Of a stretch of DNA of 64,000 nt, positions 1 through 64,000 are shown piece after piece. A model generated the notes under the pieces. It searched no databases. It was not told where the DNA came from and saw only the letters and a program-made list of their open reading frames with translations. A program made the position numbers and the translations under genes. The stretch is from Kangiella sp. (GTDB lineage Bacteria; Pseudomonadota; Gammaproteobacteria; Enterobacterales; Kangiellaceae): contig JANQSG010000021.1 in the NCBI GenBank assembly GCA_028284185.1, positions 124,001 through 188,000 on the forward strand, written 5' to 3'. Numbering within the stretch: position 1 is the first letter of the stretch; each line of letters starts with the position of its first letter.

Positions 1-242
1 ATATCATTACCAACTTCAACGATTTTGCCGTCTTTGAAATAAACCGAACCATTATCAATCTGCTCACCAGTAGCCGTTAAAACAGTGGCATTTTTAATCA
101 AGACAGGCGCATATTCCTGGACTTGATAGCGACTGGCAAAAGGCTCCACAGCCTTATCTTTTTCTTGTGAGTCATCGACACAAGAAACAACAGCAGCGCT
201 TAAAAGCGCTGCTGTTGCTGTTTTATAAAATTTATTTTTCAT
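1..242 (-). CDS. amidohydrolase-family lipoprotein, N-terminal part only
   Basis: The gene runs off the left edge, so only about 80 residues are visible. The N-terminus MKNKFYKTATAALLSAAVVSC is a hydrophobic signal ending in a Cys with a lipobox-like VVSC, so the product is probably an outer-membrane or periplasmic lipoprotein. After a charged linker comes VLIKNATVLTATGEQIDNG and then VYFKDGKIVEVG, the first beta-sandwich strands typical of metal-dependent amidohydrolases (imidazolonepropionase-like/prolidase-like). The metal-binding HxH and the catalytic residues lie outside the window, so the substrate cannot be inferred. It lies just downstream of the NSS symporter on the same strand (16 bp apart) and may be co-transcribed with it. 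Confidence 0.7.
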   Translation of the reverse strand, partial: MKNKFYKTATAALLSAAVVSCVDDSQEKDKAVEPFASRYQVQEYAPVLIKNATVLTATGEQIDNGSVYFKDGKIVEVGND

Positions 243-258
243 TGTTATTCTCATTTAA

Positions 259-1650
259 TTAGAAAAACTGCACACCAAAAAATCTATCTAAAATAGTAGT
301 TATGGCAATAGCGCCTAAAACTAATGGGCAAATAAAGCTTACTGCAAAATCGATATACTTGGTTACCAGCGGAATAGCATTTTCACGACCAATAGAAATC
401 TCTTCATTCAGATTATTGGTTTTCCAAATATAAGCCACAAAAATTGAAATCAGGGCACCGCCAACAGGCAAGAAAGTATCGCTGGCAATCAAGCCTACGA
501 AATCCATAAAATTAGTGGCAGATTCATCATCGCCCAAAGTAACGAAATTCGTCAGGAACTCCACATTACCATTGGATAGCATAGAGGGAATACCTAACAG
601 GAAGATAAACCCTGCCATACCCCAAACTGCAATCGGGCGTTTAATTTTCTTTTCATCCACTAAATATGCAACTGGCACTTCCAGCAGCGACACTGTTGAA
701 GTTAAAGCTGCAAAAGATAATAACAAGAAGAAAATTGAACCAATAACAATACCAAGTGTAGGCCCTAAACTTTCAAACACCCCAGGCAGTGTAGCAAAAA
801 TCAGACCTGGACCACCAGCAACGCCTTCCATAGTGCCGTGACTTAAATAAGCCACAAACGGGAATATCATCAAACCCGCCAGGAAAGCAATGGAAACATC
901 GGTTAAAGTAATAAAAGCAGCAGAACGTACGATATTTTGTTGCTTGGAAACATAAGAACCATAGGTAATTAAAGCACCCATACCTAACGATAAAGAAAAG
1001 AATGCCTGACCCAATGCAGAATAAACTACTTCACCATTAATTTCCGAAAAGTCTGGTACTAGATAATATTTAATACCTTCACCTGCACCATCTAAAGTCA
1101 AGGCATAACCAATCAAACTTAAAATCAATATAAACAAGGTTGGCATTAAAATTTTGGAAGCTTTCTCAATCCCGCCGGAAATACCATGAGAAACGATAAA
1201 AGCAGTAACCCCCATAAAAACCAAACCATAAAGGCCGATCCTGCTCCAGTCGGTAATAAAACCACCAAAGCTTTCACCAACTGAAAAGTTGCCTTGAACC
1301 ATTTCGAGGAAATAACCAAAGGCCCAACCCGCAACTACATTATAAAAAGACAGGATTAAAACACCGGCGATAATGCCCAATAAACCGATAATTGACCAAT
1401 TACTGTGACCTAGCTTCTTAAAAGCACCAACTGGGTTTAACTGGGTTTTACGACCAATGGCAATTTCAGAAACCATTACCGGAAAACAAAGCAAGAAACA
1501 AAAAGCCAGATAAAGCACTACAAAGGCCGCCCCGCCGCCTTGTCCTACTTCAAACGGAAACTTCCAGATATTCCCTAAACCAACAGCAGAACCTGCTGCT
1601 GCCAGAATAAACCCTATGCGGGTATTAAATTGACCACGACCTGTTGTCAT
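259..1650 (-). CDS. Na+-dependent transporter, NSS (SNF) family
   Basis: The protein of 463 residues belongs to the neurotransmitter:sodium symporter family, inner-membrane LeuT-fold carriers that take up amino acids or amines with Na+. Residues about 10-35 carry the TM1 signature GSAVGLGNIWKFPFEVGQGG, whose unwound segment forms the Na+ and substrate sites in LeuT. About 11 hydrophobic segments follow, ending in a short C-terminus. The start ATG has GAGAAG five bases upstream. It precedes the amidohydrolase lipoprotein on the same strand, which suggests peptide or amino-acid scavenging. The substrate cannot be decided from the sequence. The family call is secure. Confidence 0.92.
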   Translation of the reverse strand: MTTGRGQFNTRIGFILAAAGSAVGLGNIWKFPFEVGQGGGAAFVVLYLAFCFLLCFPVMVSEIAIGRKTQLNPVGAFKKLGHSNWSIIGLLGIIAGVLILSFYNVVAGWAFGYFLEMVQGNFSVGESFGGFITDWSRIGLYGLVFMGVTAFIVSHGISGGIEKASKILMPTLFILILSLIGYALTLDGAGEGIKYYLVPDFSEINGEVVYSALGQAFFSLSLGMGALITYGSYVSKQQNIVRSAAFITLTDVSIAFLAGLMIFPFVAYLSHGTMEGVAGGPGLIFATLPGVFESLGPTLGIVIGSIFFLLLSFAALTSTVSLLEVPVAYLVDEKKIKRPIAVWGMAGFIFLLGIPSMLSNGNVEFLTNFVTLGDDESATNFMDFVGLIASDTFLPVGGALISIFVAYIWKTNNLNEEISIGRENAIPLVTKYIDFAVSFICPLVLGAIAITTILDRFFGVQFF

Positions 1651-1783
1651 AATTACTTCTCTTTATTTGTTATTTGAATTTGATCCTAGCCGCTAATAAC
1701 ACCATATTTAGTCTATAGGCTCAAGCAATTCGCTTATTTTTCAGGCAAAATAGTCTGATTTTCAATTAAACTTATAATTAATT

Positions 1784-2836
1784 ATGAAAACTCCAGCTAA
1801 GCTTTTGATTTTATTAATGTTGATCGGGCTCAATGGTTGCAGCTCAGATCCAGTTCAAAAATTGCAACTGCCAGAAGCCATTAGTAATAATGCCAGTGCT
1901 AAAGCTCTGGTAGATAAGGAAATCTGGTTCTATTCCTTTAATGGCCTTAAATCAGGTAAAAGCTGGAAAGAGGTTTCTTCTGCGGCTTTTGCCGTTAACC
2001 CCAAAAGTGGTGAGAGTAAACGCTTGCAAGAGGTTCCGGGTACTGCGGGTCGTTTAGCCTCGGTAGCTGCAACAGTGAATAACCAAATCTATATTTTTGG
2101 TGGTTATACGGTTGCAACAGATCATAGTGAAGTTTCAACACCAGAGGTTTATCGATTTGATCCACAAACTGCAACTTATGAGCTGGTCACTCATATGCCT
2201 ACCCCGGTCGATGATTCAGTCGCACTGGTTTATCAAAACCGCTACATTTATCTGATTAGCGGTTGGCATAATGATGGCAATGTCAATTTAGTGCAGATAC
2301 TGGATACTCAAGATATGAGTTGGCATCAAGGCACACCTTATCCCGGCGCTGCAGTTTTTGGACAAGCAGCTGGAATCATTCAGAATAAAATGGTCATCAG
2401 TGATGGGGTTAAAGTTTTAAAAGTCGTAGCTGGAAAACGCCACTATGGCATAAGCGACGATAATTATTTGGGGACTATTGATCCTGAAAATTTCAGAAAA
2501 GTTTATTGGCAAAAACTCCCCATGCATCCAGGTCCTGCTCGCTATCGAATGGCAGCTACTGGCTCCAGTAAATTAGGGCAAATTATCTTCGTGGGCGGAA
2601 GTGATAATCCTTATAACTTTAATGGCATTGGTTATAACGGAGTTCCTAGCCAACCTAGTGAATTAATTTTTGCTTACGATATAGGACTAAACCAATGGCA
2701 AAGCTTAGGCAAACAGCAGATCCCAACAATGGATCACAGAGCATTGCTGGAGTTTGATAATGACTTTTATATTTTAGGTGGCATGCTAAAAAACCAACAA
2801 ACCACCTCAGGGGTTTTTAAAATTGAATTAAATTAG
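1784..2836 (+). CDS. Kelch-repeat lipoprotein
   Basis: A 350-residue protein with a lipoprotein signal (hydrophobic stretch ending LIGLNGCSS, Cys at about residue 19). The remainder shows Kelch-type beta-propeller blades: repeated hydrophobic-GG motifs such as IYIFGGY, IYLISGWH, IIFVGGSDNP and FYILGGM, each followed by a variable Tyr/Trp-containing strand (FDPQTATYELV, YDIGLNQWQSL). Related bacterial Kelch proteins include N-acetylneuraminate epimerase, but nothing here fixes such an activity. It is divergent from the NSS symporter and its 3' end overlaps the convergent acyl-CoA dehydrogenase gene by 9 bases. Function unknown; envelope location inferred. Confidence 0.85.
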   Translation: MKTPAKLLILLMLIGLNGCSSDPVQKLQLPEAISNNASAKALVDKEIWFYSFNGLKSGKSWKEVSSAAFAVNPKSGESKRLQEVPGTAGRLASVAATVNNQIYIFGGYTVATDHSEVSTPEVYRFDPQTATYELVTHMPTPVDDSVALVYQNRYIYLISGWHNDGNVNLVQILDTQDMSWHQGTPYPGAAVFGQAAGIIQNKMVISDGVKVLKVVAGKRHYGISDDNYLGTIDPENFRKVYWQKLPMHPGPARYRMAATGSSKLGQIIFVGGSDNPYNFNGIGYNGVPSQPSELIFAYDIGLNQWQSLGKQQIPTMDHRALLEFDNDFYILGGMLKNQQTTSGVFKIELN

Positions 2837-4537
2837 CTCGTTTTCAATACTCGCTTTTAAACCCAAAGTTTTAGGCAGTAAGCGTTTAAAAAAGAAATTA
2901 GCTAATTCAATTTTTTCAACTTTGAATGACTCAGTTTTGGTAGATAAATTATTAATCATCTTAAGCCATAGATAAGCGTAGATAACCAAAGCAAAATAAT
3001 GCAGGTAGTCACAGGCGATTAACTGCTGAGTATCTCCATCGCCCTCTTCAAGGATACGTTTTGTCAGCGCTTCAAACTCTGATAACTTTTCTTCAAGCTT
3101 GCCTTTTAAATCATTTGCTTCAAATACTCCAATGTCTTTGCGAATAATACCAAGCAACAAATCAACATAAACACCTCGATTGGCTACTACTTTACGACCA
3201 ATTAGATCAAGCGCCTGAATACCGTTAGTGCCCTCATAAATTTGTGCGATGCGAGCATCGCGTACATGTTGCTCCATACCCCACTCTTTGACATAACCGT
3301 GGCCACCAAAACATTGCTGACCAGTGGTACAAACTTCATAGCCCATGTCAGTAAAGAAAGCTTTAGCAATTGGCGTTAGCAAAGCTGCCATAGCATTCGC
3401 CTCGGCAACCTTTTCTTGGTCTTGAGAATGATAGGCAATATCTAAATAAGAACCTAACCAAACACCTAATGCGCGCCCTGCTTGATTAAAAGCCTGCATA
3501 CTATGTAACATTCTTTGAACATCACCATGCTTAATGATAGGCGCTGCACCTTGATGCTCTTTGGCTCGACCCTGCAAGCGTTCATGCGCGTAATCATTCG
3601 CCTGTTGGTAAGCCATTTCGCCTAAGCCAATCCCCTGAATACCAATAGATAAACGCTCTAGGTTCATCATGGTAAACATACAGCGTAACCCTTGATGCTC
3701 ACCACCTATCAAATAACCTTTGGCTTCATCAAAGTTCATTACGCAAGTTGAAGAAGCTTTGATGCCCATCTTATGCTCAATCGAACCACAAACTACGGCG
3801 TTTCGTTCACCAATTGAGCCATCAGAACTTACATGAAATTTCGGCACCAGAAACAAACTAATGCCTTTGGGGCCTGCTGGCGCACTTGGTAAACGGGCAA
3901 GTACCAGATGAATGATGTTTTCAGCCATATCGTGTTCGCCACCAGTAATAAAAATCTTGGACCCCGATATTTTATAACTGCCATCAGACTGAGGATCAGC
4001 TTTGGTTTTGAGCAAGCCTAGATCAGAACCAGCATGAGCCTCGGTTAAACACATAGAGCCAGACCACTCACCAGAAATCATTTTGGGTAAATAGGTTGCT
4101 TTAATCTCAGCTGAAGCATGGGCTTGTAATAAATGATAAGCGCCTGCGGTCAAGCTGCCATACAAACAAAAAGAAGTATTAGCCGAATAAAAAGACTCTT
4201 CAACCAGCACATGCAAGGCTTTAGGCAAACCCTGGCCGCCAAACTCAGGGCTGGCAGTTAGCGATTGCCAACCACCTTCAACAAAGGCCTGGTAAGCCTG
4301 CTTGAATCCTGATGGTGTTGTCACGATACCATTATCAAATTGACAGGCCTCTTCATCCCCCGATTGATTAATAGGCTCTAATACTCCTGTCGCAAACTTT
4401 CCAGCTTCCTCTAGAATGGCGCTATAAAGATCATCATCAAATTCCGCAAAATCATCGATATGCTTAAACTTATCTTGAAGATTAAAAACGTCTTGCAATA
4501 GAAACATCATCTCTTGATGCGGTAGTTGATATGCCAT
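2828..4537 (-). CDS. acyl-CoA dehydrogenase (DmdC/AcdA-like long form)
   Basis: FAD-dependent acyl-CoA dehydrogenase of 569 residues that oxidises an acyl-CoA thioester to the 2-enoyl-CoA. The FAD/substrate signature CLTEAHAGSDLG lies near residue 163, ITGGEHDMAENIIHLVLARL is in the middle domain, and IAQIYEGTNGIQALDL near residue 435 holds the probable catalytic Glu. Length and C-terminal extension match the group that includes 3-methylmercaptopropionyl-CoA dehydrogenase DmdC rather than the shorter FadE/Bcd forms. The true substrate is not visible and annotation as DmdC would be overreach. Its stop overlaps the Kelch gene, so the two are convergent. No other beta-oxidation gene is adjacent. 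Confidence 0.9.
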   Translation of the reverse strand: MAYQLPHQEMMFLLQDVFNLQDKFKHIDDFAEFDDDLYSAILEEAGKFATGVLEPINQSGDEEACQFDNGIVTTPSGFKQAYQAFVEGGWQSLTASPEFGGQGLPKALHVLVEESFYSANTSFCLYGSLTAGAYHLLQAHASAEIKATYLPKMISGEWSGSMCLTEAHAGSDLGLLKTKADPQSDGSYKISGSKIFITGGEHDMAENIIHLVLARLPSAPAGPKGISLFLVPKFHVSSDGSIGERNAVVCGSIEHKMGIKASSTCVMNFDEAKGYLIGGEHQGLRCMFTMMNLERLSIGIQGIGLGEMAYQQANDYAHERLQGRAKEHQGAAPIIKHGDVQRMLHSMQAFNQAGRALGVWLGSYLDIAYHSQDQEKVAEANAMAALLTPIAKAFFTDMGYEVCTTGQQCFGGHGYVKEWGMEQHVRDARIAQIYEGTNGIQALDLIGRKVVANRGVYVDLLLGIIRKDIGVFEANDLKGKLEEKLSEFEALTKRILEEGDGDTQQLIACDYLHYFALVIYAYLWLKMINNLSTKTESFKVEKIELANFFFKRLLPKTLGLKASIENELI

Positions 4538-4572
4538 TAGGATCTCTATAAATAGTTATATTCCTTAAGTAT

Positions 4573-4613
4573 AAAAAAAGCCTGGTCAGACCACAAGTCT
4601 AAACCAGGCTTTT
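4573..4613 (-). terminator. intrinsic terminator of the AGCS gene
   Basis: A 10-bp stem AAAGCCTGGT/ACCAGGCTTT (4577-4586 with 4603-4612) is followed on the minus strand by seven T. It sits 20 bases past the stop of the alanine symporter and also insulates the acyl-CoA dehydrogenase gene from read-through. Confidence 0.88.
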
Positions 4614-4631
4614 CAAAGCTTAGATGAGGAA

Positions 4632-6317
4632 TCAATCTGCTTGATTTTCCTTAAAGTGCTTCCAGTAATCAGCAACCGTTTGTTTCATATCCTTATGCAA
4701 CAATAAAATACCAATTAAGTTGGGTATGGTCATCAAGGCCACTGTTACCAAAGCCAAGTCCCAAACGATAGAAGCATCCACAATGGCACCGACAAAGAAA
4801 AGCCCAACATACACGATACGATACGGCATTACTGCAGCAGGCCCCCACAGATAGGTAGCTGCACGATCACCATAATAAGACCAAGCAACTGCAGTGGTAA
4901 AGGCAAAAAGTAATAAGCCAATGGTGACAATAAATTTGCCATTTTCACCAAAGAATCCTTTGGTAAAGGCAACCTGAGTTAATTTAACAGAATGGATTAA
5001 TGACTTACCTTCAACCTTTAAATCGTCATTTACCAGTTTGCCGTCTTCAATATTAATCACACCAGAAATTGGATTATTATCCTTATCAAGATAGGTCACA
5101 TCTTCTGCAACTGAGCGTGCATTAATCAAGGTAAAGCCATTTGAAATTGCCTGACCATTATTTACCGAAATGCTACCCGTGTAATTTGGAATAACGTCTT
5201 CTTTTGCTGGATTGCGATCCAAATGTTTGAAGAGTTTTTGTACATCCGCCTCATTTTTATCGTTATAGTCACCCACCAAAAACTGCATATCTGCGCGATC
5301 AAACTGGTTCTGATGCTTTTCAGACCATACACCCGATGACAATAAGACCAAGCCGGTAATGGTACAAATAATAATAGTATCAATAAATGGCTCTAATAAT
5401 GACACCATACCTTCTGAAGCTGGTTCATTCCCTTTGGCCGCAGCATGAGCGATTGGGGCAGAACCTTGACCTGCTTCATTAGAGAATAAGCCGCGATTAA
5501 CGCCACGGTTAAAGGCATAAGCGATGCTTGCACCCATAAAGCCCCCCACCGCTGCCGAACCTGAAAATACTGAACTAAAAATTGAAGTGAAAGATGGAAT
5601 AATGTTTTCATAATTATAGAAAATAACAGCCAATGCACCAATCAAATAAACTACCGCCATAAATGGCACTACTTTTTCAGCGAGTTTGGCGATTCGCTTG
5701 ATACCGCCGATAATCACTAAGGCCAATAACACAGCTAGTACAGCGCCAGTAATCCAAGTTTCAATACCAAAACTGTCTTCAACACCAGAAGCAATATTAT
5801 TGATTTGTGGCATATTGCCCGAGCCAATCGAACTAACGATAGTAGCTAAAGCAAAAAAAACAGCCATCCACTTCATGTTTAACTTCTTTTCCATAAAGTA
5901 CATGGGACCACCGGCCATAGTGCCATCGGCCGTTTTTTCACGGTATTTATGGGATAAGGTTACCTCAACAAACTTGGTCGTCATTCCCAAAAACGCCGTT
6001 ATCCACATCCAGAATAATGCAGCAGGGCCACCCAGGAAAATGGCTAAAGCTACCCCACCAATATTACCAGTACCAACAGTGCCAGAAAGTGCGGTGGATA
6101 AGGCTGCAAAGTGCGAAGTATCTCCCGGCGCGTCTTTTTTGGTGTATTTACCACGAACAATACGGGAAGCCTGAGCAAAGTAACGAATCTGTGGAAATCC
6201 GAGATATATAGTGAAGAATATACCCGTTCCCAATAGTAAATATGGAAATATCCAATAAGATCCCAAATAGGAATCCAGGGTCAAGATAAAGTTATGAATG
6301 GAATCGATAAAATCCAA
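4632..6317 (-). CDS. alanine/glycine:cation symporter (AGCS family) with a large loop insert
   Basis: Na+-coupled alanine/glycine carrier in the inner membrane, 561 residues. Family hallmarks: [24 protein letters not shown] (about 82-105), the [14 protein letters not shown] loop, [23 protein letters not shown] (about 270-292) and the C-terminal [12 protein letters not shown]. Typical AGCS proteins have roughly 450-500 residues; the extra length is a hydrophilic stretch from about 332 to 445, between two membrane segments, rich in Asp/Asn and without a recognised fold. The start is TTG with GGGGAT about nine bases upstream; no ATG is in a better place. Monocistronic, with a clear terminator behind it. 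Family secure; the role of the insert is unknown. Confidence 0.93.
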
Positions 6318-6391
6318 AATAATATCCCCAATTGATTTTTTAGTTAGTAAATTGAACTAACCTTACCATTAAGCATTTGGCTTGACTAGCG

Positions 6392-7501
6392 CTAATCCAA
6401 ATCTAGTTCCTGATCCTGGTATTCCAGAGGCAATTGCACAAAGTTGGTGGATTCCGATACTTGAAAGCGCACTCCCAAACCCAATAGTCGCACTGCCTTG
6501 TCGCGGCGATAAAAACCCTCCTCCATTAATTCATAAAATAAATCATCATTAATACCAAAACTGGTTCGCTCGACTGTGGTGGCCGTAAAATCACTGAATT
6601 TTAATTTGGCATAAAGCTTATTTACCGGAACCTCGGCTTTGGATTTTGCTATCCGGCGTTTGAGCGTTTCCAGTAAAGCAGGAACTTCCTGCAAACAATC
6701 TTCAAGCGAAACCAAATCATACTCATAGGTATTTTCAACGCTTAAAGATTTCCGGGGATACGAAACGAGAACCTTTCTATCGTCTATGCCATAAGCCAGT
6801 TTATGTAATCTATCACCATAAGAGCCAAACTTTCTGGCAAGAGTCAATAAATCAAATTCACGCAGATCTTCACAAGTATAAACCCCTAGATTATTAAGCT
6901 TCTGAGTTGTCTTTTTACCGACTCCAGGGATTTTTTTAACATCCAGTTTTTTTACAAAATCATCTACTTCATCCGGTGTAATCACAAATTGACCATTGGG
7001 TTTATTCCAATCCGATGCGATTTTAGCTAAAAACTTGTTCGGGGCTATACCTGCGGATGCGGTCAATTGAAGTGTTTCATAGATTTCATGACGGATAGCT
7101 TGAGCAATATAGGTTGCACTGCCTTTGTATTGATCACAATGAGTGACATCCAAAAAAGCTTCATCCAACGACAGAGGCTCGATCAACTCCGTATATTTAG
7201 CAAAAATATCACGAATTATTTTAGAATCGTGTCGATACTTATCAAAATTACCAGCAACAATGATCAGGCTTGGACACAAACGCTTGGCATGGGCAGATGG
7301 CATAGCTGAATGAATACCATAAGAACGAGCTTCGTAATTACAAGTGGCAATCACTCCTCGCCGCGAGGGGTGGCCACCTACCGCTACCGGATGCCCTTTT
7401 AAAGCAGGATCATCGCGCATTTCAATTGCCGCATAGTAACAATCCATATCTACATGGATAATTTTACGTTGCGATTCAGATGTAGCAATTGTTTTAACCA
7501 T
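6392..7501 (-). CDS. dinB: DNA polymerase IV
   Basis: Y-family translesion polymerase of 369 residues. The catalytic acidic residues are visible in KIIHVDMDCYYAAIE (about 13-27) and in PLSLDEAFLDVT (about 100-111). The palm/finger section SYGIHSAMP, the thumb helix-hairpin-helix KIPGVGKKTTQKLNNLG and the little-finger domain toward the C-terminus follow in the usual order. It copies past damaged bases during stress. The C-terminal end QLPLEYQDQELDLD does not look like a strong canonical QLxLF beta-clamp peptide, so clamp binding may use an altered motif. No LexA box was recognised in the short upstream gap. Neighbours are unrelated in function. Confidence 0.95.
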   Translation of the reverse strand: MVKTIATSESQRKIIHVDMDCYYAAIEMRDDPALKGHPVAVGGHPSRRGVIATCNYEARSYGIHSAMPSAHAKRLCPSLIIVAGNFDKYRHDSKIIRDIFAKYTELIEPLSLDEAFLDVTHCDQYKGSATYIAQAIRHEIYETLQLTASAGIAPNKFLAKIASDWNKPNGQFVITPDEVDDFVKKLDVKKIPGVGKKTTQKLNNLGVYTCEDLREFDLLTLARKFGSYGDRLHKLAYGIDDRKVLVSYPRKSLSVENTYEYDLVSLEDCLQEVPALLETLKRRIAKSKAEVPVNKLYAKLKFSDFTATTVERTSFGINDDLFYELMEEGFYRRDKAVRLLGLGVRFQVSESTNFVQLPLEYQDQELDLD

Positions 7502-7517
7502 GAACTAATTATAACCA

Positions 7518-7548
7518 TAAAAAAAGCCACTCAGTAGAGTGGCTTTAA
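7518..7548 (-). terminator. intrinsic terminator of the M16 peptidase gene
   Basis: Stem AAAGCCACTC/GAGTGGCTTT (7523-7532 with 7537-7546), loop AGTA, then at least seven T on the minus strand, 17 bases past the M16 stop. The same hairpin recurs at 10431-10458. Confidence 0.88.
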
Positions 7549-7563
7549 AGTTACAACTATAGT

Positions 7564-10311
7564 TTACTTTCCGGCTTCCATTTTTGCTTTGTCACCCGCT
7601 TTTATGATAGAGAAATCTTCAAGCTTTAAGTGGCGACGGAAAGCATTATTTACTTCATCGACAGTTAAAGCTTTCAACTTCTCTTCATATGCTTTACCCC
7701 ATTGCATGGTACGATTTAAATCCACATTATTTGTCAAAGTGGCCACTAAACGATTATCTTTAGCACGATCAATACGATTACCCTGCAATACACCTTTAAC
7801 GGCATCGTCAAGTTCTTTTTGAGTAAAGCCGTCTTTAATTACACGTTCAAATTCCTCTTTAAAACCTTGCTCTACTTTAGATAGGTTTTCTGGTGCGCAA
7901 ATGGCATAAGCACCGAAAGTTGCATTTTCATCCCAAGAACCTGCATTAAACCAGGAACCAGCACCATAACTTAAACCATCTTTTTGACGTAAACGAGTGG
8001 CTAAACGGCTAGAGATAAAACCACCGCCAAACATCTGGTTAGCCATCATCAAGGCAGGATAATCCTTATGGTCATCTCGCATAGGCAAACTAATCATAGC
8101 TCCGAATGCAGCACCTGCTTTATCAGGTGTATCAACAAATTTATTAATGGCTTGTACATCTTTTCGTAAAGATTTAACACGTTTATAGGGTACCACTGAC
8201 TGCCAGTCACCGATTGTCGATTCAAGTTTAGATTTCACCTCATCCGTAGCAAAATCACCAACTAATGCAATTTCAGCATCTTGCGAACCCATAAAATTTT
8301 TATGAAACTCTTTTAACTGCCCAGGTTTGACCGCTTTAATTGCTGCAATTTCATCATCAATATCCATACTATAATAGGGATGCGACTTATCATAAGGACT
8401 TAAATGACGACTTAATTGACGAAATACTTGTGATGTTGGTTGTTGTTTTTGTTGCTCTAAACCCACAACCATTTCTTGTTTTAAAATTTCCAGCTCTTTT
8501 TGGTCAAAACTCGGATTCTTCAAAACTTCTTCCACTAAGTCTAAAACAGAAGTTAAATTCTCTTTAGTGGTAGTGATAGTTACACCGGCATTTGTGGAGC
8601 CACCATAAGCAGTAACGTTTGCTTTCAACTTATCAAATTCTGCTTTTAGCTCTTCTCTGTTGTATTTTTTGGTGCCTCTATCGAGCATGCTGCCAGCAAT
8701 ACGAGGAATTACATTTAAGTTACGTAAATCTTCTAAGTTGCCAATATCAAAATTAATTCTGACAACTACGGACTCACCGCGAGTTTTCTTAGGAAGGTAA
8801 ACAACTTTCGCACCATCGGATAATTCACCATTAACGATACGCGAATCAATATTATCATGAGATGGGTCGAAGTCTTCACCTTGAGCAACTGCTTCACGAC
8901 CTTCATAACCTTCTAACATTTTTTTAATATCAGATTTTGCGAAGCGTTCAATAGAATCGGCACGGTCTGGCTCTTTCTCTGGCACAAATAAACCTAAAGT
9001 ACGGTTATCATTAACTAGTAACTCATCAGCAACTTTTTGCACATCTGCCACAGTTACTTTTTCTAATCGGTCTCGATTTAAGAACAACATTCTCCAGTCG
9101 CCCATACCAATCCATTCAGTCAGGCCTATAGTAACGTTTTGCGAATTATTAAAACTTAGTTCTATTTGTTTTAATAGTTTGGTTTTAGCGCGTTCAACCT
9201 CTTCTTTAGTAAATGGCTTTTCAAGAGTATTTTCCAGGGTATTTAGAAATGCTTTTTCTGTAGGCACAAGATCTTTATCTTTTGCCACTTGCGCCATAAA
9301 CAGCATTGCACCGGGTTCAGCTAATTGAAATGCAAAACCAAAAGTACTGGCGGCCAGTTTATTCTTAACAATATCTTTATGTAAACGACCGGTCTCACTA
9401 TCCCCCATAATTTGAGTTAATACTTGTACTGCCGCATAATCCTCGTCAGCGCCAGCAGGAGTTTTATACATAGCACCAACCATTTGTACATCACCGGTTC
9501 GACGTACTACTACTTTGCGCTCACCATCTTGAATCGGCTCCTCAGTGTAGAGTTCAGGAATAACGCGAGTTGGCTTTTTAATATCACCAAAATACTTATC
9601 AATTTTCTTGATAAGGTTAGCTTCATCAACTTTACCAGCGACGATCAAAGTGGCGTTATCAGGTTGATAATATTTTCTGTAAAAAGCCTGCAAATTAGCA
9701 ATATCAACATTTTCTAAATCCGAACGGGCACCAATGGTAGATTTACCATAGTTATGCCAATCAAAGCCTGTAGCTAATAAACGCTGAAATAACACACGGA
9801 AAGGGCTATTCTCACCATTTTCAAGTTCATTTCGAACCACCGTCATTTCACTATCTAAATCTTTCTTCGCAATAAAAGAATTGATCATACGATCCGCTTC
9901 AAGATCTAAAGCCCAATTAAGGTTTTCTTCAGTTGCAGAAAAAGTTTCAAAGTAGTTTGTACGATCAAACCAAGTAGTACCATTGGGTTCCGCACCGTGA
10001 TCGGTCAACTCTTTTGGAATGTCTTTATGCCTTGGCGTTCCTTTAAAAACTAAGTGCTCCAACAAGTGAGCCATACCTGTTTCACCGTAATTTTCATGTT
10101 TTGAGCCTACATGATATACAATATTTACAGTGATAGTTTCTTGAGTCTTGTCTGGAAAAATAAGGACTTGTAAACCATTATCCAGGCGGTATTCGGTAAT
10201 ACCTTCAACGGAAGTAACCTTTTCAACGCCTTTTGGAAGCTTAGCAAAACTGGTGGAAGTGACCATAGCTAAAGTAATAGCTAGAGCCGTTTTCTTAAAA
10301 CTAGATTTCAT
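7564..10311 (-). CDS. M16-family zinc metallopeptidase (insulinase/pitrilysin type), secreted
   Basis: A 915-residue two-repeat M16 peptidase. A signal peptide (MKSSFKKTALAITLAMVTSTSFA) directs it to the envelope. The first M16 domain keeps the inverted zinc motif HLLEH at 82-86 and the downstream Glu in VRNELENGE (about 162-164). The second half (from about residue 480) repeats the fold without the zinc motif, as usual for the inactive partner domain. Substrates are generally short peptides held inside the clamshell. A strong ribosome site (AAGGGAAATTT) supports the ATG. It stands alone between two identical terminator hairpins, so it is monocistronic. It fits a proteolytic lifestyle; the exact substrate is unknown. 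Confidence 0.94.
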   Translation of the reverse strand: MKSSFKKTALAITLAMVTSTSFAKLPKGVEKVTSVEGITEYRLDNGLQVLIFPDKTQETITVNIVYHVGSKHENYGETGMAHLLEHLVFKGTPRHKDIPKELTDHGAEPNGTTWFDRTNYFETFSATEENLNWALDLEADRMINSFIAKKDLDSEMTVVRNELENGENSPFRVLFQRLLATGFDWHNYGKSTIGARSDLENVDIANLQAFYRKYYQPDNATLIVAGKVDEANLIKKIDKYFGDIKKPTRVIPELYTEEPIQDGERKVVVRRTGDVQMVGAMYKTPAGADEDYAAVQVLTQIMGDSETGRLHKDIVKNKLAASTFGFAFQLAEPGAMLFMAQVAKDKDLVPTEKAFLNTLENTLEKPFTKEEVERAKTKLLKQIELSFNNSQNVTIGLTEWIGMGDWRMLFLNRDRLEKVTVADVQKVADELLVNDNRTLGLFVPEKEPDRADSIERFAKSDIKKMLEGYEGREAVAQGEDFDPSHDNIDSRIVNGELSDGAKVVYLPKKTRGESVVVRINFDIGNLEDLRNLNVIPRIAGSMLDRGTKKYNREELKAEFDKLKANVTAYGGSTNAGVTITTTKENLTSVLDLVEEVLKNPSFDQKELEILKQEMVVGLEQQKQQPTSQVFRQLSRHLSPYDKSHPYYSMDIDDEIAAIKAVKPGQLKEFHKNFMGSQDAEIALVGDFATDEVKSKLESTIGDWQSVVPYKRVKSLRKDVQAINKFVDTPDKAGAAFGAMISLPMRDDHKDYPALMMANQMFGGGFISSRLATRLRQKDGLSYGAGSWFNAGSWDENATFGAYAICAPENLSKVEQGFKEEFERVIKDGFTQKELDDAVKGVLQGNRIDRAKDNRLVATLTNNVDLNRTMQWGKAYEEKLKALTVDEVNNAFRRHLKLEDFSIIKAGDKAKMEAGK

Positions 10312-10430
10312 AAATTTCCCTTAATTTGTTTTATTAATAATTAACCAAGCTGAGAGTATCTATGAAAATTTTGTATCTTTCTAGTCATAAAATGTTAATA
10401 AATATATCAAGTATTAAATAATACGAATAT

Positions 10431-10458
10431 AAAAAAGCCACTCAGTAGAGTGGCTTTT
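10431..10458 (-). terminator. intrinsic terminator after sucD
   Basis: Stem AAAAGCCACTC/GAGTGGCTTTT (10433-10443 with 10448-10458) with loop AGTA and six T on the minus strand, 20 bases past the sucD stop. It is the same hairpin as at 7518-7548. Confidence 0.88.
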
Positions 10459-10477
10459 GGTACAGTCGATTTAAAAA

Positions 10478-11350
10478 TTACCAACCGGTAATTTCTTTAA
10501 GGCCTTTGCCAATATCAGCTAAAGAGCGCACAGTTTTAACACCTGCATCTTCTAATGCAGCAAATTTCTCAGCGGCAGTACCTTTACCACCAGCGATAAT
10601 AGCGCCAGCATGACCCATACGCTTGCCTGGAGGTGCAGTAACACCAGCAATATAAGAAACGACCGGTTTAGTAACGTTAGCTTTGATAAAAGCCGCCGCT
10701 TCTTCTTCTGCTGAACCACCAATCTCACCAATCATAACGATAGCTTCAGTGGCTGGATCTTCCTGGAACATTTTTAAAATGTCGATAAAGTTAGAGCCTG
10801 GAATCGGGTCGCCACCAATGCCTACACAAGTGGATTGACCAAAACCTGCGTCAGTGGTTTGTTTAACCGCTTCATAAGTCAAAGTACCTGAACGAGAAAC
10901 AATACCAACTTTACCTGGCAGGTGAATATGGCCTGGCATAATACCGATCTTACATTCACCAGGAGTGATAACACCTGGACAGTTAGGACCAATCAAGCGC
11001 ACACCTAATTCATCACAGACTATTTTCGCTTCCAGCATATCCATAGTGGGAATGCCTTCAGTGATACAAACTACCAATTTAATACCAGCATTTGCTGCTT
11101 CTAAAATAGAATCTTTACAAAATGGCGCAGGCACATAGATTACTGAAGCTTCAGCACCAGTTTGCTCAACCGCTTCCGCAACCGTATTAAATACAGGCAA
11201 ACCTAAGTGAGTTTGGCCACCTTTACCAGGAGTTACACCACCAACCATGTTAGTGCCATACTCAATAGCTTGTTCAGTATGAAAAGTACCTTGCGAACCA
11301 GTGATGCCCTGACAGATTACTTTAGTCTTTTTATTAATTAAAATACTCAT
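10478..11350 (-). CDS. sucD: succinyl-CoA synthetase, alpha subunit
   Basis: The 290-residue alpha subunit of the TCA-cycle enzyme that converts succinyl-CoA to succinate with synthesis of ATP or GTP. The N-terminal CoA-binding Rossmann fold starts with [12 protein letters not shown], and the phosphorylated active-site His is in [10 protein letters not shown] near residue 247. [20 protein letters not shown] and the GIGGDPIPG loop are standard for the subunit. AAGGAG lies seven bases before the ATG. It follows sucC with an 11-bp gap on the same strand, and the unit ends at a terminator. Normal length and no missing residues were seen. Confidence 0.98.
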
Positions 11351-11361
11351 TGATTTGCTCC

Positions 11362-12528
11362 TTACGCAGACTTAGCAGCCGCAACTACTTTTTCTGCTGC
11401 GTCAGTTAAGCTATTCGCAGCAATAATGTTAAGACCCGATTCCGCTAATACCTTAGCACCCAACTCTGCGTTATTACCTTCAAGACGAACGACCACTGGA
11501 TCTTCAATGCCCACTTCTTTAACTGCACCAATAATACCTTCAGCGATTAGGTCACAACGAACGATACCACCGAAAATATTCACTAACACAGCTTTAACAT
11601 TCTCGTCTGAAAGAATGATTTTGAAAGCTTCTGTTACTCGCTCTTTAGTAGCACCGCCACCCACATCTAAGAAGTTTGCTGGCTCTCCACCGTGCAATTT
11701 GATGATATCCATAGTGCCCATCGCAAGGCCAGCACCATTCACCATACAACCGATGTTGCCATCTAATGCTACATAGTTAAGCTCAAATTTAGCTGCATGA
11801 GATTCACGTTCGTCTTCCTGTGAAGGATCGTGCATTTCTTGCAGTTTAGGGTGACGATATAGCGCATTAGAATCAATACCAATTTTTGCATCCAAACAAT
11901 GCAAATCGCCATCTTCTTTAATCACTAATGGATTAATTTCCAGAAGTGCCAAATCTTTTTCAGTAAACATCTTCGCAAGTTGCATAAAGATATGGGTAAA
12001 TTGTTTAACTTGTACACCCTTTAAACCTAAACGAAATGCCAAGTCACGGCCTTGATAAGGTTGCGCGCCTACTAATGGATCGATAGTTGCTTTCAGGATT
12101 TTTTCTGGTGTCTCATGGGCAACGGTTTCAATCTCAACACCGCCTTCGGTAGAAGCCATAAATACTACGCGACGGCTCGAACGGTCAACTACCGCGCCTA
12201 AATACAGCTCGTCGGCAATATCTGTGCAGGTTTCAACTAAAATTTTGCTTACTGGCTGACCATTGGCATCGGTTTGGTAAGTCACCAGGTTTTTACCCAA
12301 CCATTTTTGGGCAAATTCTTTAATCTCATTTTTATCGCCAGTAACTTTAACGCCACCCGCTTTACCACGGCCACCGGCGTGCACCTGGGCTTTAACCACC
12401 CACATATTACCGCCAATACGACCAGCTGCTTCAAATGCTGCTTGAGGATTATCAACAGCATAGCCTTCTGACACAGGCAAACCGTACTCTCTAAAAAGTT
12501 GTTTGCCTTGATACTCGTGTAAATTCAT
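11362..12528 (-). CDS. sucC: succinyl-CoA synthetase, beta subunit
   Basis: The 388-residue beta subunit with an N-terminal ATP-grasp domain ([34 protein letters not shown]) and a C-terminal ligase domain ([17 protein letters not shown]). It binds the nucleotide and succinate, and pairs with the alpha subunit encoded 11 bp downstream. AGGA lies eight bases ahead of the ATG. The 119-bp gap that separates it from sucB contains a hairpin, so sucCD may be partly uncoupled from sucAB transcription. Family length and motifs are complete. Confidence 0.98.
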
Positions 12529-12603
12529 TTCTAATTCCTACTATTTAAGTAAAAAAATTGTCTTTTTAAGTAATAGAACCAATTAAACAAAAACTAAAAA
12601 CTG

Positions 12604-12632
12604 AAAATGCCGAACTTAAGGTTCGGCACTTG
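12604..12632 (-). terminator. hairpin between sucB and sucC, possible partial terminator
   Basis: Perfect 8-bp stem TGCCGAAC/GTTCGGCA (12608-12615 with 12621-12628). On the minus strand it is followed by TTTTCAGTTTTT, an interrupted T-run. This would leak rather than stop, so sucCD could be expressed both by read-through and separately. Confidence 0.55.
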
Positions 12633-12647
12633 CTAATCAAATATTTA

Positions 12648-13853
12648 TTATAGATCGAGCAATAATCTTGCCGGATCTTCAATAAATTCTTTAATGGTTT
12701 TCAAGAAACCTACTGACTCACGACCATCAATAATTCTGTGGTCATAAGAAAGCGCTACATTCATCATTGGGCGAATAACAATTTCACCATTCACCACTAC
12801 CGGACGATCTTCCATACGGTTCATACCAAGAATAGCCGATTGTGGTGGATTGATAATTGGAGTTGCCATTAATGAACCAAATACACCACCATTGGAAATG
12901 GTGAAAGTACCACCAGTCATTTCTTCAACGGTTAGCTTGTTATCGCGCGCTTTAGCACCAAATTCACGAATCTTAGCTTCGATTTCAGCTAATGACATGG
13001 TATCCGCATCACGCAAAATGGGCACCACCAAACCGCGTGGTGAAGAAACCGCAACACCAACATCATAGTAGCCATGATAAACGATATCATCACCATCAAT
13101 GGAAGCATTTACATCTGGGAAACGCTTAAGCGCTTCAACCGTAGCTTTGACGAAGAAAGACATAAAGCCCAAACGAGTACCATGCACTTTTTCAAACTGC
13201 TCTTTGTAGCGTGCACGTAAATCCACCACTTCCTTCATATTAATATCATTAAAGGTGGTTAAGATCGCAGCGTTATGCTGTGCTTCCAACAAACGCTCCG
13301 CAATACGCTTCCGTAAACGGGTCATTGGCACGCGTTTTTCTTCACGCAAGCCAGCTGAAACAGGGGCTGAGCTTGTTGTTGCTGGAGCAGATGCTGCTTT
13401 AGCTCCCCCCTTGATAAATGCTTCAACATCTTCTTTTGACAAGCGTTTGCCACTGGCTGGAATTTGTTTTGGATCCAAGTTGTGTTCAGCCACTAAACGA
13501 CGTACCGCAGGTGATAATACATCCAGATCTGCAGTAGCAACTGGAGCAGCTTCTACTGCAGGAGTTTGCTCTTCAGCTTTAGATTCTTTTTTAGCTGGAG
13601 CTGATGCAGCTGCTTCACCTTTCTCAAAATGAGCAATCAATTCTTCTTGCAGAACCGTATCACCCTCTTGTTTCAAGATCTCAGAAATAGCACCATCTTC
13701 TGGCGCTACCACTTCTAAAACCACCTTATCAGTTTCAATATCGACCAAATTTTGATCGCGTGAAACTGCTTCGCCAGGCTGAACATGCCAAGTAGCGATA
13801 GTTGCATCAGCAACCGATTCAGGTAATACAGGAACTTTGATTTCAATAGCCAT
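12648..13853 (-). CDS. sucB: 2-oxoglutarate dehydrogenase E2, dihydrolipoyl succinyltransferase
   Basis: The 401-residue E2 core of the 2-oxoglutarate dehydrogenase complex. One lipoyl domain (1-77) carries the lipoylated Lys43 in [12 protein letters not shown]. An Ala/Pro-rich linker leads to a single subunit-binding domain (about 112-150, [18 protein letters not shown]), and then to the catalytic acyltransferase domain ending [16 protein letters not shown] with the active-site His and Asp. It moves succinyl groups from E1 (sucA, 44 bp upstream) to CoA. The single lipoyl/single binding-domain layout is the normal one and contrasts with the duplicated layout of bkdB in this same window. No E3 (lpd) gene is nearby. 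Confidence 0.97.
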
Positions 13854-13897
13854 GTCCTAACCTATTTCTCTTTATGTAAAAGTCTATAATTTAAAAT

Positions 13898-16717
13898 TTA
13901 TAAACCAAGCGCGTCGTTAACGAGCTGGGCCTGTTGTTCGTTGTGTAATCCCGCATAACCTACCGCTGGTGCTGCCGAAGCTGGACGACCAGCAAAAGTT
14001 ACTCGATGTTTAGCATTAGTTTTCATGACCGCATCGTCTAAATTATGACGGGAACAATACCAAGCTCCCTGGTTTTGCGGTTCTTCCTGACACCAGATAA
14101 ATTCTTTCACATTTTTGTATTGAGCTAGAATTTCCTGCACTTCTTCATGTGGGAAAGGATACAGTTGCTCGATACGCATGATCGCAACATGCTCAAGTTT
14201 TTGTTCGCGACGCTTTTCCAACAAATCGTAATAAACCTTACCAGAACACATAACCACACGGCTAACTTTGTTCGCTTCAAGCGCATCAATTTCTGGAATG
14301 GCGTTATAGAATCTACCATCAGTCAAATCACTGATATCTGAGACGGCTAATTTATGACGCAGCAGACTCTTTGGCGTCATTACAATTAATGGCTTTCTCA
14401 ACGGACGGATCATTTGGCGGCGGATCATATGGAACGCCTGCGCTGGCGTGGATGGCACTAATACTTGAATATTGTGCTCAGCCGCTAACTGCAAGAAGCG
14501 CTCTAAACGCGCCGAACTGTGCTCTGGACCCTGGCCTTCATAACCATGCGGCAAGAACATAGATAAACCTGATAAACGTGCCCATTTTTGCTCACCAGAG
14601 CTGATAAACTGGTCAATCACTACTTGCGCACCATTGACGAAATCACCGAACTGCGCTTCCCAGATCACCATTGAACGAGGCTCATTGGTCGAGTAGCCAT
14701 ATTCAAAAGCTAATACCGCTTCTTCGGAAAGCACCGAATCAATAACCGTAAACTTGGGCTGATTTTCTTTAATGTTTTGCAGTGGAATATAAATTTCCGC
14801 ATCATTTTGATCATGCAAAACCGCATGACGATGGAAGAAAGTTCCGCGACCAGAATCTTGACCACATAAACGCACTTCGTAGCCATCATTTAACAGACCA
14901 GCATAAGCCATAGTCTCAGCAAAGCCCCAGTCCATAGCTACTTCACCAGCAGCCATTTTCTTACGATCAGCCATTAACTTCTTAACACGTGATTGTAATG
15001 GATGATCTTCTGGATAATAACAAATTCTTTCAGCTAATTTAGCAAAATCTTCTTTAGAAATTGTTGTATCTGCTGGTGATTGCCAGGTCTGATCAAAATA
15101 TGGCGACCAATCCACGTTGAACTCATGCTCTTGAACTGGTAATAGATTCTTAACGGTACTTTGACCATTATCTAAAGAGTTTCGGTAACCATCCAACACT
15201 GCCTTGGTTTTAGCTGCATCAAAAATACCACGATTAATTAAACTGTCCTCATATAGCTTGCGTGGAGTTGGATGTTTTTTGATTTTTTGGTACATCAAAG
15301 GCTGAGTAGCATTTGGCTCATCAGCTTCGTTATGACCATGACGACGGTAACAAACCAGATCAATTACCACATCTTTCTTGAATTTATTTCTAAACTCCAG
15401 TGCCAAACGAGTAACGAATAAAACTGCTTCCGGATCATCACCGTTCACATGGAAAATTGGTGCTTCCACCATTTTCGCGACATCTGTACAGTAAGCCGTA
15501 GAACGAGTATCAATTGGCTTGGAAGTAGTAAAGCCAACTTGGTTATTAATCACGATATGAACAGAGCCACCTACTTCAAAACCGCGTGCTTGAGACATAT
15601 TAAATGTCTCCATCACCACACCTTGACCGGTAAAGGCTGAGTCACCATGAATTAACACCGGTAATACTTGGTCATGATTAGTATCATTACGACGTTCCTG
15701 ACGCGAACGCACCGAACCAACTACGACCGGACTAACAATTTCCAAATGTGATGGATTAAAAGCCAGCGCCAAATGAACAGGACCAGCATCCGTTTCAACA
15801 TCAGATGAATAACCCATATGGTATTTTACATCACCAGAGGTACCAACCACATCGCCATTACCCGAGAATTCATCAAATAAAATACTAGGGTTCTTGCCCA
15901 TAACGTTGACCAGAACATTTAAACGACCACGATGTGCCATGCCGATTACAATCTCTTTAGCGCCAGCAATACCGGCTTGATTGATCATATCGCGCATCAT
16001 TGGAATCAAACTATCCCCACCTTCCAATGAGAAGCGTTTAGCACCAGGAAACTTAGCTCCTAAATATTTTTCCAAGCCTTCTGCAGCGGATAAACCCTCT
16101 AAGATTTTTTCTTGGGTCTGAGTTCGAAAAGCATGCGAAGCATTAACCGCTTCCAACTTTTCCTGAATCCAGCGGCGCTCTTCCAACGAATTCATGTGCA
16201 AGAATTCTGCACCAATAGAGCTTGAATAGGTAGTTTGCAAGCGCTCTAAAATTTCCGACAAAGGTTGCTCATCTGGACCAGCTAAATTGCCCACAGAAAA
16301 CTTGGTATCTAAATCCGAGTCTAAAAGCTCAAAGCTTTCCAGCGTCAAATCCGTTGGATAAGGATGTTGCCACATACCAAGTGGATCGATTTTGGCATGA
16401 TGGTGACCGCGAGCACGATAAGACTCGATCAGGTGTAAAACCTTAACTTGTTTTGGATCGGCGGCAAGAGAATCAGAGCCTTGTGAAAAGGCAATCTTTT
16501 GACGGTTTAAACCAATTTGACGGAAGTGCTCACGAATGGCGCCGTGCGCTACTTCTTGTTTTTCATTAACTTTGGAGTATTGATCGAACTTAGTTCGCCA
16601 ATCAGCATCCACTGACTGAGGATCTTGCAAATACTGTTCGTACAGTTCTTCTAAATAGGCCGCGCTTCCACCTGAAAGGTAGGCGCTTTCGAACATCGCC
16701 TCTAACCCATTCTTCAT
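13898..16717 (-). CDS. sucA: 2-oxoglutarate dehydrogenase E1 component
   Basis: The thiamine-diphosphate-dependent E1 of the 2-oxoglutarate dehydrogenase complex, 939 residues, close to the usual length. The N-terminus YLSGGSAAYLEELYEQYLQDPQSVD is the E2-interacting region. FSLEGGDSLIPMMRDMI, IGMAHRGRLNVLVNVMGK and HVNGDDPEAVLFV mark the ThDP and Mg sites. The C-terminal half (VRLCGQDSGRGTFFHRHAVL; FLPHGYEGQGPEHSSARLERF) is the pyrimidine-binding domain. The annotated ATG has AAGG about 12 bases upstream; a Met seven residues later is an alternative start. It heads sucAB and lies 338 bp after sdhB. Confidence 0.97.
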   Translation of the reverse strand: MKNGLEAMFESAYLSGGSAAYLEELYEQYLQDPQSVDADWRTKFDQYSKVNEKQEVAHGAIREHFRQIGLNRQKIAFSQGSDSLAADPKQVKVLHLIESYRARGHHHAKIDPLGMWQHPYPTDLTLESFELLDSDLDTKFSVGNLAGPDEQPLSEILERLQTTYSSSIGAEFLHMNSLEERRWIQEKLEAVNASHAFRTQTQEKILEGLSAAEGLEKYLGAKFPGAKRFSLEGGDSLIPMMRDMINQAGIAGAKEIVIGMAHRGRLNVLVNVMGKNPSILFDEFSGNGDVVGTSGDVKYHMGYSSDVETDAGPVHLALAFNPSHLEIVSPVVVGSVRSRQERRNDTNHDQVLPVLIHGDSAFTGQGVVMETFNMSQARGFEVGGSVHIVINNQVGFTTSKPIDTRSTAYCTDVAKMVEAPIFHVNGDDPEAVLFVTRLALEFRNKFKKDVVIDLVCYRRHGHNEADEPNATQPLMYQKIKKHPTPRKLYEDSLINRGIFDAAKTKAVLDGYRNSLDNGQSTVKNLLPVQEHEFNVDWSPYFDQTWQSPADTTISKEDFAKLAERICYYPEDHPLQSRVKKLMADRKKMAAGEVAMDWGFAETMAYAGLLNDGYEVRLCGQDSGRGTFFHRHAVLHDQNDAEIYIPLQNIKENQPKFTVIDSVLSEEAVLAFEYGYSTNEPRSMVIWEAQFGDFVNGAQVVIDQFISSGEQKWARLSGLSMFLPHGYEGQGPEHSSARLERFLQLAAEHNIQVLVPSTPAQAFHMIRRQMIRPLRKPLIVMTPKSLLRHKLAVSDISDLTDGRFYNAIPEIDALEANKVSRVVMCSGKVYYDLLEKRREQKLEHVAIMRIEQLYPFPHEEVQEILAQYKNVKEFIWCQEEPQNQGAWYCSRHNLDDAVMKTNAKHRVTFAGRPASAAPAVGYAGLHNEQQAQLVNDALGL

Positions 16718-17055
16718 TGTAAGGTAATACCTTTAAATTGTTTAAGTTCTCCAGGCTCAGCTTAAGCCAGAGAATCCAAGTCGCATATGATAACCAATTT
16801 TAAGCCGTCTTAACACAGTTGAAGCCCTTTTAATGCTAAAAGAGCTTCTTTAAGTTTGACTAATAACTAATTGTTTTGTATCGCTTTGTTAGAGATTGCC
16901 GTATTGCAAGCTCCTCACAATGGTACAAAATTCTTTAAAGGTGATGAAATTTCTTAGTGCGAGGCATACAAAATCGAAAAGCGGGGCTTACCTTTAATCG
17001 GTAAGCGAGCAAGTTTCGATTGTAGGATAACAAAGCAATCAGGAATTTCAGCCCT
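16718..17055 (-). other. sdhB-sucA intergenic region with two hairpins
   Basis: This 338-bp gap holds no convincing ORF. It contains (a) a near-perfect 11-bp hairpin at 16821-16848, GAAGC-C-CTTTTA / TAAAAG-A-GCTTC, in the probable sucA leader; and (b) a nested palindrome at 16972-17021 with outer arms AATCGAAA/TTTCGATT and inner arms GCTTACC/GGTAAGC. Element (b) lies just past sdhB and may end or trim the sdh transcript, but on the minus strand it lacks an unbroken T-run. A sucA promoter must lie here; no convincing -35/-10 pair was identified. Confidence 0.5.
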
Positions 17056-17754
17056 TTAAACGCCGCGTTTAAGTAACATTGAGCGTATATGACCAATCGC
17101 TTGCGTTGGGTTTAGGCCTTTTGGACAAACATCCACGCAATTCATAATGCCACGACAACGGAATACACTGTAAGCATCATCTAAATCTGCTAAACGCTCA
17201 TCAGTTTGTGTATCACGGCTATCAATTAAAAACCGATACGCTTGCAATAACCCTGATGGACCGACGAATTTATCGGGATTCCACCAAAATGATGGGCAAG
17301 ACGTCGAGCAACAGGCACACAAAATACACTCGTATAAACCATCCAGTTTTGCGCGCTCTTCTGGAGATTGTAGGCGCTCTTTCGCTGGCGGTTCATCATT
17401 TGTGATCAAGTATGGCTTAATTTTTTCGTATTGCTTGTAGAACTGAGCCATATCCACAACTAAATCACGAATTACAGGTAAGCCTGGTAGCGGGCGAACC
17501 ACGACTGGTGATTTCAAGCTAGAAATTGGCGTAATACAAGCCAAGCCATTCTTACCATTAATGTTCATGCCATCCGAGCCACAAACCCCTTCACGGCAAG
17601 AGCGACGGAACGCTAAAGTAGCATCCTGATCTTTTAATGCTAATAAAGCATCAAGAAGCATCATGTCTGAACCTTCTGGAATATCCAGATCAAATTCCTG
17701 CATATACGGCTTTTTATCAGTTTCTGGGTTGTATCTGTAAATACTAAATTTCAT
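17056..17754 (-). CDS. sdhB: succinate dehydrogenase iron-sulfur subunit
   Basis: The 232-residue iron-sulfur subunit of respiratory complex II, which carries electrons from SdhA flavin to quinone. The [2Fe-2S] ligands are in CREGVCGSDGMNINGKNGLAC, the [4Fe-4S] ligands in CILCACCSTSC, and the [3Fe-4S] ligands in FRCRGIMNCVDVCPKG. The start is taken at the second ATG (17754): GGAG is eight bases before it, while the first ATG (17760) is only two bases from that GGAG. The protein then begins MKFSIYRYNPETD, matching the enterobacterial protein. It is last in sdhCDAB, 27 bp after sdhA. Confidence 0.97.
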   Translation of the reverse strand: MKFSIYRYNPETDKKPYMQEFDLDIPEGSDMMLLDALLALKDQDATLAFRRSCREGVCGSDGMNINGKNGLACITPISSLKSPVVVRPLPGLPVIRDLVVDMAQFYKQYEKIKPYLITNDEPPAKERLQSPEERAKLDGLYECILCACCSTSCPSFWWNPDKFVGPSGLLQAYRFLIDSRDTQTDERLADLDDAYSVFRCRGIMNCVDVCPKGLNPTQAIGHIRSMLLKRGV

Positions 17755-17781
17755 TGTCATTACTCCGCTCTCAACCCAACA

Positions 17782-19557
17782 TTAATAGGTACGTGCTTTC
17801 GGTGGGAAAGCATCAACTTTTTCTGGCTGCATATTCACATCGCGCTTACCCATTTGTTCCGTTTCCGGATAGTAAACCGAATGAACCAACCAGTTTTCAT
17901 CATCACGTTCCGGGAAGTCTTCACGTGAATGCGCACCTCGAGATTCGGTACGATATTCAGCGGCCATAGCCGTTGCGTAAGCCACTTCCATCAAATTCTC
18001 CAGTTCCAAACACTCAACCCGTTCGGTATTAAAGGCTTTGGACTTATCCTTAAGGTAAGCATTTTTAAGACGCTCACGCAGTGCCTTGACTTTAGCTAAA
18101 CCTTCTTTCATCAGCTCACCGGTACGGAACACGCCGAAGTGATTCTGCATGGTATTTTGCAGTTCTTTGCGTAATTCAACCGGATCTTCAGCGTCTTTAT
18201 CAGAAACATCTGAGTTATCCCAGCGGTTATAACGTGCCATCGCTTTTTCTGCATCGCTATCAGCAAGCTCAGAGAAAGTTAAACCCTCACGTAAAGACTC
18301 TTCTAAATGTATACCAGCGGCACGACCAAATACAACCAGATCTAGTAGTGAGTTACCGCCAAGACGGTTTGCGCCATGTACCGAGACACAAGCTACCTCA
18401 CCTACTGCATAGAAACCTTTAACGATGTTTTCAGAACCATCAGGATTGCGATCAATTACTTGACCATATTTATTAGTAGGAATACCACCCATCATATAAT
18501 GACAGGTTGGTACTACTGGAATTGGCTCTTTAATAGGATCAACGTGACCAAAAGTACGAGCTAACTCCAAGATGCCTGGTAAACGTTTGTTAAGAACTCC
18601 TTCACCCAAGTGATCAAGTTTTAGCATCACATGATCAGCATTAGGGCCACAACCATTACCAGCCAGGATTTCTTTAGTCATGGAACGTGCAACAACGTCA
18701 CGTGATGCTAAGTCTTTAGCATTTGGCGCATAACGTTCCATAAAACGCTCGCCGTCTTTATTGATAAGATAACCACCTTCACCACGACAACCTTCGGTGA
18801 CTAGTACACCGGCACCAGCGATACCCGTTGGGTGGAACTGCCACATTTCAATATCTTGTACCGGAAGACCAGCACGCAACGCCATACCAACACCGTCACC
18901 AGTGTTAATTAAAGCATTAGTAGTAGAAGCGTAAATACGACCAGAACCGCCGGTAGCAAAAACGGTCGCACGCGATTTAAACATGGCAATTTCGCCTGTT
19001 TCAATCGACATAGCGGTTACGCCGCAAACATCGCCATCTTCGTTACGAACCAAGTCCATAGCATACCACTCGTTAAAAAATTGAGTATTAGCTGCTAAAT
19101 TCGCTTGGTATAAAGTATGCAATAGCGCATGACCGGTACGGTCAGCCGCTGCTGCGGTGCGCGCCGCTTGCTCACCACCAAACCCTTTGGATTGGCCACC
19201 AAAAGGTCTTTGGTAAATCTTACCGTTATCTAAGCGAGAGAACGGTAAACCCATATGCTCAAGTTCATAGATAGCTGCAGGACCATTTTCACACATATAT
19301 TCGATAGCGTCCTGATCACCAATATAGTCAGAACCTTTGACCGTATCGAACATGTGCCAGCGCCAATCATCATCATGACTATTCCCCAAAGCAACGGTAA
19401 TACCACCTTGTGCTGATACGGTATGCGAACGGGTTGGGAATACTTTAGAAATCAGAGCGACTTTTTGACCACTCTTGGCCAATTGCAATGAAGCACGCAT
19501 ACCCGCGCCACCGCCACCTACGATTACGGCATCAAATGTATAAGTAGGGATAGACAT
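17782..19557 (-). CDS. sdhA: succinate dehydrogenase flavoprotein subunit
   Basis: The 591-residue catalytic subunit of complex II on the cytoplasmic face of the membrane; it oxidises succinate to fumarate with covalently bound FAD. The dinucleotide fold [14 protein letters not shown] is at the N-terminus, and [12 protein letters not shown] holds the His that links [16 protein letters not shown], the RGEGG loop and [22 protein letters not shown] are the substrate and capping-domain motifs. GGAG precedes the ATG by seven bases, and the sdhD stop TAG abuts it directly, so translation is coupled. Confidence 0.98.
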
Positions 19558-19905
19558 CTATATACTCCACAAAATTTGAATGCCCCAAATCATCAAGGCA
19601 AGACACATTACAATTACTACAGCTTGGAAAATCATACGGATTGCCAGTTTTGGCATATAGTCAGTGGACACAATCCACAAACCAACCCAAGCGTGCATCA
19701 CTACTGAGCCTAAGGCCAATAGTGAGAATACCTTCATAAAGGTGGTTGAAAACAATGCTTGCCAGGCAGCAAAGGTCACATCACCCGTAGAAACTACGAA
19801 GTACGCTAGATAAAGCGTGTAGGCCAACATGATAACTGCTGACAAACGCTGGATAATCCAATCGTGTAAACCTGAGCGGCCTAAACTGGTTACTGTAGCT
19901 ACCAT
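19558..19905 (-). CDS. sdhD: succinate dehydrogenase membrane anchor subunit
   Basis: The 115-residue membrane anchor (three transmembrane helices) that with SdhC binds heme b and the ubiquinone site. The start chosen is the internal ATG at 19905, giving MVATVTSLGRSGLHDWIIQRL. This matches the family in length and in its N-terminal LGRxGxHD motif, has AGGAG seven bases upstream, and overlaps the sdhC stop by seven bases. A longer reading frame exists but would overlap sdhC by 61 bases without reason. HAWVGLWIVSTDY holds the conserved His/Tyr region near heme and quinone. Confidence 0.95.
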   Translation of the reverse strand: MVATVTSLGRSGLHDWIIQRLSAVIMLAYTLYLAYFVVSTGDVTFAAWQALFSTTFMKVFSLLALGSVVMHAWVGLWIVSTDYMPKLAIRMIFQAVVIVMCLALMIWGIQILWSI

Positions 19906-20273
19906 ACCCAAACTCCTAATGCGACTGCGACGATGGCTGAAAGGATTAAGACAATCCAAGCACCACGTTTACCGCCTTCTAAAGATTCACCAATGCCCGC
20001 ATCCATAAGCAAATGACGTACACCTGCAATTATATGGAATGATAAAGCGGTTAATATTGCCCAGAATACAAATTGACAGATGAAATTATTGTTAATGCTG
20101 TCTTGTATTTTGGCGAAACCGGCTGGGTTAAAAGATTTTTGCAAAGCCCACAGAAGAATGGGGATTGCGATGAAAAGAATAACCCCTGTAATACGATGCA
20201 AAATCGAGGAAATTGCCGTCACAGGGAATCTTACCGTCATAAGATTCAGGTTTTTAGGTCTATTTTGCTTCAC
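19899..20273 (-). CDS. sdhC: succinate dehydrogenase cytochrome b556 subunit
   Basis: The 124-residue cytochrome b subunit. RFPVTAISSILHRITGVILF near the N-terminus holds the quinone-site Ser and Arg, and SFHIIAGVRHLLMD holds the axial heme His. Three transmembrane helices are visible. The start is GTG (VKQNRPKNLNLMTVRFP), which agrees with family N-termini of the type KKQRPVNLDLQTIRFP; a Met twelve residues in is the only alternative. It is the first gene of sdhCDAB and divergent from gltA. Confidence 0.95.
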   Translation of the reverse strand: MKQNRPKNLNLMTVRFPVTAISSILHRITGVILFIAIPILLWALQKSFNPAGFAKIQDSINNNFICQFVFWAILTALSFHIIAGVRHLLMDAGIGESLEGGKRGAWIVLILSAIVAVALGVWVW

Positions 20274-20678
20274 AACAACGTATCTATAATTATTGCCCAG
20301 GTCATAGGCGTGAGTTAATCGTTCTCAAACAAACTGTTATCAGCCCGCAGAAGCCAGGTTGAATATGCATCGATGACCTCAAAAAATGCAGTTTGTGAGA
20401 CTTCCCCAATGATACAAACTGATAGGCGGCGAATTATATAAGTGCTTGATGATAATTACAATTGCCCCACTAAAAATACTACTTCAAACTACTGATTACT
20501 TCTTGATCTTCATCAAGATAGCAAATAATCACGGCTCTACAATAGCATAATGTTGCTTTTCAACTGATTTTAAGTGAATTGCCATTAAAATATCTTAGGA
20601 AAATTATAAAAAATTTTGTAGAATAACTGGCTAGCTAAGAATCAAAAACCTGTTATACGACAAATCCAAGGGTAATAC
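20274..20678. promoter_or_regulatory. divergent sdhC-gltA control region
   Basis: A 405-bp AT-rich gap without a plausible gene; it must hold the promoters of both TCA units. Two structures are visible: an FNR-type box at 20503-20516 (own entry) and, nearer sdhC, an inverted repeat with TCTCAAACAAACTG at 20323-20336 and CAGTTTGTGAGA at 20389-20400, which would lie in the sdhC leader or promoter. No single -35/-10 pair is convincing enough to call. Confidence 0.6.
20503..20516. promoter_or_regulatory. FNR/Anr-type operator
   Basis: TTGAT-CTTC-ATCAA is a perfect match to the FNR consensus TTGAT-N4-ATCAA, lying inside a longer palindrome CTTGATCTTCATCAAG. It is 163 bp before gltA and 230 bp before sdhC. 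Oxygen control of both TCA units is the natural inference; which promoter it acts on is not visible. Confidence 0.6.
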
Positions 20679-21968
20679 ATGTCAGATAAAACCGCAAAAT
20701 TGAGCCTACCCAATGGCGAAACTTTAGAATTAAACGTTTTAAGCCCAACTTTAGGTAAAGACGTTATTGATATTCGTGCTTTAGGCAAAGCCGGCTACTT
20801 CACTTACGATCCAGGTTATGTTTCAACTGGTGCTTGTGAATCAAAAATCACTTTTATTGATGGCGGAAAAGGCCAATTGTTATATCGCGGTTACCCAATT
20901 GAACAATTAGCAGATCAGGCTTCTTTTGAAGAAGTGGCTTATCTACTACTAAACGGCGAATTACCTGATCAAGAAGAATATGATGCGTTTGTAGCTAAAA
21001 TTAATAATCACACTATGGTGCATCAGCAAATGATAAACTTTTTCAACGGTTTCCGTCGTGATGCCCATCCAATGGCGATTATGATCGCGGTAGTCGGTGC
21101 CCTTTCCGCTTTCTATCACGACTCGTTAGACATTAACGATCCGGAACATCGTGAAATTAGTGCCATGCGTATGATTGCTAAGGTTCCAACCATTGCTGCT
21201 ATGTGTTACCGCTATACCCATGGCCATCCATTCGTTTATCCAAACAACGATAAAAGCTTGGCTTGGAACTTCCTGAATATGATGTTCAGTCAACCCACTA
21301 ATGAGTGGGAGCCAGATCCTATCTTAGTCGATGCGATGGATAAGATTTTCACTTTGCACGCCGATCACGAGCAAAATGCTTCGACTTCAACTGTGCGCCT
21401 GGCAGGTTCATCCGGCGCTAATCCGTTTGCAGCAATCGCTTCGGGCATTGCTTGTTTATGGGGTCCGGCACATGGCGGCGCTAATGAAGCCTGCTTGAAT
21501 ATGTTACGCGAAATTGGTGATGTCAGCCGTATTCCCGAATTTATTGCTCGCGCTAAAGATAAATCCGATCCATTCCGCTTAATGGGTTTTGGTCACCGTG
21601 TTTATAAAAACTTTGACCCTAGAGCTAAAGTCATGCGTCAATCAGCTCATCAGGTATTGGAATTACTAGGCAAACATGATGATCCAACCTTTAAGGTTGC
21701 ACTGGAGCTTGAAAAAATTGCGCTGGAAGATCCTTACTTTGTTGAAAAGAAATTATACCCTAATGTAGATTTCTATTCGGGCGTTATTCTGGATGCTATT
21801 GGCATTCCAACCAATATGTTCACTGTGATCTTCGCACTAGCTCGTACCGTAGGCTGGGTATCACAATGGAATGAAATGATTGGTGAAGCTAATCGCAAGA
21901 TCGGCCGCCCTCGTCAGTTATATACCGGTATTGGCGAACGTGATTATGTAGAAATTTCCAAGCGATAA
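20679..21968 (+). CDS. gltA: citrate synthase (type II)
   Basis: Condenses acetyl-CoA with oxaloacetate to citrate, the entry step of the TCA cycle. The 429 residues with an N-terminal beta domain ([25 protein letters not shown]) mark the hexameric, NADH-sensitive type II enzyme of Gram-negatives. The catalytic residues lie in [16 protein letters not shown] (His), [13 protein letters not shown] (His/Arg) and [11 protein letters not shown] (Asp). AAGGG is six bases before the ATG. Transcribed divergently from sdhCDAB and closed by a strong terminator. Confidence 0.98.
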
Positions 21969-22026
21969 CATTGATTCATATTAGTTAAATTTCTACTGAC
22001 ATTTATTTTTGCAAGTGTCTATAATC

Positions 22027-22052
22027 AAGGGAACTTAACAGTTCCCTTTTTT
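22027..22052 (+). terminator. intrinsic terminator of gltA
   Basis: Perfect 9-bp stem AAGGGAACT/AGTTCCCTT (22027-22035 with 22040-22048), loop TAAC, followed by T up to 22052. It lies 59 bases after the gltA stop. Confidence 0.93.
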
Positions 22053-22100
22053 AATTAGGGATTAGTTATAGGCAAGTTTCAAAATCTAGCTTTATTTGAA

Positions 22101-22174
22101 ATCCCCGTAAAAGCGGGGATCCACCCAAAGCTTTATCTATATAACTTATGGTGGACTCCTGCCTTCGCAGGAGT
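22101..22174. repeat. composite palindromic repeat
   Basis: Two small hairpins, ATCCCCG/CGGGGAT (22101-22120) and ACTCCTGC/GCAGGAGT (22155-22174), flank a short AT spacer and are themselves bordered by TCCAC and GTGGA in inverted orientation. It belongs to the same general family as the element at 27047-27202: GC-rich mini-palindromes paired as the ends of a short non-coding unit. Confidence 0.65.
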
Positions 22175-22253
22175 TGCAGAGCTCTCAGGATTTATACAGC
22201 CTGTTAAAACTTTTCCTCTATTACAACTTAATTTAGAGCACAGTAGCTTTATT

Positions 22254-23339
22254 ATGCAAAAAAACGTTAAACCTTGTTATTACAGTGAATATTTACAATT
22301 AGATAAATTACTGGATGCGCAACATCCGGAAAGCAAAAATTATGGTAATGAAGCCCATGATGAAATGCTTTTTATTCTGGTGCACCAAGCCTATGAACTC
22401 TGGTTCAAGCAAATTTTGCATGAAATTAATGCTATCCATCCAGTTTTGTTGCAAAACCATGTTCCTGAAAAAGAATTAAGCACCATCAATTTACGTTTAG
22501 AACGTATCCATAAAATTCAAGAAGTCCTGGTTTCGCAAATTGATATTATCGAAACCATGACACCACTGGATTTCTTAGATTTCAGAGATTATTTAATTCC
22601 AGCATCCGGCTTCCAATCGATCCAGTTTAAAGAAATCGAAATTTTATTGGGCTTAAAATCTGAGTTTAGGGTTAATTTTGACAAGGAGTCGTTCTATAGC
22701 CGCTTGAATGAAAAAGATCGAAACCACTTAATGGCGTTGGAAGAGCAGCCGAGTTTATATGATGCAGTTGAAAACTGGCTGGCTCGTATGCCCTTCCTGG
22801 AATTTGGTGATTTTAATTTCTGGCAGCAATTCAGTGATGCTGTTGATAACATGCTGAACAATGATGAAAAGACCCTTAAAGAAGCCGATTATTTAACTGA
22901 CGCAGAAAAGCGCTTCCAGCTCAATGATTTAGCTAATACCCGCGCCAACTTCGATGCTTTATTCGATAAAGAAAAGTACGATGAACTGAAACAACAAGGC
23001 GTCTTTAGAATGTGTCAGGAAGCCACCCTAAGTGCCCTTTTTATTAATCTTTATCGCGAACAACCGATGCTCACCGCCCCATTTCGCTTACTGCAGGCTT
23101 TAGTGGAATTGGACGTCAACTTTACCCTGTGGCGATCGCGCCATGTGGATATGGTGATGCGCATGATTGGTAATAAAATTGGTACTGGCGGCTCATCCGG
23201 TCATGAATACCTCCGGCAAACCACTAACAACAATAAATTTTTCAGAGATTTGATGAATATTACTACCTTCTTGATACCAAGATCAGCACTGCCAGATCTA
23301 CCGCAAGAGGTAATTGATGCTATGAGTTTTGGGAAATAG
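22254..23339 (+). CDS. kynA: tryptophan 2,3-dioxygenase
   Basis: Heme enzyme that opens the indole ring of L-tryptophan to N-formylkynurenine, first step of the kynurenine pathway. The 361-residue protein starts YYSEYLQLDKLLDAQHPES and continues HDEMLFILVHQAYELWFKQI, the substrate-side Phe/His/Tyr motif. The heme-ligand region is LWRSRHVDMVMRMIGNKIGT followed by GGSSGHEYL. Longer than the roughly 280-residue bacterial average and more like eukaryote-type length. Kynurenine formamidase or kynureninase genes are not adjacent, so the downstream pathway must be elsewhere. A palindromic repeat occupies its upstream region. Tryptophan halogenase-like genes lie 18 kb away, but no link is implied. 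Confidence 0.95.
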   Translation: MQKNVKPCYYSEYLQLDKLLDAQHPESKNYGNEAHDEMLFILVHQAYELWFKQILHEINAIHPVLLQNHVPEKELSTINLRLERIHKIQEVLVSQIDIIETMTPLDFLDFRDYLIPASGFQSIQFKEIEILLGLKSEFRVNFDKESFYSRLNEKDRNHLMALEEQPSLYDAVENWLARMPFLEFGDFNFWQQFSDAVDNMLNNDEKTLKEADYLTDAEKRFQLNDLANTRANFDALFDKEKYDELKQQGVFRMCQEATLSALFINLYREQPMLTAPFRLLQALVELDVNFTLWRSRHVDMVMRMIGNKIGTGGSSGHEYLRQTTNNNKFFRDLMNITTFLIPRSALPDLPQEVIDAMSFGK

Positions 23340-23345
23340 CTTTTT

Positions 23346-23380
23346 GTCATTCCCGCGTACGAGCATCATAGATGATGGGA
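23346..23380. repeat. decayed GTCATTCCCGCG repeat end
   Basis: GTCATTCCCGCG is identical to the first 12 bases of the repeat at 27047, but the rest has lost symmetry (only ATCATAGATGAT remains palindromic). Probably a degenerate copy. Confidence 0.4.
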
Positions 23381-23458
23381 GTTAGAATAATGCAGGAGCA
23401 ATTATCGAGCAGGAATCTATTTTGAAATCTTCAGTCCTATTTTATTGTTCATTTCTCT

Positions 23459-24163
23459 CTAAAGGGGATTTAATTGGCAAGCATCTTGGGGATACGACAT
23501 AAAGTAAACCTTGTTAAAACCAAAAGTACTTCTAATATTTTGCTCATTAAGAATAAACTTACCAGAATCAAAAAGCCTATTACAATATATAAGCAGCCTT
23601 ACATCATCCAGATTACTTTTATATCTTGCTAACTTACCACCCTTTTTTTCTATCATAGAACTTAATAACTCTTCTGAGATCTCTTCAACCCAGCCCACGA
23701 TGCTATCAATAGAATTCCATATTGAATAACCTTCAAGCTGCTTAGGGAGTTTCATTAAATGCATTGAACTATTAGCATTGGGGAGCATTATTTTTATATC
23801 TTCGGAAATACTAAGATTAGTAACGTTAGAGTCAATTAGATCACAAAACTCTTCAATACTCGGGATATCACCAATAAAATTCACCTTGATTGGTTCTGAA
23901 TATGTTTTGTAATATTCTTTAGATAAACGCTCAATCGCAGAAGTTCTTTGTTGTTCTTGGGCCTTAATCAAACTTCCTTTTCGTGCTGTGCTTTTGAAAA
24001 GTTCCGTTACCTCTAAACCAAAAGTGCTATTGTTTTCAACAATTAATAAATCTGGATAATTATCTTCATCTGGTGACGAGCTAACTTTCCAATTCAGATT
24101 CAAAAGCCTTGAACATTCACTAGCATAAAATATTTCATGTTTCTTTTGTGTTTTACTTGTCAA
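23459..24163 (-). CDS. unknown protein, possibly PD-(D/E)XK-like fold
   Basis: I do not recognise this 234-residue protein. Around residues 37-55 it reads YPDLLIVENNSTFGLEVTEL, an acidic residue on one strand and Glu-Val-Thr on the next, which resembles the core of PD-(D/E)XK nuclease-like folds but with Thr in place of the usual Lys. Near the C-terminus IEKKGGKLARYKSNLDDVRL is followed by the hydrophobic strand LLIYC, another pattern seen in such folds. There are no membrane segments or signal. The start is TTG, with GAGAAG nine bases upstream inside the end of the VOC gene, seven bases past its stop zone, so it is the third gene of the GAF-VOC unit. Nuclease activity is a guess. Confidence 0.6.
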   Translation of the reverse strand: MTSKTQKKHEIFYASECSRLLNLNWKVSSSPDEDNYPDLLIVENNSTFGLEVTELFKSTARKGSLIKAQEQQRTSAIERLSKEYYKTYSEPIKVNFIGDIPSIEEFCDLIDSNVTNLSISEDIKIMLPNANSSMHLMKLPKQLEGYSIWNSIDSIVGWVEEISEELLSSMIEKKGGKLARYKSNLDDVRLLIYCNRLFDSGKFILNEQNIRSTFGFNKVYFMSYPQDACQLNPL

Positions 24164-24169
24164 AATTGT

Positions 24170-24613
24170 TTACTTCTCAAACAAGCCGCTTAAATCCTTA
24201 AACCCTTTAAATTCAAGCGCATTGTCAGAGGGGTCATAGAAAAACATAGTAGCTTGTTCACCAACTTGTCCTTTAAAGCGAATATACGGCTCAATCTCAA
24301 ATTGAATACCCTTGTTTTTTAAGTTATCTGCAAGTTGCTGCCAAGTATCTATATCTAAAACCACACCAAAATGCGGTACTGGCACCTTATGTCCATCAAC
24401 TGTATTAGTAGCTTTTTCAGAATCAACTTGCATACTTTTATCAAGATGCACCACTAATTGATGGCCATAGCAATTATAATCAATCCAGTGTTCACTTGAA
24501 CGCCCTTCTGCAAAACCTAAAACATCACCATAAAACTTACGAGCGAGTTCTAAATCATGTACTGGAATGGCTAAATGAAATGGTCTTAACGTTTGACTAA
24601 AACTCTCGGACAA
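24170..24613 (-). CDS. VOC (glyoxalase/dioxygenase-like) family protein
   Basis: A 147-residue vicinal-oxygen-chelate domain protein: RPFHLAIPVHDLELARKFYGDVLGF is the first beta-alpha-beta-beta-beta module with its metal His, and the second module ends TMFFYDPSDNALEFKGF with a metal Glu. Start assigned to TTG at 24613, because GGAG lies exactly seven bases upstream and the preceding GAF gene stops one base earlier (TAA-A-TTG); an upstream TTG at 24634 would overlap that gene. Coupled to the methionine sulfoxide reductase gene. Substrate unknown. Confidence 0.88.
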   Translation of the reverse strand: MSESFSQTLRPFHLAIPVHDLELARKFYGDVLGFAEGRSSEHWIDYNCYGHQLVVHLDKSMQVDSEKATNTVDGHKVPVPHFGVVLDIDTWQQLADNLKNKGIQFEIEPYIRFKGQVGEQATMFFYDPSDNALEFKGFKDLSGLFEK

Positions 24614-24614
24614 T

Positions 24615-25124
24615 TTAAAACTCCGTTTTATCAATTAAAATTTTGAGCAATTCGGTTAAACCATCCGCGTCCGCTTGATCAAAACGGTTATGGGTTGGAC
24701 TATCAATATCAAACACCCCTTTCAACTCATCATTAACAACCATAGGAATAACAATTTCACTATTGGTATCGTCATCACAAGCAATATGACCGTCAAAAAC
24801 ATGTACATCGGCTACTAATTGCGTTTCTTGCATAGCAGCAGCGGTTCCACACACACCTCGTCCAAAAGGAATATGCACACAGGCCACTTTACCTTGATAC
24901 GGCCCAAGAATTAGTGCTTGCGGATCATTAGGATTTACCAAATAAAAACCTACCCAATTTAAATCCGGTAGCATTTGATAAACAAAAGCTGACATTTGCG
25001 ATAAGTTGGTGACCCAGTTGGTATCTTCAACCAGCAAAGCTGCTAGCTGTTTTGCTAATTGGTGATAATATTCAGGCTTATTGTTACGATATTCTACAAT
25101 TTGCGATTGGTCTAATTCAAACAT
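24615..25124 (-). CDS. free methionine-(R)-sulfoxide reductase, GAF-domain type
   Basis: A 169-residue single GAF domain of the fRMsr family, which reduces free L-methionine-(R)-sulfoxide in the cytosol. The family signature is present: LPDLNWVGFYLV, then ACVHIPFGRGVCGTAAA with two of the redox Cys, then the third in GHIACDDDTNSEIVIPM. PTHNRFDQADADGLTEL closes the domain. First gene of a three-gene unit with a VOC protein and an unknown protein; the functional link among them is not evident. Confidence 0.9.
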   Translation of the reverse strand: MFELDQSQIVEYRNNKPEYYHQLAKQLAALLVEDTNWVTNLSQMSAFVYQMLPDLNWVGFYLVNPNDPQALILGPYQGKVACVHIPFGRGVCGTAAAMQETQLVADVHVFDGHIACDDDTNSEIVIPMVVNDELKGVFDIDSPTHNRFDQADADGLTELLKILIDKTEF

Positions 25125-25319
25125 GGCTTCAATTGCCGATTTAATATTCGGTTAATGTATCCAAGCTAGAGAGCAAAAACAATGATTTATTACACTTCAT
25201 CATCATTTTTTAAATACTGGATATTGTCGCTTTTGCTAGCAATATCACTAGCCATAAGGCTAGTCGCAAGGTAACATAACGCGTTTGTTTTGTTTGAATA
25301 ACTGGCCTGAGGTTTTGGC

Positions 25320-25544
25320 TTGCCTGGTAAGATAAAAATCACTCCGAAAAATCGTGAAAGAGCACCAACAGACTCTCCTTGTATCGGTGTTTGTAGTACG
25401 GTTTTGGGGGATGAAGTTTGCCGGGGCTGTGGCCGTACTTTTGATGAGGTGCTGAACTGGCATACTTATGACGACAATAAAAAGAAAGAAATTAACTTTA
25501 GGCTAAAATTCAAGCAAAAACATAAGCTTAACGACAATAATTAA
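25320..25544 (+). CDS. DUF1289 family small Cys-rich protein
   Basis: A 74-residue protein with the DUF1289 pattern CIGVCSTVLGDEVCRGCGRT, where four Cys are spaced as in a small zinc or Fe-S binding knuckle, followed by FDEVLNW and a Lys-rich tail. The start is TTG with GAGG eight bases upstream. It lies 53 bp before asnS on the same strand. The function of the family is not known to me. Upstream (25247-25264) there is a small perfect hairpin ACTAGCC/GGCTAGT of unknown role. Confidence 0.82.
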   Translation: MPGKIKITPKNRERAPTDSPCIGVCSTVLGDEVCRGCGRTFDEVLNWHTYDDNKKKEINFRLKFKQKHKLNDNN

Positions 25545-25597
25545 AGCTATATCTTATTTTTTTATTCACTCACTAAGACTTAAATTAAGGTAAAAAA

Positions 25598-26998
25598 ATG
25601 TCATTAGTATCAATTATCGACGCCCTAGCGGGCAAACCCGGCGAAGGTCAAGAGGTGGCCGTTCAAGGCTGGGTACGTACTCGTCGTGACTCGAAAGCAG
25701 GCCTTTCGTTTGTCAATATTCACGATGGTAGCTGCTTTAATCCAATCCAGGCAGTAGTCGATAATAATGTGAATAATTACGAATCTGAGGTGGTTAAATT
25801 AACCGCTGGCTGCTCAGTACGAGTAACGGGCAAATTAGTAGTTTCACAAGGCAAAGGCCAGTCATTTGAAATTCAGGCTTCTGAAGTTGAAGTATTAGGC
25901 TGGGTTGATGATCCCGATACTTACCCTATCCAGCCAAAACCACATACCGTTGAGTTTTTGCGCGAAAATGCCCATCTACGTCCACGTACTAACCTTATTG
26001 GCGCAGTTACTCGTGTACGCAACTGTTTAGCCCAAGCCATTCACCGTTTTATGCATGAAAATGGTTTTAATTGGATCCATACGCCCATTATTACCGCTTC
26101 CGATGCAGAGGGAGCTGGTGAAATGTTCCGTGTCAGCACTTTGGATATGGCTAATTTGCCGAAAACCGACAAGGGCGATATTGATTTTTCCAAAGATTTC
26201 TTTGGTCAAGAGTCTTTCTTAACGGTTTCTGGTCAGCTAAACGTAGAAGCCTACTGTATGGCTATGTCCAAAGTTTACACCTTTGGCCCTACTTTCCGGG
26301 CAGAAAACTCCAATACCAGTCGCCATTTAGCAGAATTCTGGATGGTAGAGCCGGAAATTGCTTTTGCAAATTTATCTGATAATGCCGATTTAGCTGAAGT
26401 CATGATGAAGTATATCTTCAAAGCGGTGTTAGACGAATGTGCCGATGATATGGCTTTCTTTGCTCAACGTGTGGATAAAGACTGCATTAATCGCTTAGAA
26501 AACGTTATCGATAACAGCTTTGAGCGTATGACTTACACTGACGTTATCACTACCCTTGAAAAATCGAATAAGAAATTTGAGTTCGATGTTTCCTGGGGTA
26601 TTGATTTACAATCTGAACACGAACGTTATATTGCCGAAGAATATGTGGGTCGCCCTACTGTCGTAACTGATTATCCTAAGGATATTAAAGCCTTCTATAT
26701 GCGTATGAACGACGATGGCAAAACTGTTGCCGCTATGGATGTTTTAGCTCCAGGCATTGGTGAAATTATTGGCGGGGCGCAGCGTGAAGAACGTCTGGAC
26801 ATGCTTGATGCACGTATTGAAGAAATGGGCTTACCGGCGGAGCATTACTGGTGGTACCGTGATTTGCGTCGCTATGGCACTGTGCCTCATGCTGGTTTTG
26901 GTTTGGGCTTTGATCGCTGTGTATCGTACGTTACTGGGGTACAAAATATTCGCGATGTGATTCCTTTTCCGCGTGTGCCCAATAACGTAAAATTCTAA
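25598..26998 (+). CDS. asnS: asparaginyl-tRNA synthetase
   Basis: Class IIb aminoacyl-tRNA synthetase of 466 residues that charges tRNA-Asn. An OB-fold anticodon-binding domain ([20 protein letters not shown]) is followed by the class II core: motif 2 in [21 protein letters not shown], and motif 3 in [12 protein letters not shown] with the ATP-binding Arg. Length and motifs are those of AsnRS rather than AspRS. AAGG stands seven bases before the ATG, and a terminator follows the stop. Confidence 0.98.
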
Positions 26999-27013
26999 AA
27001 CTAGGATCATGTT

Positions 27014-27042
27014 AAAAGAGTCGCATTAGCGGCTCTTTTTTT
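27014..27042 (+). terminator. intrinsic terminator of asnS
   Basis: Stem AGAGTCGC/GCGGCTCT (27017-27024 with 27029-27036, one G-T pair), loop ATTA, followed by an eight-T run. Confidence 0.9.
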
Positions 27043-27046
27043 GTCC

Positions 27047-27202
27047 GTCATTCCCGCGAAAGCGGGAATCTTTTAAACTTTATTTCCAAGCAGGTGTTTC
27101 AAAGCTAGAATAAAAGTTGATTGCCACAGCTTAAACAACACTTTAAAGTGTTGATATGATTCACAGTTATTGATTTTAGATTCCTGCCTACGCAGGAATG
27201 AC
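27047..27202. repeat. MITE-like element with palindromic ends
   Basis: A 156-bp unit bounded by GTCATTCCCGCG-AAAGCGGGAATC (27047-27070) and GATTCCTGCCTACG-CAGGAATGAC (27179-27202). The outer eight bases GTCATTCC/GGAATGAC are perfect inverted repeats, and each end is itself a hairpin. The middle is AT-rich and includes the palindrome AACACTTT-AAAGTGTT (27137-27152). No coding capacity. It separates asnS from the next gene pair. Confidence 0.75.
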
Positions 27203-27209
27203 AAACGTT

Positions 27210-27386
27210 ATGAGTAAAAAGCAACACACCAGCGAAATCACCGAATTTTTTAAAGAGCTTGATGAAACCATCAAGCCTGATTCACCTTCTCGCCAGGCAG
27301 AAAAACAAAAATATACAGAAATTAATGAAAAGCGGGACAATCCAGATTACGCGGAAAAAGACTCAAAACTTTGGGAAGGTTTTTAA
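27210..27386 (+). CDS. small protein of unknown function
   Basis: A 58-residue hydrophilic, charged protein (MSKKQHTSEITEFFKELDETI... ending DSKLWEGF) that I do not recognise. It contains no signal or membrane segment. The ATG at 27210 is preferred over one at 27198 that lies within the repeat. No good ribosome site is seen because the repeat ends eight bases upstream. Its stop overlaps the start of the Pcp-like gene (TAATG), so the two are translationally coupled, which supports it being real. Confidence 0.6.
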   Translation: MSKKQHTSEITEFFKELDETIKPDSPSRQAEKQKYTEINEKRDNPDYAEKDSKLWEGF

Positions 27387-28519
27387 TGGTTACACAAAAA
27401 GCATTAGCCATAACCTTATTTCTACTTAGCCCTGTTGTATTGGCTGATAATTTAAGCGTTGAAGAAAAGCGAATTCCTAAGGCAGAAGGAAAACTGACTC
27501 AAGTCACTAATCAATTTGATTCACTGATTAAAGATTTTAAACAAAAATATGCATTAGCCGATAGTTCCAAACGCAGTACAATTGCCCAAAATCATGCTCA
27601 AAAATTATGGCAGCGAGCACGCACTTCTCTGCAAAGTGAAAATTCAAATTATGATGATAGAAGCCTCTATTGGGCTAGATTAAAATTATCCAAAGCCGCT
27701 AAACTTTTATCCAAAACAGATGAAACTATTTTGTGGGAAATAGAGCGTGCTTCCAGAGGACAGTCAGATATAAACTTTTCTAGCGAAGCCACTAGAAAAA
27801 TCTTGATTACCGGCTTTGATCCCTTTTTTCTTGATAGAAATATTGGTCAAAGCAATCCATCAGGCTTGGCGGCATTGTTATTGGATGGCAAAATCATTCA
27901 AGTCAATGATGAAATCATTCAAATTGAAAGTGCTATATTCCCTGTTCGTTTTATTGATTTTGATCATGGCGAGGTAGAAAGATTTTTAAAACCCTACTTG
28001 AAAAATAATGCTATAGACATGCTGATTACTATCAGCATGGGACGCGATACTTTTGATCTGGAACGTTTCCCTGCTTTGCGCCGCTCTGCGCAAGCACCTG
28101 GAAATCTAAATGTTTTCACTGGTGCCAGCAAAAATAAGCCGTTAATTCCCATGTTAGGAAAAACTAAACTGGATGGCCCTGAATTTGTTGAATTTAGTTT
28201 ACCCGTTAAGGCTATGATGCAGATCCAAGAGCCTTTTAAAGTTAATGATCGGCATACGGTAACCACCACTGAAAAAACTTTTGATCCAAAGACATTAGCA
28301 GAGCTTAAAGGAAAAACATCAGTAGCAGGTTCTGGTGGCGGCTATTTATCGAATGAAATATCCTATCGCAGCATTAATTTGGGTAATAAGCTTAAAACAA
28401 AGGTAAAAATTGGTCATTTACATACCCCTCGCATTCAGGGTTTCGAACCTAAAGTTGAAAAGCAAATTGTTGAACAAATTAAAAAAATTATTGTGGTTGG
28501 AGCAAAAAGCCTTAATTAG
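27386..28519 (+). CDS. exported pyroglutamyl-peptidase-like protein, catalytic Cys replaced by Ser
   Basis: A 377-residue protein with a signal peptide (cut near LSPVVLA-DN), an alpha-helical N-terminal region of about 110 residues, and then a domain resembling pyrrolidone-carboxylate peptidase (C15). ILITGFDPF (139-147) and NPSG match the Pcp N-terminus; E226 (FDLERF) and H346 (GHLHTP) align with the Glu and His of the triad. The position of the nucleophile Cys in the family motif YxCN reads GYLSNEISY here, with Ser322. Cytosolic Pcp enzymes have about 215 residues and no signal, so this is a larger, exported variant. Start set at ATG 27386 with GGAAGG upstream and overlap of the preceding stop. 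Activity uncertain. Confidence 0.75.
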   Translation: MVTQKALAITLFLLSPVVLADNLSVEEKRIPKAEGKLTQVTNQFDSLIKDFKQKYALADSSKRSTIAQNHAQKLWQRARTSLQSENSNYDDRSLYWARLKLSKAAKLLSKTDETILWEIERASRGQSDINFSSEATRKILITGFDPFFLDRNIGQSNPSGLAALLLDGKIIQVNDEIIQIESAIFPVRFIDFDHGEVERFLKPYLKNNAIDMLITISMGRDTFDLERFPALRRSAQAPGNLNVFTGASKNKPLIPMLGKTKLDGPEFVEFSLPVKAMMQIQEPFKVNDRHTVTTTEKTFDPKTLAELKGKTSVAGSGGGYLSNEISYRSINLGNKLKTKVKIGHLHTPRIQGFEPKVEKQIVEQIKKIIVVGAKSLN

Positions 28520-29018
28520 TTTTCTGCAAAAACTCCTTAGGTACTTTTACTGCTATCAGCTTTGCTTCATTACAAATCTCACCTTTCGATTCTAAAGTAC
28601 ATTCCAGAGTGATCTTTTTTGGTTTGGCTTCGATAATTTTAGCTTTAAGAATTACTGGTGAATCAATCGGTACTGGACGATTAAAACGAACCTCCAAAGT
28701 GCCCGTGGCAAACCATAGAAAATCACCATTCTTGATATCACCAATGGCCCGCCCTTCCATTGCATAGGCTTTGGCAAATGCAGTACAGACACAATGACAA
28801 TCAATTATAGTGGAAATAATGCCGCCATTTAACACATGCTGTGGTCCTGCATTATGATGCGCTTGTGGCATAAATTCACAACTAGATTCTTCACCTTCTT
28901 TACCTTCAAGCCAATAGCTTTTAATACCTAATCCTTGATGGTTTAAGGTGCCACAACCAAAACAATGGTTATTAGGCATTTGCTCCTGGAAGGATATTCT
29001 TGATTCTTGATAATTCAT
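28512..29018 (-). CDS. PaaI-type hotdog thioesterase
   Basis: A 168-residue single hotdog domain. HVLNGGIISTIIDCHCVCTA is the central helix with the (H/N)GG and Asp positions used by PaaI-type acyl-CoA thioesterases, followed by GTLEVRFNRPVPIDSPVILKAK, the conserved second-half strand. An N-terminal HCFGCGTLNHQGLGIK contains a CFGCG motif common in this subfamily. Probable role: hydrolysis of an acyl- or aryl-CoA in the cytosol. Its 3' end overlaps the convergent Pcp-like gene by eight bases. Confidence 0.85.
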   Translation of the reverse strand: MNYQESRISFQEQMPNNHCFGCGTLNHQGLGIKSYWLEGKEGEESSCEFMPQAHHNAGPQHVLNGGIISTIIDCHCVCTAFAKAYAMEGRAIGDIKNGDFLWFATGTLEVRFNRPVPIDSPVILKAKIIEAKPKKITLECTLESKGEICNEAKLIAVKVPKEFLQKTN

Positions 29019-29084
29019 TTTAAATTGGTTTATTGTGAAGAAGTTTCACTAATTTACTGTAACTCACGGCTTAATTAAAGTGGT

Positions 29085-30902
29085 TTAAAAAAGCCTTACC
29101 GTCACGAACGCTAGTAAATAAGCAAGCAAACCATAAGCAACAAATAAACCCCAGGCAATTTTACGACTTCCGGTTTCTGCTTTTAAGGTCGCAACCGTTG
29201 CTACGCACTGCAAAGCCACTACATAAAATAACAAGAGTCCCATCCCCGCCCCAAAAGTTAGGCCATCTGCCTGAATATTTGCTGCCAGGCCGGAAATATT
29301 TTCATCAGCCCCTTCAATCCCAAACAAGGTTCCTAGAGCCCCTACAAAAACTTCGCGCGCCAAAAAAGACATAATAATCGCAATCCCATAGCGCCAATCC
29401 AGCCCTAATGGTTCAAACACTGGTTCTATCCATTGTCCTAATTGGCCTAACCAGGAAGCTTGTAAGCCTTCGTCACTTTGCGGGAAATAACCTAAAATCC
29501 AAATAGCTATAGTGACCATAAAAATAATTGGGGCTGCTCTACGGACAAAATGTTTACCGCTGTTTAAAACCTTTTGAAACAATGGTTTCCAATGCGGTAA
29601 GCGGTAAGCAGGTAACTCCAGAATAAATGGCATATCATCTAATTTGTCATCATTTGCTTTAAATTTATTAACCACCAAACTAACCATTAGGGCCATTAAA
29701 ATTCCAAACATATAAAGTGCAAAAAAAGCGATGCCCTGCAGATTTACCAAACCTCCCAAATAACTCTTTTCAGGGATCAAAACCGCTATCAATAAAGCAT
29801 AAACCGGTAATCGTGCAGAGCATGACATTAGAGGGATAGTCATCATGGTAATCAAGCGTTTACGTGGTGATTCAATGGTGCGAGCGGATAAAATGGCTGG
29901 GATGGCACAGGCATGCCCCGATAAATAAGGAATAAAGCTACGCCCGGAAAGGCCAAAATAACTGAGTGGCTTATGACAAATCAGGGCAGCTCTGGCTAAA
30001 TAGCCGCTATCTTCCAGCAAACCGATCACTAGAGTCAGCACCATAATCTGCGGCACAAAAACCAGGAAGGAACCTAAACCACCAAATAGGGCACCATTGA
30101 TAAAATCAGGTAAAATACCAGGCTCCATTGATGTGGTAATTTTTTGCGCAAGCCAGCCAATAGCAAATTCAACGGCATCCATTATCGGCGCCGCCCAGGT
30201 AAAAATGCTTTGAAATAACAAAAACATTATTACTAAAAAAGCCAAGCCGCCAAACACACTATTCAGCAAAAAACTATCAATACGATTTTGCTTTTTCAGT
30301 ACCAAATCAGCTTGAATAGCAAATTGTTGAGCTAAATCACGACTTTGCTTAAGCACGTCTAACGATGAGTCGGTGCCTTTTAACGGCAAATAATCATGTG
30401 CATGACTGGCAATATGTTTTAAGCCATCTTTTAGCTCATTGATACCGAGCAGAGTTTTGGCTGATATGGCATAAACAGGGCTGCCAAGTTGTTCACTCAG
30501 TTGCTTTTCATCAATATGGTGATCAAAACTCTGCAACTCATCCACCATATTAAGCACAAAAACCAGAGCTTTATTCTGCTTTTTAGCGAGCGCCTGAACC
30601 TGTAAACCAAAAGTCAAACTGCGCTCCAATCTGGTTGCGTCTAAAATACAAGCGATTACTGTAGTTTTTTCATCCTGCATGGCCGCATGCAATTTCTCAA
30701 TGGCAATTTCTTCATCTTTAGAAAGTGTTTTTAAGGAATAAGCGCCAGGAAAATCAACCACCTCATAGTCAGCAAACTGGCCAGTTTTCAGCTCAACAGT
30801 AACCCCAGGAAAGTTTGCTACCTTTTGTCGCAATCCTGTCAATTGATTAAATAATAAACTTTTCCCTGAATTGGGTTTGCCAACCAGAATAATTCTATTC
30901 AT
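29085..30902 (-). CDS. feoB: ferrous iron transport protein B
   Basis: Inner-membrane Fe2+ transporter with an N-terminal G domain. P-loop GKPNSGKSLLFNQLTG (G1), DFPGAYSL (G3) and NMVDE (G4) are intact. The membrane part shows the gate motifs around GRSFIPYLSGHACAIPAI and IPLMSCSARLPVYALLI, with a conserved Cys and Pro. At 605 residues it is a short form compared with about 770 for the enterobacterial protein, mainly through a shorter spacer and C-terminal loops. 30 bp after feoA in one operon; no feoC is present. Regulation by Fur and FNR is suggested by sites upstream of feoA. Confidence 0.96.
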   Translation of the reverse strand: MNRIILVGKPNSGKSLLFNQLTGLRQKVANFPGVTVELKTGQFADYEVVDFPGAYSLKTLSKDEEIAIEKLHAAMQDEKTTVIACILDATRLERSLTFGLQVQALAKKQNKALVFVLNMVDELQSFDHHIDEKQLSEQLGSPVYAISAKTLLGINELKDGLKHIASHAHDYLPLKGTDSSLDVLKQSRDLAQQFAIQADLVLKKQNRIDSFLLNSVFGGLAFLVIMFLLFQSIFTWAAPIMDAVEFAIGWLAQKITTSMEPGILPDFINGALFGGLGSFLVFVPQIMVLTLVIGLLEDSGYLARAALICHKPLSYFGLSGRSFIPYLSGHACAIPAILSARTIESPRKRLITMMTIPLMSCSARLPVYALLIAVLIPEKSYLGGLVNLQGIAFFALYMFGILMALMVSLVVNKFKANDDKLDDMPFILELPAYRLPHWKPLFQKVLNSGKHFVRRAAPIIFMVTIAIWILGYFPQSDEGLQASWLGQLGQWIEPVFEPLGLDWRYGIAIIMSFLAREVFVGALGTLFGIEGADENISGLAANIQADGLTFGAGMGLLLFYVVALQCVATVATLKAETGSRKIAWGLFVAYGLLAYLLAFVTVRLF

Positions 30903-30932
30903 TGAAATAACTTTTTATTGTTCTGTTCCAGG

Positions 30933-31163
30933 TTAAATAATTTGTAGTTTTATATTGCGAGCTACCGATTGTTCTAAGGAATAAACTGAATCTCTAATTT
31001 GTACAACTAAAGGGCCTTGCAAAGGACTGCGTCTGATGCAAGTGATTAACTGACCTTCTTCAAAGCCCATTTCACGCAAGCGCCTGCTAATATGTGTACC
31101 TAATTCCTGGCTTAAGTCAACAATGCGTCCCGTTTGCTTTGTCGCCATATCCCATAAAGTCAT
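30933..31163 (-). CDS. feoA: ferrous iron transport protein A
   Basis: A small SH3-like FeoA, 76 residues from the ATG at 31163: MTLWDMATKQTGRIVDLSQ, then RLREMGFEEGQLITCIRRSPLQGPLVVQIRDS. A longer frame to 31205 exists, but it would start inside the Fur box and beyond the predicted transcription start, so it is rejected. MTLxDL-type N-termini are common for FeoA. FeoA is thought to assist FeoB at the membrane. Confidence 0.9.
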   Translation of the reverse strand: MTLWDMATKQTGRIVDLSQELGTHISRRLREMGFEEGQLITCIRRSPLQGPLVVQIRDSVYSLEQSVARNIKLQII

Positions 31164-31184
31164 ACAAATTAAGAACCGATTTAT

Positions 31185-31203
31185 AATAATGAGAATGATT
31201 TGC
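31185..31203 (-). promoter_or_regulatory. Fur box of feoAB
   Basis: AATAATGAGAATGATTTGC matches 14 of 19 positions of the Fur consensus GATAATGATAATCATTATC. It covers the predicted transcription start of feoA, an ideal position for iron-dependent repression. Confidence 0.72.
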
Positions 31204-31207
31204 ATTA

Positions 31208-31236
31208 ATTGTATTGGCTTATACTGCTCTTAGCAA
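31208..31236 (-). promoter_or_regulatory. sigma70 promoter of feoAB
   Basis: On the minus strand TTGCTA (31236-31231), 17-bp spacer, TACAAT (31213-31208), giving a start near 31201. The FNR box upstream is then centred at about -62, and the Fur box covers the start. Confidence 0.55.
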
Positions 31237-31256
31237 TCAATATCTGCAAAGCTTAC

Positions 31257-31270
31257 TTGATATGGATCAA
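31257..31270. promoter_or_regulatory. FNR/Anr-type operator upstream of feoAB
   Basis: TTGAT-ATGG-ATCAA, a perfect FNR consensus. Its centre lies about 62 bases before the predicted feoA start, a class I activation distance. It is also 130 bp upstream of the divergent DsrE gene. Confidence 0.68.
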
Positions 31271-31400
31271 ATCACAGCTAAAGAGCTATCCACAGCCAGT
31301 GATTTTTATTCGACATTTATTGAGTGTCTATATTGTCTTTGCTAGTAAATAATAAAACAAACTGTTAATCTTTTTGAAACAATAACTTAGTGATTATTCT

Positions 31401-31949
31401 ATGAAAAACATACTATTAATCTTATTACTTAACCTTGCGTTCACTGCAACAACTATTCACGCAGAAAAAGAATCGAGCCCTATTAAAGGACCAACCCTAA
31501 CCCAATATGGCCCGAACTTTGCAGTAAAAAACCGCGATAGTAAATTGCCAAAAGATTTCACTTATAAAGCGGTATTCGACATCAGCAAAACCCCCGATAA
31601 TAAAAATCAACATAACCGTTCCATTGAAAGCTTAGCCCGCTTTATTAATATGCATACCCGCAATGGTGTAAAGCCGGAAAATATAAAATTGGCAGCCGTA
31701 TTTCATGGTAGTGCCACCAAAAATACTTTATCCAATACAGCCTATAAAAAACGCTATGGAGTGGATAATCCTAATCTTGAACTCATTAATCAACTATCTG
31801 AGCTAGGGGTTGATTTTTACCTATGCGGCCAATCCGCAGGCTTTGGCAATATTGATAAATCTGAACTTAATAATAATGTAAAATTAGCCCTATCTGCGAT
31901 GACCATGTTTGTAGTATTGCAAGAACAAGGATATCGATTAATTCCTTAG
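31401..31949 (+). CDS. exported DsrE-family protein
   Basis: A 182-residue protein with an N-terminal signal (MKNILLILLLNLAFTATTIHA) and a DsrE/YchN-like fold: KAVFDISKTPDNKNQHNRSIESLARFINMH, then KLAAVFHGSATKNTL, and a conserved Cys in VDFYLCGQSAGF, where family members carry a reactive Cys. DsrE-like domains take part in sulfur relay in the cytosol; exported members are less well understood. Divergent from feoAB; monocistronic. Function not assignable. Confidence 0.82.
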   Translation: MKNILLILLLNLAFTATTIHAEKESSPIKGPTLTQYGPNFAVKNRDSKLPKDFTYKAVFDISKTPDNKNQHNRSIESLARFINMHTRNGVKPENIKLAAVFHGSATKNTLSNTAYKKRYGVDNPNLELINQLSELGVDFYLCGQSAGFGNIDKSELNNNVKLALSAMTMFVVLQEQGYRLIP

Positions 31950-32108
31950 TAAGCGCGTGAGTTAGATTAGAGTGAGCCTGTGAACTTTAACGCTTAGATA
32001 CCGCATAAAAATGTCGGAGTTCACACTTCACTCTGACCTACCAATACTCTTTAATTGATTACTTAATCTAATTCATTAATGGTGACTTATAAAATCCTTT
32101 ATCCCAAG

Positions 32109-32136
32109 TTTACGTTCACGTAAAAGTCACTATACA
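32109..32136 (+). promoter_or_regulatory. bkd promoter with overlapping palindromic operator
   Basis: Perfect palindrome TTTACG-TTCA-CGTAAA (32109-32124). Its left half serves as a -35 (TTTACG), with a 16-bp spacer to TATACA at 32131-32136. From memory it resembles LiuR-type (MerR family) operators of branched-chain amino-acid catabolism genes, consistent with the downstream operon. The rest of the 317-bp gap 31950-32266 holds no gene that I can see. Confidence 0.5.
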
Positions 32137-32266
32137 AATGTGTTAAAATTGCGTAGAATCGCGCCCGAAAATGAATCTATTTGAATTTAGGGATTAGTTT
32201 AAAATTAGTTTATAACTTACTGATAAATACTGACTTTTCTCTTCTTAATTAAAGGAGACTGTAGCC

Positions 32267-33349
32267 TTGACGACTACGACTGTTGCTTCTTTCGAAATCA
32301 AGCACCATCAGTACCTGGATACTGATGGTAAGCCTACTCAGGAATTGCCTGCCTTTGCTAAGGATATGGATAAAATGCGTTCACTGTATCGCGACATGGC
32401 TTTATTGCGTGCTTTTGACGCTAAAACCTATGCCCTGCAAAGAACTGGCAAAATGGGTACCTACCCTGCTTCTTTAGGTCAAGAGGCCATTGGCATTGGT
32501 TATGGCGATAGCCTGATCGCTGAAGATGTTATCGTGCCTTACTATCGTTCAACTGGCGGTCTGTTAAAGCACGGCGTGACCATGAAAGAAATCTTACAAT
32601 ATTGGGGCGGCGATGAAGGTGGTTCAGATTTTTCGGTAGCTAAAGAAGACTTTCCTATCTGCATCCCTATTGGCAACCAGATCATTCATGCTGCAGGCGT
32701 GGCTAAGGCCATTCAGATCCGTAAGCAAAAACGCGCAGTTGTGACTGAAATTGGTGAAGGCGGTACTTCAGAAGGCGATTTTTACGAAGGAATTAACGTG
32801 GCTGGCGTTTGGAATCTAGGCGTGGTCTTTATGGTGAATAATAACCAATGGGCTATCTCGGTTCCTTCAGAAATTCAAACCGCTTGTGAAACTTATGCTC
32901 AAAAAGCGATTGCTGCAGGTATTGAAGGTATTCAGGTTGATGGTAACGACATTATCGCTGTGCGCCAAGTATCTGAATATGCTATGGAGAAAGCACGTAA
33001 CGGCGGTGGCCCTACTCTAATTGAAGCAATAACTTACCGTTTATGTGATCATACTACTGCGGATGATGCTTCTCGTTATGACGATCCAAAAGTTAAAGAC
33101 GCAGCTTGGAAAAACGAACCAATGGCACGTTTGCGTAAATATTTGGAAGCGAACAAAGCCTGGTCCGATGCCGACGAAGAAAAGCTGAATGCTGAAGTAG
33201 CCAAGAAAGTGGAAGTGGCAGTTGAAGAATATCATGCCATTCCTAAACCAGGCCCTGAATTAATGTTCGATCACTTATATGCAGAATTGCCAGAAATGAC
33301 CAAAGCGCAACGCGAAGAAGCAATTAAGCGTAATGGAGGTGCTAAATAA
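32267..33349 (+). CDS. bkdA1: branched-chain 2-oxoacid dehydrogenase E1 alpha
   Basis: A 360-residue ThDP-dependent E1 alpha subunit that decarboxylates the keto acids of Leu, Ile and Val. MRSLYRDMALLRAFDAK and GKMGTYPASLGQEAIGIGYG form the N-terminal part. GEGGTSEGDFYEGINVAGVW and NNNQWAISVP make the Mg-ThDP motif GDG-X(n)-NN in slightly altered form (GEG). RLCDHTTADDASRY holds the phospho-loop region. The start is TTG with AAAGGAG nine bases upstream. One-base overlap with the E1 beta gene. Confidence 0.94.
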   Translation: MTTTTVASFEIKHHQYLDTDGKPTQELPAFAKDMDKMRSLYRDMALLRAFDAKTYALQRTGKMGTYPASLGQEAIGIGYGDSLIAEDVIVPYYRSTGGLLKHGVTMKEILQYWGGDEGGSDFSVAKEDFPICIPIGNQIIHAAGVAKAIQIRKQKRAVVTEIGEGGTSEGDFYEGINVAGVWNLGVVFMVNNNQWAISVPSEIQTACETYAQKAIAAGIEGIQVDGNDIIAVRQVSEYAMEKARNGGGPTLIEAITYRLCDHTTADDASRYDDPKVKDAAWKNEPMARLRKYLEANKAWSDADEEKLNAEVAKKVEVAVEEYHAIPKPGPELMFDHLYAELPEMTKAQREEAIKRNGGAK

Positions 33350-34329
33350 TGGCTGCCATTACTTTAATTGAAGCAGTTACAGCTGCCCTCGCACATGAAC
33401 TGGAACATGACAAAGAAGTGATTCTTTTTGGTGAAGACGTTGGTAAAAATGGCGGTGTTTTCCGTGCTACCGACGGCTTGCAAGCCACTTATGGCGAAGA
33501 AAGAGTTATCGATACCCCGTTAGCAGAATCCATGATCGCAGGTTTGGCGGTTGGTATGGCAGCGCAAGGTATGAAGCCAGTGGCTGAAATGCAATTTATG
33601 GGCTTTATCTTCCCAGCGATGGAACATATCGTGGCCCAGGTAGCGCGTATGCGTCACCGTACTCGTGGTCGTTTGACCATGCCCATGGTGATCCGTGCGC
33701 CCTATGGTGGTGGTATCCATGCTCCTGAACATCACTCAGAATCAACCGAAGCTTTGTTTGCCCATATCCCGGGTTTGAAAGTGGTGATCCCATCAAATCC
33801 AAGTCGCGCCTATGGCTTAATGCTGGCAGCAATTCGTGATCCGGATCCGGTGATTTTCCTAGAACCAAAGCGCGTTTACCGTATCGTCAAACACGAAGTT
33901 GAAGATAATGGTGAAGAATACCCTTTAGAAGCCTGCTTTGTGGATCGTGAAGGTAAAGATATTACCCTGATATCCTGGGGTGCCATGATGCATGAAACGC
34001 TACAGGCTGCAGAAAAACTGGCAGCCGAAGGTATCGATGCGGAAGTGATTGATGTGGCAACTGTTAGTCCAATTGATATGGACACTATCTTAGAGTCAGT
34101 ACGTAAAACTGGGCGTGTCTGTGTGGTACAAGAAGCGCCCAAGTCTGGCTCCATTGGCTCTGAAATTGCCGCTGAGATTGCTGAACATGCAGTCATGAGT
34201 TTATTGGCACCAATTGGCCGTGTATCGGGTTATGATACAGTGATGCCCTATTACAAATTAGAAAAGCAATATATGCCAACGGTTGATCGCATCTTAGATG
34301 AAGCGCGCAAAATCATGGAGTACAAATGA
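33349..34329 (+). CDS. bkdA2: branched-chain 2-oxoacid dehydrogenase E1 beta
   Basis: A 326-residue E1 beta subunit, forming the alpha2beta2 decarboxylase with bkdA1. FGEDVGKNGGVFRATDGL carries the ThDP-contacting Glu, RVIDTPLAESMIAGLAVGMA and MRHRTRGRLTMPMVIRAPYG are standard, and the transketolase C-domain follows (LISWGAMMHETLQAAEKL). The ATG overlaps the previous stop (TAATG), and the stop overlaps the bkdB start (ATGA), indicating tight translational coupling. Confidence 0.96.
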   Translation: MAAITLIEAVTAALAHELEHDKEVILFGEDVGKNGGVFRATDGLQATYGEERVIDTPLAESMIAGLAVGMAAQGMKPVAEMQFMGFIFPAMEHIVAQVARMRHRTRGRLTMPMVIRAPYGGGIHAPEHHSESTEALFAHIPGLKVVIPSNPSRAYGLMLAAIRDPDPVIFLEPKRVYRIVKHEVEDNGEEYPLEACFVDREGKDITLISWGAMMHETLQAAEKLAAEGIDAEVIDVATVSPIDMDTILESVRKTGRVCVVQEAPKSGSIGSEIAAEIAEHAVMSLLAPIGRVSGYDTVMPYYKLEKQYMPTVDRILDEARKIMEYK

Positions 34330-35996
34330 GACAGTTTAATTTACCCGATTTAGGCGAAGGCTTACCGGATGCGGAAGTGGTTCGCTGGTTAGTTAAAGAA
34401 GGTGATGAGGTTACGGTTGATCAGCCCATGGTTGAAATGGAAACCGCTAAAGCTGTGGTTGAAGTACCCTCTCCTTTTGCTGGTCGCATTGCCAAATTGC
34501 ATGGTCAAGCCGGCGATGTGATTGAAGTTGGTGCGGTATTGGTTTCATTTGGCGAAGCTGGTGAGGTTGCAACAGAGGAAAAAGTGGCTGCAATACCAGC
34601 CGCAGCCGGTGCTGTAGAGCTTTTCAAACTTCCTGATCTAGGCGAAGGTTTACCGGATGCAGAAGTCGTTCGCTGGCTAGTAACAGAAGGTGATACGATT
34701 GCAGTTGATCAACCGATGGTTGAAATGGAAACCGCTAAAGCGGTAGTTGAAGTACCTTCCCCGGTTGCAGGCACCGTAACAAAATTATATGGCCAAGCGG
34801 GTGATGTAATTGAAGTTGGTGCTCCACTTGTTGAGTTCGGCGGCACTGCTGGTAATTCAGCTACTAAAACTCAAGCTAAAAAGCCTGCCGAAGAAAAATC
34901 CCAAGACAGCGGTACGGTTGTTGGTGCGGTAGAAGTAGGAAATACCGTTGTTGCCGAGGCATCAAGCGCAGTAGTTAAAGCCTTAGCTCGCAAATTAAAA
35001 GTTGACTTAGGCCAAGTAAAAGGCACTGGCGACAATGGTCAAATCACTCAGAAGGACGTTAAAGAAGCTGCGCGCTCTATCAAAAAGACGGGAACAGTAT
35101 CTGCTACAAAAGTAGAAGCAGCGACTGTAACTGGCACCGATACCGCTAATCCATTATCTTATAAAGCTTCCCCTGCAGTGCGTGCTTTAGCTCGAAAGCT
35201 GAATGTTGATTTAGGCTCCTGCCAAGCAACAGGGCGTAAAGGTTCCATTACTCGTGATGATGTTGAGGCTGCCAGTAAAGGCGTTAAAGCGCCAGTATCT
35301 GCACCATCACAAGCCGATCTGAATGCTCCGTTAGCTAAAGGCTACCCTACTCTAGTCAGTGGTCAACCGGAAACGGTTCGTGGTGTTCGTCGGGCTATGG
35401 CAATGGGTATGGCTCATGCACACTCCACCATAGTTCCAACCACTTTAGTTGAAGATGTGGATATATCCGCATGGCCCAAAGGCACTGACTCACTAGCCCG
35501 CTATATTCGTGCTCTGGTGGTAGCAGCCAAGCAAGTTCCAGCGGTTAATGCCTGGTTTGATGGTGAAAAGTTTGAACGGACCTTACATTCTTCGGTCAAT
35601 GTTGGTATCGCAGTCGACTCAGAAGCTGGCCTGTATGTTCCGGTCATTCATAAAGCGGACGAAATGAACATGGCTGGCGTCCGCGCTCAGGTACAGGATT
35701 TACGCCAAAAGATCGAAAACAAAGCTTTGAAACAAGAAGATCAACAAGACGCAACCATTAGCCTATCCAATTTTGGTTCAATTGCCGGTCGTTATGGCAC
35801 TCCGGTGGTCTCGCCACCACAAGTTGCTATTTTAGGCACTGGCCGTTTCCGCAAGGAACTGAAACTCACTGAAAATGGCATTGAGAATGCTAAAATGCTG
35901 CCATTATCTTTAACTTTTGATCACCGCGCTTGTACTGGTGGTGAAGCTGCACGCTTCCTGGCAGCGGTTATTGAAGACTTACAAAAAGCATACTAA
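34326..35996 (+). CDS. bkdB: branched-chain 2-oxoacid dehydrogenase E2 with duplicated lipoyl and binding domains
   Basis: The 556-residue acyltransferase core. Domain order: lipoyl 1 (about 1-77, Lys42 in VEMETAKAVVEV), lipoyl 2 (about 98-172, Lys138 in the same motif), peripheral subunit-binding domain 1 (about 212-250, SSAVVKALARKLKVDLGQV), binding domain 2 (about 281-318, SPAVRALARKLNVDLGSC), and the catalytic domain (about 340-556, active-site motif FDHRACTGGEAARF). Two lipoyl domains are not rare; two binding domains on one E2 are unusual. No E3 gene follows, so lipoamide dehydrogenase is supplied from elsewhere. Ends at a strong hairpin. Confidence 0.94.
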   Translation: MRQFNLPDLGEGLPDAEVVRWLVKEGDEVTVDQPMVEMETAKAVVEVPSPFAGRIAKLHGQAGDVIEVGAVLVSFGEAGEVATEEKVAAIPAAAGAVELFKLPDLGEGLPDAEVVRWLVTEGDTIAVDQPMVEMETAKAVVEVPSPVAGTVTKLYGQAGDVIEVGAPLVEFGGTAGNSATKTQAKKPAEEKSQDSGTVVGAVEVGNTVVAEASSAVVKALARKLKVDLGQVKGTGDNGQITQKDVKEAARSIKKTGTVSATKVEAATVTGTDTANPLSYKASPAVRALARKLNVDLGSCQATGRKGSITRDDVEAASKGVKAPVSAPSQADLNAPLAKGYPTLVSGQPETVRGVRRAMAMGMAHAHSTIVPTTLVEDVDISAWPKGTDSLARYIRALVVAAKQVPAVNAWFDGEKFERTLHSSVNVGIAVDSEAGLYVPVIHKADEMNMAGVRAQVQDLRQKIENKALKQEDQQDATISLSNFGSIAGRYGTPVVSPPQVAILGTGRFRKELKLTENGIENAKMLPLSLTFDHRACTGGEAARFLAAVIEDLQKAY

Positions 35997-36008
35997 ACAA
36001 AGCTATAC

Positions 36009-36054
36009 CCAATAAGGACGCATTTCTTAACAAAATTGCGCCCTTATTGGCTTT
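36009..36054 (+). terminator. terminator hairpin of the bkd operon
   Basis: Arms CCAATAAGG-A-CGCA and TGCG-C-CCTTATTGG (36009-36022 with 36037-36050) with one mismatch, followed by CTTTT. The apical part is closely similar to the hairpin at 43374-43409. Confidence 0.75.
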
Positions 36055-36212
36055 TATAAAAAGCGTAATCTCCTTACAATTTCGTTATAAATATCAATAA
36101 ATACCAAGATTTCGTTGATAATTTACATCATAGCCCCTAATCCTTTGACTTATATATATCATCAGGTTATATATAGGTGTGGGTCTAATTACTGTTCAGA
36201 CCTGTTTGTATT

Positions 36213-36243
36213 TTGACAGGTACAATAGCAGTATTTCTATATA
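36213..36243 (+). promoter_or_regulatory. possible promoter of the TonB receptor gene
   Basis: Consensus TTGACA (36213-36218) followed at long spacing (17-19 bp depending on the hexamer chosen) by TCTATATA near 36236-36243. The start codon is 36 bp further on, with GGGG eight bases ahead of it. Confidence 0.4.
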
Positions 36244-36278
36244 AAGAAGTGTAGACAAAATAATATGGGGTTTATGAT

Positions 36279-39209
36279 ATGAAAAATCATCCTTTTAGCA
36301 AAAGTATGAAACCGATTGCTCACGCAATAGGTTGTGCTCTTGCTTTATCTACTGTTAACGTCTTTGCAGCCGAGGCACCAGACGATGAATCAGCGGATGC
36401 TAACAGTAATAAAGTAATTATTACGGGCACAAGAATTCGTGTTGATCAACAAAACGACACTATACCAGTAGACGTAATTCTCGCTGAAGATGCTATCGAT
36501 AGAGGTTTAACTTCTGTTGGAGAGTTACTAAGACAAAGCACATTAGCCTCTGGTTCGGCACAGGTAACCTCGGCTACTTCGACGGCTTTTGTCCAGAACG
36601 GCGGTACTGGCGTCGAAACACTTAATTTAAGGGGTTTGGGTGCGAATAGAACATTAGTGTTAATGAATGGCAGAAGAGCTGGACCTGCGGGAACTCGTGG
36701 TTCTGTATCAGCTTTTGACTTTAACACTATTCCTCTATCAGCCGTTGAAAGAATCGAAATCCTTAAGGATGGGGCATCCTCTTTATACGGTTCTGATGCT
36801 GTTGCTGGTGTTGTTAACATTATTCTTAAGGAGGAAGATGGTGGAACCATTGAAGGATTTACCTCTCAACCTCAAGAAAGTGGCGGCGAAAGAAGTCGAA
36901 TAAGCGGTAGCTGGGGTCAATCTTTTGATAACGGTAGCTTCAGGATAACATTTGATTATGATAAACAATCCGAGCTAGCGAATGGCGATCGTGATTTCTT
37001 TGCTTGTGGTGAACGATATTACTTCGATGCCAGTACCGGTGAACGTGCCGATATTATCGATCCTAGAACTGGTCAGCCGCATTGTACAGATTTACTTTGG
37101 GGACATGTTTGGTTATATGATTACGGCGCATCAAATTTGGTTGATGCAAATGGGGTTGCAAGAAACCTTGCTCAATTTGACTATGATGGCGATTTAGGTA
37201 ATTACACTGATGCTCCAAACCCTCAAGGTCCAGCTGATTTCTCAGCTCCTCCAGGCTGGTTTGCAGTTAATAGTTTATCACCTGTAGTTAATGCTGATCA
37301 TCCTTTCCAAGATTTAGAAAGTCATGTTCCTGAATCTACTCGTGCCACAGTGCTCTTATCTGGTGATTTAGATTTATCAGACTCTATGAGAGCATATACA
37401 GAAATCCTATTAAATAGACGTGAAACGGATGTTAATGACTACAGACAGTACTGGGGTTATATCTACAATGAAAATTTCTTTGCTGGAAACCCTCTTAGTG
37501 CTGGCTGGACTGGTTCTCAATGGTTCAGTCCTACTCCTATTACCGACTGGAATGGTGAAAGTACCACCATTGATTACCGAAGATTTGTTTTAGGACTAGA
37601 AGGTCAACTTGGTGAGTGGTTCTGGGACGTTTCGGTTCAAAGTTCTAAATCAGACGCTGAATATACCCTTCAACAAATTTATAATGACTCCATAACGGAT
37701 CAAAACTGGTTATCAGGATCTTGTGTTGGAACCAATACTTCGGTACGTGGCGTACCTTGTATTGATATCCCCTGGTTAGATCCAGAGTTCTTAAGAGGTA
37801 ACGTATCTCAAGAAATGCGTAATTTCTTATTCGGGACAGAAACCGGTACTACGATTTATGAGCAGGATACTGTTGAAGCAACAATTACTGGCGATATTCT
37901 TGAGATGCCTCATGGGGCTCTAGCTGGTGCATTCGGTATTCAGTACCAGCATGATTCAATAGAAGACACTCCTGGTGAAATAACCTTAACTGGAAATGGA
38001 TGGGGCTCTAGTAGTGCCGATGTAACTAAAGGCGCTATAGAATCTTATGCTGTTTTTGGTGAAGTTCAAATTCCTTTATTAGAAAATCTCCAAACAAGAA
38101 TTTCGGCTCGTTATACAGATGTTCCTGATGCAGGTTCTGATCTTACATATAAACTTGGCTTAGCATGGAATATCATGGATGATCTAACTTTTAGAGGATC
38201 ACACGGTACTTCATTTAGAGCACCAGGTTTGTTTGAGTTATTCCTCCGAAATGAAACATCTTTCCCTGCACAAAGAACTGTGGACCCTTGTTTTAACTGG
38301 GCTCAAAACCTTTCTTTAGGGAATATTACTCAAACTATGGCTGATAACTGTCAAGCCGAGGGAATTCCAAATGATAACACCCCTGCTATTTCTGCAACAG
38401 CGATTAGAGGTGGGGGCTTTGGAGTATTAGAGTCAGAAACTTCAGAATCTAATGTTTGGGGGTTAGTATGGCGTCCTGAAGGCAAGAATATGAGTATTTC
38501 ATTAGATTACTTCGATTATTTTATTGAAGATGAAATTTCTATTCTTGGTAGCAGTAATATTCTATCTGGCTGTTATGACTCTTCAGACTTCCCTAATGAT
38601 CCGCTATGTAGTCAGTTTACACGACAAGTTGGTCCTGATTACCGTATATTGACCATTAATGATCAATACATAAACATTGCGGAACAGAAAAATAGAGGTT
38701 GGGACTTTAAATTTGATTACTCTACTTCTTTACCATGGGGTGAATTAACATTCCGTACAGAACATACCTATCAAAAGAAATCTTCTCGTAAATTATTCGA
38801 GTCAAGCCCAGAAGTCGACTTTAATGGTGATTTCGGTGAACCTAAGCATACTGCTAATGCTTTGATTCAATTCGACAGAGATAACTGGTATGTTTCTTGG
38901 TTTACCCAATATCTTGCTAAAACCAGTAGTAATGTTCGTGACCCCGCGCCTCAAGAGTTCATTACTTTCCAGGGCAATCAGGTTAGACGTATTGTCAATC
39001 TTGGCAGTACCTCTTATCACACTCTTGCGTTTGGCTACGACTTTACAGATCTAGGTCTTGAAACCGTAATTGGTGTAAGAAATGTTTTCGATAAGGAACC
39101 TCCTCGACTTAGTCGCGGTAACGGAACTCGTAGAGGTAATTCAGCATTTTATAGTCAATATGACTGGTTTGGTCGAACAGTCTTTGCCAACTTAAGATAT
39201 AAATTTTAA
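36279..39209 (+). CDS. TonB-dependent outer-membrane receptor
   Basis: A 976-residue TonB-dependent receptor. Signal peptide (hydrophobic, ending VNVFAAEA), then a TonB-box/plug start KVIITGTRIRVDQQ, the plug domain with LNLRGLGANRTLVLMNGRR and VERIEILKDGASSLYGSDAVAGVVNIIL, and a long 22-strand-type barrel ending in the terminal Phe of FANLRYKF. No Fur box was seen upstream, so iron-siderophore transport is not indicated. Receptors of this large class often sit beside PrnA-like halogenase genes in marine and freshwater proteobacteria, and here two such genes follow within 1 kb. The ligand is unknown; a peptide or an aromatic compound is possible. Confidence 0.93.
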   Translation: MKNHPFSKSMKPIAHAIGCALALSTVNVFAAEAPDDESADANSNKVIITGTRIRVDQQNDTIPVDVILAEDAIDRGLTSVGELLRQSTLASGSAQVTSATSTAFVQNGGTGVETLNLRGLGANRTLVLMNGRRAGPAGTRGSVSAFDFNTIPLSAVERIEILKDGASSLYGSDAVAGVVNIILKEEDGGTIEGFTSQPQESGGERSRISGSWGQSFDNGSFRITFDYDKQSELANGDRDFFACGERYYFDASTGERADIIDPRTGQPHCTDLLWGHVWLYDYGASNLVDANGVARNLAQFDYDGDLGNYTDAPNPQGPADFSAPPGWFAVNSLSPVVNADHPFQDLESHVPESTRATVLLSGDLDLSDSMRAYTEILLNRRETDVNDYRQYWGYIYNENFFAGNPLSAGWTGSQWFSPTPITDWNGESTTIDYRRFVLGLEGQLGEWFWDVSVQSSKSDAEYTLQQIYNDSITDQNWLSGSCVGTNTSVRGVPCIDIPWLDPEFLRGNVSQEMRNFLFGTETGTTIYEQDTVEATITGDILEMPHGALAGAFGIQYQHDSIEDTPGEITLTGNGWGSSSADVTKGAIESYAVFGEVQIPLLENLQTRISARYTDVPDAGSDLTYKLGLAWNIMDDLTFRGSHGTSFRAPGLFELFLRNETSFPAQRTVDPCFNWAQNLSLGNITQTMADNCQAEGIPNDNTPAISATAIRGGGFGVLESETSESNVWGLVWRPEGKNMSISLDYFDYFIEDEISILGSSNILSGCYDSSDFPNDPLCSQFTRQVGPDYRILTINDQYINIAEQKNRGWDFKFDYSTSLPWGELTFRTEHTYQKKSSRKLFESSPEVDFNGDFGEPKHTANALIQFDRDNWYVSWFTQYLAKTSSNVRDPAPQEFITFQGNQVRRIVNLGSTSYHTLAFGYDFTDLGLETVIGVRNVFDKEPPRLSRGNGTRRGNSAFYSQYDWFGRTVFANLRYKF

Positions 39210-39214
39210 CTCTT

Positions 39215-39243
39215 AAAAAGCCGGTGCAAACCGGCTTTTTTTT
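39215..39243 (+). terminator. intrinsic terminator of the TonB receptor gene
   Basis: Perfect 11-bp stem AAAAAGCCGGT/ACCGGCTTTTT with a GCAA tetraloop and an eight-T run, six bases after the stop. The sulfotransferase-halogenase unit must therefore have its own promoter in the 66 bp that follow. Confidence 0.95.
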
Positions 39244-39309
39244 AAATCACTTTTATTAATTTTTTATTAGTTATATAGTATCTATATATAAAGATAACCT
39301 ATATAAATT

Positions 39310-40095
39310 ATGCCTAGAATCATAGCGAAACCCGATACCTTAAATGAGCTAAACTCTAACTATAACCAAGTAGATTTAAAACAATCAGTTTTTCTTAACT
39401 CAGTACCTAAATGTGGAACCCATTTGATTAAAAATATTGTCAGAATGTTTGTTCCTGTTTCACAACAGTATGATAAAGAATTTATTCAAATTCCCATTTT
39501 AAAAGATCACCTAGCAGCTTTTAAAAGCCCTACACCAAAATTAAGTTGGGGGCATTTGTTATTTTCAGATGAATCAGCTTATGCTATGCATAATGTAAGG
39601 CAACTCATTGTCGTTAGAGATCCTTATGATTGGGTGCTTGCTCGGACACGATTTTTTTTGTCAGATTCTTTTCAAGGCAACTTAGAACACCTGAAAGGTA
39701 AAGAATTTACCCTTGAACAAATCTATAACATGATGATCTTTGGTATTTACCAAAAAGCCCCTACTTTACAAGAAATTTTTACTCATAATGCAGCCTCTTG
39801 GCTAGGCACTAATGCAACAGTTGTTAAATATGAAGATATGATTAAACACCTCAAAGATATTGATAGTGCTGATGCTGAAAATTACTTCTGTTGGTTATTA
39901 GAAAGCTGCGGCATAATGCTTCCGGAAGACTGGAAAGAGCGAGTGTTAGTTGGGTCCGATCGTAAACAAAGTGGCACCGCCCGTGAGAACCTATACGGCA
40001 AAAAATACAATATTCCTAATGAGTTACCAGATACACAAAAGGCATTAGTGAACTATTCTGCTCCAGGATTAAGAAAACTCTTGGGCTACGAGTAA
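39310..40095 (+). CDS. sulfotransferase-family protein
   Basis: A 261-residue cytosolic PAPS-dependent sulfotransferase-like protein. FLNSVPKCGTHLIKNIV (about 28-44) is the 5'-phosphosulfate loop (PKxGTxxI), and RQLIVVRDPYDWVLARTRFF (97-116) is the 3'-phosphate binding motif with RDP. WGHL (80-83) gives a candidate catalytic His. The KQSGTARENLYG region near the C-terminus resembles the RKG-type PAPS loop only loosely. It is the first gene of a three-gene unit, six bp before halogenase 1, so it may act on the same substrate. Substrate unknown. Confidence 0.85.
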   Translation: MPRIIAKPDTLNELNSNYNQVDLKQSVFLNSVPKCGTHLIKNIVRMFVPVSQQYDKEFIQIPILKDHLAAFKSPTPKLSWGHLLFSDESAYAMHNVRQLIVVRDPYDWVLARTRFFLSDSFQGNLEHLKGKEFTLEQIYNMMIFGIYQKAPTLQEIFTHNAASWLGTNATVVKYEDMIKHLKDIDSADAENYFCWLLESCGIMLPEDWKERVLVGSDRKQSGTARENLYGKKYNIPNELPDTQKALVNYSAPGLRKLLGYE

Positions 40096-40101
40096 TTATT
40101 C

Positions 40102-41736
40102 ATGATAAAACGCAAGGTAGCTATTGTCGGCGGTGGCTCATCGGGATGGATTGCTGCTGCATACTTACAAAAAGCACTAAATGTTGAAGGATTAAATTCA
40201 AACGTAGAAATAACCCTTATAGAATCTCCTGATATTCCCAGAATTTCAGTTGGCGAAGCGACTATTCCATCTATTCGCCACCTGCTAAAGGTCATTGATA
40301 TCAATGAAGCTGAATTTATGAAAGCTACCGATGCTACCTTTAAACAATCAATTAAATATACTAACTGGGTAAATAAAGATAATAGTTATTATCACCATCC
40401 TTTTTCTAGAGTTCGCAAACAGCCATTAGATTTTTCTGCTCAGGATTGGTTGGAATCAGACCAATCTATTCCATTCATGGAAACTTGTTCCGAGCAGCCT
40501 ATTATTTGTGAGCTTGGCCTGGCACCTCTAATGTTAGGGCAGTGGAGGCTTGGAGCACCTTTAACTTATGCCTACCATATGAATGCGCAAAAATTTGCTG
40601 ATTATTTGCGTGATATTTCAGTACCTCGCGGCGTAAAGCATATACTGGCGAATGTAACAGATATTGACTTAGAAAATAATGAAAAAATCTCTGCTATTCA
40701 TACTGATACTGGCGAAAAAATCATTGCCGATCTATACATCGATTGCACTGGTTTTAGAGCCAAATTGATTGAAGAAAAATTGGAGATAGGCTGGGAAGAT
40801 CATTCTCAATGGCTATTATGCGATCGCGCAATAACCATGCACATCCCTTATGAAGAGCATTTTCCAGGCATGGTAAGACCTTATACCACAGCTACAGCGC
40901 TTTCTAATGGCTGGATATGGGATATTCCAATGCAAAACCAAAGATCCATTGGCTATGTTCATTCCAGTGCATTTATTTCAGAAGAAAATGCAGAAAAAGA
41001 AATGCGTGCCTATCAGGGCGGAAATACGAAAAGTCTTAATTCTAGAACAGTATATTTTAAAGTTGGTAGAAGGAATCAAAATTGGAAAGGAAACTGTGTG
41101 GCTATTGGTTTATCCGGCGGTTTTATTGAGCCATTAGAATCCACTGGTTTATATTTAAGCGATCTAGGAACAGTTGCTTTAGCTGAGCACTTCCCCTATT
41201 CCAACGATGATATGGAAGCAATGGCTTTTAGATATAACCGAATACTTTGTAATCGCTTTTACGAAATTTTGGACTTTATCAATATGCACTATTGTTTGAC
41301 TAAAAGGACAGATACCGAGTTTTGGAAAGAGGTTCAAAAACCAGAAAGAATTAATCCTAGATTAAAAGCAAAACTAGAGTTTTGGAAAAATAGGCCTCCC
41401 ACAAATGCTGATTTTGATGATCAATATTTTTATGACCAGACTAAACATAAGTTTAATTTTGAGTCTAAAGAATTTGATTTTAGAACACCGATTGACACAG
41501 CAGCTCTATGGAATCATGAAAGCTACGAATGCATTTTATATGGAATGCACTTTAATTCTAAAAATTATGACAAACTGTACGGTAAAAATAGAAAGCCGCT
41601 AAATGTACACCCTTATATTATTCAAAGACTGCAAGCTGCTAGACAACAGATTCCACCTCATCACATTTGGCTCAATAGAGTATTAGGAATGAAACAGTAT
41701 CCTATGGCTTATAAACCTGCGGGATGGGTTGCCTAA
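40102..41736 (+). CDS. flavin-dependent tryptophan halogenase-like protein 1
   Basis: A 544-residue PrnA/RebH-type FADH2-dependent halogenase. FAD fold VAIVGGGSSGWIAAAYL, FAD contact SVGEATIPSIRHLL, the catalytic Lys in ATFKQSIKYTNW (Lys81), the class signature WIWDIP at 271-276, and FIEPLESTGLYLSDLG, in which Glu346, Thr348 and Gly349 fall on the same numbers as the catalytic Glu and chloride-site residues I recall for PrnA. All catalytic elements are thus present. Halogen (Cl or Br) and substrate are not visible; free Trp, an indole or a peptide are possible. No flavin reductase gene is adjacent. Overlaps halogenase 2 by one base. Confidence 0.93.
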   Translation: MIKRKVAIVGGGSSGWIAAAYLQKALNVEGLNSNVEITLIESPDIPRISVGEATIPSIRHLLKVIDINEAEFMKATDATFKQSIKYTNWVNKDNSYYHHPFSRVRKQPLDFSAQDWLESDQSIPFMETCSEQPIICELGLAPLMLGQWRLGAPLTYAYHMNAQKFADYLRDISVPRGVKHILANVTDIDLENNEKISAIHTDTGEKIIADLYIDCTGFRAKLIEEKLEIGWEDHSQWLLCDRAITMHIPYEEHFPGMVRPYTTATALSNGWIWDIPMQNQRSIGYVHSSAFISEENAEKEMRAYQGGNTKSLNSRTVYFKVGRRNQNWKGNCVAIGLSGGFIEPLESTGLYLSDLGTVALAEHFPYSNDDMEAMAFRYNRILCNRFYEILDFINMHYCLTKRTDTEFWKEVQKPERINPRLKAKLEFWKNRPPTNADFDDQYFYDQTKHKFNFESKEFDFRTPIDTAALWNHESYECILYGMHFNSKNYDKLYGKNRKPLNVHPYIIQRLQAARQQIPPHHIWLNRVLGMKQYPMAYKPAGWVA

Positions 41737-43361
41737 TGAATAAAAAAATTGTAATCGTTGGCGGAGGCTCATCGGGATGGATGGCTGCGGCCTATTTAAA
41801 TGGTTATTTAAATAGAAATGGTAATAAGCCAACTGTAGAGATTGAACTTATCGAATCGCCCGACATTCCTCGAATTTCAGTTGGGGAAGCAACTGTTTTA
41901 TCAATCAGACACTTTTTATCTGTAGTTGGAATAGGAGAGCAAGAATTTTTGAAGAAAACTGATGGCTCCTTTAAGCAAGCTATCAGATATACTAACTGGC
42001 TAAGAAATGACAATAGCTCTTATTATCACCCTTTCAATCGTTACAACTCTGATAATGTTGATCGAGTAATAGAAAAATGGCTTGCCACCGATCGAAGTAT
42101 TCCTTTCGTTTATTATTGCACAGCTCAAGCTGATCTTTGTGATTTAGGCTTATCACCCCATATGCTTGGCGATTGGGATATGGGCGCGCGCTTTAGTTAT
42201 GCTTATCATATGAACGCACAAAAATTTGCAGACATGCTAAGAGATATATCGATAAAACGTGGTGTAAAACATACGTTAGCTAATGTGACTGAGGTACAGT
42301 TAAAAGACAATGGCTTTATAGAACATCTCCGTACAGATATCGACTTAAAAGTTTACGGTGATATTTTTGTAGACTGCACAGGCTTTAGAGCAAAACTTAT
42401 TGAAGAAGCTCAAGGTGTCGGATGGGAAGACTGCTCAAAATGGTTACTATGTGATCGTGCGATTACTATGCATGTTCCGTATGATAAACACTATCCCGGA
42501 ATGGTTAGGCCTTATACCACAGCGACAGCACTTTCTAACGGCTGGATATGGGATATCCCTATGCAAAATCAGCGCTCTATTGGCTATGTTCATTCCAGCA
42601 GTTTTATCGAACAGGATGATGCAGAAAAAGAAATGCGCGCGTATCAAGGAGGTAATACCGAACACTTAAATTCTCGTACGATCTTTTTTAAAGTTGGCAA
42701 AAGACAGCAAGCATGGCAAGGAAACTGCATAGCTATCGGCCTTTCTGCAAGCTTTATTGAACCACTAGAATCTACAGGTTTATATCTAAGTGATTTAGGC
42801 TCTATGATGCTAGCCCAACATTTTCCATATAATGATGAGCAAATGGCTTCGATGGCCTTTAGATATAACCGTATAATGTCTAATAAGTTTTATGAAGTAT
42901 TAGATTTTATTAATATGCATTACTGCTTAACACAAAGAACTGATACAGAATTTTGGAAGATAGTGCAAACTGATGAACATATTACTGATCGCTTAAAAGC
43001 TAAATTCGAATATTGGAATAAAAAGCCTCCTTCACCATTTGACTTTGAAGATCAAAATTTTAATGGTTTAAATTACACGCCAAGTAATTTTCAATCTGAA
43101 CTTATTGATAGTAGAAACCCTATTGATACTGCAGGGATTTGGGGCCATGTAAATTACCAGTGGATACTTTATAGCATGGAATTTGAAAACCGCTTTGGCA
43201 ATACAAAACGGGAAAATGCCCCAAAAACTGTACGCCCCCAGCAAATATTAAATCGACTTGCTATGGCAAAGCAAAAATTACCAACTCATGCAGAATGGCT
43301 ACAAAAGAAACTGGGTATGCCAAAATATTCTACAGCTTATAAACCTAATGGTTGGGTTTAA
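41736..43361 (+). CDS. flavin-dependent tryptophan halogenase-like protein 2
   Basis: A 541-residue paralogue of the preceding gene, colinear along its whole length with long identical blocks (MVRPYTTATALSNGWIWDIP; EKEMRAYQGGNT), so the pair arose by tandem duplication. Catalytic Lys80 (GSFKQAIRYTNW), WIWDIP at 270-275 and Glu345 in FIEPLESTG are intact. Differences: the FAD contact reads GEATVLSIRHFL, where halogenase 1 and, from memory, most of the family have Pro instead of Leu, and the loop before FIEPLE reads LSAS instead of LSGG. Start set at ATG 41736 (TAATG overlap) rather than four codons upstream. Probably a different regio- or substrate specificity. Confidence 0.92.
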   Translation: MNKKIVIVGGGSSGWMAAAYLNGYLNRNGNKPTVEIELIESPDIPRISVGEATVLSIRHFLSVVGIGEQEFLKKTDGSFKQAIRYTNWLRNDNSSYYHPFNRYNSDNVDRVIEKWLATDRSIPFVYYCTAQADLCDLGLSPHMLGDWDMGARFSYAYHMNAQKFADMLRDISIKRGVKHTLANVTEVQLKDNGFIEHLRTDIDLKVYGDIFVDCTGFRAKLIEEAQGVGWEDCSKWLLCDRAITMHVPYDKHYPGMVRPYTTATALSNGWIWDIPMQNQRSIGYVHSSSFIEQDDAEKEMRAYQGGNTEHLNSRTIFFKVGKRQQAWQGNCIAIGLSASFIEPLESTGLYLSDLGSMMLAQHFPYNDEQMASMAFRYNRIMSNKFYEVLDFINMHYCLTQRTDTEFWKIVQTDEHITDRLKAKFEYWNKKPPSPFDFEDQNFNGLNYTPSNFQSELIDSRNPIDTAGIWGHVNYQWILYSMEFENRFGNTKRENAPKTVRPQQILNRLAMAKQKLPTHAEWLQKKLGMPKYSTAYKPNGWV

Positions 43362-43373
43362 AATAAACCTACT

Positions 43374-43409
43374 GAAAGGCACATTTCTTAATAGAATTGC
43401 GCCTTTTTT
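43374..43409 (+). terminator. terminator of the sulfotransferase-halogenase unit
   Basis: AAAGGC-A-CA / TG-C-GCCTTT with inner TTCT-TAAT-AGAA, followed by six T. Shares the apical sequence CATTTCTTAA-A-AATTGCGCC with the bkd terminator at 36009-36054. Confidence 0.85.
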
Positions 43410-43488
43410 AATTTTTGAAACAATTATTGGCTAGAACTAGCTAGTATCCTTTGCTATTCTCAGTAGGTTTTCATCAATGGGGATAATC

Positions 43489-45663
43489 ATGAATATCAAG
43501 CTCTTATCATTAGTTTCAGCAGCTGCTTTGACTTTAGTGGCCTGTGACAATACAGAACAAACACAAGCTCCAGCAAAGCCAATAGTCGCAGAAACAAAGC
43601 AGGTTGAACAAAAACCTGCAGAAATGAAAATTCAGCCGATTAAAGAGGCTGTGAAAGATCCTTTTATTTGGCTTGAAGAAGTTGAAGGTGAAAAGGCTTT
43701 AGCCTGGGTTGAAGAGAATAATAAAAAATCATTGGGCTATTTAAAAGCTCAGCCGCTTTATAAAGAACTTTATGAAAAAAATCTTAAAGTTTATGACTCT
43801 GATGAGCGTATTCCTTATGTTGGTCAAATGGGTAACTATTTCTATAATTTCTGGAAAGATGCTAGCAACCAGCGTGGTTTATGGCGTCGTACCACGCTCG
43901 AGGAATATAAGAAAGACAACCCTAATTGGGAAGTGGTTTTAGATTTGGACAAACTCGCTGAAGAAGAAGGTGAAAACTGGGTTTATAAAGGCTCTAATTG
44001 TTTATATCCGGAATATAAACGCTGTCTATTGAATCTTTCTCGAGGCGGTGCTGATGCAACCGTAGTGCGTGAATTTGATATCCCTTCCAAATCATTTGTT
44101 AAAGATGGTTTCTACTTACCTGAGGCCAAGTCCAGCGTAAATTGGATAGATTTGAATACGGTTTATGTAGGCACTGATTTTGGCGAAGGCAGTATGACTG
44201 ATTCTGGCTATGCCCGTATTGTGAAAGAATGGAAGCGCGGTGAACCTTTAGAGAAAGCTAAAACTATCTTTGAGGGTGAGAAAGAAAATGTCTGGGTGGC
44301 AGCCTTTGTTGCTCATGATAAAGACAAATCTTACAAACTGATTTATCAAGGGTTAACTTTCTATACTTCAGATATTTTCCTGGTCACTGAAGATGATTTA
44401 AAAAAATTAGATCGTCCAAAAGATAGCTCATTCAGTGGCATTACCAATGATCAGTTATTAATCGAGCTCAAATCGGACTGGACAGTTGGTGGCAAAAGCT
44501 ACCCTCAAGCTGCCCTGCTTTCGATTAATATCAATGACTATTTGGCAGGTAAAACCAACTTCACAGAAGTTTTAGTACCGGATGCAAACACTTCAATTTC
44601 TGGTATCTCTTCAACCAAAGATTATATTTTAATCAATACTCTAAAAGATGTTGCCAGTGAACTTTATCGCTATCGGTTTAAAGATGGCAAATGGTCAAAT
44701 GAAAAAATTGCTATGCCAGCTTTAGGTTCAATTTCTGTCGCTGGTGTTAGCGACCAACACAATAATTTCTTTATTAATTACAACAACTTCTTAACTCCAA
44801 GCAGCCTCTATTATTATGATGATACCAATGCTGATTTGAGCGTTTTAAAAAGTTTACCAGCCTTTTTTGATGCTTCGCCTTACAAAGTCGAACAACATTT
44901 TGCCACAGCAAAAGATGGCACCAAAATCCCTTATTTTTTAGTAATGCATAAAGATACCAAGTTTGATGGTAAAAACCCTACTCTACTTTACGGTTATGGT
45001 GGTTTCGAGATCTCACTGCGCCCAAATTATTCCGCAACCATTGGCATGGACTGGTTGGAGCAAGGTGGTGTTTATGCCTTAGCCAATATTCGTGGTGGTG
45101 GTGAATATGGTCCTAGATGGCATCAGGCGGCATTAAAGAAAAATCGACATATCGCTTTTACCGACTTTATTACCGTTGGTGAAGATTTAGTGGCGAATAA
45201 AGTTACTTCCCCACGTCATTTAGGTATTCGCGGTGGTTCCAATGGTGGTTTATTGGTTGGTACAGTTGCCACTATGCGCCCTGATTTATTCAATGCGGTT
45301 GTATGCCAGGTACCATTATTGGATATGAAGCGTTTTAATCAATTATTGGCCGGTGCCAGCTGGATGGGCGAATACGGTAATCCTGACAACGAAGATGAAT
45401 GGGAATACATTAAAACCTACTCGCCTTATCATAATGTAGATAAAGATACAAAATACCCAAAAATCTTCTTCACCACTTCGACTCGTGATGATCGCGTTCA
45501 CCCAGGTCATGCGCGTAAGATGGTAGCTAAGATGCAGGCACAGGGCCATGATGTGCTTTATTATGAAAATACCGAGGGTGGTCATGGGGGTGCTTCCAAT
45601 AATAAGCAAAGCGCTAGTTTGCAGGCACTGATTTATACTTATTTAAGTGATCAACTAAAATAG
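43489..45663 (+). CDS. prolyl oligopeptidase-family serine peptidase, lipoprotein
   Basis: A 724-residue S9A-type peptidase that cuts short peptides after Pro. A lipoprotein signal (MNIKLLSLVSAAALTLVAC) and an Ala/Pro/Lys-rich linker place it at the periplasmic or outer-membrane surface. PFIWLEEVEGEKALAWVEENN starts the propeller; the C-terminal hydrolase domain holds the nucleophile in GGSNGGLLVG, the Asp in STRDDRVHPGHARKM and the His in EGGHGGASN. Start chosen at 43489 because GGGG lies six bases before it; an ATG 12 bases upstream overlaps that GGGG. It supplies proline-containing peptides or free proline indirectly, interesting beside proBA. Confidence 0.93.
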   Translation: MNIKLLSLVSAAALTLVACDNTEQTQAPAKPIVAETKQVEQKPAEMKIQPIKEAVKDPFIWLEEVEGEKALAWVEENNKKSLGYLKAQPLYKELYEKNLKVYDSDERIPYVGQMGNYFYNFWKDASNQRGLWRRTTLEEYKKDNPNWEVVLDLDKLAEEEGENWVYKGSNCLYPEYKRCLLNLSRGGADATVVREFDIPSKSFVKDGFYLPEAKSSVNWIDLNTVYVGTDFGEGSMTDSGYARIVKEWKRGEPLEKAKTIFEGEKENVWVAAFVAHDKDKSYKLIYQGLTFYTSDIFLVTEDDLKKLDRPKDSSFSGITNDQLLIELKSDWTVGGKSYPQAALLSININDYLAGKTNFTEVLVPDANTSISGISSTKDYILINTLKDVASELYRYRFKDGKWSNEKIAMPALGSISVAGVSDQHNNFFINYNNFLTPSSLYYYDDTNADLSVLKSLPAFFDASPYKVEQHFATAKDGTKIPYFLVMHKDTKFDGKNPTLLYGYGGFEISLRPNYSATIGMDWLEQGGVYALANIRGGGEYGPRWHQAALKKNRHIAFTDFITVGEDLVANKVTSPRHLGIRGGSNGGLLVGTVATMRPDLFNAVVCQVPLLDMKRFNQLLAGASWMGEYGNPDNEDEWEYIKTYSPYHNVDKDTKYPKIFFTTSTRDDRVHPGHARKMVAKMQAQGHDVLYYENTEGGHGGASNNKQSASLQALIYTYLSDQLK

Positions 45664-45690
45664 TAGCTTATAAGAATTAGCTATAAGATC

Positions 45691-45720
45691 TTGACACTGG
45701 ATAGTGGATCAAACTAGATT
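45691..45720 (+). promoter_or_regulatory. probable proBA promoter
   Basis: TTGACA (45691-45696), 18-bp spacer, TAGATT (45715-45720). Predicted start near 45727, at or just before the leader-peptide ATG. That would make the leader peptide leaderless or place the true start slightly upstream. Confidence 0.5.
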
Positions 45721-45726
45721 AGGCAC

Positions 45727-45813
45727 ATGATTAGAATATTAATTCCAAACACCGTAAAACCAGGGTATCCAGCTGCTCCCTATAGCTTGTTGTGCGGGAT
45801 TGATTTCTATTGA
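45727..45813 (+). CDS. candidate proline-containing leader peptide of proBA
   Basis: A 28-codon ORF reading MIRILIPNTVKPGYPAAPY and then SLLCGIDFY-stop, with Pro at codons 7, 12, 15 and 18. It lies between a TTGACA promoter and a terminator that precedes proB. The codons for Cys23-Gly24 form the first strand of an antiterminator, and the stop codon (45811-45813) lies in its loop. The ribosome site is weak (AGG only three bases before ATG). No homologue is known to me; the case rests on the architecture described in the attenuator entry. It is too short for ordinary gene calling. Confidence 0.45.
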   Translation: MIRILIPNTVKPGYPAAPYSLLCGIDFY

Positions 45814-45866
45814 CTGTAAACTTTACTTTCTTAGAAAACCCGCAAAACTCACTAGCGGGTTTTTTT
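45793..45866 (+). promoter_or_regulatory. proBA transcription attenuator (mutually exclusive hairpins)
   Basis: Strand 2 is TGCGGG-ATTGA-TTTCTA (45793-45809), strand 3 is TAGAAA-A-CCCGC (45832-45843), and strand 4 is GCGGGTTTT (45855-45863). Strands 2:3 pair over 12 bp in two blocks (antiterminator); strands 3:4 pair as AAAACCCGC/GCGGGTTTT followed by seven T (terminator), 38 bases before the proB start. A ribosome held at the Pro codons would leave strand 2 free; one reaching the stop codon would cover it. This is the trp/his logic applied to proline. The terminator itself is certain, the switch inferred. Confidence 0.6.
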
Positions 45867-45903
45867 ATGGCTAATTTTATGGCCAATAACAATGGAACAA
45901 CAA

Positions 45904-46692
45904 ATGAATCGATTAGATTTAAGCAATTACAAAAAAATTGTGTTAAAAGTTGGTTCGGCTTTGGTCGCCCCTGATGGTAAGTCCTGTTCCGTCGAATATT
46001 GCTTGCCAATAGCCCATTTTATAAAAAAATGCCGCAAGCAAGGCATTGAATTGGTACTAGTATCATCTGGTGCAGTAGCTGCTGGCTATAATAAATTAAA
46101 GCCTGATAATCATGCCCTGAGCATAAAAGAAAAACAGGCATTAGCGGCAGTTGGCCAATCTATAGTGATTAATCACTGGCAGCGCTTTTTTGATTCAAGC
46201 GTAGCACAGGTACTACTCACGCATGATGATCTGGCTCAAAACAACCGTTTTACCAATGCAAAAAACACCATAAAAATGCTACATAGCCTCGCTGTTCTGC
46301 CCATTGTTAATGAAAACGATACGGTAGCTATTGAAGAGTTAAAAGTTGGTGATAATGATAACCTAGCTGCAGAAGTGGCAGTTTTGATTGATGCTGATTT
46401 ATTAATAATATTTAGTGATATCAATGGTTTATATGACGATAACCCTAACACTAATCCCAATGCTAGCTTAATCAAAGAAGTAAAGCAGCTTGACGCTAAT
46501 ATCCAGTCTATGGCCAAAGACAGCGATAATCCACAAGCTACCGGTGGTATGAAAACCAAATTACAGGCAGCTTTAACTGCCACTAATAAGGCAATTGATA
46601 CCATTATTTGTAATGGTAAAAATGAAAGTTATATGAAGCTGTTTGATGGTGAAAATCCTGGAACCTGGATCGTCAGCTCCAAGTCCATTTAA
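45904..46692 (+). CDS. proB: glutamate 5-kinase, short form without PUA domain
   Basis: Phosphorylates glutamate in the first step of proline synthesis. The amino-acid kinase domain is complete: KIVLKVGSALV, ELVLVSSGAVAAGYNKL, VLLTHDDLAQNNRFTNAKNT, VPIVNENDTVA in the form LPIVNENDTVAIEELKVGDND, and DNPQATGGMKTKLQAA. At 262 residues it lacks the C-terminal PUA domain found in the roughly 367-residue enterobacterial enzyme. Start set at the second ATG (45904, GGA seven bases upstream); the first at 45892 would add four residues. 12 bp before proA and behind an attenuator-like leader. Confidence 0.94.
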   Translation: MNRLDLSNYKKIVLKVGSALVAPDGKSCSVEYCLPIAHFIKKCRKQGIELVLVSSGAVAAGYNKLKPDNHALSIKEKQALAAVGQSIVINHWQRFFDSSVAQVLLTHDDLAQNNRFTNAKNTIKMLHSLAVLPIVNENDTVAIEELKVGDNDNLAAEVAVLIDADLLIIFSDINGLYDDNPNTNPNASLIKEVKQLDANIQSMAKDSDNPQATGGMKTKLQAALTATNKAIDTIICNGKNESYMKLFDGENPGTWIVSSKSI

Positions 46693-46704
46693 ATCGAGAT
46701 AATT

Positions 46705-47970
46705 ATGAATAGTTCAGCACTTTATGCCATGACCAAAGCTGCTAAAACTGCCTCTTTACAGTTAGCAAAGCTTAATAGCACGCAAAAAAATAACGTTTTA
46801 ACCTTAATGGCCAAGCAACTCAAAAAAAACCAAGCAGAAATTATTGCCGCTAACAATAAAGATATAGTAAAAGCAAAAACTGATGGGCTGTCAGCAGCCA
46901 TGATTGATCGTTTATTGCTCGACAAGTCGCGCATCGAACAGATGATTGATTCCTTATACAATGTGATTAATTTAACAGATCCTATTGGTGAAACCAGTAG
47001 CAGCCAAATCCGACCCAATGGTATCCGTGTTTGCAAAATGCGCATTCCTCTTGGTGTCATATTAATGATCTACGAATCACGTCCCAATGTGGCAGTAGAG
47101 GCTGCTGCATTAGCCTTTAAGTCTGGCAATACCATCATCTTACGTGGTGGTAAAGAAGCTTTTTATTCCAATCAAGCTATTACTAAAAACTGGCATTTAG
47201 CGCTAACACAAGCAAAATATTCCACTAATATGATCAATATGGTGCCAATTCAAGAACATAGCGCTATTGGTGAGCTGTTGAATTTTAGTGATACCATTGA
47301 TTTGGTCATCCCAAGAGGCGGCGAACGCTTGATCCGTATGGTTACTGAAAACAGTAAAATTCCTGTTATTCAACACTTTAAAGGGGTCTGTCATCTTTAT
47401 GTGGATAAAGATGCCGATCTAAAAAAAGCACTGGATTTATTGATCGATGGCAAAATATCAAGACCAGGAGTTTGTAATTCCCTGGAAACATTAATTGTCC
47501 ATAAAAATATAGCCAAAGCATTTTTGGCTAAAGTTGAAAAAGTAGCTACTCAATATAAAGTTGGAGTTAAAATAAACTCTTTAGGACAGAGTTTATTAAG
47601 TAGCACAGAATTAGCCACCGATGAAGATTATGCAACAGAATACTTGAGTTTAAATATTAATATCAAAGTGGTTAACTCTTATCAGGAAGCCATCGATCAT
47701 ATTTATCGATTTAGCTCAGATCATACCGAAGTCATCGTGACTGAAAACTTGGATAGAGCTAACGATTTTATTAATCAAATCAATTCTTCAGTAGTTATGG
47801 TTAACGCCTCCTCCCGCTTTTCCGACGGCGGTGAATTAGGGTTGGGCGCCGAAATCGGCATTTCTACCAGTAAACTACATGCCTACGGGCCAATGGGTCT
47901 ATACCAATTAACTACTGAAAAATTCGTAGTTATGGGGCAAGGACAAATCCGGCATCCTGAGTTGCAGTAA
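46705..47970 (+). CDS. proA: gamma-glutamyl phosphate reductase
   Basis: NADPH-dependent reduction of glutamyl-5-phosphate to glutamate semialdehyde, second step of proline synthesis. The 421-residue protein shows the ALDH-like fold with IPLGVILMIYESRPNVAVEAA, NTIILRGGKEAFYSN, LVIPRGGERLIRMV, and the catalytic Cys in SRPGVCNSLETLIVH. NASSRFSDGGELGLGAEIGIST is the C-terminal signature. Second gene of proBA, ending at a bidirectional terminator shared with the tRNA on the other strand. Confidence 0.98.
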   Translation: MNSSALYAMTKAAKTASLQLAKLNSTQKNNVLTLMAKQLKKNQAEIIAANNKDIVKAKTDGLSAAMIDRLLLDKSRIEQMIDSLYNVINLTDPIGETSSSQIRPNGIRVCKMRIPLGVILMIYESRPNVAVEAAALAFKSGNTIILRGGKEAFYSNQAITKNWHLALTQAKYSTNMINMVPIQEHSAIGELLNFSDTIDLVIPRGGERLIRMVTENSKIPVIQHFKGVCHLYVDKDADLKKALDLLIDGKISRPGVCNSLETLIVHKNIAKAFLAKVEKVATQYKVGVKINSLGQSLLSSTELATDEDYATEYLSLNINIKVVNSYQEAIDHIYRFSSDHTEVIVTENLDRANDFINQINSSVVMVNASSRFSDGGELGLGAEIGISTSKLHAYGPMGLYQLTTEKFVVMGQGQIRHPELQ

Positions 47971-47987
47971 TAAAATTTAAAGCATAA

Positions 47988-48026
47988 AAAAAACCGCTAA
48001 ACTCTTTATATAAGTTAGCGGTTTTT
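47988..48026. terminator. bidirectional terminator between proA and tRNA-Lys
   Basis: Stem AACCGCTAA-A-CT / AGTTAGCGGTT with one bulged A. T-runs stand on both sides: five T for proA on the plus strand and eight for the tRNA transcript on the minus strand. Confidence 0.9.
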
Positions 48027-48033
48027 CAAATAT

Positions 48034-48109
48034 TGGTGGGTTGCACAGGAATCGAACCTGTGACCACCTGATTAAAAGTCAGATGCTCTACCGACTGAGC
48101 TAGCAACCC
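48034..48109 (-). tRNA. tRNA-Lys (anticodon UUU)
   Basis: A 76-nt cloverleaf on the minus strand with acceptor GGGTTGC/GCAACCC, D-arm AGCTCAGTCGGTAGAGC, anticodon stem-loop CTGACTTTTAATCAG with TTT, and T-arm CACAGGTTCGAATCCTGTG. CCA is encoded. It closely resembles the Escherichia coli tRNA-Lys. Confidence 0.98.
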
Positions 48110-48174
48110 ACTGTTTTTTCAAGAGATTTTTAAAGCTTCTTAAGCTTTCGAGTATCAATCTCGTTGAGGCGTGT

Positions 48175-48202
48175 ATAATACTGTTTTTAGCAGAAAATAC
48201 AA
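48175..48202 (-). promoter_or_regulatory. promoter of tRNA-Lys
   Basis: On the minus strand TTGTAT (48202-48197), 16-bp spacer, TATTAT (48180-48175), followed by a GC-rich discriminator ACACGCC as in stringently controlled stable-RNA promoters. The 5' leader of about 60 nt includes the small hairpin AAAGCTT/AAGCTTT (48132-48148). Confidence 0.65.
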
Positions 48203-48236
48203 GCCTAAATTAATAAATTATTAAGCTTTTTTGGAC

Positions 48237-48431
48237 TTACTCAACTTCCTCAATCCATGCCATTTGAATGGCCTCTAAAATTCGCTCGCCACAGCGATTA
48301 GGGGAATCTTCAAATCCCTTTAACTGTGTAACCATATTCCTTAAATCCACAAAATTAATACTCTTTGGATCAATATCAGGATGGGCTTCATAAAGCTCAA
48401 TGGCAATATCTAACGAATCTGTCCATTTCAT
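48237..48431 (-). CDS. iscX: Fe-S cluster assembly protein IscX
   Basis: A small acidic 64-residue protein: MKWTDSLDIAIELYEAHPDI, then DPKSINFVDLRNMVTQLKGF, DSPNRCGERILEAIQMAWIEE. This is the full IscX (YfhJ) sequence pattern. IscX binds IscS and iron and tunes cluster assembly. It is the last gene of the isc operon, separated from fdx by 152 bp that contain a nested hairpin. Confidence 0.96.
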   Translation of the reverse strand: MKWTDSLDIAIELYEAHPDIDPKSINFVDLRNMVTQLKGFEDSPNRCGERILEAIQMAWIEEVE

Positions 48432-48495
48432 TATATTTCTCCAAAGTTGATTTAAGTCTAAATTAACGTTTTAACTAAGACTAGACAAGGCATTG

Positions 48496-48549
48496 AATCA
48501 TTTCTTTTGACGGACTTTACAGTTAGTAAATGACGAAAAAGAAATGATT
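48496..48549 (-). repeat. nested hairpin element A in the isc operon (fdx-iscX)
   Basis: Outer arms AATCATTTCTTTT/AAAAGAAATGATT (13 bp, perfect; 48496-48508 with 48537-48549) enclose GACGGAC, an inner stem TTTAC-AGTTA-GTAAA (48516-48530) and TGACG. The same plan occurs between iscA and hscB at 51549-51610. No T-run follows, so it is not a plain terminator. Confidence 0.8.
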
Positions 48550-48583
48550 TGATAACACAGTATAGTCAACGATAAAACACTAA

Positions 48584-48922
48584 TTAATGATTCTCTTTCG
48601 CGTGATTCAAAGTGTATTTGGGTATGTCGACGATTAAATCTTCATTAGCAACAACGGCCTGGCAACTTAAACGAGACTCTGGCTCTAAGCCCCAGGCTTT
48701 ATCCAGCATATCATCTTCTAATTCATCGCTTTCTTCAAGCGAATCAAAACCTTCCCGCACTACCACATGGCAAGTGGTACAGGCACAGGACATTTCACAA
48801 GCATGCTCGATATCAATATCATTTTGTTTAGCCGCTTCCAGAATGGTTTGCCCCTCTTCAGCTTCAACTACCGCACCTTCAGGGCATAATTCTTCATTCG
48901 GTAAAAATACAATTTTTGGCAT
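48584..48922 (-). CDS. fdx: ISC-system [2Fe-2S] ferredoxin
   Basis: A 112-residue adrenodoxin-type ferredoxin that donates electrons during cluster assembly. Cluster ligands are in CEMSCACTTCHVVV and SRLSCQAVV. EGQTILEAAKQNDIDIEHAC precedes them as in all Isc ferredoxins. The start is the ATG at 48922, with AAAGAG about seven bases upstream, giving MPKIVFLPNEELCPEG; a GTG just before it is not needed. 30 bp after hscA. Confidence 0.97.
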   Translation of the reverse strand: MPKIVFLPNEELCPEGAVVEAEEGQTILEAAKQNDIDIEHACEMSCACTTCHVVVREGFDSLEESDELEDDMLDKAWGLEPESRLSCQAVVANEDLIVDIPKYTLNHAKENH

Positions 48923-48952
48923 CACTTTACTCTTTAACTAAACAAGACCAGC

Positions 48953-50818
48953 TTATAACTCATCAACTTCACTACCTACTAAAGCTTTGGCAATACTGGC
49001 ATCCATTCGCCTTGAAGCAAATTCTTGGCTATTGGTATCAACTACTTTAATTGCTTCCTCAATAGCATTTATATCGGTGCCTTGAGCAATAATTTCAAGC
49101 TGTCTAAGCGCTGATTCAATAGCTGCAAACTCCTGTTCGCTCAATAACTGCTGGCCATTGTCCTGCAAAGCGGCTCGAACGGCTTCAATCACCCTGCTTG
49201 CTTCAACCTGTTGTTCCCGAAGCATACGCAATTGCATATCACCCTCAGCTTTTTCAATCGAGTTTTTCAACATTTCAGTGACTTGACTATCGGTTAAACC
49301 ATAAGAGGGTTTTACCTGGATCTCAGCTTGCACACCTGAGGTAGTTTCTTCAGCCATAACATTAAGCAAACCATCAGCATCCACCTGATAAGTCACTTTA
49401 ATACGTGTCGCGCCAGCCACCATTGGCGGAATGCCACGCAATTCAAAATGCGCTAAAGAACGGCAATCATCGACAAGCTCACGCTCACCCTGTACCACAT
49501 GAATAGCCATAGCAGTTTGGCCATCTTTAAAAGTAGTAAACTCTTGTGCTCTTGCGATAGGAATTGGTGTATTTCTAGGAATGATTTTCTCTACCAAGCC
49601 GCCCATAGTTTCTACACCTAATGATAAAGGCAAAACATCAAGCAACAACAATTGATCATTAGACTTATTACCGATCAAAATATCGGCTTGAATTGCAGCA
49701 CCAATGGCAACTACTCGATCAGGATCAATACTGGTGAGGGGTTTCTGCTTAAAATAATCAGCAACTTTTTGCTGCACTAATGGCACCCGTGTAGAGCCAC
49801 CGACCATCACAATTTCTCTAATATCTGCAAATTTTAAAGTTGCATCTTTAATGGTTCTGCGACAAGCTAATAAGGTCTTGTCAATGATTGGTGCCATTAA
49901 TTCATTGATTTGCTCACGACTAATTTGCCCATCCCAATTCATAAAATGAACATCAATCAACTCATGCTCTGTTAACAACTCTTTAACTTCTCGTGCTTTT
50001 AGCATTGCCATCTGATGAGCTTGACGATCTGCTGCATCGACTTCTGCTTGTTCAACTAAGTAACTTGCAATAGCACGATCAAAATCATCACCACCAAGCG
50101 CAGAATCACCACCAGTAGCCAACACCTCATAAACGCCCTTTTCCAGACGTAAAATCGAAATATCAAAAGTACCGCCACCTAAATCATAAATGGCATGGAT
50201 ACCTTCATTACCAGTATCTAAACCATAAGCTACAGCAGCAGCAGTCGGTTCATTTAATAATCGCAAGACATTTAAACCCGCTAATTGGGCCGCATCTTTA
50301 GTAGCTTGGCGTTGAGCATCATCAAAATAGGCAGGTACAGTAATAACCACGCCGCCTAATGAATCGCCCTCTGGAATACCCAGAGCACTTTCAGCTCGAT
50401 GAGCTAACACCTTCAAAATTTCCGCAGAAATTTCAATAGGGTTTCTAATTTGATCAAAAATCTGAATCGCTGGCATGCCAATACCGGAGGCGGTTAATTG
50501 ATTAGCCGTAAACTCTTTAATAGTTTGCACATCTGCTAAACCACGCCCCATTAAGCGCTTAACAGAGCTGACTGTATTTGCCGGATCACTACATTGAAAT
50601 ATTTTTGCAGAATAACCAACTGATACTGTTCCATCTTTGGCGTAATGAACAATTGATGGCAATAGATGATTGCCCTTTAGATCTGGCAAAGTCTCAGCCA
50701 CACCACTACGTACAGTGGCGATCAATGAATTAGTAGTACCAAGATCAATACCTGCAGCATATTTATGTTCGTGCGGCTTGGTTGATTGCCCTGGTTCAGC
50801 GATTTGTAATAAGGCCAT
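48953..50818 (-). CDS. hscA: Hsp70-type chaperone HscA
   Basis: The 621-residue specialised Hsp70 that, with HscB, releases clusters from IscU. The ATPase domain has [53 protein letters not shown] and [14 protein letters not shown]. The substrate-binding domain starts near [20 protein letters not shown]. The partner motif LPPVK is present in IscU of this operon. 23 bp after hscB. Complete and normal. Confidence 0.97.
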
Positions 50819-50841
50819 AGGCTTTTATATTCTTTAAAAAT

Positions 50842-51375
50842 CTAACCCAGTATTTTTTCTTCTGCTGCTTCAATATCAATTAAAGTCTTGCGCAAAAATT
50901 GTAGCTTGTAAATTTCAGCCAGAATTTTATCAGATTCGAGCTCTTGATTCTCACCTTCTTGTTGAAAGAAATCATTAATTACAGCAATTTGCTGCTCTTG
51001 CATTGACTCAATTTGTTCCGCAAAACTCATTAAACCATTCATGTCCTTTTTAACGGATAAATTTTCCAGTTCTTCGCGCAGCTCTAATTGCTGCATTAGG
51101 AACATAGGATCTTTAACCGTAACTTCACCGCTACTATCAACACCGGTTCTTAATTGCAACAAAGCCTGAGCACGTCTTACTGGGCTTTTAAGAACCCCAT
51201 AGGCATCATTAATTTGAGTGGTTTTTTGCATTGCTGCTAACTGTTCTTGATCACTACTTGATACAAAACGATCAGGATGCACAGTCTGCAACATATCCCG
51301 CAATTTCTGTGAAAGCTCCTGCTCATTTAATAAAAAATTCGGCTCAAGGCCGAATAGCTCAAATGGATTCTTCAA
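50842..51375 (-). CDS. hscB: J-domain co-chaperone HscB
   Basis: Delivers IscU to HscA. The J domain carries the HPD motif in LQTVHPDRFVSSS, and a C-terminal three-helix domain follows. I place the start at TTG 51375, giving MKNPFELFGLEPNF (177 residues), because family members start with NPFELFGL and AAGAG lies seven bases upstream. An in-frame ATG at 51405 would add ten residues, but it lies inside the right edge of a palindromic repeat and has no ribosome site. Total length with that start would be 187. Confidence 0.95.
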   Translation of the reverse strand: MKNPFELFGLEPNFLLNEQELSQKLRDMLQTVHPDRFVSSSDQEQLAAMQKTTQINDAYGVLKSPVRRAQALLQLRTGVDSSGEVTVKDPMFLMQQLELREELENLSVKKDMNGLMSFAEQIESMQEQQIAVINDFFQQEGENQELESDKILAEIYKLQFLRKTLIDIEAAEEKILG

Positions 51376-51400
51376 ATCGATACTCTTATTACCATTTTGT

Positions 51401-51485
51401 GTCATCCTGACGGAAGTCAGGATCTTTCAACAACAACTCAGCTGCCTTTACAAGGTTGCTACGTCGCTGCGCTCCTCGCAATGAC
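51401..51485. repeat. palindromic repeat between iscA and hscB
   Basis: Left end GTCATCCTGACGGAAGTCAG-GATC is a hairpin (51401-51424). The right end reads GCGCTCCTCGCAATGAC (51469-51485), so the borders GTCAT/ATGAC are inverted repeats. It abuts the hscB coding region and overlaps its possible upstream ATG. Confidence 0.7.
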
Positions 51486-51548
51486 GATAATTTATATGAA
51501 GTCGCTTACAAAATTATTTAGTGAGGAAAAATTGCATTAGTTCTAGGC

Positions 51549-51610
51549 AAATTGAAATTATTGTGACGGGAGTTTGTAAATAACAAATGACCAAACAATC
51601 ATTTCAATTT
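51549..51610 (-). repeat. nested hairpin element B in the isc operon (iscA-hscB)
   Basis: Outer arms AAATTGAAAT-T-ATTGT and ACAAT-C-ATTTCAATTT (51549-51564 with 51595-51610, one mismatch) enclose GACGGGAG, an inner stem TTTGT-AAATA-ACAAA (51573-51587) and TGACCAA. Same plan as element A at 48496-48549: GACGG, a 5-bp inner stem with a 5-base loop, TGAC. Confidence 0.8.
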
Positions 51611-51636
51611 AACAACGAAATAACCAATTTTAACCA

Positions 51637-51960
51637 CTAAACAGTAAAACTCTCGCCGCAGCCACACTCACCTTTAACATTAGGGTTGGTGAACTCAAAC
51701 CCTTCGTTAAGACCTTCTTTCTTAAACTCCAAGTGCGTGCCTTCTAAATACACTTTACTCTTGGCATCAACAATAATTTTAATGCCTTTATCTTCAAATA
51801 CTTCATCGTCTTCATTAAGTTCATCAACGAACTCAAGTACATAGGCCAAACCAGAGCAACCCGTCGTGGTTACGCCCAAACGCAAACCAAGCCCCTTGCC
51901 ACGACTAGCCAAAAAGTTCTTAACCCGTTCCGCAGCAGCTTCTGATAAGGTAATTGCCAT
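51637..51960 (-). CDS. iscA: iron-sulfur cluster assembly protein IscA
   Basis: A 107-residue A-type carrier. The three conserved Cys are present in [13 protein letters not shown] and [10 protein letters not shown] at the C-terminus. It accepts iron or clusters and passes them to apoproteins. 24 bp after iscU. The next gene hscB is 261 bp away (to its TTG start) because of a palindromic repeat and a nested hairpin. Confidence 0.97.
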
Positions 51961-51984
51961 TAGTTTTCTCTGCTTAGCCCTGCT

Positions 51985-52368
51985 TTATTTATCTTGCTTT
52001 TCTTTGTAATCAGTTACCGCCGCTTTAATCGCATCTTCTGCCAATACCGAACAATGAATTTTCACTGGTGGCAATGCTAACTCTTCAGCAATGTCAGTAT
52101 TTTTGATTTCTTGCGCTTCGTCGATGCTTTTACCTTTAACCCATTCAGTGATTAAAGAACTCGATGCAATCGCCGAACCACAGCCATAAGTTTTAAACTT
52201 AGCATCTTCGATAATACCGTCTTCGCTAACTTTTATTTGCAGCTTCATGACGTCACCACAAGCTGGTGCGCCTACCATGCCAGTACCAACGCCTTCTTCT
52301 TCCTTATCAAAAGAACCAACGTTGCGTGGGTTTTCATAATGGTCAATTACTTTTTCGCTATATGCCAT
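51985..52368 (-). CDS. iscU: iron-sulfur cluster scaffold IscU
   Basis: The 127-residue scaffold on which IscS-derived sulfur and iron form a [2Fe-2S] cluster. Ligand Cys in GAPACGDVMKLQI, YGCGSAIASSS and KIHCSVLAEDA, the conserved Asp in the first of these, and the HscA-binding motif LPPVK. GGAG precedes the ATG by seven bases. 31 bp after iscS. Confidence 0.98.
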   Translation of the reverse strand: MAYSEKVIDHYENPRNVGSFDKEEEGVGTGMVGAPACGDVMKLQIKVSEDGIIEDAKFKTYGCGSAIASSSLITEWVKGKSIDEAQEIKNTDIAEELALPPVKIHCSVLAEDAIKAAVTDYKEKQDK

Positions 52369-52399
52369 AATAAGTCTCCTGTTCTTTCACAAGAACCGA

Positions 52400-53614
52400 T
52401 TAATGAGCTGTCCACTCAACTTGTGATAAGTCGATACCATCTTTGTACATATCCCAAAGTGGCGACAACTCACGCAAACGGCCAATGCCGTCATTAATTT
52501 GTGTTAAGGCGTAATCCACTTCTTCTTCAGTGGTAAAACGACCGATAGTAAAACGAATCGAACTATGTGCCAATTCATCGTCTCGACCTAATGCTCTTAA
52601 TACATAAGATGGTTCCAAACTGGCCGAAGTACAAGCAGATCCTGAAGAAACTGCCAAATCTTTAAGCGCCATAATTAAAGACTCACCTTCAACAAAGTTA
52701 AAGCTGATATTGATAATACCTGCAACACGTTGGATTTCATGGCCATTGAGATAGACTTCCTCCATATCTTTAACACCATTCCATAGACGCTCACGCAATT
52801 TGATAATACGCGCATTATCTTTTTCCATATCTTCTTTGGCGATACGGGCGGCTTCGCCCATACCCACGATTTGATGCGTCGCCAAAGTACCAGAACGCAT
52901 GCCACGCTCATGACCACCGCCATGCATTTGCGCTTCAATCCGCACACGAGGCTTACGACGAACGTATAAAACGCCAATACCCTTAGGACCATACATTTTA
53001 TGGCCAGAAATCGACATCAAATCGACTTTTGTTTTAGTAACATCAATCGATAATTTGCCAGCAGATTGCGCTGCATCCACATGAAACATGATTTTACGCG
53101 CGCGGCACATCTCACCAATCGCATCAATATCCTGAACCACACCAGTTTCGTTATTCACATGCATCACGCTCACTAAAACCGTATCGTCACGCATCGCCGC
53201 CTCTAAGGCCTCTAAATCCAATAAGCCATCTTCTTGTACGTCCATATAGGTTACTTCATAACCTTCGCGTTCAAGCTGACGTGCCGTATCTAAAACCGCT
53301 TTATGCTCAGTTTTAACGGTAATGATATGTTTGCCTTTCTTTTGGTAGAAATGAGCAATGCCTTTTATCGCTAGATTGTCCGACTCTGTGGCACCCGATG
53401 TCCAAACAATTTCACGAGGATCAGCACCAATCAAATCAGCAACATGCGCACGCGCATCATCAACCGCTTCTTCTGCCGCCCAGCCAAATTTATGCGAACG
53501 TGACGCAGGATTACCATAAATCCCTTCAACGCCCATATATTGAACCATCTTCTCTACAACACGCGGATCGATTGGCGTGGTTGCAGCATAATCAAAATAG
53601 ATGGGTAATTTCAT
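52400..53614 (-). CDS. iscS: cysteine desulfurase IscS
   Basis: A 404-residue PLP enzyme that turns Cys into Ala and a persulfide for Fe-S clusters and tRNA thiolation. [13 protein letters not shown] and [12 protein letters not shown] are PLP-site motifs, [18 protein letters not shown] holds the PLP Lys, and [17 protein letters not shown] holds the mobile-loop Cys. The C-terminus ([21 protein letters not shown]) is the IscU-binding tail. AAGAGAAG precedes the ATG. The gap to iscR is 230 bp and filled by palindromic repeats. Confidence 0.98.
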
Positions 53615-53646
53615 TTTCTTCTCTTCACTTCAAAATTTAAAAACTT

Positions 53647-53833
53647 GTCCTGACGCCCCTAAAGGGATTCTCAAAGGTCAAAAGTCAGGATCTCATAAAA
53701 ACACTTCGGTCGCCTTCACGAGATTCCTGCTTTCGCAGGAAATAATACAATTCTTGTCATCCCAAACTTGATTTGGGATCTCGTATCAACAATTCAATCG
53801 CCGATAGATGATCCTGACTTTCGTCAGGATGAC
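53647..53833. repeat. cluster of palindromic repeats between iscR and iscS
   Basis: Four mini-palindromes: TCCTGAC...GTCAGGA (53648-53691), TTCCTGCTTTCGCAGGAA (53724-53741), ATCCCAAACTTGATTTGGGAT (53759-53779) and ATCCTGACTTTCGTCAGGAT followed by GAC (53811-53833). The last is followed by the hairpin GACACC-TTAC-GGTGTC (53831-53846), which runs into the iscR stop codon. All are members of the dispersed family seen elsewhere in the window. Confidence 0.75.
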
Positions 53834-53844
53834 ACCTTACGGTG

Positions 53845-54324
53845 TCAACTTAAAAAAATTAGCTCTTCTTCGCTAATTTTCATCTCATTTGCAGCATCTT
53901 GGCGATCAGCCACACGTTTAACAAAACGCCGCTCAACCACCTGCTCCAAACTAATGCCACTTAAAAACTGATAAATTTGGTCGGATAATTCCGCCCATAG
54001 CTGATGAGACAAACAATGCTCACCATCCTGACAGCCACCCTTGCCTTTACAACGAGTCGCGTCAATCTGTTCATTCACCGCCAAAACCACGTCTGCGATA
54101 GTAATATGATTCGCAGAACGCTGCAGTTCATAACCACCGCCAGGGCCACGAATACTATCCACTAAATTCGCTTTACGCAACTTAGAAAACAGCTGTTCTA
54201 GGTAAGATAAGGATATATCCTGACGCCCCGAAATTTCAGACAAACTAATAGGCCCACTTCCAGAATGAAGCGCTAAATCAAGCATTGCTGTCACCGCATA
54301 ACGGCCCTTTGTACTTAATTTCAT
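53845..54324 (-). CDS. iscR: Fe-S cluster regulator IscR
   Basis: A 159-residue Rrf2-family repressor. The winged helix is [19 protein letters not shown] through [20 protein letters not shown], and the cluster-binding Cys are in [19 protein letters not shown] (Cys 92, 98, 104 by family numbering). With a [2Fe-2S] cluster it represses the isc operon; the promoter just upstream carries a matching site. First gene of iscRSUA-hscBA-fdx-iscX. Confidence 0.97.
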
Positions 54325-54379
54325 GATTAGCTATCGTTTGGGTTAGAAAAACTAAAACAAAGTGGATTTCAATACCAGA

Positions 54380-54411
54380 ATTATCTCAATTCCGAGTAAA
54401 TTAGTCAAGAT
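54380..54411 (-). promoter_or_regulatory. isc operon promoter with type 1 IscR site
   Basis: On the minus strand TTGACT (54408-54403), exact 17-bp spacer, GATAAT (54385-54380). The stretch ATCTTGACTAATTTACTCGG matches the type 1 IscR consensus I recall (TTGACTAnnTTACTCGG), covering the -35 box, as at the enterobacterial iscR promoter. Confidence 0.8.
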
Positions 54412-54431
54412 TTACGCAGTGAAGTTAATAT

Positions 54432-55691
54432 TCAGACAAAATAAAGATTGTCCTGCTTTTTTACATATCCCAGATTAATAAGCCATAGTAACCTGTAGAC
54501 GACTTGAGTTGTTGTTTTCCAATCGACATCAAAGTTACTAACTATAAAGTTATTAATATCTTTTGCATTTTGAGGTGAATTAGCTGTCTTTAGGAAGTCA
54601 ACAATTTCTTCAAATGCTAATATATGGTCACTTATAATCTTATAAAGACGCTCGTTATTTTGATTTGATGAATATTCAACTCCCAACTCTGTTAATGTTA
54701 AGGTGCTTCCAGACTTTTTTACCAACCCCATCAATTTAGGAACATTTATATAGCCTGATATAGTTTTTGCACTTGAAACGCTTTCGAATTCACTTAAAAA
54801 CCAGTTATTTAGTAACTTAACACTAATTCCTTTTGTACCTATGGTATTTAATAAACTGTTAAGAGTCTCTACATAGCTTAAGTCTCCACCTGGCAATGGC
54901 CAAATAGATTTATATTTGTCGTCATGCTTATAGATAGCATCTTCAGAATTAGACTCAAAAAACTCACTTTTCAATGAAATTATTGAAACCTGTTCAATTT
55001 TAATTCCAATTTCATTATCAATTAGTAAATCAACTAGTTTATTTCCATCTATAAGAGATACAGGCATTTTATTAGGAGCTTTTGCTTCTTCTATAGCAGC
55101 TTTAGTAAATGAAGAAGTAGTAATAATTAAGCCCCTTTGGTCTACTTCTGCACTACCTCTCATCTGAGTAACTGTTTTACCTGCAACAGTGTTTTTTTGT
55201 GCATATCGCTTAACTTGAACTGCTGTTTTAACATTTGTAACCCCACCCATTACCAAGTCAGCGATAACATCTACCCCTCCATCACCACTTCTTTTGGTGA
55301 CCGATACATTTTCAAACCCAATTGCACCAAGTAATTCGGCTACTAAGTATTCAAATTGAAAAGGATCCATTTTTCTTAATGAATCTAGTAGTTGTGATCT
55401 CACTTTCTCATTTTGCTGCTTTGCCAGTAAAAGTGGTGAATTCGTATCTGTCGTTTTTTTTAAGGAAAACTCAGCTTTACCAACTTGTATAAAGTCTGAT
55501 TTTTTGCTGTCGCGTATATCAACATAGAGTTGTGCACCCATAGTTGCATCGGGCGTAGCACCTTCACTATCTAATAATTTCTGTTCTAATGCGATTTTAA
55601 CAATTTCACTGGGGGATAATGGTGAATCCGTTTGTGAAAGCACTTCAAATGCAGCGTATTTAAAACTATTTTTTTTATATTTATTTTTCAT
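54432..55691 (-). CDS. Mrr-like restriction endonuclease with N-terminal HARE-HTH-like domain
   Basis: A 419-residue protein. Residues about 8-76 look like a HARE-HTH winged helix (FKYAAFEVLSQTDSPLSPSE; GAQLYVDIRDSKKSDFIQVG). The middle (about 108-225) is an Mrr-type PD-(D/E)XK nuclease: MDPFQFEYLVAELLGAIGF, then RSGDGGVDVIADL and the Q-x-K motif AVQVKRYAQ. The C-terminal 150 residues resemble a winged-helix unit ending GYVKKQDNLYFV. Type IV-like restriction of modified foreign DNA is the likely role. AAGGGATT precedes the ATG. No methylase gene adjoins. It lies directly upstream of the isc promoter; its very AT-rich sequence suggests acquisition by transfer. Confidence 0.85.
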   Translation of the reverse strand: MKNKYKKNSFKYAAFEVLSQTDSPLSPSEIVKIALEQKLLDSEGATPDATMGAQLYVDIRDSKKSDFIQVGKAEFSLKKTTDTNSPLLLAKQQNEKVRSQLLDSLRKMDPFQFEYLVAELLGAIGFENVSVTKRSGDGGVDVIADLVMGGVTNVKTAVQVKRYAQKNTVAGKTVTQMRGSAEVDQRGLIITTSSFTKAAIEEAKAPNKMPVSLIDGNKLVDLLIDNEIGIKIEQVSIISLKSEFFESNSEDAIYKHDDKYKSIWPLPGGDLSYVETLNSLLNTIGTKGISVKLLNNWFLSEFESVSSAKTISGYINVPKLMGLVKKSGSTLTLTELGVEYSSNQNNERLYKIISDHILAFEEIVDFLKTANSPQNAKDINNFIVSNFDVDWKTTTQVVYRLLWLINLGYVKKQDNLYFV

Positions 55692-55830
55692 AAAATAATC
55701 CCTTTGGTTATATTTGTTATAAGATACAGCTTTTTATAAAAAGCTCAACCATTCAATTTAATGTACTAATTAAGACAATACTTTGTTAAAACATTATCTT
55801 AGGTAAAATGATAGGTTTAAACATTTTTAT

Positions 55831-56295
55831 ATGAATCACGAACTCAACTACAAAAGCAACCCACTCAATGGCGTCAGTCTTAAACAACTAGTCACTGAGA
55901 TTGTCGAACACTATGGCTATGAGATATTGCATGCTTATTTGAATCTTAATTGCTTTAAATATAATCCAAGCATCCCTTCTAGCGTCAACTTTCTTAAGAA
56001 GACTGAATGGACCCGAGAAAAAGTGGAAGCGTTTTATTTATACCAGTATAGTAATTTACCCAAAGCTTCTTATGAACAACAGCAAATACCACCAAGAGAT
56101 CGTATCATTCCAGACAACCAAAAACCTGGAAAACCAACTAAATTAACTGTGGAAGAGGCAGAATTTCTTCGAGAACAAAAAGCAGAACAGGCAAGCGCTT
56201 ATAATAAAAATTTAGAAAATAAAGTTACTTCCAAACCCAATAAAACAACGAAGAAGCCAAATAGCCCTTGGGCCAAATACCGACATAATAGATAA
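55831..56295 (+). CDS. VF530-family putative DNA-binding protein
   Basis: The first 75 residues of this 154-residue protein match the VF530 domain: NPLNGVSLKQLVTEIVEHYG, then LNCFKYNPSIPSSVNFLKKT and EWTREKVEAFYLY. The domain is a small helical fold found alone in many proteobacteria. The remaining half is a Pro/Lys/Gln-rich, probably disordered tail ending SPWAKYRHNR, longer than in most members. Divergent from the restriction gene. DNA binding is recalled for the family, not visible here. Confidence 0.82.
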   Translation: MNHELNYKSNPLNGVSLKQLVTEIVEHYGYEILHAYLNLNCFKYNPSIPSSVNFLKKTEWTREKVEAFYLYQYSNLPKASYEQQQIPPRDRIIPDNQKPGKPTKLTVEEAEFLREQKAEQASAYNKNLENKVTSKPNKTTKKPNSPWAKYRHNR

Positions 56296-56306
56296 GCTAT
56301 AAATTT

Positions 56307-57779
56307 TTATATCTTAATTACTCGAATATACTCATCTAAAACTTTTTTCTTTTTTATTGCTTCAATGGCTTTGCCTAATGAATTTAAATTGCTAATACTG
56401 ACAATCATTAGCATAGTACCATCAGGCAGCAGACTGTGAAGAACGTACTCCCCTGCTGGCAAATCCACTTGCTTAAGCCCTGGATAATAATCTGCAAATT
56501 TTTCAAAGTTTTCTAAATGCTCTTCGGTAATTAATATAACTTTTGCATTTATAGCGCCATTAAACTTGCTCATGGCTTCATCATCAAAGAATGGCGTTTG
56601 CAGGTGAAGGCTTCTTACTGTTTGTTGATGTTGGAAGAAAATTTGAAATAGCTTGTTATGCTCTTTAAACTCTTTATCCGCTAAGAATGAAACGTTGGTT
56701 AAGAAATTATCAGGTTCTAAGTAGCCTTCAGGGAAATTTTCAGCATATTGTTGTATATATTTTTCCACAAAATCATTATCTATTGTTTTTCCTTCTTTTA
56801 AATAAGATTCAACAAGGGGATAAATACTTTTTGCTTGTTGGTTGATAAATCGAAAGTGATACCAGTCTCTTTCATCTAACTGACCTTTGGATTCTTTATA
56901 AAACCAACCATTGCCTATTGCAGTAGCTAATGATTCATTAAGTAATTGGTATGCATGGGCTTTATGATATGAGTCATGCTCTAAGAAAGCTTTCTCCATC
57001 TTGTCTTGGAACTCGATGGGTTGATTGGCATAGAGCAAATGTGCTAATTCGTGAAATACTACAGCCAGCACTCCATCAGGATCCTGAATATAAGTGCTAA
57101 TATAGGAAATAATGTTTCCTTGTGGTGTTGCTGTTGTAAATCCACTTTCAGCAGGTATAGGCGCTAAATACACCTTAAAGGGTAAATCAGCTTTCCAATT
57201 AGCATTATAAAAATTAGAGGCCTTAATAAATTTGCTAGCAAAGCCCACTTCCTTAGCTCGTTGATTGAGCTTAACTAAATCTTTTTTGAAACGCTCTTGA
57301 GCAGGCTTCCATACTAGCTCTTGATAAATAGGCTCATAAGCTTTTAATGTCTCAATAACTACCATTAGATCAGCATTCGTTAATAAGCCCATAATGCGCT
57401 GAGCGAAATCATCAATAGTCGTGGCTTGAGAAGATGCCATCACTAGAAGCTGAGTGATTTGTCTTTTATTATGACGGTGTGGCACTTCTTCTGAAAAGGC
57501 ATAATTATAAGATAAATTTACTTGTCTAAAGCGTTCAATTTGATCCTTATATTGTTTATTGTTGTACTCGCTTTGTTCAAAGATTTCAGTCAAACTTCTT
57601 GAAGTCCCGCCAGGGCCTCCAGCAATTCCTTGAACGAAGTTATAAAGCCCATGCATTGGATTTGATACAAACTCTACATCAGGCATTGAGTTTAAAGTAC
57701 TCAGCTCTTTTGTTTTAGCATTGATACTAATAACGGCAGATATAAGAAAAGTAACTACTACTAGCTTAAGCATTTTCAT
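56307..57779 (-). CDS. exported zinc metallopeptidase-like protein (HExxH)
   Basis: A 490-residue protein of unrecognised family. A signal peptide (MKMLKLVVVTFLISAVISINA) is followed by a long helical region, then AVVFHELAHLLYANQP with HELAH, and about 35 residues later LLNESLATAIGNGW, whose Glu in NES fits a third zinc ligand of a gluzincin. No other known domain was noted. Start set at ATG 57779 because AAGGA lies seven bases upstream; an ATG six codons earlier gives a worse signal. Convergent with the VF530 gene. Envelope peptidase is inferred. Confidence 0.75.
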   Translation of the reverse strand: MKMLKLVVVTFLISAVISINAKTKELSTLNSMPDVEFVSNPMHGLYNFVQGIAGGPGGTSRSLTEIFEQSEYNNKQYKDQIERFRQVNLSYNYAFSEEVPHRHNKRQITQLLVMASSQATTIDDFAQRIMGLLTNADLMVVIETLKAYEPIYQELVWKPAQERFKKDLVKLNQRAKEVGFASKFIKASNFYNANWKADLPFKVYLAPIPAESGFTTATPQGNIISYISTYIQDPDGVLAVVFHELAHLLYANQPIEFQDKMEKAFLEHDSYHKAHAYQLLNESLATAIGNGWFYKESKGQLDERDWYHFRFINQQAKSIYPLVESYLKEGKTIDNDFVEKYIQQYAENFPEGYLEPDNFLTNVSFLADKEFKEHNKLFQIFFQHQQTVRSLHLQTPFFDDEAMSKFNGAINAKVILITEEHLENFEKFADYYPGLKQVDLPAGEYVLHSLLPDGTMLMIVSISNLNSLGKAIEAIKKKKVLDEYIRVIKI

Positions 57780-57867
57780 TATTAATTCCTTCTCCATTTC
57801 TTTGAACTAATAATACTAAGTAAATGTGTAAAGAGCCTTATTGAGAATGTAACAAAGAATTTATGGA

Positions 57868-58614
57868 CTACTTAGTTTCATTATTATCTAAATTATTAGT
57901 AAGTACACCTGAACAATCCAATTCAGGGATATCAATATCAGTTGTTTCTATACCCTTTTCTTTAAGCTGTTTTTTTAGTCCTTTAAGCTGATGCTCTAAT
58001 GCATTGGAGTGTTCATACATATTTTGCAAGGCAACCACTAACGGGTCAATTTGATCGGAGGTTACGCCAAAGGCCTGGAAATTATGTTTAGCTTTTGGAT
58101 CAGTTTCTGATGCTTCTCGTGCCGGTATCCCAATTACCGTGGCATCAACAGGAACATCTTTAACTACCACCGCATTACCGCCTACTTTAGCATTGTCATT
58201 TAAGGTAATTGGTCCAAGTATTTTTGCACCAGCACCAATCACTACATTATTTTTTAAAGTTGGATGACGTTTACCTTTTTCTAAACTAGTGCCCCCAAGA
58301 GTTACACCATGGTAAAGCATACAATCATCACCAATTTCAGCGGTTTCACCAATCACTACACCTAAGCCATGATCGATAAAGAAACGACGGCCGATAGTTG
58401 CGCCAGGGTGGATCTCAATACCGGTTAAAAACCGTGATAAAGTCATAATGGCTCGAGCAAGCCATTTCCAATTGTTGCGCCATAGTTTGTTAGCAAAACG
58501 ATGCCACCAGATGGCATGAAGCCCAGGGTAAAGTGTCAAAACTTCAAAGTTGTTTCTCGCCGATGGATCGCGATGGTAAACACTTTTGATATCTTCTTTG
58601 ATTCGTTCAAACAT
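57868..58614 (-). CDS. cysE: serine O-acetyltransferase
   Basis: Makes O-acetylserine for cysteine synthesis. The 248-residue protein has the N-terminal helical part ([35 protein letters not shown]) and a left-handed beta-helix of hexapeptide repeats ([44 protein letters not shown]) with the catalytic His in FIDHG. The C-terminal tail is longer and charged. It is the EpsC/short type rather than the enterobacterial CysE. Position next to isc and trmJ is typical, since cysteine feeds IscS. Confidence 0.96.
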
Positions 58615-58924
58615 TTTATTTATGACCTGTTTTAACCTCTTGGTTTCAGTTCATTATTATGGACTCCTGCTTTCACAGGAGTTTTAACTTTTCGTCATTG
58701 CGAGAAAGTATGACGAAGCAATTTTTTGCTGATAAATCTAGCCCTGAGACTGCCATTCACAGACCTGTGTCGTAGTGCTCACTGCTCTAATAGGCTTCTG
58801 CTCTCACAGGAGCTTCAATCTTTTAATCTTACCAGAATCTTGTCATTCCAGCGAAGGCTGGAATCTTCTACTTTTAGTTGATCCGTATAAGATCCTGAAT
58901 CAAGTTCAGGATGACACACTTAGG
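58615..58924. repeat. repeat-filled cysE-trmJ gap
   Basis: No gene is seen in these 310 bp. They contain ACTCCTGCTTTCACAGGAGT (58663-58682), a CGTCATTGCGAG fragment near 58693, CTCACAGGAG near 58802, and a complete element at 58842-58915 bounded by GTCATTCCAGCGAAGG-CTGGAATC and GATCCTGAATC-AAGTTCAGGATGAC. These are further copies of the dispersed palindromes. Confidence 0.7.
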
Positions 58925-59668
58925 TTAATTCGTTTTGCGCTTTATATACTTTTCTATCGAAGATAAAAATCCTCGCAAAATATTTACTTCACCTTGATTA
59001 AGGTGGCTTTTGGCAAACAACCTTCGTATTCTAGCAGATAATAGTTTGGGATTTTCCGGATCGAAAAACTCCGTATTGACCATGGTCTGCTCTAAGTGCT
59101 GATAAAGACCGTCCACTTGCTCGGATGTTGCAATCAATTCACTATCTTTTAGTTCTAATGGTTCTTCGGCTATTGGATTTTTCTCTAAATGCTTTAAGCG
59201 AAGTTCATAACTGATAATTTGTACCGCTGAGGCTAAATTAAGCGACATATATTCAGGGTTAGCAGGAATATTCACATGGTAATGGCACAGTTGCAGTTCC
59301 TCATTTAAAAGCCCCACACTTTCACGACCGAATAGAATTGCTACCGGGCGCGACTCTGGTTTTCCATCAATAAACTTGGCCATTTCTCTGGGTTCAATCA
59401 ACGGCCATGGCAAGGCACGATTGCGTGAGCTGGTGCCAATGACTAAGCGACAATCTTCTATGGCGTCCTCAACACTATCAACAACAACCGCATTATCCAG
59501 AATATCCAATGCGCCAGAAGAACGCACTAAAGCTTCTTCACAGGGGAAATTTTTAGGACCGACTAACACCAATTGACTCAAACCCATAGTTTTCATGGCA
59601 CGCGCTGCTGCCCCAATATTGCCAGGATGGCTGGTAAAACAAAGAACGATTTTGATTTGATCGAGCAT
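58925..59668 (-). CDS. trmJ: tRNA (cytidine/uridine-2'-O-)-methyltransferase TrmJ
   Basis: A 247-residue SPOUT methyltransferase for ribose methylation at tRNA position 32. KIVLCFTSHPGNIGAAARAMK (motif 1), then SRNRALPWPLIEPREMA, FGRESVGLLNEELQLCHYHV (motif 2) and YMSLNLASAVQIISYELR (motif 3), which together build the knotted SAM site. A helical C-terminal extension follows. Divergent from suhB; the trmJ-cysE-iscR order, with suhB, is common in gammaproteobacteria. Confidence 0.95.
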   Translation of the reverse strand: MLDQIKIVLCFTSHPGNIGAAARAMKTMGLSQLVLVGPKNFPCEEALVRSSGALDILDNAVVVDSVEDAIEDCRLVIGTSSRNRALPWPLIEPREMAKFIDGKPESRPVAILFGRESVGLLNEELQLCHYHVNIPANPEYMSLNLASAVQIISYELRLKHLEKNPIAEEPLELKDSELIATSEQVDGLYQHLEQTMVNTEFFDPENPKLLSARIRRLFAKSHLNQGEVNILRGFLSSIEKYIKRKTN

Positions 59669-60039
59669 TGAGCCAATAATTGATGATTTTCAATAAGTTA
59701 TGATGATCATATCAAACTGTGTTTAAGAACTATAGGAATTCCTTAATTTTCAGCACTTGTAACTAATAACTGGATCCTGCGGTCAGGCTGCAGGATAATG
59801 AGTTTGGGTAGCTTAAATATCATTACAAGCAAAGCGAAGCAGTCTCCTACTGACAAACTATCTTTCGGAGTTGAGACCAACAGGAGCACCCTTAGGTACT
59901 TCGGCTACCGCCTCGCGGTGACAACAACTTTTCATCTTAAAATAAACTTCCATCATCAGCCCAACTTTTGTTAGAATGCGCGCAATTGGCAGCTATTACA
60001 TTAAATAGCGCTCCGTTCTTTGATAATTGGTGATTAACT
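59669..60039. other. trmJ-suhB intergenic region
   Basis: A 371-bp divergent gap without a gene. It holds the palindrome ATCCTGC-GGTCAGGCT-GCAGGAT (59774-59796) and degenerate repeat remnants (AAGCGAAGCAGTCTCC near 59831; CCGCCTCGCGGTGAC near 59909). The suhB promoter presumably includes the TTAGAAT at about 59970; a -35 is not convincing. Confidence 0.5.
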
Positions 60040-60822
60040 ATGAATGCGTACCGTACTATTGCGATCCGCGCGGCTAACCGTGCCGGTGATTATATTGTTA
60101 AAGCGTTTAACGACCGCGATCGAGTCATTGCAAAGATGAAAGATCTGAATGATTTCGTGACCAATGTGGATCAACAAGCGGAATGGTTAATCATTGATAC
60201 CATCAAAGCAAGCTATCCTGAACACTCTGTTTTGGCCGAAGAATCTGGGCTAAAAGAAGGCACTGATAAAAATACCGTCTGGGTTATTGATCCACTTGAT
60301 GGCACTCGAAACTTTATCGATGGTAATCCACATTTCGCTATTTCTATTGCGGTAAAACAAAAGGGCAAAACCGTTGCCGCAGTTATTTTCGACCCAATGC
60401 GTGATGAAATGTTTAGTGCTTCCAACGGTAATGGTGCCCAATTAAACCAATCCCGTATCCGTGTAGCTGATGAAAAAAAACTGGAAAGATCCATTCTTGC
60501 TACTGGCTTTCCGTTCCGTTCTGGCTCCAACGTTGATGAATATTTAAATTATTTTTCGACTTTATTGCCATTGTGTAGCGATATGCGTCGGGCTGGCTCT
60601 GCCGCTTTAGATCTTGCTTATTTGGCCTGTGGCCGCGTCAATGCTTTCTGGGAATTTGGTTTATCCGACTGGGATACCGCTGCTGGCGCTTTAATCGTTA
60701 AAGAAGCTGGTGGTCTGGTTGGTGACATTAAAGGCAATCCTTATACCACCAAGTCCAAAAGCATTATGGCCGCTAATCCTCACATCTTTAAGCAATTCAT
60801 GCAAGCAGTTAAAGACTTGTAA
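60040..60822 (+). CDS. suhB: inositol-1-monophosphatase family protein SuhB
   Basis: A 260-residue Mg2+-dependent phosphatase fold. Metal ligands are in LAEESGLKEG, WVIDPLDGTRNFIDG and LSDWDTAAGALIVKEAGG. In enterobacteria SuhB is also a subunit of the rRNA antitermination complex with NusA, NusB, NusE and NusG; conservation beside trmJ and isc supports an orthologue. Convergent with the histidine kinase gene, with only three bases between stops. Confidence 0.95.
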   Translation: MNAYRTIAIRAANRAGDYIVKAFNDRDRVIAKMKDLNDFVTNVDQQAEWLIIDTIKASYPEHSVLAEESGLKEGTDKNTVWVIDPLDGTRNFIDGNPHFAISIAVKQKGKTVAAVIFDPMRDEMFSASNGNGAQLNQSRIRVADEKKLERSILATGFPFRSGSNVDEYLNYFSTLLPLCSDMRRAGSAALDLAYLACGRVNAFWEFGLSDWDTAAGALIVKEAGGLVGDIKGNPYTTKSKSIMAANPHIFKQFMQAVKDL

Positions 60823-60825
60823 AAC

Positions 60826-62175
60826 CTACTGATTCTTAAAAATTAAATTGATTTGAGCACCGCCTAGTACGGTGCTTTTTTCTATCTCGATTTTGGCTTT
60901 ATAGGCTTCAATAATTTCTTTAACTACTGACATGCCAATACCTTGCCCTTCAACGGTTTCATCCAGACGCTTACCTCGACTTAATACTGCATCTTGAACC
61001 TTTTTCGGAATACCAGGGCCATCATCTTCGATACTAATAATGGTTTTATTATCTTGAGTTTTAGCGGCAACAAAAACCTTACCATTAGCCCATTTGCAGG
61101 CATTGTCCAAAAGATTGCCACAGATTTCATAAAGATCACCCTCACTCAGGCTAATGTATAGGTCTTTTTCGACTTCTGATCGAATGCTGATTCCTTTGTC
61201 CGCATAAACCTTTGTCAGGCCTGCCACCAATTTATTTACCGCAGGCTCAATGGCAATTCGTTGTGCCATCACTTGTGGACCAGATGTTGCTCTTTGCAGT
61301 TGATAACCAACAATTTGATCCATTCTGGTCAGTTGCTCTTTACTGATTCTGGCAAGCTCCTGACTGTTGGTTTCATTTTGTAATGCAGTTTGCATCACCG
61401 CTAGCGGCGTTTTAAGACTATGAGCAAGGTTTGCCAAAGTTTCTTTATAACGCTTGGATTGTTCGCGCTCATTGACAATAAAGCGATTAATATTGTCGGT
61501 CAAGACCTGGACTTCGCTCGGATAAGCACCACCCAGTTTATCCGATAAACCCTTTTTAACTTTGTCCAATTCACTAGCCATTTGACGAATGGGTTTAAAG
61601 GTCCAACCGAGAACTAAAACCAAAATCAGCAATAACGAAATAGCTAAAATAGTAAGCCAGACTAATAATTGATTTCGGTAAGCTTTTACCACCTGATTAA
61701 AGGCTCGCTTGTTCTCTAAAATCACAAAATGATAGAGCGAAATATCACCCTGCTCAGATTCCCATTCGGTAACAAAATGAAACTTAAAATAATCTTCACC
61801 ATTCAAAGTATCGTCATACAGCATTGGGGTTCCAGGCAAGCTTAATGGTAACTTGACTTCTTTATGGTTGGCCGAAATAGAACTCCACACCAGCGTTTCA
61901 GTTTCATCAAATACCAAAGCAGATAAACCGCTGGCGTATTGATTAAAACGCTGATCCAGTTGTGGTTCTTCGGGAATAAATAAGTGATCTTTTTCTAATT
62001 GCTCTGAAACCGATAACAGCCCATAAAAATGTGCCGTCAAACGTTCAAAAGTGGCTTGGCGAATACCAGTTTTGTAAGAATTTAATAACACCACACTCAT
62101 AGCAGCAATAAAAAACACCAGTACTAAACTGGTGTTTAATAAAAGTCGCTTTTGTAAAGAGTATGAGCGGCTCAA
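60826..62175 (-). CDS. sensor histidine kinase, PhoQ-like
   Basis: A 449-residue membrane kinase: TM1 at about 8-30, a periplasmic sensor of about 135 residues (with an acidic patch EQLEKDHLFIPEEPQLDQ), TM2 at about 168-190, HAMP, the phospho-acceptor His in LANLAHSLKTPLAVMQTAL, and the ATPase domain with CGNLLDNACKWA, EDDGPGIP and GQGIGMSVV. The SLKTPLA H-box and layout match the PhoQ group. The signal is not known; acidic patches in PhoQ bind divalent cations and cationic peptides. Follows the regulator by nine bp. Confidence 0.92.
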   Translation of the reverse strand: MSRSYSLQKRLLLNTSLVLVFFIAAMSVVLLNSYKTGIRQATFERLTAHFYGLLSVSEQLEKDHLFIPEEPQLDQRFNQYASGLSALVFDETETLVWSSISANHKEVKLPLSLPGTPMLYDDTLNGEDYFKFHFVTEWESEQGDISLYHFVILENKRAFNQVVKAYRNQLLVWLTILAISLLLILVLVLGWTFKPIRQMASELDKVKKGLSDKLGGAYPSEVQVLTDNINRFIVNEREQSKRYKETLANLAHSLKTPLAVMQTALQNETNSQELARISKEQLTRMDQIVGYQLQRATSGPQVMAQRIAIEPAVNKLVAGLTKVYADKGISIRSEVEKDLYISLSEGDLYEICGNLLDNACKWANGKVFVAAKTQDNKTIISIEDDGPGIPKKVQDAVLSRGKRLDETVEGQGIGMSVVKEIIEAYKAKIEIEKSTVLGGAQINLIFKNQ

Positions 62176-62184
62176 AATTTATCG

Positions 62185-62862
62185 CTAGTCTAAATCAGAA
62201 CGCAAACGATAACCACGGCCACGCAAAGTTTCAATCGGCTTAATATCGCCGTTGGGATCAATTTTCTTGCGCAAACGTCCCACAAAAACTTCTAACACAT
62301 TTGAATCACGATCATAGTCTTGTGCGTAAAGGTGCTCGGTAAGCTCAGTCTTGGAAACCACCTTGTCAGGATTCAACATCAAATATTCTAAAACCATATA
62401 TTCATAGGCAGTTAGATCCATCACCTTGTCACTGACCTTAACTTCCTGTTTTAAGGTATCAAGGCTAATAGGACCTTTGCTGATTTCGGGTTGTGCATAA
62501 CCCGAAGAACGTCGCAACAAGGCATTTATGCGAGCGTATAATTCTTCATTTTGAAATGGCTTAACCAGATAATCATCTGCACCAGCTGCCAAACCATCAA
62601 CTTTATCCTGCCAATGACCGCGAGCAGTTAAGATCAGGATAGGAAAATTAACGTTTTCTTTGCGCAAAGTTTCAATTGCTTCAATACCGGAAATACCTGG
62701 CAGACCCAAATCAAAAATACCTAAGTCGAATTCAAACTCACGAGCCAGATATAAAGCTTCTTCACCATCTGGTGCTTCTTCAACCACATAGTTTTGCTTT
62801 TTCAGGCCTTCAACCAGCTGCTCTCTAAGTAGTTGTTCGTCTTCTACCAATAATAACTTCAT
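62185..62862 (-). CDS. OmpR-family response regulator, PhoP/QseB-like
   Basis: A 225-residue regulator. Receiver domain MKLLLVEDEQLLREQLVEGL with the phosphorylated Asp51 in FDLGIFDLGLPGISG, and switch residues in LILTARG and DYLVKPF; then the winged-helix DNA-binding domain (LTAYEYMVLEYLMLNPDKVV; VEVFVGRLRKKID in the form LEVFVGRLRKKIDPNG; ETLRGRGYRL). Co-operonic with the kinase gene. Confidence 0.94.
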   Translation of the reverse strand: MKLLLVEDEQLLREQLVEGLKKQNYVVEEAPDGEEALYLAREFEFDLGIFDLGLPGISGIEAIETLRKENVNFPILILTARGHWQDKVDGLAAGADDYLVKPFQNEELYARINALLRRSSGYAQPEISKGPISLDTLKQEVKVSDKVMDLTAYEYMVLEYLMLNPDKVVSKTELTEHLYAQDYDRDSNVLEVFVGRLRKKIDPNGDIKPIETLRGRGYRLRSDLD

Positions 62863-62959
62863 TCCAATCTGATCCCCATAAGAAAGCTATTTTCATAAAA
62901 TAGTTCAGCTATTGTTGCCGATGAATTGTTGATGTCTTAACCCTTCTCTTAGCCGCTTT

Positions 62960-63250
62960 TTAACCGTAAACCCGACCATTACAAGCATTAACGCTGATAT
63001 TGCGCACACGGCCGGATTTGGAAATGACTTTTACCCGATACATGGGCGGATTGCCATTGGTTAAAAAAGCTGAAAGTACCTTATCCCTTGAGCGATTAGC
63101 TACCGCACGCATAGCACTGGATTTACTGATCAAACGACACTCAAGACGCGGCTTGTTATCACCGCGTCTTGGCTCTCGCTCCTGAGCGGCTTGCAAATTA
63201 GGCGCCATACCCAGTAAAAATAATGATAGTAAAAATAGTGCTTTTTTCAT
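62960..63250 (-). CDS. small exported PepSY-like protein
   Basis: A 96-residue protein with a signal peptide (MKKALFLLSLFLLGMAPNLQA) and a basic body. SSAMRAVANRSRDKVLSAFL followed by YRVKVISKSGRVRNISVNAC is like the helix-strand plan of PepSY domains, which often accompany OmpR/PhoQ-type systems. It lies just upstream of the response regulator on the same strand, with a 97-bp gap. Role as target or modulator of the two-component system is inferred. Confidence 0.7.
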   Translation of the reverse strand: MKKALFLLSLFLLGMAPNLQAAQEREPRRGDNKPRLECRLISKSSAMRAVANRSRDKVLSAFLTNGNPPMYRVKVISKSGRVRNISVNACNGRVYG

Positions 63251-63298
63251 ACTTTACCTAAATCAATTCCAAAACCAAACTCAACTGGTCATTCGCCA

Positions 63299-63955
63299 TT
63301 ATCTCAAAATTGGCTCAGCTGTGATACGAATATCAATATAACGACCAGGATGATAATCCGTAAAGGTTTTATAACGCTCACCTTTGTATTTATAGGTGAC
63401 ATCATAGCCGATTAGCTCCTGACGTGCATAACTTCGGCCACTATAAACCGTTTCGCAATGACGTCTATCATAATGTTTGTTTTTGGCTGCTTCAGAACCA
63501 ATCACGGAACCTAAAACTGCTCCAACGGCAGCACCGGAACGTTTGTTATGACGATGATTGCCACCCATTTTATAACCAATCACACCGCCAATTATTGCAC
63601 CAGCTACAGAACCAGCCCTTCTATCAGAGCGGGAAACGCGGCGACGTGGCTCAGTCCAGCATTCTTGATGCGCCCTAGGTTCGCCTCTTACGCTACGATA
63701 GACCGGATCCACATCAATTACTCTGGCACGTTTTACTCTGGTGTAACGATCATGGTAATTGGCGTAACGACCACGACGGTAATCATAACGCTCATCTCTA
63801 TCATCGTCATCGTAGCGATCATCGTAATGACCATTAAAGTAATGGTTACCATAATGCTTTTTCTTATCGTCATCATCGGCTAAAGCATTACCACTAAAAA
63901 CTAAAGCTACCGACAAACCAATTACTGATAAACCGTTTTTTGCTAGTTTTTTCAT
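63299..63955 (-). CDS. exported glycine-zipper (2TM) protein with His/Asp/Arg-rich region
   Basis: A 218-residue protein. Signal peptide (MKKLAKNGLSVIGLSVALVF...NALA), then an unusual low-complexity segment of Asp, Tyr, His and Arg (DDDDKKKHYGNHYFNGHYDD), then the glycine-zipper hairpin AGSVAGAIIGGVIGYKMGG and SGAAVGAVLGSVIGSEAAK found in envelope lipoproteins and Rick17kDa/SlyB-type proteins. The C-terminal part reads DVTYKYKGERYKTF. Start set at ATG 63955, where GGAG is seven bases upstream, not at the earlier in-frame start. Possibly regulated by, or a stress target of, the adjacent two-component system. Confidence 0.85.
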   Translation of the reverse strand: MKKLAKNGLSVIGLSVALVFSGNALADDDDKKKHYGNHYFNGHYDDRYDDDDRDERYDYRRGRYANYHDRYTRVKRARVIDVDPVYRSVRGEPRAHQECWTEPRRRVSRSDRRAGSVAGAIIGGVIGYKMGGNHRHNKRSGAAVGAVLGSVIGSEAAKNKHYDRRHCETVYSGRSYARQELIGYDVTYKYKGERYKTFTDYHPGRYIDIRITAEPILR

Positions 63956-64000
63956 AAGATTTCTCCTGTTCGGATACTGCAAATGCAAGTTAGCTTAATC

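Follow-up and report, generated by a model that had tools for sequence, protein, structure and literature searches.

The question raised by this locus is whether transcription of the proline synthesis genes proB and proA of Kangiella sp. is governed by a short leader peptide, that is, by ribosome-mediated attenuation responding to proline or to the charging of prolyl-tRNA. From its sequence, such control of proBA is very probable. The analysis covered the window (the whole stretch of DNA, 64,000 nucleotides) and related genomes. The initial annotation had described a promoter, a terminator, a competing pairing that shares the terminator's left arm, and a 28-codon open reading frame (ORF) in which codons 7, 12, 15 and 18 are Pro; all were confirmed by direct reading. 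The features are as follows.

45691-45720, forward strand: sigma70-like promoter, TTGACA-N18-TAGATT, with the transcription start predicted at or beside the leader AUG
45727-45813, forward strand: leader ORF MIRILIPNTVKPGYPAAPYSLLCGIDFY, probably leaderless, 28 codons, with Pro clusters in 13/13 genus leaders
45745-45780, forward strand: putative regulatory Pro codons (CCA 45745, CCA 45760, CCA 45769, CCC 45778)
45733-45746, forward strand: region 1, able to pair with region 2 (45796-45808), from the minimum-energy fold of the leader
45793-45809, forward strand: region 2, 5' strand of the antiterminator (TGCGGG plus TTTCTA), from duplex, folding and swap tests
45832-45844, forward strand: region 3, 3' strand of the antiterminator, overlapping the terminator left arm (45835-45843)
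45835-45866, forward strand: intrinsic terminator (3:4), arms 45835-45843 AAAACCCGC and 45855-45863 GCGGGTTTT, T-run 45860-45866
45904-46692, forward strand: proB, glutamate 5-kinase (TIGR01027, E 4.3e-84, profile positions 1-254 of 363)
46705-47970, forward strand: proA, glutamate-5-semialdehyde dehydrogenase (NF001221, E 1.4e-166; TIGR00407)

The promoter was read as TTGACA at 45691-45696 and TAGATT at 45715-45720, separated by 18 nt. The core of the leader peptide reads KPGYPAAPYS, and the last Pro codon ends 12 nt before region 2. The antiterminator consists of 6+6 bp, TGCGGG (45793-45798) pairing with CCCGCA (45839-45844) and TTTCTA (45804-45809) with TAGAAA (45832-45837). The terminator folds at -11.8 kcal/mol; it was missing from the pattern-scan listing of the window because its 11-nt loop exceeds the 3-8 nt limit of the scan. 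The minimum-energy fold of the whole leader (-38.3 kcal/mol, z -2.52) includes the 1:2 pairing. The most likely start of proB is 45904, favoured over an in-frame upstream ATG at 45892; relatives begin MN.., and the earlier placement of the terminator 38 bases before proB fits the start at 45904 and not the ATG at 45892. This proB is the sole proB match in its genome (2.5 Mb), and the genes that follow the leader make proline, the amino acid encoded by its Pro codons. Immediately 5' of the leader is encoded a protein resembling oligopeptidase B (43477-45663), whose start is signal-like; it follows in turn a gene with weak matches to flavin-dependent halogenase and geranylgeranyl-reductase families (41724-43361).

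Of twenty genomes sampled in the genus, proB was matched in 14 with an E value of 1e-20 or better, while 6 gave no such match. The counts given here over 13 refer to genomes with a first-type proB copy, that of the window (G000) included; G018, which has a second-type copy only, was omitted. In 13/13 the matched ProB start is preceded, at a distance of 165-250 nt, by an ORF 28-46 codons long that contains 3-5 Pro and has a terminator (-11.8 to -18.6 kcal/mol) after it. Two groups of leaders were distinguished besides that of the window: group A (G001, G002, G004, G006, G008, G009, G014), with the core LPGQPIPYS or similar, and group B (G003, G005, G011, G013, G019), with the core SLPVPGKSRLALC or similar. 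This conservation in relatives rules out a chance origin of the leader, the main weight resting on the 12 relatives rather than on the window sequence by itself.

Clustering of Pro was compared with dinucleotide shuffles, using ORFs of 15-60 residues. At least 3 Pro within 12 residues were present in 13/13 upstream regions against 2.39 expected, and no other residue was comparable (Leu 9 vs 6.0, Ser 6 vs 3.7, Ile 5 vs 3.2, Asn 4 vs 1.5, Gly 2 vs 0.2 expected). Pairwise differences in the ten-codon core of group A were dominated by the third codon position (28/30/88 at positions 1/2/3), while the core of group B showed few differences (12/8/4), without third-position bias. CCC is the rarest Pro codon in 32 long ORFs of the window (64/609), yet it makes up 40/52 of the leader Pro codons, in genomes that are related; the window's own leader has 3 CCA and 1 CCC. 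Outside the Pro cluster the peptide is poorly conserved, with lengths of 28-46 aa and varying C-termini.

The strand that a ribosome stalled at its last Pro codon would leave open was folded, starting 8 nt downstream of the final Pro codon in the cluster. In the window this strand gave z -5.07, with 0/300 shuffles as good, and over the 13 leaders the combined z was -11.6, although combined z values here treat as independent leaders that are in fact related. P was 0.043 or less in 9/13, the remaining four being G005 and G008 (0.07), G004 (0.15) and G009 (0.27). With region 4 omitted, as in the stalled state, the mean pairing probability of 2:3 was 0.47-0.87, G005 and G009 giving the lowest values. 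For a ribosome that has reached the stop codon, the terminator fold was obtained in 13/13; it had no rival because regions 3 and 4 alone were folded. The last Pro codon lies 11-22 nt from region 2 and the stop codon 21-41 nt from the left arm in 13/13 leaders, spacings by which a stalled ribosome would leave region 2 free, while a finishing ribosome need not cover the left arm.

The fit between regions 2 and 3 was examined in two ways. Against shuffled region 2, with region 3 taken without its GG:CC end, the 2:3 duplex of the window alone gave P 0.015 and the combined z was -4.88 over 13; P was below 0.05 in 5/13 (G000, G003, G011, G013, G019), 0.14 in G001 and above 0.2 in 7/13 (G002, G004, G005, G006, G008, G009, G014). 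In the swap test, where the full left arm was included, region 3 of the window reached -15.6 kcal/mol with the region 2 of its own leader, compared with -6.3 to -10.3 for 12 foreign ones, so that among 13 region-2 strands its own beat the next by 5.3 kcal/mol. The reverse swap was less sharp, with region 2 of the window accepting most foreign arms (-6.7 to -13.5), and region 2 of group B paired nearly equally with region 3 of group A (mean -17.5) and with its own (-18.6). The initial annotation had staked its case on conservation of the leader ORF and of the 2:3 pairing in close relatives; within the genus the ORF was present in 13/13, and same-genome 2:3 pairing with the full left arm reached -13.7 to -21.3 kcal/mol in 12/13, with -8.4 in G009, which was weak in every pairing test. 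It had also pointed to relatives for conserved Pro codons and compensatory changes. The former held, the clusters being kept in 13/13, but compensatory changes were thin (3/13 pairs in group A, 0/12 in group B), because the 2:3 helix hardly varies inside each group. The sequence-variable segment between regions 2 and 3 folded slightly better than chance (combined z -3.4, 12 leaders).

Folding at equilibrium without a ribosome, up to region 4, which disregards the order of RNA synthesis, gave 2:3 in 8/13 (0.59-0.83; window 0.78), and 1:2 above 0.7 only in G002, G005 and G014 (3/13; window 0.08). Since ribosome-free folds favour 2:3 in eight leaders and 1:2 in three, the default of an untranslated leader may be read-through. 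The 1:2 hairpin itself is only partly supported by the folding models (combined z of the duplex -6.42).

A sigma70-like promoter was placed in 13/13 genus leaders, its end 6-7 nt upstream of the AUG. Scored with approximate sigma70 weights, it ranked first among 1,480-1,690 placements in 10/13, second in G008 and G014 and third in G009; that of the window was the best of 1630 candidate placements in its leader. Spacers are 17 nt in the genus leaders and 18 in the window. Transcription usually starts about 7 nt after the -10 hexamer, which would here fall on the A of the leader AUG, and the leader mRNA is therefore probably leaderless, as judged from the predicted promoter position in 13/13 and from the same arrangement at the Thr and first His leaders of this genome. 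No Shine-Dalgarno (SD) site common to the 13 leaders was found. In six group A leaders (not G008) the sequence TAGGA overlaps the -10 at about 10 nt from the AUG, and would be a possible weak ribosome site if transcription started further upstream; group B and the window are without it. A poor ribosome site and a predicted start at the ATG had earlier been listed as weak points of the proposal. Because the -10 lies 6-7 nt before the AUG in 13/13, both look like conserved design instead. A block TAACCAA..(T)T.ATTG, about 35-55 nt before the leader AUG and running into the -35, was seen in most genus-mates and was absent in the window, G008 and G009; it is perhaps an operator or UP element.

Other biosynthetic genes of the window genome were inspected for similar leaders. 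A Thr (thrA-type) leader, MKTFYTLTTTTTTTFHLEVSG, with a terminator-like hairpin precedes an aspartokinase/homoserine dehydrogenase gene (L209, G000:C10, reverse strand), and hisG (L210, G000:C11, reverse strand) is preceded by two tandem His leader ORFs, each with a terminator-like hairpin and T-run. In the Thr leader and the first His leader, MKTVYSQRHHDHHHASSMAVLCCV, the -10 hexamer lies 6 nt upstream of the ATG and follows an N17 spacer (ranks 2 and 1 of 1,900, with the same approximate weights), and the first hisG leader is probably leaderless, judging by this position. For the second His leader, which is internal to the transcript, an SD-like AAAGGT was seen but no good promoter (rank 21). 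Comparable leaders were absent upstream of two chorismate-binding genes and a second homoserine dehydrogenase gene (L211-L213).

The search was extended to other proB loci. In family f11 of the same order (24 genomes, one genus), 14 genomes have a proB near the window's type, and 9/14 loci (L029, L157, L158, L160, L161, L162, L163, L165, L166) carry a leader 21-23 codons long, preceded by an SD site, in which PPP is invariant while its codons change synonymously; this leader was absent in the other five (L159, L164, L167, L168, L169). A scan of one f11 locus (L157) listed no terminator, and in five loci folded the RNA after PPP was no more stable than shuffles. A hairpin AATCGC..GCGATT lies downstream of the f11 leader, and its loop TTACTCTT is able to pair with AAGAGTAA immediately ahead of proB. 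In the neighbouring genus g3, short ORFs with the ending PL(V/K)G(N)* and additional Pro upstream of it were seen in 4/6 genomes with a proB match (L015, L018, L021, L028); they lie over a CCCCTTGTGGG-like (CCCC-TTGT-GGG-like) hairpin before proB; scans of L015 and L028 found no terminator after the Pro codons. L021 has CCCCTTAAGGGG at the hairpin, and inspection by eye suggested a small stem and T-run farther downstream. The chances are about even for a wider reading in which proline attenuation exists in at least two families of one order through two devices unrelated to each other: in the window genus a leaderless Pro leader plus terminator, and in f11 an SD-preceded invariant-PPP leader without a visible terminator, which would also sense EF-P-dependent polyproline stalling. 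The same reading takes leaderless, promoter-loaded attenuators to be usual in the window organism (Pro, Thr and first His).

The second-type proB, found in 12 genus-mates (L115-L126), has a 5' region different from that of the first type. Its leader is conserved over about 190 nt after a TTGACA promoter, with CCGTGCTTA near the 5' end and ATCCTTTA close to proB; folding of one copy gave z -2.24, and no Rfam match above threshold was obtained in the loci tried. Genus-mates thus have two short proB genes, each under a different leader. Inspection by eye of 20 proB upstream stretches (18 genomes of the order) and of the g4 and g5 loci revealed no clear comparable leader. The class sample comprised 139 genomes with a proB match, of which 28 were ORF-filtered and 60 screened by a crude script, G000 and G042 being read separately. 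Pro-dense ORFs in 4/28 of the ORF-filtered genomes were taken as chance, without a shuffle baseline; the screen of 60 yielded four with at least 110 nt free of an upstream open frame, one of them Pro-dense against 0.5 expected. Among 80 named loci, of which L035-L049 were read and the others filtered for ORFs containing at least 3 Pro, nothing comparable was evident, and a Pro-rich frame running into proB in Arsukibacterium (L037) was taken as coincidence.

From the anatomy, conservation, pairing energies and geometry observed, we infer the transcription start, translation of the leader, and the direction and signal of the response as follows. RNA polymerase would start at or beside the leader AUG and ribosomes would load onto the leaderless end. 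When charged prolyl-tRNA is scarce, the ribosome would stall at the Pro codons and region 2, 12 nt downstream, would stay unmasked; free region 2 would pair with region 3 ahead of the synthesis of region 4, no terminator would form and proBA would be transcribed. When proline is ample, the ribosome would reach the stop codon and mask region 2 or, in relatives with longer leaders, open the antiterminator stem instead, so that region 3 would pair with region 4 and transcription would end 25-37 nt before proB. That a stalled ribosome frees the antiterminator and a finishing one masks it had been suggested at the outset, and the presence of ORF and terminator in 13/13, the geometry and the pairing energies argue for it.

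Control by proline is favoured by the Pro-rich leaders and their Pro clusters, the stalled-state folds, the swap test in the window, the kept spacing and the CCC bias, and also by the Thr and His leaders with terminators in the same genome and the invariant-PPP leader at the related proB in a second family (9/14). The same attenuator might instead respond mainly to an input other than proline supply, namely general stress on translation, or slow reading of CCC/CCU by tRNA-Pro that is without its m1G37 mark at low Mg2+, as argued for Salmonella mgtL. Mg2+, Pro codons and MgtL are linked in the title of one paper. The predominance of CCC among the leader Pro codons would suit such an input, as would the Salmonella mgtP and mgtA leaders, which put Pro codons before Mg2+ genes according to the available part of the source (PMC3641672). 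It is nevertheless unlikely, as the genes controlled here make proline, the Thr and His leaders of the same genome carry codons for the amino acids that their own operons make, and the leader of the window holds only a single CCC.

Two further explanations were considered. The leader peptide or the terminated leader RNA could act in trans, control of proBA not being its main job, a role reported for S. meliloti trpL (peTrpL/rnTrpL), whose leader mRNA starts at its ATG (PMC7298713, as far as its available text goes); a peptide so poorly conserved beyond the Pro cluster, with differing lengths and C-termini, makes this very improbable. We give just as little credence to a constitutive terminator that lowers proBA expression without sensing, the ORF being untranslated or irrelevant. 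Its ribosome site is indeed putative, and untranslated RNA folds to read-through in 8/13 at equilibrium, but without translation there would be no reason for Pro clusters in 13/13, for the excess of third-position changes in group A, for the mutual fit of regions 2 and 3 in the window, or for a kept spacing from the Pro codons to region 2. Attenuation by proline or by prolyl-tRNA charging thus remains the favoured explanation of the leader.

Classical attenuators (his, thr, trp, leu, ilv, phe) have a leader with cognate codons, an antiterminator that shares the left arm of the terminator and a target operon that makes the amino acid. The proBA leader has these three features in common with the classical amino-acid leader attenuators of proteobacteria and differs in that proline lies outside their specificities as far as these are known. 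To our knowledge proline is not among the specificities of leader-peptide attenuators, a 2004 proteobacterial survey being known to us by citation, and the sensing of tRNA-Pro is known from T-boxes or from the Salmonella Mg2+-gene leaders. The T-box of proline genes in Firmicutes senses tRNA-Pro charging by direct binding of the tRNA to the RNA. Control of proline synthesis by tRNA-Pro charging would be shared with the proposed proBA leader, which differs in being read by a ribosome. A T-box or other cis-regulatory Rfam family was rejected for the window, where only a tRNA matched at gathering scores; six other loci gave 3 sub-threshold matches only.

The closest known systems are the Salmonella mgtP and mgtL leaders, mgtL being the leader of mgtA. 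In the part of the source available, the mgtP (mgtCBR) and mgtA leaders are described as short ORFs with Pro codons and alternative hairpins, with more transcription when charging of Pro-tRNA is expected to be lower (PMC3641672). The proBA leader resembles them in its short ORF rich in Pro codons and its alternative hairpins. The Salmonella leaders control Mg2+ genes, and in mgtP three Pro codons stand in a row and an SD-like site is present (PMC3641672, same part), whereas here the target is proline synthesis, the Pro codons of the window are spaced and the ORF is probably leaderless. It does not stand before an Mg2+ transporter operon, and is followed by proB and proA. The leader mRNA of Sinorhizobium meliloti trpL also begins at the ATG of the leader ORF (PMC7298713, available text), as is predicted here, but that system serves tryptophan in an alphaproteobacterium, and functions in trans are reported for it.

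The initial annotation knew of no ribosome-mediated proline attenuator for proBA, and none was found in the literature searched. An attenuator on proline synthesis was not encountered in the full-text literature within reach, most subscription papers lying beyond it (PMC2965389, PMC2659441, PMC7815308, PMC1262725, PMC7298713, PMC8632094, PMC4809551, PMC3641672, PMC13236596; available portions). As far as this search extends, leader-peptide attenuation is new for proline synthesis. If true, it would fill the proline gap among the amino acids with leader-peptide-attenuated synthesis operons, and it would place ribosome loading in an attenuator without a Shine-Dalgarno site. Two questions would become testable: whether leaderless initiation couples the first ribosome more tightly to RNA polymerase in an attenuator, and how often proline attenuation was invented or lost.
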